A stretch of 24,437 bases of DNA from a virus, in IMG/VR virus record IMGVR_UViG_3300013125_000048, positions 1 through 24,437 of that record; one strand, written 5' to 3'. The notes beneath the pieces are model-generated. The model worked only from the letters and a program-made list of their open reading frames with translations, made no database searches and had not been told where the DNA came from. Positions 1-24,437 of this stretch are shown here, in pieces (within the stretch, counting starts at the first letter, position 1; each line of letters starts with the position of its first letter). Both the position numbers and the translations under genes were made by a program.

Positions 1-2532
1 ATCTACTTCAGTTGTACCAGTTACGATATTATAATCAACAATTCTAATTGGAGCATCAGCATAAAGGATCTTAGCGTTAACATCGGTTGGATCGTTTTGT
101 ACTTTGATTACTCTAGTGAATTTTCTTGGAACTGATCCTTCAAGATAACCTGGTCCACTAGGTGCAGCCCAATATGATTCATCATAATAAGCAGCTAAGA
201 AACTACCCTTAGTAACTTCTGAGTATCTATTTTTATCAACTTTAATTTGTTGACAAGTTGTAAGATCATCACCATACCATTCTTCAATTTCTACTGATTG
301 TTGCCAGTTTGATTTATTTGAATGTAAGATTAAATCGTAATCATATTTGGTTACATCTGACCAATCTGACTGGATAACTTCATAAGCAACATCTGGATCT
401 AAAGCTGATAAGAAGTTAACAGTAAGAAGATTGTTTTGATCAAGATACATTTTTAAGTATACCTTATTAGTAGTTCCGCTATTGTTATTTACATAGAAAT
501 AATCCAAGTTATTAATTACACCATTATAATAATCTTGATATAATTGTGAATAAGTTGCAACGATACCATTTTTAGTAGTTGTACCTAAAACATCATATCT
601 GGTTAATAATGTATCTGTATTTATAACACTATCATGTAATAAGAACTCATTATCAACATAGTAAAGTAAGAATGAGGTTCCTGAATAGCATGAAGATGGA
701 GTATCACAATAAATTTTAATTTTTGAGTTTGATGTTGTGGTTGCCTCAATTGGAATTACCGAAACAACTGGAACCTTATCACCAGTATCAAAAGTACCAC
801 CAGTTGTTTTAATCATAACACTCTGAGTTGAGATATTATCATAAATTTCAGTAAAACCTTGCATTAGTCTGAGATATTCATAATCGTTATATACACCTGT
901 TTGTCCTGATGTACCAAGAAACTCAATAAGCATATAGGTTCCTAATGTATCATAACTATCTGTTATAGTGGTTTGGTAACCTGTAGTTTTACCAAGTGCT
1001 ACATATGAAGCTGAACCTGCTGTTGAATTAACAGTTACTGGGTAATAATCAAGAGTATAGGTTGTACCTGATTTAAGATGATGTACATAACCTAATATAA
1101 TAGTACTTGCTAAACTATAATTGTAATCTGGTTTAACTGCACCAGTATATAGATTAGAAGATGTACCGTAGAGTATGTTAACAGAATTATCGTTAGTAAG
1201 ATATAAAACATCATATCTTGATCCAACGGTATATGTTACACTACTTAATTCAATTGAAGTGGTAGTAAATCCACTAACAACGGAACCATTAATAACATAA
1301 TAAGTATCAGTTCCACCGTCTGCGAATTCAATTGTACAAGTTGTCGTTCCAGTTACGGTTGAGCCAGAATTAAAATATATATCAAATGTATGTCCATTAG
1401 TGAATACACCAGATCTATCATTAACACCACTATTTAAATAATCTTGATTATAGCTATTAATATCGTTAGTAATAACATTATTGCTTGAATCTAGATATTT
1501 TTGTGAGTATGTTAACTCTTCTTTAAGTGTAGTTTCGTAAGACATAAATTTAATACTACTAATATCTTGTCCAACTAAAACATCACCAATAATATCAAGG
1601 TTACCAAGTTTGAAATCTGCTTCTAATAATGAGTCTTCATTATAGGTACAGAATAAACCAGTTTTATCGGTATTATTATTTACGATATTTTTAATGTACA
1701 TGTCTCTATCGTTCAAATCTTTGAAATAAGGTATTAATGAACAATCGTATTTAGCAAGAACGGTTACGGTTCTCTCATTGATAAAATTATCAACCTCAGT
1801 TTTAATTAAACCATTTCTATTGAAATAGTTACCATAAGTAGTATCATTTGATAAGGTTCTATAATCTGACCAATCACCAGCCAACACTAACACAGTTACC
1901 ATATAATCTGAAATCCATTCTCTATAATCGATATACGCTGGAACTTTTGTTCTATCACCGTACCATTCTTCTGCGGTTACGTCAAAACCAGTTATATCTG
2001 ACTTATACATAAAAACAGTGATATCTTTATCACCCATGTTAGTAATATGTAAAAGTCTTTGATTATCTTGAACACCATAGTTATTAGCTTTTACAACATT
2101 CATAAAAGCATCTGGATCTCTTTCCCAGAAATCTTGTCTATTGAAAAATGATTCGTAAGCTGAGCTTTTAACATCACTATTCTGATACTGAGAAGAAACT
2201 GAAATAGTTTGCCATTCAACCTTATCTCTATTTGGATTGGTTGCTAGGAGATTAAGTGCCCAAACTGGTCCACTTTTCAACATTTGTTTTACTGTTTTGT
2301 GAAAAAATGATCCTTTGTTTTCTAATCGTCTATCATCGTCACCAAAAATAGCAGTAAAATCAGTTGGATTTGTTACATAAATTGGTGCGTTAAAAGGTCC
2401 TTTTTTAGAAAACCCTGGGACAAGATTAATAAGAACATCCTGTACTGGAAGTTCTATAATACTGTCATCAATCTCATTAATGAAAACACCTGGCCTTTTG
2501 TATTTTCCGAAATCTTTGTCTTTAATTGGCAT
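1..2532 (-). CDS. Phage contractile tail sheath protein (3' part cut by window edge)
   Basis: The minus-strand frame is open from the ATG at 2530-2532 to base 1 (844 codons, no stop seen at the places checked), so the C-terminus lies outside the window. The N-terminus has features of T4 gp18-type sheath proteins: a start of the type KRPGVFINEID (residues 12-22), then a stretch IYVTNPTDFTAIFGDDD (51-67) and GPVWALNLL (88-96), where the sheath domain enters its core. In this family the sheath polymerises around the tail tube and contracts to drive DNA injection. T4 gp18 has 659 residues; this one exceeds 844, so it probably carries extra surface domains in the Thr/Ser/Asn-rich middle. A TATACATA box at 2551-2558 (minus strand) ends 18 bases before the ATG and could be a late promoter. 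Family call firm; exact C-terminus unknown. Confidence 0.85.
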   Translation of the reverse strand, partial: MPIKDKDFGKYKRPGVFINEIDDSIIELPVQDVLINLVPGFSKKGPFNAPIYVTNPTDFTAIFGDDDRRLENKGSFFHKTVKQMLKSGPVWALNLLATNPNRDKVEWQTISVSSQYQNSDVKSSAYESFFNRQDFWERDPDAFMNVVKANNYGVQDNQRLLHITNMGDKDITVFMYKSDITGFDVTAEEWYGDRTKVPAYIDYREWISDYMVTVLVLAGDWSDYRTLSNDTTYGNYFNRNGLIKTEVDNFINERTVTVLAKYDCSLIPYFKDLNDRDMYIKNIVNNNTDKTGLFCTYNEDSLLEADFKLGNLDIIGDVLVGQDISSIKFMSYETTLKEELTYSQKYLDSSNNVITNDINSYNQDYLNSGVNDRSGVFTNGHTFDIYFNSGSTVTGTTTCTIEFADGGTDTYYVINGSVVSGFTTTSIELSSVTYTVGSRYDVLYLTNDNSVNILYGTSSNLYTGAVKPDYNYSLASTIILGYVHHLKSGTTYTLDYYPVTVNSTAGSASYVALGKTTGYQTTITDSYDTLGTYMLIEFLGTSGQTGVYNDYEYLRLMQGFTEIYDNISTQSVMIKTTGGTFDTGDKVPVVSVIPIEATTTSNSKIKIYCDTPSSCYSGTSFLLYYVDNEFLLHDSVINTDTLLTRYDVLGTTTKNGIVATYSQLYQDYYNGVINNLDYFYVNNNSGTTNKVYLKMYLDQNNLLTVNFLSALDPDVAYEVIQSDWSDVTKYDYDLILHSNKSNWQQSVEIEEWYGDDLTTCQQIKVDKNRYSEVTKGSFLAAYYDESYWAAPSGPGYLEGSVPRKFTRVIKVQNDPTDVNAKILYADAPIRIVDYNIVTGTTEVD

Positions 2533-2550
2533 AATTTAAAAATTATTTTT

Positions 2551-2558
2551 TATGTATA
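2551..2558 (-). promoter_or_regulatory. Possible late promoter box (TATACATA) of the tail sheath gene
   Basis: On the minus strand the box reads TATACATA, one mismatch from the T4 late promoter TATAAATA, and ends 18 bases upstream of the sheath ATG. The plus-strand structural gene at 21969 has an exact TATAAATA 15 bases before its ATG. Such boxes are frequent by chance in DNA this AT-rich, so only the shared spacing supports it. Confidence 0.3.
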
Positions 2559-2677
2559 TATTAAAATATTTTTGTAAAAAAAATCAATTTTTAGCTGGCT
2601 TCTTTTTACTTCTATTATATATTAATTCTATTTTTAAAAAAAAAGTTAAAAAAACATGCAAGATATACCATTTAAAT

Positions 2678-2708
2678 TTTGCCAGATAAAAAAATAACGT
2701 TATCTTTG
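2678..2708 (+). promoter_or_regulatory. Bacteroidetes-type promoter
   Basis: TTTG at 2678-2681 and TATCTTTG at 2701-2708 are separated by 19 bases, a full match to the Bacteroidetes housekeeping consensus TTTG-N19-21-TAnnTTTG. Transcription would start around 2714-2716. That leaves almost no leader for the ATG at 2719 and makes the ATG at 2737 the more natural start of the downstream gene. Confidence 0.75.
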
Positions 2709-2718
2709 TGTTATCAAA

Positions 2719-3591
2719 ATGATAAAAAATAAAACTATGAGAAAAAATTACTTCTACAACAGGTCAGTAGCAATCACTAAAGTTTTTGATTCAGTTAAAA
2801 TTAACGAAGATCTTGATAAATTTTCCAACAAAATTGAAGACGGTTGGTTAATAACTAGTTATGATGGTCGTGAAATTTGCAGAGTTGAAGTATCTAAAAT
2901 TTATTATAATTTTGATTTTACAAATTTTTCAAAAACTATTGTTTCTGAAATTCTGAATTATTTCAATCCTGAAAAATATGCACTCAAGGCTGCTAGTGGT
3001 GTACAGGAAATTAGGCTTGTTGGTGATGAATTATATATCGATAACGAAAGGTATGAAAAAATGATTAGTATCGTTAATTCAACTGACAAATCCAAAGCTC
3101 TTTCAATGAATGTTGGCTTGATCAGATGTAATAAAGGTGAAAGACCTCTGTTCTATACCATTCTCACCAATTTCAGTAACAAACATTATAAAGCATCTCT
3201 TCCTGATAAAATTAAGGCTTTTTCTGATAATCTCATCAATTTCAATATGGATATTGATTTTCATATTAAAACTATTGAAGATTTGAAAAATAAAAATTTC
3301 TCTATTATTGATTTTGCCAAATCACTTCTTTTTGATAAAGATGGTAAGGTAATTAAATCTATGGAACTTAAACTTCGTGCACTCGGTAAAAAACTTTATT
3401 ATGAATATGGTTTCAAAAAGAACTACAGTACTCTCATGAATATGACAGCATCAAATATCGATAGAATTGATGATTTTGAAATTAATGCCAAAACTATTTA
3501 TAGCGCTTATATTGAACTGTTCAAAGATTCGGACACTTCTATTATCGCAAGAGAATCAAGAAGGGTAATAGAAGCTATTGATAGTTTATGA
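2719..3591 (+). CDS. Unknown protein, probably an early phage gene
   Basis: This 290-residue frame ends in TGA and is followed at once by a hairpin terminator, so it forms a single-gene transcription unit. I do not recognise a family. The protein is soluble, with no signal peptide or membrane segment. It mixes beta-like segments in the first half (LITSYDGREICRVEV) with helical, lysine-rich segments in the second (residues about 180-290). The promoter -7 box ends at 2708, only 10 bases before the first ATG. The in-frame ATG at 2737 (MRKNYFYN) lies 28 bases downstream of the box, in line with 14-34 bases for the neighbouring genes, and gives a 284-residue product; I favour it. The host-type promoter suggests early expression. 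No function is proposed. Confidence 0.7.
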   Translation: MIKNKTMRKNYFYNRSVAITKVFDSVKINEDLDKFSNKIEDGWLITSYDGREICRVEVSKIYYNFDFTNFSKTIVSEILNYFNPEKYALKAASGVQEIRLVGDELYIDNERYEKMISIVNSTDKSKALSMNVGLIRCNKGERPLFYTILTNFSNKHYKASLPDKIKAFSDNLINFNMDIDFHIKTIEDLKNKNFSIIDFAKSLLFDKDGKVIKSMELKLRALGKKLYYEYGFKKNYSTLMNMTASNIDRIDDFEINAKTIYSAYIELFKDSDTSIIARESRRVIEAIDSL

Positions 3592-3605
3592 TACTAAATT
3601 CTCAG

Positions 3606-3639
3606 AAAAAGTACTAATTTTAGAATTAGTACTTTTTTT
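3606..3639 (+). terminator. Intrinsic terminator after the 2719 gene
   Basis: A perfect 14-bp stem (AAAAAGTACTAATT at 3606-3619, AATTAGTACTTTTT at 3624-3637) closes a TTAG loop and runs into a T tract. It lies 15 bases after the stop codon. Confidence 0.8.
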
Positions 3640-3650
3640 CTTTTAAATAA

Positions 3651-3682
3651 TTTGGAGAATAAAAAAATGGGCATTAACTTTG
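3651..3682 (+). promoter_or_regulatory. Bacteroidetes-type promoter for the sigma-factor unit
   Basis: TTTG at 3651-3654 and TAACTTTG at 3675-3682 are 20 bases apart, an exact match to the Bacteroidetes consensus. The mRNA would carry a leader of about 95 bases before the ATG at 3784, the longest of the promoters seen here. The leader is AT-rich and contains TATATATAAG just upstream of the gene, possibly a second, later start site. Confidence 0.7.
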
Positions 3683-3783
3683 TATTAAGCATTAAAAAAA
3701 AAAATAAAAATCTTAAACTTTTTGAATTAAAAATAATAAACAAAATGTTATAGATTTACTATATATAAGTTCAAATAACAAGT

Positions 3784-4419
3784 ATGAAGAAAAACGATAA
3801 AATCAATGAACTCGAACTTAGGTTCGAAGAACGCACCGGTCAGAATTTCCAAAACTTTTACAAAAATAACAAACCAAAATTAATGTGGCATATTGCTAGA
3901 TATACTAAAGATACGAAAATTGCTGAAGATCATGTTGAAGATGCTTTCATCCAAGCCCTGTTAAATATTAACACATACAAAAGACCCGAAGAAGGTGGTG
4001 CACAGGTTAACACTTGGATATATAAGATCGCAGAAAACATTGTGAAAAAGGCACATAAAGATAGTGAAAGAATACCAACCAACTCATTGGATAAAGAGAT
4101 GGCAGAGAATTTCAAGTTATCTAACTTGATACCATACGATGATGGTAAAAGAAATAATGATGAATATAATATTTTTGTAAAAAAAGCAAATCTTATAAAA
4201 GAAACCATTTATAATTTATCAGAAAAAGACTCTAAATATAAGAAAGTTCTTATTATGAGAGAAATAGAAGGTATGGCCTATAAAGAAATTTCAGAAGAGC
4301 TAAATATAAATCTTTCTACCATTAAATCTCAGATAAAAAAAGGTAGGAATATCATTAAGAAAAAAGTAATGAAGAAATTTCAAGAAATAGATCATAACGG
4401 TAACGAAGATGAAATATGA
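3784..4419 (+). CDS. ECF-like RNA polymerase sigma factor
   Basis: The 211-residue protein has the two-domain plan of small sigma-70 family factors. A region 2 of about residues 25-92 includes helices with AEDHVEDAFIQALLNI and the NTWIYKIAENIVKK segment typical of ECF factors. A region 4 of about residues 145-197 contains LSEKDSKYKKVLIMREIEG followed by the helix-turn-helix YKEISEELNINLSTIKSQIKKG. There is no region 1 or 3. Its length is close to that of ordinary ECF factors (about 180-200). In the cell it would bind host core RNA polymerase and redirect it to phage promoters. T4 uses the divergent sigma gp55 for late genes, and an equivalent role here is possible but inferred. Its own promoter is host-type, so it is probably made early. 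Its stop overlaps the next start (ATGA), implying translational coupling. Confidence 0.85.
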   Translation: MKKNDKINELELRFEERTGQNFQNFYKNNKPKLMWHIARYTKDTKIAEDHVEDAFIQALLNINTYKRPEEGGAQVNTWIYKIAENIVKKAHKDSERIPTNSLDKEMAENFKLSNLIPYDDGKRNNDEYNIFVKKANLIKETIYNLSEKDSKYKKVLIMREIEGMAYKEISEELNINLSTIKSQIKKGRNIIKKKVMKKFQEIDHNGNEDEI

Positions 4420-4667
4420 TCTCTTACGAAAGTTCAAAATGGTATGTTAAATTATGGAGACAAAGATGGTATTTATATGCTATCTTGCTTCATTTTAAAA
4501 ATCTTATAAATGTAAATTTTTTTATAGAACTTCTCTTGGATAAGCAACTTGAAGAAAGCAGTAAAAAAGATCTTAATAAAGAGTGGAAGTATATAAAGCG
4601 TCATGTAGAATTAAGTAAAATGCATAAATTTTCGGCAAAAACTATAATTGATAGAAATGATATTTAA
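4416..4667 (+). CDS. Small unknown protein coupled to the sigma factor
   Basis: This 83-residue protein starts at an ATG that overlaps the TGA of the sigma factor gene (ATGA at 4416-4419), a classic arrangement for translational coupling and near-equal production. It begins with an aromatic-rich segment (KWYVKLWRQRWYLYAILLHF, residues 8-27), then a hydrophobic NVNFFIELLLDKQL stretch and a lysine-rich helical tail. No family is recognised. A product made together with a sigma factor is often an anti-sigma or co-activator (T4 late transcription needs gp33 besides gp55), but that is inference from position only. The tight overlap makes it a likely real gene despite its size. Confidence 0.65.
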   Translation: MISYESSKWYVKLWRQRWYLYAILLHFKNLINVNFFIELLLDKQLEESSKKDLNKEWKYIKRHVELSKMHKFSAKTIIDRNDI

Positions 4668-4668
4668 T

Positions 4669-4699
4669 TTTCTCAAATGAGAAATTAACGTTATCTTTG
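4669..4699 (+). promoter_or_regulatory. Bacteroidetes-type promoter for the rhomboid gene
   Basis: TATCTTTG at 4692-4699 is a full -7 match and sits 23 bases before the ATG at 4723. The upstream box at 4669-4672 is TTTC, 19 bases away. The bases around it form a small inverted repeat (TTTCTC/GAGAAA, 4669-4684) that could bind a regulator. Confidence 0.65.
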
Positions 4700-4722
4700 T
4701 ATTCACATTAAAAAATAATAAA

Positions 4723-5448
4723 ATGAAAAATAAAAATTATGATTTTTCGTCAAAAAAAGATGAAATAAAAAATATTTTTAATACTACAGACTTTCAAGAA
4801 TATAGAGAAAAACAGAAGAAAAAACAGAAGAGAAAAGAAGATATTTATAAAGTTACTTCTATTGGTAATTCTACCAACACAGTTAGATTTTTAATTCTCT
4901 CTAATATTCTTATATTTATTATAAGCTATATAGTACCTTCAATTGTAACTAACTTTGCTAGTTACAATATCTCAGATGAAAACTTTGCCTTCTATCAGCC
5001 ACTAACATCAATGTTCCTTCATGCCGGTATTATTCATATACTATTTAATATGATAATGCTATGGTCATTTGGAAACCCACTTGAACAAATTATTGGAACT
5101 AGAAAGTTTCTATTTATTTACTTTGTAAGTGGATTAGTATCTGGTATTCTTTGGATGTTATTTGGAACTGGTGCTGCTATTGGTGCATCCGGAGCATTAT
5201 GTGGACTATTATCCACTTTTGTTTTTATTTCACCCGAAACAAAAGTATATCTTTTCTTTGTATTACCTGTAAAAGTTAAGAGTCTGGTTTATGGATTTGC
5301 ATTATTCTCACTCATATTTGGTATACTATCTCTGATAGATCCAGTATTAGGATTTGGAATCGGACACTTTGGACATTTGGGTGGATTGATTGGTGGTTAT
5401 CTAATTACGTTATATTGGTCAAAGAAAAAACTTATTCAAACAGCATAA
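4723..5448 (+). CDS. Rhomboid-family intramembrane serine protease
   Basis: The 241-residue protein has a lysine-rich cytoplasmic N-terminus (residues 1-45) and then about six hydrophobic segments. The rhomboid signatures are all visible: HILFN (His105, Asn109) in the second membrane helix, GASG with the nucleophile Ser156, and GHFGHLGGLIGG with the catalytic His218. The family cleaves membrane-spanning segments of other proteins within the inner membrane. With the dyad and oxyanion residues intact, this copy should be active. It has its own promoter and an AT-only hairpin after the stop, so it is a single-gene unit. A rhomboid is an uncommon cargo for a phage. Substrates are unknown; host envelope proteins or a phage membrane protein are possibilities (inference). 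Confidence 0.92.
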   Translation: MKNKNYDFSSKKDEIKNIFNTTDFQEYREKQKKKQKRKEDIYKVTSIGNSTNTVRFLILSNILIFIISYIVPSIVTNFASYNISDENFAFYQPLTSMFLHAGIIHILFNMIMLWSFGNPLEQIIGTRKFLFIYFVSGLVSGILWMLFGTGAAIGASGALCGLLSTFVFISPETKVYLFFVLPVKVKSLVYGFALFSLIFGILSLIDPVLGFGIGHFGHLGGLIGGYLITLYWSKKKLIQTA

Positions 5449-5469
5449 AAAATATTGAAAATATTTTTT
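5447..5469 (+). terminator. Weak AT-only hairpin after the rhomboid gene
   Basis: AAAAAATATT (5447-5456) and AATATTTTTT (5460-5469) pair around a GAA loop and end in T residues. All pairs are A-T, so termination may be partial. It begins at the stop codon. Confidence 0.4.
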
Positions 5470-5495
5470 TATTTTAATTATTAATCGTATATTTG
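5464..5495 (+). promoter_or_regulatory. Bacteroidetes-type promoter for the VWA gene
   Basis: TATATTTG at 5488-5495 matches TAnnTTTG and ends 28 bases before the ATG at 5524. The -33 position is a T tract (TTTT at 5464-5468), a near match to TTTG at 19-20 bases spacing. Confidence 0.55.
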
Positions 5496-5523
5496 TACTC
5501 AAATCAAATAAAATTATAACAAG

Positions 5524-7134
5524 ATGGTTGATTTCTATAAACATGTGATTCCTGGACAGATGCACGAAAAGCTCACAGAAGCCGTAGTAGCAATGATGGC
5601 GACTGGTAATTTACCTTATTATGGTGAATTTGCTTTGTTCATCAATTTTTACGAATCAAAAAATAATCCGTATATTCCAACTGCTGGTGTTAATGTTACA
5701 TCAAAAGGTATGAATTTCTATTGGGATCGTAAATTTATTGACAAATTACCTCAATCTGAGATTAATTTCCTCTTAATTCACGAGGAATTTCATCTTCTAT
5801 TTGATCATGTTAAAAGAAGTGTTGGTTATGATGCACGCTCTGCTAATATTGTTCAAGACATGATTATCAATCAAATTATTTATGATGAAATTATGAAGCA
5901 GCAGGGATTAGGTCAGGGTTCTAAGCCATTTCTTAGTATTCCTAAAGATGAATTTAAAAGAAACAGTGCCTTATTTATTCCTAAAGAATACAAAGGTGAA
6001 GCAATCTTTGAAGATTTATATGAATGGTATGTTAATAAGAAACGTGAATGGCAGGAAAAAAATAAAGAAGCTATTCAGAAAATGCGCAACGAATCGAACA
6101 AATGTCCAAAATGTGGTTCACCAATGAATCAGCCAGGTGATCAGTCTGGAGATAAATCAGGTGATGAAAATGGAGAGGGAGAGGGTAAAGAACAGAAAGA
6201 TCAGAAAGATCAGAAAGGAAAAGGAAAAGGAAAAGAAAAATCTAACGAAAATAATGAAAATGGTAATGATGGAAGTGGCGGTGAAAGTGGTGATAATAGC
6301 CAGAGTAATAAATGTCCAAATTGCGGTCACGAAAATCATAATAATAAATCTCGTCAGGGTCAGAAAGATACTTCAGGTAATGATAGATATGGTAAATATG
6401 GTAAAAATGATGCCGAATGCTATTCGTTAGAAACCATTTTTGAAGGTGAAGAACGTGAAGAACAGAATACTCTTGATGCACATCTTGGTGATGAAATTCC
6501 TCAGGAATTAAAAAGAGAAATTGTTGAGAATGCAATGACTAAATTGAAAAATAGAGGTTTAAACTCTGGTGATGTTGAATCTATTCTTAATAAACTTCGT
6601 AAAACCAAAAAAGATTACTTAAAAGAAATTAAAAGAACTATGAGTAATCATATCTTTGGCTCCAAGAAAGAAAAAACCATCGTTCGTCCTAACCGTAGAG
6701 GTATTTCTGGTCTTAAAGGTCACAAAAAATATAAGAATGAAATTAACGTTCTTCTAGATACTAGTGGAAGTATGGGGGGAAGTTTTGAAAAAGTTCTCTC
6801 TTATATCTTCCAGAATGACATTCAGATTAATCTTATTCAGTGTGATGCTCAAATTCAGCAGGTTCTTAAAATTAAAGAAAAAAAAGAGCTTGAAAAGATG
6901 AGGATCAGGGGATTGGGCGGGACTTCCCTAATGCCAGGACTTGATTTTATTGCGGAAAAGAAAAATAAAATCTATATGTATAACACGGTGATTCTTACTG
7001 ATGGCTATACAGATTCTTTAAATTTCAGTAAGATCAAAACAAAAACCTTGATTTTGTCCACCGCAAGTAAATGTCCGATAGATCACGATAATGGTCGTGT
7101 TAAACAAATTACAGACATAGATAAGCAAGATTAA
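5524..7134 (+). CDS. HExxH metallopeptidase-like / VWA domain protein (COG3864/DUF2201 type)
   Basis: The 536-residue protein has three parts. The N-terminal domain (about 1-175) carries a zincin-type motif, HEEFHLLFDH, with His86, Glu87, His90 and His95. A charged, low-complexity linker (about 185-300) contains two CxxC knuckles, Cys194/197 and Cys264/267, that could bind one zinc as a split ribbon. The C-terminal part (about 405-536) is a von Willebrand A-like domain with an intact metal site, LLDTSGSMGG (Asp412, Ser414, Ser416), a later GGTSLMPGLDF and VILTDGYTD. This order matches the predicted metallopeptidases of the VWA-like type that pair with MoxR ATPases in bacteria. Such an ATPase lies downstream at 10676. 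The target is unknown. It ends at a strong bidirectional terminator. Confidence 0.8.
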   Translation: MVDFYKHVIPGQMHEKLTEAVVAMMATGNLPYYGEFALFINFYESKNNPYIPTAGVNVTSKGMNFYWDRKFIDKLPQSEINFLLIHEEFHLLFDHVKRSVGYDARSANIVQDMIINQIIYDEIMKQQGLGQGSKPFLSIPKDEFKRNSALFIPKEYKGEAIFEDLYEWYVNKKREWQEKNKEAIQKMRNESNKCPKCGSPMNQPGDQSGDKSGDENGEGEGKEQKDQKDQKGKGKGKEKSNENNENGNDGSGGESGDNSQSNKCPNCGHENHNNKSRQGQKDTSGNDRYGKYGKNDAECYSLETIFEGEEREEQNTLDAHLGDEIPQELKREIVENAMTKLKNRGLNSGDVESILNKLRKTKKDYLKEIKRTMSNHIFGSKKEKTIVRPNRRGISGLKGHKKYKNEINVLLDTSGSMGGSFEKVLSYIFQNDIQINLIQCDAQIQQVLKIKEKKELEKMRIRGLGGTSLMPGLDFIAEKKNKIYMYNTVILTDGYTDSLNFSKIKTKTLILSTASKCPIDHDNGRVKQITDIDKQD

Positions 7135-7136
7135 AT

Positions 7137-7165
7137 AAAAAAGCCAGTTAAAAACTGGCTTTTTT
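7137..7165. terminator. Bidirectional terminator between convergent genes
   Basis: A perfect 13-bp stem (AAAAAAGCCAGTT and AACTGGCTTTTTT) with an AAA loop is flanked by A and T tracts, so it can stop transcription from both sides. It separates the VWA gene from the convergent HNH endonuclease gene, whose stop codon overlaps it. Confidence 0.85.
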
Positions 7166-8186
7166 ATTTAATTATATCATCAACTATTTTCAATTTGATT
7201 TTAATTAATAATTTTGGCTCATATATCATATTCTTTTTTCTAGAATTTATATATTTTTTTGTAATACATAAATTATCTATTTCACCAATAATCTCTGGTT
7301 TGATGTTATTAACAAATCCGTAATAAATAGGAATCTTATGATCGATTGATGGATATAATCTTGAATTTTTCTTTAATAAAAAATTATTTATTATTAATTC
7401 TCCATCATAATAATCATAACCATTCCATTCTTCAAGTAATTTTTTACTGAACCTTCTACTAATTTTATTCACATCTTTCTTATACAAAAAAAATAAACTT
7501 CGTTCTTGTGAATTAATTATATTTCTAGATTCTAATCTTTTTTTTATTAATTCTGGTACAGATCCATTATGTTTATAACCATATTTTTTCATACAAGTAC
7601 TTTCTGATTTTAATTTATATTCTTCAGTCTTACTATAATTATCAACACCATATTTCTCTATACATGTTTCTTTTCTTTTATTTAAAATAGACTGTTTCTT
7701 ATCCATATCTAAAAATATTCTAATATTAGTTTGTTTTACTTTATTTTTAATATCGTAATTTTCAGAAGCATTTTTATAACCATATCTTTCTACACAAGTA
7801 TTTTCTTTTTTATTTTTTATTTCTTTATTTTGTAAAGAATAATTACAACCATATTTAATATTCATAGTCCTAATCGTTTTTTCCATATTAAAAGAATCAT
7901 CTTTTCCATATCGTTCATTATTTGTAATTTTTGTTTTTTCGAATTTGCAATTACTACATAAATATATATTATTCAATTTTAAACATTTATAATAATCTTG
8001 ATATCTTATACTTTTAATATTTCCACATTTCTCACATTTGCAATTAACTTTCACTCTAGATGAAGGTGTCAAATCATCTACTTTAATTAATAATTCTTTT
8101 CTACACTTTGCATCATAACCTTTATTTATATAATGCATTATACTATGATTGTTTGGCTTAACAAAAACATATTCATCTATTATCAT
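7164..8186 (-). CDS. Free-standing HNH-type homing endonuclease with KYG repeats
   Basis: The 340-residue, lysine-rich protein starts with a zinc-knuckle region (CKCEKCGNIK and LCSNCK, about residues 49-82). It continues with at least five imperfect repeats built on T..(R/K)YG (ERYG, IKYG, ERYGYKN, EKYGVDN, KKYGYKH). It ends in an HNH-like core: IDHKIPIYYGF (Asp282, His283), EIDNLCI (Asn305) and YINSRKKN (Asn314, Lys317). This layout is common in phage-borne homing endonucleases, where the repeats bind DNA and the HNH core cuts. The gene opposes its neighbours and starts inside the stop of a small RHH gene (ATGA overlap). It is probably a selfish insertion that spreads to related phages. Confidence 0.75.
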   Translation of the reverse strand: MIIDEYVFVKPNNHSIMHYINKGYDAKCRKELLIKVDDLTPSSRVKVNCKCEKCGNIKSIRYQDYYKCLKLNNIYLCSNCKFEKTKITNNERYGKDDSFNMEKTIRTMNIKYGCNYSLQNKEIKNKKENTCVERYGYKNASENYDIKNKVKQTNIRIFLDMDKKQSILNKRKETCIEKYGVDNYSKTEEYKLKSESTCMKKYGYKHNGSVPELIKKRLESRNIINSQERSLFFLYKKDVNKISRRFSKKLLEEWNGYDYYDGELIINNFLLKKNSRLYPSIDHKIPIYYGFVNNIKPEIIGEIDNLCITKKYINSRKKNMIYEPKLLIKIKLKIVDDIIK

Positions 8187-8326
8187 TCTTTATTCTTTAT
8201 TTTTTCAAATTCCATTTTAATAAGTTTCTCAATCCATTCATTCAACTTAAGTGAATTTTCCTTTGCATATTTCTTTAATTCTATATGCAAATTCTCATCT
8301 ATTTTTATATTTTTTAAATTTCTCAT
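8183..8326 (-). CDS. Small ribbon-helix-helix (Arc/CopG-like) DNA-binding protein
   Basis: A 47-residue frame from the ATG at 8324-8326 ends in a TGA that overlaps the ATG of the HNH endonuclease. Its sequence fits the ribbon-helix-helix fold: a short beta strand LKNIKIDENLH (residues 4-14), helix A IELKKYAKEN, the turn SLKLNEW, and helix B IEKLIKMEFEKI. RHH proteins bind DNA as dimers and are usually autorepressors. Coupling to a homing endonuclease suggests it limits the expression of that nuclease, or helps its DNA recognition (inference). An array of 10-bp direct repeats, the spacing on which RHH dimers commonly stack, lies 29-66 bases upstream of its start. Confidence 0.7.
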   Translation of the reverse strand: MRNLKNIKIDENLHIELKKYAKENSLKLNEWIEKLIKMEFEKIKNKE

Positions 8327-8354
8327 TATGTTATATATAAATATTTAAAAGTCA

Positions 8355-8392
8355 TTTTTATCTTTTTTTATCTTTTTTTATCTTTTTTAATC
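8355..8392 (-). repeat. 10-bp direct repeats upstream of the RHH gene, candidate operator
   Basis: The plus strand shows four units of the form TTTTTTTATC (8355-8362 partial, 8363-8372, 8373-8382, 8383-8392 with one change); on the minus strand these read GATAAAAAAA. The repeats lie just upstream of the RHH/HNH unit and also just before the plus-strand promoter at 8402. One helical turn per repeat suits cooperative RHH binding. Simple slippage of an A/T tract is the alternative. Confidence 0.45.
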
Positions 8393-8401
8393 TTTCCAAA
8401 A

Positions 8402-8432
8402 TTTTTTTATTAAAAAGAAATGATTATATTTG
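8402..8432 (+). promoter_or_regulatory. Bacteroidetes-type promoter for the 8447-10592 unit
   Basis: TATATTTG at 8425-8432 matches the -7 box. The -33 position at 8402-8405 is TTTT, 19 bases away. The first ATG follows 14 bases after the box. No terminator is seen until after 11950, so the unit may include the genes up to 10592. Confidence 0.55.
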
Positions 8433-8446
8433 TAAAAAATAAGAAT

Positions 8447-8625
8447 ATGAAAAAATTATATATCTGGACAACAGAATATGAAATTTTGCTTTCATTATCA
8501 GAAACACTAGAAGATGCGAGAAAAGAATTAGAGAATCTTCATTATACTGAAGTTATATCTGTTTAAATAAAGAACCTCTAATTTTAGAATCTGGTGCTAT
8601 GATTTTATATCATGCTAACGAATAA
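8447..8625 (+). pseudogene. Small gene, apparently frameshifted (39-residue ORF plus out-of-frame tail)
   Basis: Behind the promoter, an ATG at 8447 opens a 39-codon frame that reads MKKLYIWTTEYEILLSLSET and continues to TAA at 8564-8566. In the -1 frame the sequence stays open from about 8551 to TAA at 8623-8625 and encodes a protein-like tail, KEPLILESGAMILYHANE. Joined, the two halves would make a normal-looking small phage protein of about 59 residues. No canonical slippery heptamer is seen at the overlap, so a one-base deletion in the phage or an assembly error is more likely than programmed frameshifting. It may also simply be a 39-residue gene. No family recognised. Confidence 0.45.
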
Positions 8626-8641
8626 TAATTAATATTAAATT

Positions 8642-9667
8642 ATGAACAAGAAAAAAAATCTAATGAACCTTTTTACAGAAGATGTAAAATATAATTATCA
8701 TCTTATTAAAACAGAAGAACCTAATGGACACTTAATCTATCTTATTAAGAACGGTTCTAAATTAGATAGGGAACTTTATGAATTCTATCCTACACTGATT
8801 GCTGAAAATCTTATTAAGGGTTGTGATGTAAAAATTGAAAAATTTGCACCATGTATCTTTTTTACAGAAGAAGAGAATACAGAAAAACTCAAGTATCAAC
8901 TTAATGACAAATTGACAGAAGATACTGATTTTTCTTCTTTTATCGAAGAAATTAAAGATGAATATCGTATTTTGGAGATAAAGGATTCTCTTCTTTATAA
9001 AAAAGATCCTGAAGCTTATGAGGATGCTAAACAAAAAGAACATGAAGAGCATCAGAAAGAGTTATGGGGAGAATTGATTGAACAAATGAATAGTAAAAAG
9101 AAAAAAAGGGAAGAAGCTCTTTTAGAATATGAAAATAATCTATTTAAATTATTAAAAGATAATTTAGAAAGTGTTGTTGAATATGAGAAGAGAGATTTTA
9201 ATTTGGAAGAAGTATTGGAAAGAATTATCTCGAATTTGATAGATCCAAATACTTGGATTAAAGTTAATGATAATCCTTTTGTGTGTAGAGTTGAGCCTAT
9301 TTCACTTGACAATGATAAATTAGATGTTTTTTTAACAGATAATAACGAACATTCATATACTGCAATTCTAAGATTTGATAAAACTGTTTTGATTACTGAA
9401 AACGTAATTAAAATCGAAAAGAATGAAACACCAAACTGTATGCCAGATTATGAATTTTTAGCAAATCTCTATGATGTTGATTTATCTGATGTTTCAGAAT
9501 GGGAATTCAAAAATAGCACTGATAGATTTAATTATGTAATTGACTATTTGGTTCCGATATTTAAAGCAGAAAGAGAAAGAAAAGAAAAAGAATATATTGA
9601 TAAAATTTCTTCAGAGAATGAAGATGATGATATAGAAAATGATAATGATAATAATGATAACAATTAA
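8642..9667 (+). CDS. Unknown acidic/charged protein
   Basis: The 341-residue protein is rich in Glu and Lys and has no signal peptide or membrane segment. A helical, probably coiled-coil segment at about residues 125-185 (EDAKQKEHEEHQKELWGELI and following) separates two folded parts. The C-terminus is a low-complexity Asp/Asn tail (DDDIENDNDNNDNN). I do not recognise a family. It is followed 19 bases later by the T9SS-type secreted protein, so the two are probably co-transcribed from the promoter at 8402. The acidic tail resembles that of other proteins in this window (UvsX, the 16319 gene) and may be a general feature of this phage. Confidence 0.75.
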   Translation: MNKKKNLMNLFTEDVKYNYHLIKTEEPNGHLIYLIKNGSKLDRELYEFYPTLIAENLIKGCDVKIEKFAPCIFFTEEENTEKLKYQLNDKLTEDTDFSSFIEEIKDEYRILEIKDSLLYKKDPEAYEDAKQKEHEEHQKELWGELIEQMNSKKKKREEALLEYENNLFKLLKDNLESVVEYEKRDFNLEEVLERIISNLIDPNTWIKVNDNPFVCRVEPISLDNDKLDVFLTDNNEHSYTAILRFDKTVLITENVIKIEKNETPNCMPDYEFLANLYDVDLSDVSEWEFKNSTDRFNYVIDYLVPIFKAERERKEKEYIDKISSENEDDDIENDNDNNDNN

Positions 9668-9686
9668 ATAATTTAATATAAATAAC

Positions 9687-10592
9687 ATGAAAAAAGTATT
9701 TTTAACAGTAATTGCTTTTTTGACAATTACATCAGCATTCGCTCAGCAAAGTTTCGGTGAGTTCTTTGTAAATAAATTCACACAGGAATATGATAGTCTT
9801 AAGACTTTATGTGCAAGCCTAAATATGGCTTATGTCATGAATCATTTTTGGAGTTCTGATACTTTGAAAAATCCAGATGTTAGTAAACGTATGACTCAAC
9901 TCGGTGCAAATGTTATTCCTAGTGTATTTATTAAAGGATACAAACTCAGTGATAATGATCTATTGAGTTTAGATAAATGGAAAGAAATAGATTCTATTTC
10001 TACTCGTTTTTGTATAACACCATCAGTAAAAAGCAAAATAGAAAGGTTTGCATATATGAATCCACCTCTTAATGTTTTTACTACTTATGTTAATTTATCG
10101 GGTATATATACAGGTGAGATGCATATTGTTGCTATGGTAACGGAAAATTTTCCAGGTACGAAATATATGCATGTAATGCGACAAATTATGTATGACACAC
10201 TATATAATGGCACTGAAATCAAATATTCTATCGCATTTAAAAGTAACTGGACACTTGATAATAGTGAATTAACAATAATTATTGAGGATTCAAATAGAAA
10301 AGTAATTGGTATATCTCAAATACCAATTAGATCAACATTTACAGGAATTGAGAATAACATCGCAGAAAATTCACTCAATCTTTATCCAAATCCAGTTACG
10401 AGTGTGCTAAATATTAGTAGTGGGCATCCAATTGAAAATATTAAAATTTTTGATGCGACTGGTAAACTCCTGGTTTATAAAACATTTAAAGATGAACTAA
10501 CTAAAGAATATAAAATGAACATGAACATTTCATCAGGATTATATTTCATTATCGTGAACAATAATGAGGCTCGAAAAATCATAAAAAAATAA
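9687..10592 (+). CDS. Secreted protein with type IX secretion C-terminal sorting domain
   Basis: The 301-residue protein begins with a typical Sec signal peptide (MKKVFLTVIAFLTITSAFA, cleavage expected after Ala19, before QQ). Its last 75 or so residues match the type A sorting domain of the type IX secretion system: LNLYPNPVTSVLNIS (230-244), ENIKIFDATGKLL (250-262), SSGLYFIIV (282-290) and a basic end KIIKK. In Bacteroidetes this domain directs a protein through the outer membrane, after which it is normally removed. The middle (20-220) has VIPSVFIKG (77-84), like the cis-Pro loop of thioredoxin folds, followed by a beta-rich part, which recalls Omp28-type proteins. The CxxC pair is absent. 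A phage-encoded T9SS cargo is very unusual. The role is unknown; action at the cell surface or outside is expected. Confidence 0.85.
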   Translation: MKKVFLTVIAFLTITSAFAQQSFGEFFVNKFTQEYDSLKTLCASLNMAYVMNHFWSSDTLKNPDVSKRMTQLGANVIPSVFIKGYKLSDNDLLSLDKWKEIDSISTRFCITPSVKSKIERFAYMNPPLNVFTTYVNLSGIYTGEMHIVAMVTENFPGTKYMHVMRQIMYDTLYNGTEIKYSIAFKSNWTLDNSELTIIIEDSNRKVIGISQIPIRSTFTGIENNIAENSLNLYPNPVTSVLNISSGHPIENIKIFDATGKLLVYKTFKDELTKEYKMNMNISSGLYFIIVNNNEARKIIKK

Positions 10593-10610
10593 AAAAAATA
10601 TATAATTTGT

Positions 10611-10641
10611 TTTGGTGATAAAAAATAAAACCGTATATTTG
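10611..10641 (+). promoter_or_regulatory. Bacteroidetes-type promoter for the MoxR ATPase gene
   Basis: TTTG at 10611-10614 and TATATTTG at 10634-10641 are 19 bases apart, a full consensus match. The ATG at 10676 follows 34 bases after the -7 box. Confidence 0.75.
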
Positions 10642-10675
10642 TAATCTAATTAAGAAACATAAATAATAATTCATT

Positions 10676-11950
10676 ATGGCAGTTAAAAACAAAATCGGTA
10701 AAGGTATTTCTTTCGAAGGTGCGAACAAGTTCCCGAAAGGTTTTGAATCTCTCTCCGACAGAGAAAAAAGGTATTTTAAGATGATGAATGCTAAAAGTGG
10801 TGTTCTCTACATTCAATCTGCTCCTGGATATGCTAAATCCGCAATTATGAGATCTATCGCAAATAAGATGGGGTTTCAGTATTTTGATATTCGACTTTCA
10901 ATGGTGGATGAAACTGATGTGGGTCTATTTCCTGCTGTTGATGAGTGCGACATCACTAATAGTGAAGGTAATATTGTTAAGCAGAAAATGCTTGCTCACG
11001 TTGCACCAAAATGGGCTTATATTGCAAATGAAAAACCGTCAATTATTCACTTTGAGGAATTGAACCGTTCCACTCTTGCTGTTCGTAACGCTGCACTTCA
11101 GATGCTTCTTGAACGTGAAATCGGTGCTTTCTTCAAATTTAATTCAAATGTAATGATGTGTGCATCAGGTAACCTTGGTGAAGAAGATGGTACTGATGTT
11201 GAAGAATTTGACCAGGCTCTTAACAACCGTCTGATCCACATTGAACATACTTTGCCTTATCCAGAATGGGTTGAGCAGTATGCCAATGAAAATGTTTGTC
11301 CGGTAATTGTTCAGTTTTTGAAAACACACACTGAACACTATTACAAAAAACCAGATGAAAGAAATCAGAGGAATAAAGCCTATGCAACACCTCGTTCCTG
11401 GACTTTTCTCTCAGATTATATCTTTGAAAACTATGGCGAATGGGTAACTAAAAAAGACCCGAGGGGAAATGATATTCTTGATGAAAATACCAAAGCTCCG
11501 ATTATGATTAAGAAATTTCCGAATATTCGTGTCTGGATCAACGATATTAAAGAAATCGGACATGGTTATGTTGGTGCATCTAACGCTCGATTTATCCGAT
11601 ACTGTGAAGATACTCTCAAAATCACTCTTGATGATGTTCTTAACAGGTTTGATGAAATTGAAGATGATATTAAAAACTTCAACCGTGATAAGAAATCCGA
11701 ACTTCTTACTAACATGAAAGAAAGGAAGATCTCTCAGTTGAAACCAAAAGAGCAGGAAAACCTTGTCAGGTTCCTTCAGACTATCTCTGATGATGAAATT
11801 GTAGGTTACCTGCTTCACGTTCTTGATGTTGAATATACACTCTCCGAGGATACTAAAGACAACAAAGCAGCTGAAAAATTCTTGGCTGATAAGAGATTCA
11901 ATAAATTCCGTGATGCCATAATGAAGCATGTTGATGATGATGAAAAATAA
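10676..11950 (+). CDS. MoxR/RavA-type AAA+ ATPase
   Basis: The 424-residue protein is a single AAA+ ATPase. Walker A is SAPGYAKSA (48-56), with the Ala-Lys-Ser form found in RavA/MoxR proteins instead of Gly-Lys. Walker B is SIIHFEELNRS (121-131) with two acidic residues. A sensor-1 region, VMMCASGNLGEEDG, follows at about 158-172, then a likely arginine finger in FDQALNNRLIHIEHT. The C-terminal 170 residues are helical and charged. MoxR ATPases act as chaperone-like machines with VWA proteins. The HExxH/VWA gene at 5524 is the natural partner, although about 3.5 kb now separates the two. Both have their own host-type promoters. Codon use looks somewhat less AT-biased than in the neighbours. 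Substrate unknown. Confidence 0.85.
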   Translation: MAVKNKIGKGISFEGANKFPKGFESLSDREKRYFKMMNAKSGVLYIQSAPGYAKSAIMRSIANKMGFQYFDIRLSMVDETDVGLFPAVDECDITNSEGNIVKQKMLAHVAPKWAYIANEKPSIIHFEELNRSTLAVRNAALQMLLEREIGAFFKFNSNVMMCASGNLGEEDGTDVEEFDQALNNRLIHIEHTLPYPEWVEQYANENVCPVIVQFLKTHTEHYYKKPDERNQRNKAYATPRSWTFLSDYIFENYGEWVTKKDPRGNDILDENTKAPIMIKKFPNIRVWINDIKEIGHGYVGASNARFIRYCEDTLKITLDDVLNRFDEIEDDIKNFNRDKKSELLTNMKERKISQLKPKEQENLVRFLQTISDDEIVGYLLHVLDVEYTLSEDTKDNKAAEKFLADKRFNKFRDAIMKHVDDDEK

Positions 11951-11962
11951 TCATTAACAAAG

Positions 11963-11999
11963 AAAAAGTAAAGCCACCTTAAAGGTGGCTTTACTTTTT
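11963..11999 (+). terminator. Strong terminator after the MoxR ATPase gene
   Basis: An 18-base inverted repeat (AAAAAGTAAAGCCACCTT and its complement) surrounds a single central A, giving a loop of about five bases and a GC-containing stem flanked by A and T tracts. Confidence 0.85.
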
Positions 12000-12019
12000 A
12001 CTCTTATAAAACAAAAAAT

Positions 12020-12403
12020 ATGAATAAACTTAATAGTGAAATATTAGAATATTATGAATATTCTATAAAAAGATCAAAAAAAGCGTTAAAAAGAATGAAA
12101 CTTTATTTCATTTGTTCTATAATATTTTCTCTGCTTTATTTATTTTTAATAATTAAAATGATTATCATAAACAAAGATCTATCAGATACAATTAATCTTA
12201 TTAATTTTATTTCATGGAATCTTTGTTTCATTATTTGGTCTTGGGGATTATTTTTTTCTCGTAAATCTATTAAAAAATATAAAATTCAGATCACAAAAGA
12301 TATTCAAAATAGAAATAAAATACTAATAGAGGTAGATCGTCCAAGATATCTAAGAGAAACCAGAATAGATAAACTCAATAAAATAGAAAAGAGAGCCATT
12401 TAG
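12020..12403 (+). CDS. Small membrane protein of unknown function
   Basis: The 127-residue protein has a basic N-terminal stretch (residues 15-28), then two hydrophobic segments at about 29-49 (LYFICSIIFSLLYLFLIIKM region) and 58-80 (INLINFISWNLCFIIWSWGLF), and a basic, helical cytoplasmic tail. This predicts a helical hairpin in the inner membrane with both ends inside. No family recognised. It lies just after a strong terminator, and no good host-type promoter is visible in the short gap, so how it is expressed is unclear. It converges on the heptosyltransferase gene and the stop codons overlap. Confidence 0.6.
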   Translation: MNKLNSEILEYYEYSIKRSKKALKRMKLYFICSIIFSLLYLFLIIKMIIINKDLSDTINLINFISWNLCFIIWSWGLFFSRKSIKKYKIQITKDIQNRNKILIEVDRPRYLRETRIDKLNKIEKRAI

Positions 12404-12412
12404 CTCTCTTTT
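12387..12412. terminator. Bidirectional terminator between convergent genes
   Basis: AAAAGAGAGC (12387-12396) and GCTCTCTTTT (12403-12412) pair around CATTTA. The hairpin contains the stop codons of both convergent genes. Confidence 0.75.
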
Positions 12413-13590
12413 TTCATAAATCTCTTAACAGCATCTATCACATCTTTAGGTAATATAGCTTTAGAGCAAATAAAATCTTGCTTCCTAGGACAAAATAACC
12501 AATCTACTGCATCAAAAGTTATAGATGTGTCATTCCAACATCCATTACAAACATTTGGATTATGAATTCTAATAATATTACTCTGGAACTCATTTGATGG
12601 TTTGGTGAATCCACTTATCATAACCACAGAAGTTCCAACAGCCCAGGATAGCCAAGCCAAACCAGAACTAATTGTAATCATCATTTCAGCATATTTAATA
12701 TCTGTTATTCTATCGCTTAGTGGATAATCTCCAGTTTTATCTATCACATATTTACTTTTAGGTGCTTGATTAAAATATCCAGTTACACCGAAATTCTTAT
12801 ATTTATCAATAATAACAACCTTATAACCATTTCTACCTAAAAAATCAAACAACCTCTCCCAGCCAAAAGGATTATTCCAATATTTTAGTTGAGATGTAGA
12901 TTGAATTGCAACAACAACATACTTACCTTTTATCTTAGGACCATTATCATCAGGTATATTTACCTTAGGTATAATTTCAATATTAGGTAAACCTAATATC
13001 ATATTGCCTATAGATTGCAATGAACAAGTTCTATAATCAAAATATTTGATAACATTATCATACTTTTGATTAGCCACTTTCCAAAGCTCAGGAGCCAGAA
13101 TATTATTAACTCTATAAAGTTCAGGTCCATAATCAATCCTAAATTTCTTGTCTACATCGTTGATATAATCAGGATTAGATACATTAGTAAATTCAATATC
13201 AGGATATGCTTTGTTAAATAGATAATTATGATATGTAAATAATACAACTTTAACATTATTATGTAATTTTCTATATTCTTCAACACAAGGAATCCATGCA
13301 ATGCTATCTCCGAGAGATGTTGAACCTATCAAAATATAGACTCTATTATATTTGTAATTTTGATTTCTCTCAAATATAACTGTATCATTAGATGTTATTC
13401 TAATTGTTATATTTTTATCTTCATTAGTATTAATTTTTGACCAATAATTAACTTTAATTATGGTGGAATATTCAATCGTTCCAGAATTTTCGTCTATAAA
13501 TTCAACAAAATATTCATTTGTATCATCTACATCACCTACGATTTCTAAATAAACGTGATCATCTCTAAATCTAGTAACAAATTGTGTCAT
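12400..13590 (-). CDS. TibC/Aah-like O-heptosyltransferase (GT9-related)
   Basis: The 396-residue protein resembles the bacterial autotransporter heptosyltransferase family, which transfers heptose from ADP-heptose to Ser residues of surface proteins. Visible features: a beta-rich N-terminal domain (1-80), a GT-B core starting at VYILIGSTSLGDSIAWIPCV (the glycine loop of GT9-type enzymes), a donor-domain segment with YVVVAIQSTSQLKYWNNPFG, and MMITISSGLAWLSWAVGTSV, the sugar-nucleotide binding part. The C-terminus has CNGC (348, 351), WLFCPRKQ (367) and Cys375, corresponding to the iron-binding cysteine cluster described for TibC. The enzyme would be cytoplasmic. The acceptor may be a phage or host protein; the beta-structured N-domain could bind it (inference). 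A small upstream reading frame overlaps its ATG. Confidence 0.8.
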   Translation of the reverse strand: MTQFVTRFRDDHVYLEIVGDVDDTNEYFVEFIDENSGTIEYSTIIKVNYWSKINTNEDKNITIRITSNDTVIFERNQNYKYNRVYILIGSTSLGDSIAWIPCVEEYRKLHNNVKVVLFTYHNYLFNKAYPDIEFTNVSNPDYINDVDKKFRIDYGPELYRVNNILAPELWKVANQKYDNVIKYFDYRTCSLQSIGNMILGLPNIEIIPKVNIPDDNGPKIKGKYVVVAIQSTSQLKYWNNPFGWERLFDFLGRNGYKVVIIDKYKNFGVTGYFNQAPKSKYVIDKTGDYPLSDRITDIKYAEMMITISSGLAWLSWAVGTSVVMISGFTKPSNEFQSNIIRIHNPNVCNGCWNDTSITFDAVDWLFCPRKQDFICSKAILPKDVIDAVKRFMKKES

Positions 13591-13722
13591 ATTAAATTCA
13601 TAATTTTTTCAAAATCAGAATAATCTTTATCAAGAATCAATAAATATTTTTTACCTGCTCTTTCAACAGCACATCTTTATATTTATAACATTTTCACCAC
13701 CTTGTAAAATATTGGTTGTCAA
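13587..13722 (-). pseudogene. Possible frameshifted small gene coupled to the heptosyltransferase
   Basis: A minus-strand frame with no ATG (13587-13676) encodes AVERAGKKYLLILDKDYSDF and more. It ends in a TGA overlapping the heptosyltransferase ATG (ATGA), the same overlap used by two clear gene pairs in this window. Just upstream, in another frame, TTG at 13720-13722 opens LTTNILQGGENVINIK. A one-base shift near 13675 would join them into a protein of about 45 residues starting with TTG. It may be a decayed gene, an indel error or chance. A TATAAATA box (13680-13687) lies within it. Confidence 0.3.
13680..13687 (-). promoter_or_regulatory. TATAAATA box, possible late promoter
   Basis: On the minus strand this is an exact match to the T4 late promoter box, 90 bases upstream of the heptosyltransferase ATG. 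The motif is expected several times by chance in 24 kb of such AT-rich DNA, so the call is weak. Confidence 0.25.
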
Positions 13723-13751
13723 AAATGTAAAATATGTGGATTATTTTAAAA

Positions 13752-16298
13752 TTAATCAGAACATTTACTCCATCCACAGTTGTTGCAAGTTTTGCAGCCA
13801 GCTTCATATTTTAAATCTGTAGAACCACACTCAGGACACGATTCACCGGCAACTGTTGAGTTAATATACTTCTTAATAATTCTTTTTACCCCACTTTTCC
13901 AGGTTCCAAACGCAGCAACATCTGAACTTAATTGGAGACTATCTATAAGATTAATAACACTAGGTAAATGTATTCTATGTCTCAAAAATGCAGATAAAAA
14001 TTTACTAACATTCCAAAATTCTCTATCAAAAGCTCTATTTAAGCCTTCCATTGTTACATGATAACCATCTTTATCCTTATAAACAAAGTCATATCTGCTT
14101 TTCTCACCACCCTCTTTAAATTTAACAATTTCGCCTTTTTCTACACTTGGTGGAACGTAAAATTCATCCAATAAACCTGTAAAAAGTTCGTATGGATATT
14201 TCTCACCTTTATCATCAGTCATTAATCCTAAGAAACCAACCCACTTTTCTTTATTATTAGTAAATCTAACAACCTCACATTCAAGACGCTTAGGTCTTGG
14301 TTTTGCATTATTTTCTTCAGGCTCTTTAACAACATTCTGAGTAGTACCTTCATTTGACATAATAACACCTTGGCGAGATCCGTCACGATAAATTGTTAAA
14401 CCTTTACATCCACTCGACCAACCAGTTTCATAAACTTTAGATACAATTTCTTCGGTTACATTATTTGGTAAATTAACAGTTACTGAAATTGAATGATCAA
14501 CGAATTTTTGAATCATACCTTGCATTCTAACTTTTTCAACCCAATCAACATCGTTTGATGTAGCTTTATAATATGGTGATTTTTCAATGACTGGTTTTAA
14601 CTCAGAATCCTTCATATTTTTAACTTCATTCACATTATAACCATTAACTTTCAACCAGGTCTCAAATTTATGATGAAAGACATTATATTCTTCCCACTTC
14701 ACACCTTCAGCATCTATAAAATCAATTCTACCTGATTTATCGGTTGGATTGATTTTTCTTCTTCTTTTATATGAAACAAGATATGCCGGCTCAATACCAG
14801 AAGTTGTCTGAGTTAGAATAGAAACTGAGCCTGTTGGCGCAATAGTTAGCAATGCAATATTTCTTCTACCACATTCTTTAAGCATTCTGTCTAATTCAGG
14901 ATCTGCTTCTTTTAATCTTTGAATAAATGGATTATTTAGTTCTTTTTCATAATTATAAACTGAAAATGTTCCTCTTTCTTTAGCCATAATTGCTGATGAT
15001 TTATATGCACTAATAGCTAAATTTTTATGAACTTCAGTTGAAAAATCAGTTGCTTCAGGTGTTCCATATCTTAAACCTAGTGCAGCTAACATATCACCCT
15101 CTGATGTTACACCTAAACCAGTTCTACGACCTTTTAATGTCATTTCCATTATTTTACTCCATGTTTCTCTCTCTACTCGTTTAATATTTTCTGGCTCTGG
15201 ATCAGACTCAATTTTAGATAATATCATTTGAATTTTTTCAGACTCCAAATCAACTATATCATCCATAAATCTTTCAGCATATATCACATGCTGTTTAAAT
15301 TTTTTCCAATCAAAATAAGATTTATCTGTAAATGGGTTAACTACATAACTATATAAATTAATAGCTAATAATCTACAAGAATCATATGGACATAATGGCA
15401 ATTCACCACAAGGATTTGTTGATACAGTTTCAAAACCTTCTTCCCGATAACAATCAGGTACAGATTCATTAATCAAAGTATCCCAAAATAGCACGCCTGG
15501 TTCAGCGGATTTCCAAGCATTGTGAATAATCTTTTTCCATAATTTTTGTGCATCGATATCTTTTTTAAACAAAGGATTATCAGAATCAATTGGAAATTGC
15601 TGAGTAAATACTTTGGTGCTCATTGCAGCTTTCATAAATTCATCAGTTACTTTAACTGAAATATTTGCACCAGTAACTTTACCTTGTTCCAATTTTGCAT
15701 CAATAAAATGTTCTGAATCCGGATGTTTAATAGAACAAGTTAGCATTAGTGCACCTCTTCGTCCGCCTTGTGCAACTTCATTGGTAGAGTTAGAGTATCT
15801 TGTCATAAAAGGAACTAAGCCAGTTGATGTTAATGCTGAATTTTTAACTGGTGTACCTGCAGGTCTAATATGTGAAAGATCATGTCCAACACCACCTCTA
15901 CGTTTCATTAATTGTATTTGTTCTTCATCAATTTGCATAATAGAACCATACGAATCAGATGGATGATTACCAATAACAAAACAATTTGATAGAGATACAA
16001 CTTGCTTATCATTACCAATACCTGACATTGGTGAACCCTGAGGAATGATATATTCAAAGTTTTTTATTAGATCAAAAATCAAATCTTCTGAAAGCGGATT
16101 TTCATATTTATTTTCAATTCTATTCAGTTCTTTTGCAATTCTTCTATGCATATCATCTGGTGTTAATTCGTGATAAACAGTTTCACCATTCACTGTTTCC
16201 TTAAGAGCATACTTATTTACCCAAACATCAGCTGCCAAAGTATCACCCTTAAAATATTTCAACGTTGCTTCATATACATCGTCTCTTTTATAATTCAT
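13752..16298 (-). CDS. nrdJ: Class II (adenosylcobalamin-dependent) ribonucleotide reductase
   Basis: The 848-residue enzyme reduces ribonucleotides to deoxyribonucleotides for phage DNA synthesis using a vitamin-B12-derived radical. Diagnostic residues are in place: Cys106 in SLSNCFVIG, Cys308 in SCRLLAINLY (the redox pair), and NPCGE (295-299) with the thiyl radical Cys297 and catalytic Asn/Glu. MKRRGGVGHDLSHIRPAG (131-148) and GGRRGALMLT are typical of the B12-dependent type, as is SSGCKGLTIYRDGSRQG. The C-terminus carries CPEC (821/824) and CKTCNNC (835-841) plus Cys846, a zinc-ribbon-like tail that holds the shuttle cysteines. No separate radical-generating subunit gene is near, as expected for class II. 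No intein interrupts it, although nrdJ is a frequent intein site. It ends the minus-strand replication block. Confidence 0.95.
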   Translation of the reverse strand: MNYKRDDVYEATLKYFKGDTLAADVWVNKYALKETVNGETVYHELTPDDMHRRIAKELNRIENKYENPLSEDLIFDLIKNFEYIIPQGSPMSGIGNDKQVVSLSNCFVIGNHPSDSYGSIMQIDEEQIQLMKRRGGVGHDLSHIRPAGTPVKNSALTSTGLVPFMTRYSNSTNEVAQGGRRGALMLTCSIKHPDSEHFIDAKLEQGKVTGANISVKVTDEFMKAAMSTKVFTQQFPIDSDNPLFKKDIDAQKLWKKIIHNAWKSAEPGVLFWDTLINESVPDCYREEGFETVSTNPCGELPLCPYDSCRLLAINLYSYVVNPFTDKSYFDWKKFKQHVIYAERFMDDIVDLESEKIQMILSKIESDPEPENIKRVERETWSKIMEMTLKGRRTGLGVTSEGDMLAALGLRYGTPEATDFSTEVHKNLAISAYKSSAIMAKERGTFSVYNYEKELNNPFIQRLKEADPELDRMLKECGRRNIALLTIAPTGSVSILTQTTSGIEPAYLVSYKRRRKINPTDKSGRIDFIDAEGVKWEEYNVFHHKFETWLKVNGYNVNEVKNMKDSELKPVIEKSPYYKATSNDVDWVEKVRMQGMIQKFVDHSISVTVNLPNNVTEEIVSKVYETGWSSGCKGLTIYRDGSRQGVIMSNEGTTQNVVKEPEENNAKPRPKRLECEVVRFTNNKEKWVGFLGLMTDDKGEKYPYELFTGLLDEFYVPPSVEKGEIVKFKEGGEKSRYDFVYKDKDGYHVTMEGLNRAFDREFWNVSKFLSAFLRHRIHLPSVINLIDSLQLSSDVAAFGTWKSGVKRIIKKYINSTVAGESCPECGSTDLKYEAGCKTCNNCGWSKCSD

Positions 16299-16318
16299 AC
16301 CGTTTTTAATTATTTTTT

Positions 16319-17026
16319 CTATATAAAATTTATATTATTCAAATTAGTTAAATAACCACTCTGCTTTAACTCTACTATTATTTGAGTTGCACATTCTTTA
16401 TCAAGTAGTTTAAACATATTAAAAATATTATCTGTAAAATAATATGAAAGTTCCACAAAGATTTCTGATTTGGTATAATCTTTACCGATATGATCTAGCA
16501 GCATTTTATAATAGTCATTAAATGCCTGCCTGTTCGGTTTTCTTCTATTAGAAGAAAAATCTAAATCAGTCTTATCATTTAGTAAATCATAAACATCCTT
16601 TTGAAGATTCAATCTATTTACATATTCTTCGTGATATTTACTTTCAAATTCATAAGTGGTTCCCATCTCTATAGGTAGTCCGTCACTTATATTAAAGTCA
16701 TCCTGATGTATTAGATGTTCTGATTCTTCTGCATTATCCTCTAATTTTCCTTTAAAAATAGTATCTCTTGCAAGAGAATGTTTACCTTCAAGTTTATGAT
16801 TGTTGGTATTAAACTTAAACATGATATCATCATCATCATCTTCATCTTCTTCATCCTCACCTTCTATTTCTTCATCTATCTCAGCTATATCTATTTCATC
16901 TGAAGATTCATCTGAAGATTCATCTACATATTCATCTTCTATAATAACTTCATCAATATCATTTAACTCATCTTCCAAATCATTATCTAAATTATCTTCT
17001 ATTTCATCTACATCCTTTTTCTTCAT
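16319..17026 (-). CDS. Unknown protein with very acidic N-terminus
   Basis: The 235-residue protein begins with about 70 residues that are mostly Asp, Glu and Ser, including tandem ESSDESSDE encoded by 12-bp direct repeats. The rest (about 140-235) is a compact helical-looking domain (RRKPNRQAFNDYYKMLLDHI, then SEIFVELSYYFTDNIFNMFK and CATQIIVELKQSGYL). I do not recognise a family. It lies between the helicase and the ribonucleotide reductase genes with gaps of 26 and 20 bases, so it is probably co-transcribed. The position next to the helicase makes a replication accessory role (loader, DNA mimic) conceivable, but nothing in the sequence proves it. Confidence 0.75.
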   Translation of the reverse strand: MKKKDVDEIEDNLDNDLEDELNDIDEVIIEDEYVDESSDESSDEIDIAEIDEEIEGEDEEDEDDDDDIMFKFNTNNHKLEGKHSLARDTIFKGKLEDNAEESEHLIHQDDFNISDGLPIEMGTTYEFESKYHEEYVNRLNLQKDVYDLLNDKTDLDFSSNRRKPNRQAFNDYYKMLLDHIGKDYTKSEIFVELSYYFTDNIFNMFKLLDKECATQIIVELKQSGYLTNLNNINFI

Positions 17027-17052
17027 TAATTAAATAAGTTAATTTTTAGATA

Positions 17053-18129
17053 TTATTTAGTTCCAACTAATTGATCATTTTCCATAGTTAAAAATTTAGT
17101 ATTAAAATCAAATCTAACTTGCTCTTCGTGATGTTCACCATCTCTAAGTTTTAAAATTTTTAATCTATATATGTTATTCTTTTTCATTTCTGGATTTCTA
17201 ATAATACCCCACACAGAGTCAGCTGTATCAGCAATAGCTTTACTTTCAGGTATGTCACCAAGTTTAATATCGGATGCACCCCAAACTGCTTTGTCTGTTT
17301 GTGTTGCAGTTACTACTGCACATTCATATTTATCTGCAATTTTTCTTAAACCTTCTGCTAAATGTTTTCCTTTTAAATAAAGCATATTAGTAATATCAAA
17401 GCCTTTTTCAATTGCCATAATGTTTATATAATCTACAATAATCATTCCTACTTTAATCCTTTTAACTTCCTCAAATTTTTTAACATAATTATCTATATCA
17501 GTAACAGTACAATCACTAGTATTGTATTTCTTAACAAAAATTTTACCAGGTTGAGAATCAAATAAATTTCCAACACTAGACTGAGATTTAAGATTATTTA
17601 ATCTTTGCTTCATAAAAACTGCGTCTTTAGATTTTTCATCATATTCATCTGAATTAATCTTAAGACGCATTGAACCCAATCTTTTCATAACCTTTCTTGT
17701 TGCCATTTCTAATGTTATTACTAAAACATTAGCACCCGCATTTGCAGCATTAGTTGCAATATTATGCAACCACATACTATTATGACTTAATATATCATTA
17801 GTATAAAATCTATGATTTATATCGTCTAATTGTAAATCATACATATTAGACTTTATGTTAGTATTATAACATATTTGAACTGATTCTATTCCATTTTTAG
17901 TTATTATTCTATCACCAATTTTTAAATCTTTAATGAAAACTTCATTAAAATATTCATCAAAAACTATATGTGTGTCAGCACAAACTAGTTCTAATTTATC
18001 GGTTTTTAACAACCATTCATCATACTCTATTGTTTTACCAATAGCTTTAATATCAGACCAGCCAGTATCAGTCTCAACTTCCCATTCATCTAATTCTATT
18101 GTATCTATAAACTTTCTATCAAATATCAT
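17053..18129 (-). CDS. C-terminal split intein fused to C-terminal half of gp41/DnaB-like helicase
   Basis: Of the 358 residues, 1-117 are the C-terminal intein piece and 118-358 the helicase. The intein part contains VCADTHIVFDEYFNEVFIKD (about 49-68, the B-block TxxH) and GDRIITKNGIESV. It ends MYDLQLDDINHRFYTNDILS followed by HN (116-117), the standard intein C-terminus, with Ser118 as the +1 residue. The helicase part starts SMWLHNIATNAANAGANVL, which completes the Walker A motif whose GK is encoded at 19408-19413. It includes the Walker B-like KVGMIIVDYINIM and VVTATQTDKAVWG (motif H3). The family unwinds DNA as a hexamer at the replication fork. The piece is inactive unless trans-spliced to the N-terminal half. 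It has its own ATG 9 bases after the endonuclease stop. Confidence 0.9.
   Translation of the reverse strand: MIFDRKFIDTIELDEWEVETDTGWSDIKAIGKTIEYDEWLLKTDKLELVCADTHIVFDEYFNEVFIKDLKIGDRIITKNGIESVQICYNTNIKSNMYDLQLDDINHRFYTNDILSHNSMWLHNIATNAANAGANVLVITLEMATRKVMKRLGSMRLKINSDEYDEKSKDAVFMKQRLNNLKSQSSVGNLFDSQPGKIFVKKYNTSDCTVTDIDNYVKKFEEVKRIKVGMIIVDYINIMAIEKGFDITNMLYLKGKHLAEGLRKIADKYECAVVTATQTDKAVWGASDIKLGDIPESKAIADTADSVWGIIRNPEMKKNNIYRLKILKLRDGEHHEEQVRFDFNTKFLTMENDQLVGTK
17779..18129 (-). other. C-terminal split-intein segment (117 residues)
   Basis: The boundary is set by Ser118 (AGT at 17776-17778) after His-Asn. A C-intein of 117 residues with an N-intein of about 35 is an atypical split near the N-terminus, like the AceL-TerL and VidaL types, and unlike the common split of about 100 plus 35. 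Confidence 0.85.
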
Positions 18130-18138
18130 TTTATTAAT

Positions 18139-19257
18139 TTAATTTTTCAAAAAATCTATACATTGCTGTAAAATTTGTTGTTTTTTTCTATTAAAATCGT
18201 CTTCCCATATTATTAATACATCAAATCCAACTTTTTTAATAGAATTTATCCTTAACTTATCTTTATCCCAAATTTCATAAGCAAACATTTGAAGATACTT
18301 ATGAAAATAATTTGAATTATAATAATTAGGATTACAATGCCAATAATCTCCATTGAATTCAATTATTTTTTTACCAAAAACAAAATCGTAAGAAAAAGTT
18401 CTGCCTAAATCTGAAAAATATCTGAAAAATTGATCATCACCATAATGAACTTTATCTTTTATATCTAAATTATTTGATAAGTAATCAAATAATTCTATTT
18501 CATTTTTAGAATATGGTTCTTTAGTAAATCTTGTAAATTTTCCATTTTTATATAAATCTTCAACCTTAGCACTCCATTTATCCTGCCTATTATTAAAAAT
18601 TTTTAATCCTTCTTCCTCACCATATTTATCAATACATCCTTTTAATGTAAAAGTTCTTTGTCTTTCCTTTATTTTTTCTTTTGCATCATCTTCGGAAAGA
18701 CCTTTTTTAGTCCAATATCCTATTTGAGTTGTATTTATATCTTGATATAATTCTGGATTATTCCTTCTTTTATTCCAAGTTTTTTGATGTATATCATTAA
18801 AAATATCTTCGACTTTTTTCTTTGCCTCCTCTTCTGTATATCCTCTTTTTAACCAAAATTCAATACATTGATGAGATTTTTCCTTAAAAAAATTTTTATT
18901 TCTACTAAAACTTTGATCCAATGATTTTTTTATTTTTTCACCTCGTTCTTTTGCGTTTTGAATTGTTAATAGTAAGGCATCTTTTTTAGATAATCCATAT
19001 TTATACATTAAAAATTCTGGAGTTCCAGTTGCTCTTGTTTTTCCTAAACATTCTTTAGATTTACATATTCTGTGATATCCATTAGATATATCTTTAAATA
19101 TTGCATCATTTCCACAAAAATAACATTTACCTTCGTTTTCCTTTTTAAGATATTTATCATAATAATCTTTCTTAGATACTTCTTTATGTTCTTTAGATAA
19201 ATGAACAGACAAACCAACAATAGAATCAAATTTTTTATCACATAATTTACATTTCAT
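18139..19257 (-). CDS. Vsr-like (EDxHD) homing endonuclease between the split-intein halves
   Basis: The 372-residue protein begins with a C2H2 zinc finger (CKLC, His19, His24) and a second zinc site (CYFC at 45-48, Cys65, Cys70). Helical repeats of the type EFWLKRGYTEEEAKKK and YWTKKGLSEDDAKEK, with KYGEEEGLKIFNNRQDKW, follow and probably bind DNA. The nuclease domain (about 248-372) has SKNEIELFDYL (Glu253/255), SYDFVFGKKIIEFNGDYWHC (Asp291, Glu300, His307) and a terminal FDVLIIWEDDF, which fits the very-short-patch-repair fold. Nucleases of this group were described inside fractured genes with split inteins. It would cut uninterrupted helicase genes at the insertion site and so spread the locus. 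It has its own start, outside the intein reading frame. Confidence 0.85.
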   Translation of the reverse strand: MKCKLCDKKFDSIVGLSVHLSKEHKEVSKKDYYDKYLKKENEGKCYFCGNDAIFKDISNGYHRICKSKECLGKTRATGTPEFLMYKYGLSKKDALLLTIQNAKERGEKIKKSLDQSFSRNKNFFKEKSHQCIEFWLKRGYTEEEAKKKVEDIFNDIHQKTWNKRRNNPELYQDINTTQIGYWTKKGLSEDDAKEKIKERQRTFTLKGCIDKYGEEEGLKIFNNRQDKWSAKVEDLYKNGKFTRFTKEPYSKNEIELFDYLSNNLDIKDKVHYGDDQFFRYFSDLGRTFSYDFVFGKKIIEFNGDYWHCNPNYYNSNYFHKYLQMFAYEIWDKDKLRINSIKKVGFDVLIIWEDDFNRKKQQILQQCIDFLKN

Positions 19258-19299
19258 ATCTATATTTTTATTTCTATATATAAAATAAGAGAGACCAAT

Positions 19300-19509
19300 T
19301 TAGGATTTTTTATTTTTCATTAAATTAAAAAAATCACCGATAGTAATTTCCTTTATTTCACCTGTTTTTTTGCTTTTAATTCTTATAGGAGTATCTGATT
19401 TTGAGCACTTACCAACATTAGTTTCTTCCATTATCACATTTAATGCTGATCCAATCCCAATTCCACCAACTATAGAATCTATACTAAAACAAGCAGTTGG
19501 AATACTTTG
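19300..19509 (-). CDS. End of helicase N-half with P-loop start, plus N-terminal split intein
   Basis: Directly after the in-frame TAA at 19510-19512, the same frame stays open for 69 codons. The first 34 are helicase (QSIPTACFSIDSIVGGIGIG, then SALNVIMEETNVGK), ending in the GK of Walker A. The next 35 start with Cys (19405-19407) and read as an N-terminal intein: CSKSDTPIRIKSKKTGEIKE, then ITIGDFFNLMKNKKS and TAA at 19300-19302. The match at both sides of the break (GK here, Ser in the C-half) shows the exact insertion point. If the upstream TAA is real, this part is not translated from the normal start. An in-frame ATG at 19429-19431 could still give a 43-residue peptide carrying the N-intein. 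Confidence 0.85.
   Translation of the reverse strand, partial: QSIPTACFSIDSIVGGIGIGSALNVIMEETNVGKCSKSDTPIRIKSKKTGEIKEITIGDFFNLMKNKKS
19303..19407 (-). other. N-terminal split-intein segment (35 residues)
   Basis: It begins with the nucleophile Cys1 and contains the A-block pattern (DTPIRIKSK, GEIKEITIGDF). The intein B-block is absent here and is found on the C-terminal piece, which defines the unusual split position. Confidence 0.8.
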
Positions 19510-20022
19510 TTAACTTCCTTGTCCGTTATCTGATTCAAGACCATCAAAATCTTCACCCAAATCTTGATCATCATCATCAACTAAAAGCACATTATTAAAC
19601 ATAGTTTTGGTTTTTTGTGCAATTTCTGTAACATCATCATAATCAATCTCATCTATTCCACGAATCATATCGATCATCTTTAACGCATCGCCTTTTAATT
19701 GATTTTTGATTTTCCACGCTTTAAATCTAGGTGATAGCCATTCTTGGCTAATATCTGCATTATCTGACTGAAGAAGTAACTTAATAACTTTATCATTAAT
19801 TTTATTATCTTGATCAGCAAGTTTAACCATTGAATAAATTTGCTGTGGACTGGGTATTATATGGCTTTCGCTTTTGATATACTCATCTCTAATAACTGTG
19901 TATATAAACTGTATATCAGAATTTCTAAAGAAAAATGGTTCAACCTTAGAAAACTGCTCTGGATTATCTAATATATGGATAAAGTAGTGCTTTTCCATAT
20001 TTGTATTCATTGCTTCTGCCAT
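19510..20022 (-). CDS. N-terminal domain of gp41/DnaB-like replicative helicase
   Basis: The 170-residue frame is the N-terminal part of the helicase, as shown by continuity with the P-loop segment after the TAA. It is helical (FIYTVIRDEYIKSESHIIPS; the following part resembles the DnaB N-domain), then a linker region KMIDMIRGIDEIDYDDVTEI, and an acidic stretch DDDDQDLGEDFDGLESDNGQ before the stop. In helicases of this family the N-domain forms the collar of the hexamer and contacts primase. The acidic linker leads into the ATPase domain, which begins after the TAA. Taken as is, the product would lack the whole motor. It follows the uvsX stop by 43 bases and precedes the intein parts. Confidence 0.8.
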   Translation of the reverse strand: MAEAMNTNMEKHYFIHILDNPEQFSKVEPFFFRNSDIQFIYTVIRDEYIKSESHIIPSPQQIYSMVKLADQDNKINDKVIKLLLQSDNADISQEWLSPRFKAWKIKNQLKGDALKMIDMIRGIDEIDYDDVTEIAQKTKTMFNNVLLVDDDDQDLGEDFDGLESDNGQGS

Positions 20023-20065
20023 ATGAAATTATTGTATAAAATATTTTTACAAAAGTTACAATAAA

Positions 20066-21319
20066 CTAATCAAAAAGTTTATCGTCAGAACTAAGATTAA
20101 ATTCATCAGAAGACAACATATCTGAATCTTTATCTTCTATTTCATTCAACCTCATATCAATATCTTCCAATTCGCGTAAGCATTCATCATAAGAGGGATA
20201 TTTAAAATATTCATAAATAATTGGCTCCATAGATTTTAATACATCAGAATTAAACACCTTTCTATTAAAAAGTTGTTTCTCAGCAAGTGTTGTATCTAAA
20301 TGTTTTACAAACCATCTATTAGATGGTTGATAGGTTATTTCACCAGTATCCTTATCTATAACTTTTTTCACCTGAGCTATACCTACTTTATCGAAATTTT
20401 CTGGTGTACAGAAAAGATCTAAACCTTTATAAGGATTAATACCTTTGCTGTAATCAATTTCAAATTTAACCTTCTTAGGTTTTGCTAGTCTATTCTTTGC
20501 TGATTTTGCTGTAATAATTGAACCTGATCTTCCGAGATCCATTTCATCTTCTTCTCCAGTTTTCAATTTTGCATCACTTAATAATAAAATTACACTAGCT
20601 GCATAATATAAACCTTCACCACCAGACATAATAGTTTGTGGAAACATATCTTGGGTTAAGTAAACGTGATTGGTTGCTACTAAAGGAATATTTAGATATC
20701 CTAAATCATTTGTAATAAGTCTAACAAGAGATTTAATCTGTTTAGCACGAGTCATATCTTGCTTAACATTTAATTTAAGCGTATCTTCTTTTTCTTTTTC
20801 AGAAGATAACATACCAATAGAATCAATAAAGAAAATTGTTTTTGAAACATCAACACCTGTATCTTTTAATTTTTGAAGTGCATCCAGAAATGACATCATA
20901 AACATTTTAATTTTCTCTACAATATTAGTTCTGATTAGCATGAATTTATCAGGATTTGATGTATCAATACCGTACATATCAAAATCCGTTTTTTCAATTG
21001 AATATTCTGTATCAATCCAAACAATATTATATCCCATTTTTTGAGCATTTCTCGCTATATTCAATGAAATAAATGATTTACCAGTCTGTTTTGGACCAGC
21101 AATAATTGTAATTTTATTATTTGGAATTCCACCTTTTAATATACTTTTTGATAATAATGCGTCCAATACGTGGATTCCGGTTGAAATGAAAGTTTTTTCT
21201 TTATCAAAATCTTCTATTGAAATAATATCTTTTTTAGAAATATTATCAATTAGATTTGATATATTAGAAAAATTAAATTCATTAGACTTTTTTTGAGAAG
21301 TTTTTTGAATTTTAGCCAT
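20066..21319 (-). CDS. uvsX: UvsX-like RecA-family recombinase
   Basis: The 417-residue protein has Walker A AGPKQTGKSFISLNIA (74-89), Walker B KTIFFIDSIGML (160-171), the MAW-like GYNIVWIDTEYSIEKTDF, and IPLVATNHVYLTQDMFP followed by the loop region SGGEGLYYAASVILLLSD and RSGSIITAKSAKNRLAKP. The layout and length match phage T4 UvsX (391 residues) better than bacterial RecA. It forms filaments on single-stranded DNA and starts recombination-dependent replication. The C-terminal tail (about 375-417) is acidic, as usual for the family. The P-loop is uninterrupted, in contrast to the helicase, although UvsX genes can carry split inteins. It is the first gene of the minus-strand block. Confidence 0.92.
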   Translation of the reverse strand: MAKIQKTSQKKSNEFNFSNISNLIDNISKKDIISIEDFDKEKTFISTGIHVLDALLSKSILKGGIPNNKITIIAGPKQTGKSFISLNIARNAQKMGYNIVWIDTEYSIEKTDFDMYGIDTSNPDKFMLIRTNIVEKIKMFMMSFLDALQKLKDTGVDVSKTIFFIDSIGMLSSEKEKEDTLKLNVKQDMTRAKQIKSLVRLITNDLGYLNIPLVATNHVYLTQDMFPQTIMSGGEGLYYAASVILLLSDAKLKTGEEDEMDLGRSGSIITAKSAKNRLAKPKKVKFEIDYSKGINPYKGLDLFCTPENFDKVGIAQVKKVIDKDTGEITYQPSNRWFVKHLDTTLAEKQLFNRKVFNSDVLKSMEPIIYEYFKYPSYDECLRELEDIDMRLNEIEDKDSDMLSSDEFNLSSDDKLFD

Positions 21320-21522
21320 ACTAATTAATTATTTTTTGCACAATCTTTTATCTATAATGTATTATAAATAAAAGATAACAAAAAGTTTTAAATATATAAT
21401 CTATATTTTCATATATTTCAAACTAATGCTTATTATTTAGAAAATAAAAAATAAAAAGTTTTTATTATTAGTAGGAAACTTAATTTCAAATATATATAAT
21501 TTCAAATATAATCTTTTAATAT
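21320..21522. other. Divergent intergenic region, very AT-rich
   Basis: This 203-base gap separates uvsX (minus) and an unknown gene (plus). It holds TATAAATA at 21363-21370 and two copies of TTTCAAATATA (about 21485 and 21501), which on the minus strand read TATATTTG and resemble -7 boxes but lack a matching -33 box. No gene is visible. It probably contains promoters for both sides. Confidence 0.4.
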
Positions 21523-21924
21523 ATGGATTTCTACATAGTATTCGTTAAAAATAGGAAAAAATTAGATAAGTACATAAAAATCAATAGAATAAGAAGCAAA
21601 ACCATTATTGATATAAAACAACAGTTAGATGATCATGGTTTAGAAGATGTTTCTGAATGGAGAGAATATTTTAATCTCATAATTTATACTAAAATAACAC
21701 AAACTATTAGAAAGAATAAGGATGTATATTACATACCCAATTTAAATAAAATAAATACTTTAGATATTGATGATATTTTTCAAATAAAAGAAAATTTAAT
21801 AGGAAAAATAAATTTTAATCTCTTGTTCTTTTTTGAGGATTTTAAAGATAATCAAAAACTTTACGAAAATCTTTTATCAAATATTTCTTTGTTCGATGCT
21901 ATTCAGATAATAAGAGACTACTAA
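21523..21924 (+). CDS. Unknown small protein
   Basis: The 133-residue protein starts with MDFYIVFVKNRKKLDKYIKI and shows alternating strand and helix segments (IRKNKDVYYIPNLNKI, FNLLFFFEDFKDNQKLYENL). There is no signal peptide or membrane helix. No family recognised. It lies just upstream of three virion-type genes in the same direction, so it may be a late gene such as an assembly factor, but the divergent position next to uvsX leaves other roles open. Confidence 0.6.
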   Translation: MDFYIVFVKNRKKLDKYIKINRIRSKTIIDIKQQLDDHGLEDVSEWREYFNLIIYTKITQTIRKNKDVYYIPNLNKINTLDIDDIFQIKENLIGKINFNLLFFFEDFKDNQKLYENLLSNISLFDAIQIIRDY

Positions 21925-21945
21925 CAGAGAAATAATTTTTTTATA

Positions 21946-21953
21946 TATAAATA
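21946..21953 (+). promoter_or_regulatory. TATAAATA box, possible T4-type late promoter
   Basis: An exact match to the T4 late box ends 15 bases before the ATG of the structural gene at 21969. Position and gene type fit a late promoter; the motif alone is not specific in this base composition. Confidence 0.45.
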
Positions 21954-21968
21954 AAAAATTATTTCAAA

Positions 21969-23561
21969 ATGGCTCATTACTCTGAAATGTCTTTTCTTTT
22001 TGATGGTTCAGGTGCAGAAAGTGTAACCCAAATTTTAGATGCTAATAGCATGGATAATACATCTAATGTTGTTAGAGGTGATGATTATCATTATGTTGTG
22101 TATAAGAATAAGAAAAATACAAATACAAATGAAATTAAACAATACCTAGGTGATTCCATATATAAGAGAGAAAACACTGGAAATAGAGGAGAAAGAAATC
22201 CTTATCTAAGATTATTGGATGATTTCAAAAGTAGTCCAGGATTAAGAATCAATGCAGCTGATCTAGCCTATCTAAGAGAATTAGGAGTATATCCTATAAA
22301 TAGATTAGCTATATTAAGAAGATTTCCTGAAGGTTCATTTGTTACAGAGAATTTAGAAGAAATGAATACATCACCAATATCAACAATTGTAGGTTGGGTT
22401 AAGGCTGATGAAAATTTCGGTAAAATTAATTTTAACGAAACCTGGACAAAAACCAACAAAAGATTTGATGTGTTATTGAATGAATTGGTTCAAAGAAATT
22501 TTGGAGGTATTAATATATCGGCTATGGTTCCAATACCAGACTTTGCACAAGGTATTCTTTTTGAATTCTACAAAAGAGCTGGATTAGCTGGTGGTAATAA
22601 TCAAGATAGCGTAGATGAAGTTATTGAAAGTTATAGTGGTGAATTACAAGGAGATAATTGGGGATTAAGTAATATACCGGTTGGTGATCCAAATGTGTTA
22701 CAAGAAGCACCTTATAGAGATCCATTTAGTCAAAATATTCAATCTGATTTTACATTTGAATTAAAAACTACATATGAACAAAAATTATTAGGATCTGTTG
22801 ATCCTGGTTCCGCCATGCTAGATATAATAGATAATATTTTTGCAATGGGTACATCGAATATGTTATTTTATTGGAATGATGAATCTCCGATAATAAACAA
22901 AGCAAGAATAGCAAATAGTGGTGAAGCTAATAGTCCTGCTGCTTGGTGGAAATTTATGCAAGAAGTTTTGAAGAGTTTTTGGGAAGGATTAAAAGATTTA
23001 TTTAATGACGTAAGAACAGAAATAGAAAAAGTAGTAGAAAAGTCTAAAAAGAGTGCAGAAGAATCTAAATCTTCACAAAAAACAGAAGAAAATAAAAATA
23101 GCACATTAAATAATATTGCTGACAATGTTCAAAATGCAGTCAGTGGTGCAAAAAGTGATGCAGGTAAAGGACTTATTGGAATAACCAAAGGCTTCTTACA
23201 AACATTATTAACCAGTACACTATCCATATACAGATTTCAAACTAGAGGCACATTGGAATTGATGGTTGGTGGTAAATATAGTTCTACACCTTGGCACTTA
23301 ACTATAGGTAATCCTTACTCACCTTGGTTATCAACCAATCATATAATTGTGAAAAGTTGTTATGTTGAAACTAGTACTGAATTAGCATTTAACGATCAAC
23401 CTCAATGGATAACAGCAACTTTTAACTGCGAATTTTCAAGATCATTAGGTAAACAAGAATTGATGAGAATGTTTAATAATACTTATAGAAGGACATATTC
23501 TGAACCGCTAGATTCTAGTGATCAGGAAACTAAAACCGATATTTATGGTAGACCAATTTAA
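21969..23561 (+). CDS. Phage virion (tail/baseplate region) structural protein
   Basis: The 530-residue protein looks like a virion structural protein, judged by its late-type position and composition. The N-terminal half (to about residue 270) has features such as NPYLRLLDDF, LRINAADLAYLRELGVYPIN and LAILRRFPEGSF. A charged helical, coiled-coil-like insert follows at about 330-400 (DLFNDVRTEIEKVVEKSKKS and on). The C-terminal domain has WHLTIGNPYSPWLSTNHI, DQPQWITATFNCEFSRSLGK and LMRMFNNTYRR. I cannot name its T4 counterpart. The next gene is a baseplate-type LysM protein 22 bases downstream, which points to the tail tube or baseplate. No signal peptide. Confidence is good for a structural role, low for the exact one. 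Confidence 0.65.
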   Translation: MAHYSEMSFLFDGSGAESVTQILDANSMDNTSNVVRGDDYHYVVYKNKKNTNTNEIKQYLGDSIYKRENTGNRGERNPYLRLLDDFKSSPGLRINAADLAYLRELGVYPINRLAILRRFPEGSFVTENLEEMNTSPISTIVGWVKADENFGKINFNETWTKTNKRFDVLLNELVQRNFGGINISAMVPIPDFAQGILFEFYKRAGLAGGNNQDSVDEVIESYSGELQGDNWGLSNIPVGDPNVLQEAPYRDPFSQNIQSDFTFELKTTYEQKLLGSVDPGSAMLDIIDNIFAMGTSNMLFYWNDESPIINKARIANSGEANSPAAWWKFMQEVLKSFWEGLKDLFNDVRTEIEKVVEKSKKSAEESKSSQKTEENKNSTLNNIADNVQNAVSGAKSDAGKGLIGITKGFLQTLLTSTLSIYRFQTRGTLELMVGGKYSSTPWHLTIGNPYSPWLSTNHIIVKSCYVETSTELAFNDQPQWITATFNCEFSRSLGKQELMRMFNNTYRRTYSEPLDSSDQETKTDIYGRPI

Positions 23562-23583
23562 TAAAAAAAAAATAGATTAAAAC

Positions 23584-24072
23584 ATGAAAATATACTCATT
23601 TGATTCAAGTATTGCTAACAGTAGATTAAAAAGAGATCCTAAACAAGAAACTCTTTTTGATGTATTTCAAAAAAATATCGTTAATAATCAGACCATACCG
23701 TTAAATGTTTATATTGTTCCAAGAGAATTTGAAATGAGATTGGATAGAATATCTGAGTATATATATGGTGTACCCGATTATGTTGAAGAATTAATGACAT
23801 TAAATAATATTATTAGTCCATACTCTGTAAAAGAAGGTCAATATATTTATTATTGTGATGTAAATTATTTATATAATTTATATACTAGGGATGAACTATC
23901 TGATCAGAATGAAATTAAACGTCAAGAACTAATGAAGGCATCTAAACCAAAAAGAGAAGTTACAGCTGGAGATAAAAATAAACTTCTCGCACCTACTATC
24001 AAACCATCAGGATTAGAACAAATTAAAGTTGGTAATGATAATAGTGTTCAAATTATAAATACCTTTGAATAA
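23584..24072 (+). CDS. LysM-like baseplate wedge protein (T4 gp53 type)
   Basis: The 162-residue protein contains one LysM-like unit at about residues 52-105: EMRLDRISEYIYGVPDYVEE, LMTLNNIISPYSVKEGQYIY. This pattern, with a beta strand, the YG-x-P turn, NN-I and a final EGQ-x-I, is seen in T4 gp53 and related baseplate wedge proteins, where it joins wedges rather than binding peptidoglycan. The last 50 residues are a charged, probably flexible tail. It lacks a signal peptide, which argues against a cell-wall enzyme. It stands between two virion-type genes in one direction, with gaps of 22 and 18 bases, and is likely co-transcribed with them. Confidence 0.65.
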   Translation: MKIYSFDSSIANSRLKRDPKQETLFDVFQKNIVNNQTIPLNVYIVPREFEMRLDRISEYIYGVPDYVEELMTLNNIISPYSVKEGQYIYYCDVNYLYNLYTRDELSDQNEIKRQELMKASKPKREVTAGDKNKLLAPTIKPSGLEQIKVGNDNSVQIINTFE

Positions 24073-24090
24073 AAAACATTTAGATTAATA

Positions 24091-24437
24091 ATGGCAATTG
24101 AAGTTATATCAGCATCTAAAATTAAAACAGAGCCAATCGCTTTTAAATTAAATGACAAAGAATCCGTAGATTTAATGGTACAATCATTTGATTATGTTCC
24201 ATATTTATATATTAAAAAAGTTAATGATACTATAAATTCACCTCCGATAGACGGTACATCTATTGATCCAAGAGATGTTATTTATGTGAAATTGTTTAAT
24301 AGTAGGTTTTTACCAGAAATAGAATTATACTGTTATGATTCAAAAGGTATACTATTTAACGATTTATATCCTTTTGATCATGATACTCTTTTATGTATTT
24401 TTATAAAATCAAATTCAGAAATCACTATGCCTATAAG
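24091..24437 (+). CDS. Virion/baseplate-type protein, 5' part only
   Basis: An ATG 18 bases after the previous stop opens a frame that runs through the end of the window (115 codons and 2 bases). It reads MAIEVISASKIKTEPIAFKL, then a segment with FDYVPYLYIKKVNDT, then SRFLPEIELYCYDSKGILFN. The pattern of strands with P-x-I-x-L-x-x-x-D-S-x-G recalls hub proteins of contractile tails (gp27/gpD-like), which often follow the LysM-type gene, but the piece is too short for a firm call. Co-directional and tightly spaced with the baseplate genes upstream. Confidence 0.6.
   Translation, partial: MAIEVISASKIKTEPIAFKLNDKESVDLMVQSFDYVPYLYIKKVNDTINSPPIDGTSIDPRDVIYVKLFNSRFLPEIELYCYDSKGILFNDLYPFDHDTLLCIFIKSNSEITMPI

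What the first reader, a model, noticed from the sequence alone, without database searches (positions are those of the whole stretch)
17053..20022. Fractured replicative helicase with an atypically split intein and an embedded EDxHD homing endonuclease
The helicase is broken exactly between Lys and Ser of Walker A. Cys1 of an N-intein follows NVGK, and the C-intein ends in HN before SMWLHNIA. The two intein parts are about 35 and 117 residues, so the split lies near the N-terminus, before the B-block, unlike ordinary split inteins. A complete Vsr-like endonuclease gene with zinc fingers sits between them with its own start. Fractured genes with split inteins and EDxHD nucleases, and atypically split inteins such as AceL-TerL and VidaL, are known, mainly from metagenomes. 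This is a clear example with all parts in one locus, and its sequence is probably new.
Basis: partly seen in the sequence, partly recalled or inferred. Interest (0 to 1): 0.92.

Follow-up and report, generated by a model that had tools for sequence, protein, structure and literature searches.

The report
Phage helicase gene split by intein
A phage DNA-unwinding enzyme is encoded in two pieces that a split intein should join at the protein level, with a DNA-cutting enzyme gene lodged between them; this is a known kind of mobile element, but some of its relatives hide the cutting enzyme in a second reading frame of the intein itself.

Summary
On the minus strand a DnaB-like phage helicase is broken inside Walker A (NVGK|SMWL) by a 35-residue N-intein and a 117-residue C-intein, with a 372-residue endonuclease gene between them. 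The IntC model best matches the VidaL intein (TM 0.81); the nuclease domain matches Vsr and the homing endonuclease I-Bth0305I. Relatives have the helicase uninterrupted. It is a new member of a published kind: fractured genes with atypically split inteins.

It lies in a 115-base stretch holding all 25 differences from an otherwise identical 83-kb contig that is open there. The changes ignore codon position, so I read them as corruption of this contig.

Relatives sit at GK|S/T of four ATPases: terminase, helicase, clamp loader, SbcC-like. The surprise is there: in eight distinct terminase inteins (plus one relic) both halves form one frame, and the endonuclease is encoded over the linker in the +1 frame. 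The intein frame has 0 stops where 14-23 are expected. In seven of the eight the endonuclease ATG lies inside the intein motif IG[KDE]FY. My paper searches found no such intein; the nearest precedent, ShiLan, is not an intein.

The parts
19510..20022 (-). N-extein: first 170 codons of the helicase N-part, ended in this contig by an in-frame TAA (19512-19510)
   Evidence: 97% identical over residues 1-168 to the twin L002, whose frame is open
19427..19541 (.). 115-base stretch holding all 25 differences from the twin contig; read as corrupted
19408..19509 (-). rest of the N-extein, 34 codons ending in Walker A NVGK
19303..19407 (-). N-intein (IntN), 35 aa beginning with Cys1; stop codon follows
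   Evidence: N-intein profile hits in relatives
18139..19257 (-). homing endonuclease gene, 372 aa: N-terminal C2H2-like zinc finger (weak matches) and C-terminal Vsr/I-Bth0305I-like nuclease domain
17779..18129 (-). C-intein (IntC), 117 aa ending in HN
17053..17778 (-). C-extein: helicase from Ser of Walker A to the stop, 241 aa

Best explanation
A mobile cassette made of a split intein and a homing endonuclease sits in the P-loop codons of a phage replicative helicase. The helicase is made as two proteins, N-extein-IntN and IntC-C-extein. IntN docks onto IntC, completes a HINT fold, and the Cys1 / Ser+1 / terminal Asn chemistry joins NVGK to SMWL, restoring Walker A (inferred from intein chemistry). 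The endonuclease, made from its own start, cuts helicase alleles that lack the insert, and repair from the occupied allele copies the cassette (inferred). Shown here: the site, the parts, the folds, the conserved residues, and empty alleles in relatives. The extra stop in this contig's N-extein is local corruption of the sequence.
For: Parts and junctions. Empty homologous sites; L093 is 94.6% identical in the C-extein protein but empty. IntC fold: VidaL TM 0.81, rmsd 1.1; profile hits to gp41-1, Cat, VidaL, NrdJ-1; H54, D98 and N117 invariant in 69 IntC. Single-chain homologues in cultured phages Det7 and VP-1. Endonuclease fold: Vsr Z 11.3, I-Bth0305I Z 10.6. IntN is preceded by GK in 102 of 104 places where one was found. 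Mobility: host label on the IntC tree needs 8 changes; occupied and empty terminase alleles in one sample. Twin contig open.
Against: No activity test. NCBIfam's C-terminal splicing model scores 11.7 bits, under its cut-off of 15.6. The endonuclease finds no Vsr or I-Bth0305I chain by sequence; Foldseek's best E is 0.025, and two mitoribosomal proteins reach Z 9.9 and 9.4. In the window as given the N-half would not be made whole.
Confidence: 0.9

Rival explanations
1. Maxi-intein by stop readthrough: IntN, endonuclease and IntC lie in one frame and are sometimes translated as one precursor that splices in cis.
For: In the twin L002 the three are in one frame with only 2 stops across 1278 nt.
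Against: In L003, whose endonuclease is 91% identical, the intein frame between IntN and IntC has 23 stops. In L085 and L086 the endonuclease is reduced to a remnant, IntC is in another frame than IntN, and the intein is still split.
Confidence: 0.05
2. Dead remnant: the helicase is broken for good in this phage and the cassette is decaying.
For: The in-frame TAA and 18 nonsynonymous codon changes in the window's N-extein.
Against: The twin is open; the other 24,322 bases are identical; IntN, endonuclease and IntC are intact.
Confidence: 0.04
3. The segments are ordinary helicase domain sequence and not an intein.
For: The curated C-terminal splicing model is under its cut-off.
Against: Empty homologues, intein fold, the same element in three other ATPases.
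Confidence: 0.01

Closest known systems
Fractured genes with split inteins and Vsr-like (EDxHD) homing endonucleases, Dassa et al. 2009 (not held; content recalled; title seen in reference lists)
   Same: Phage enzyme gene broken by a split intein with a free-standing Vsr-like endonuclease gene between the halves
   Different: This sequence and phage; split near the intein's N-terminus. Whether that paper lists this helicase site could not be checked
AceL-TerL, GOS-TerL and Cat atypically split inteins (PMC13014065 and PMC11766414, passages)
   Same: Short IntN (25, 37 and 30 aa against 35 here), long IntC (104, 115 and 104 against 117); split after the first helix
   Different: Those are in terminase, this one in a helicase; GOS-TerL has Ser1/Cys+1, this one Cys1/Ser+1
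VidaL intein (PDB 6vgv; passages in PMC13014065)
   Same: Best fold match of IntC (TM 0.81, 28% identity); atypically split
   Different: IntN of 16 aa, split after the second strand
Cultured-phage cases: Tenacibaculum phage PTm1 DNA polymerase (annotation); Vibrio phage Va1 terminase; MIJ3 DNA polymerase B (PMC6892783, passages)
   Same: Host gene split at an intein with an endonuclease at the break
   Different: Other host genes or sites; in Va1 the endonuclease is fused in frame to the IntC half; MIJ3's is described as HNH
ShiLan domain (PMC11855218, abstract and passages), nearest to the overprinted relatives
   Same: Endonuclease encoded out of frame within an insertion that stays open in the host frame
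   Different: HNH type in a methylase, and its authors found no intein or intron; here the insertion is a recognisable intein in terminase and the nuclease is Vsr-like

Membership tests
Class 1 intein | Cys/Ser/Thr at position 1 and +1, conserved block-B His, terminal His-Asn | tested here: met
   Cys1, Ser+1, HN; H54 and N117 invariant, H116 at least 90% in 69 IntC
Class 1 intein | HINT fold | tested here: met
   IntC model pLDDT 92.1, VidaL TM 0.81; IntN and IntC not modelled together
Class 1 intein | insertion absent from homologues, host sequence continuous | tested here: met
   six empty sites
Class 1 intein | splicing activity | not testable with these tools
   needs expression of both halves
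Atypically split intein (split after the first helix) | separate short IntN and long IntC ORFs, break N-terminal of block B | tested here: met
   35 and 117 aa; in single-chain homologues the same halves are joined by a linker at that place
Fractured gene with EDxHD endonuclease | host gene in two ORFs with a free-standing endonuclease gene between | tested here: met
   all 21 distinct helicase elements by the script's criteria, two with only an endonuclease remnant
Vsr-like / EDxHD homing endonuclease | Vsr / I-Bth0305I nuclease fold | tested here: met
   Z 11.3 and 10.6 for residues 231-372; Foldseek ranks I-Bth0305I first at E 0.025
Vsr-like / EDxHD homing endonuclease | conserved acidic/His nuclease residues | tested here: met
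   D291, E300, H307 invariant in 40 members and at least 90% in 71; assignment to the E-D-x-H-D pattern is recalled
Vsr-like / EDxHD homing endonuclease | site-specific DNA cleavage | not testable with these tools
   needs purified enzyme
DnaB/gp41-type phage helicase | DnaB C-terminal ATPase domain with Walker A | tested here: met
   PF03796 E 6.5e-18, phrog_19 E 8.2e-44
Overprinted intein (relatives only) | IntN and IntC in one open frame with the endonuclease in another frame between them | tested here: not met
   for the window cassette: parts separated by stops; met in L079, L193, L290, L294, L296, L298, L315, L339

The most novel reading that the evidence does not exclude
The family to which the window's cassette belongs includes inteins that carry their homing endonuclease out of frame. 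In eight distinct elements the terminase-intein frame runs uninterrupted through a whole Vsr-like endonuclease gene written in the +1 frame, and in seven of them its start codon lies inside an intein sequence motif. Selection keeps the second frame free of stops, so the same element exists split, contiguous and overprinted, contiguous with a relic, and contiguous without endonuclease. This is a natural series for how genes become fractured, or are rejoined, around a homing endonuclease.
Probability: 0.85. Interest if true: 0.75.

Novelty: new member of a known kind. Interest (0 to 1): 0.5.

Why it matters
The window (with its open twin) adds a complete helicase example of an atypically split intein with a natural 35-aa IntN, and 21 distinct helicase elements are now in hand for trans-splicing tools. 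More important is what the relatives show: one intein family at the P-loop GK|S/T of four ATPases and in several architectures, including contiguous inteins with an overprinted endonuclease. That makes the question of how split inteins and fractured genes arise, and whether the break can be undone, testable with natural intermediates.

Tried and rejected
Adenine-directed mutagenesis for the 115-base stretch: rejected, the changes start from all four bases. Diverged natural allele: rejected by the codon-position pattern. A 26-base pattern from the stretch has no exact match in viral contigs. No tRNA, tmRNA or Rfam match above threshold in the window, so no recognised intron. The endonuclease found no Vsr or I-Bth0305I chain by sequence; only the fold comparison did. 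A scan with the L193 endonuclease returned only L193. In the phage collection no record covers 80% of the L079 or L298 intein frame, so no cultured phage with an overprinted element was found. The single genome-contig scan gave 13 loci, none of them overprinted by the script's test. Direction of change between split, contiguous and overprinted is not resolved: the IntC trees have few columns and many open forks. On the first (82 rows) a split/contiguous label needed 3 changes. On the second (104 rows: the first set less two long rows, plus 24 new loci that I chose by hand) the overprinted label needed 5, at least 2 forced. No structure of an overprinted intein was predicted; both jobs went to the window's IntC and endonuclease.
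Full report
What is there. The window is a 24,437-base IMG/VR record. On its minus strand a helicase gene is broken by a split intein with an endonuclease gene in the middle: N-extein 20022-19408, IntN 19407-19303, endonuclease 19257-18139, IntC 18129-17779, C-extein 17778-17056. The C-extein is a DnaB-like helicase (Pfam DnaB_C E 6.5e-18; phrog_19 E 8.2e-44). The break is between Lys and Ser of Walker A, NVGK|SMWL.

The N-extein frame is stopped by TAA at 19512-19510, 34 codons before IntN. The whole window aligns base for base, without gaps, to 20972-45408 of the 83-kb contig 3300013137_000010. The two differ at 25 bases, all between 19427 and 19541, and the 83-kb contig is open there, with the DPESHKQ...GGGW sequence that its close relatives share. 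Substitutions fall 10/10/5 on codon positions 1/2/3 and 18 of 19 changed codons are nonsynonymous, whereas six relatives differ from the twin mainly at position 3 and all six are closer to the twin than to the window. I read the stretch as corruption of this contig; reads would decide.

Is it an intein. Six uninterrupted homologues (L090, L091, L092, L093, L094, L097) go straight from GET[NG]VGK to SMW. L093 is 94.6% identical to the window's C-extein in protein but empty. In 69 aligned IntC, H54, D98 and N117 are invariant and A51, D52, S115 and H116 among the nearly invariant. The IntC model (pLDDT 92.1) finds VidaL first (TM 0.81, rmsd 1.1, 28% identity) and the engineered atypically split Cat intein second. 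A profile search of PDB sequences gives gp41-1, Cat, VidaL and NrdJ-1 inteins; NCBIfam's C-terminal splicing model stays under its cut-off (11.7 against 15.6 bits). tblastn of IntC finds 307 of 50,697 phage records. In Salmonella phage Det7 and Vibrio phage VP-1 the homologous intein is one chain in the terminase, IntN and IntC joined by a linker. The split therefore falls after the first helix, the position described for AceL-TerL and GOS-TerL (PMC13014065, passages); GOS-TerL's parts are 37 and 115 aa (PMC11766414, passages).

Is the middle gene a homing endonuclease. By sequence it is weakly like MTES_1575 (E 0.006, below Pfam's cut-off; 23 of 40 family members match it at E 0.01 or less) and like phrog_22677 of unknown function (37 of 40). 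Its model (pLDDT 91.8, pTM 0.49) has a C-terminal domain for which Foldseek ranks I-Bth0305I first, at only E 0.025, and VIA-align gives Vsr Z 11.3 (rmsd 3.7, 124 aligned), I-Bth0305I Z 10.6 (rmsd 2.2, 93 aligned) and a putative endonuclease, 3hrl, Z 10.5; two mitoribosomal proteins reach 9.9 and 9.4. D291, E300, G303 and H307 are invariant in 40 aligned members and present in at least 90% of 71. The name EDxHD is recalled and appears in PMC12350094 (passages).

The family. Scans with the endonuclease (268 relatives, best 80 kept), with IntC-helicase (25 relatives, 24 loci) and with terminase relatives, together with seven regions of annotated phage records, gave 89 distinct elements by IntC and C-extein sequence. 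By C-extein similarity they fall into groups of 57 (TerL, one or more at a Walker B site), 21 (helicase), 4 (SbcC-like), 3 (clamp loader), 3 (another TerL site) and 1 too short to class. PHROG matches of ten C-exteins agree: TerL for seven (for L290 the best match is a homing endonuclease family and TerL comes next), clamp loader for L039, SbcC-like for L163 and L055. An N-intein was found for 104 of 169 IntC places in 162 overlapping loci; 102 of the 104 follow GK of Walker A and the two others (L073, L191, one contig, score 7.6) are doubtful. A pattern search found the SbcC-like N-parts after GK too (L163, L169, L170, L055). All 21 helicase elements have IntC on its own ORF with an endonuclease match upstream by the script's criteria; in L085 and L086 this is only a C-terminal remnant, yet the intein is still split. 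L099 (TerL) is split with no endonuclease match. Loss of the endonuclease thus does not by itself rejoin the gene. The cassette moves between hosts: on the IntC tree the helicase label needs 5 changes, at least 2 forced by starred branches (few columns, many open forks). In one sample, occupied L193 and empty L199 terminase alleles share flanks of 94.5% (2817 bp, ending at the base before Cys1) and 98.8% identity (1529 bp).

The window's own frame. In the twin, IntN, endonuclease and IntC are in one frame with two stops between. In L003, with an endonuclease 91% identical, the frame differs (23 stops). A readthrough maxi-intein is possible but not favoured.

Overprinted relatives. In L079 the terminase-intein frame runs open through IntN, about 300 residues, IntC and terminase, while the endonuclease lies over the same DNA in the +1 frame. 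Synonymous shuffling of the endonuclease gives 19.1 stops on average in that frame and never fewer than 8; the real sequence has 0. L193 is a second case (0 against 18.0). A scan with the alignment of L079, L193, L194 and L195 (262 relatives, best 80 kept) raised the number to eight distinct elements with an uninterrupted endonuclease ORF: L290/L299, L294, L296/L297/L323, L298/L300/L301/L302/L303/L360 (L323 and L360 cut by contig ends), L315, L339, L079, L193. The ninth, L194 (same contig as L324), keeps only 96 residues of endonuclease frame (0 stops against 4.0, fraction 0.0015-0.0018). Expected stops for the eight are 14.2-22.9, and no shuffle reached 0 (5,000 each). In all nine the endonuclease is in the +1 frame. 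In seven of the eight, and in the relic, the endonuclease ATG lies in the IntN codons of the motif IG[KDE]FY, 79 nt after the first base of Cys1, with GGAG upstream (GGAA in L296); in L079 it is at 55 nt, in TGEIY, with GGAG. The script mislabelled IntN of L294; its Cys1 is at 4001. Between near relatives the substitutions fall mainly on endonuclease codon position 3 (L298/L300: 4, 3, 24; endonuclease identity 0.97 against 0.91 for the intein frame), so the endonuclease looks to be under purifying selection and the intein-frame linker is the looser partner. Against an active nuclease in all of them: relative to the window, position 304 is D, E, I or T, and seven of the eight have S for E253, E for D333 and lack W330 and W351, as do the non-overprinted L102 and L087 in part (L102 keeps D333); in L079 the alignment puts a gap at D291, though that does not. 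Several split terminase members start their endonuclease at the same ATG inside IntN: of 39 distinct IntN loci 13 have ATG there and 9 of these open at least 200 codons (the 9 include the overprinted L193 and near-duplicates L050/L052 and L101/L104). Split and overprinted forms thus differ mainly in whether the intein frame stays free of stops. The overprinted label needs 5 changes on the tree, at least 2 forced, so origin and direction are open. Splicing of these inteins and translation from the internal ATG are inferred.

Prior art. Out-of-frame HNH endonucleases in a phage methylase, without an intein, are published (ShiLan, PMC11855218, abstract and passages). Searches for an intein with an overprinted or out-of-frame endonuclease showed no other in their listings (capped listings; library limited to open PMC papers; Dassa 2009 not held). 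Fractured genes and atypically split inteins are well known (PMC10189870 abstract and three sections).

Setting. One protein of the window carries a T9SS sorting domain (TIGR04183 E 1.3e-10). With no clear ribosome site before the endonuclease and IntC ATGs this suggests a Bacteroidota host (inference). The helicase C-part is 63.7% identical to an uncultured 735-kb phage, LR756501.

Verdict. Observation confirmed, interpretation supported, new member of a known kind; the overprinted relatives are the part a specialist would find surprising.

Noticed in passing
window 19427-19541: All 25 differences from an otherwise identical 83-kb contig fall in this stretch, substitutions only, with a stop codon: probable local corruption of the contig.
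   Followed up: yes
L079 1830-2783, L193 2897-3799, L290 4080-4913, L294 4080-5018, L296 4080-4916, L298 4080-4916, L315 4080-4916, L339 4080-4916: Vsr-like endonuclease genes encoded in the +1 frame over a contiguous terminase intein; 0 stops in the intein frame against 14.2-22.9 expected.
   Followed up: yes
L366 1649-5066 (Vibrio phage Va1): Cultured phage terminase split at another site; the endonuclease is fused in frame to the IntC half in one 776-aa ORF annotated as terminase.
   Followed up: partly
L085 3777-4351 and L086 3765-4351: Helicase inteins whose endonuclease is reduced to a C-terminal remnant but which remain split.
   Followed up: partly
window 7164-8186 minus: A second putative homing endonuclease gene (DUF7487 E 3.7e-25; phrog_3339 homing endonuclease E 1.8e-12).
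   Followed up: no
window 9687-10592 plus: Protein with a type IX secretion C-terminal sorting domain (TIGR04183, E 1.3e-10), suggesting a Bacteroidota host.
   Followed up: partly
window 4723-5448 plus and 12400-13590 minus: A rhomboid protease (Pfam E 3.3e-31) and a protein matching an O-heptosyltransferase model (TIGR04414 E 1.9e-76) in a phage record.
   Followed up: no
L050 4709-5020 and L052 3364-3675: A second, contiguous intein in the same terminase at a Walker B site (CNLLYLDEF), beside the split one at Walker A.
   Followed up: no
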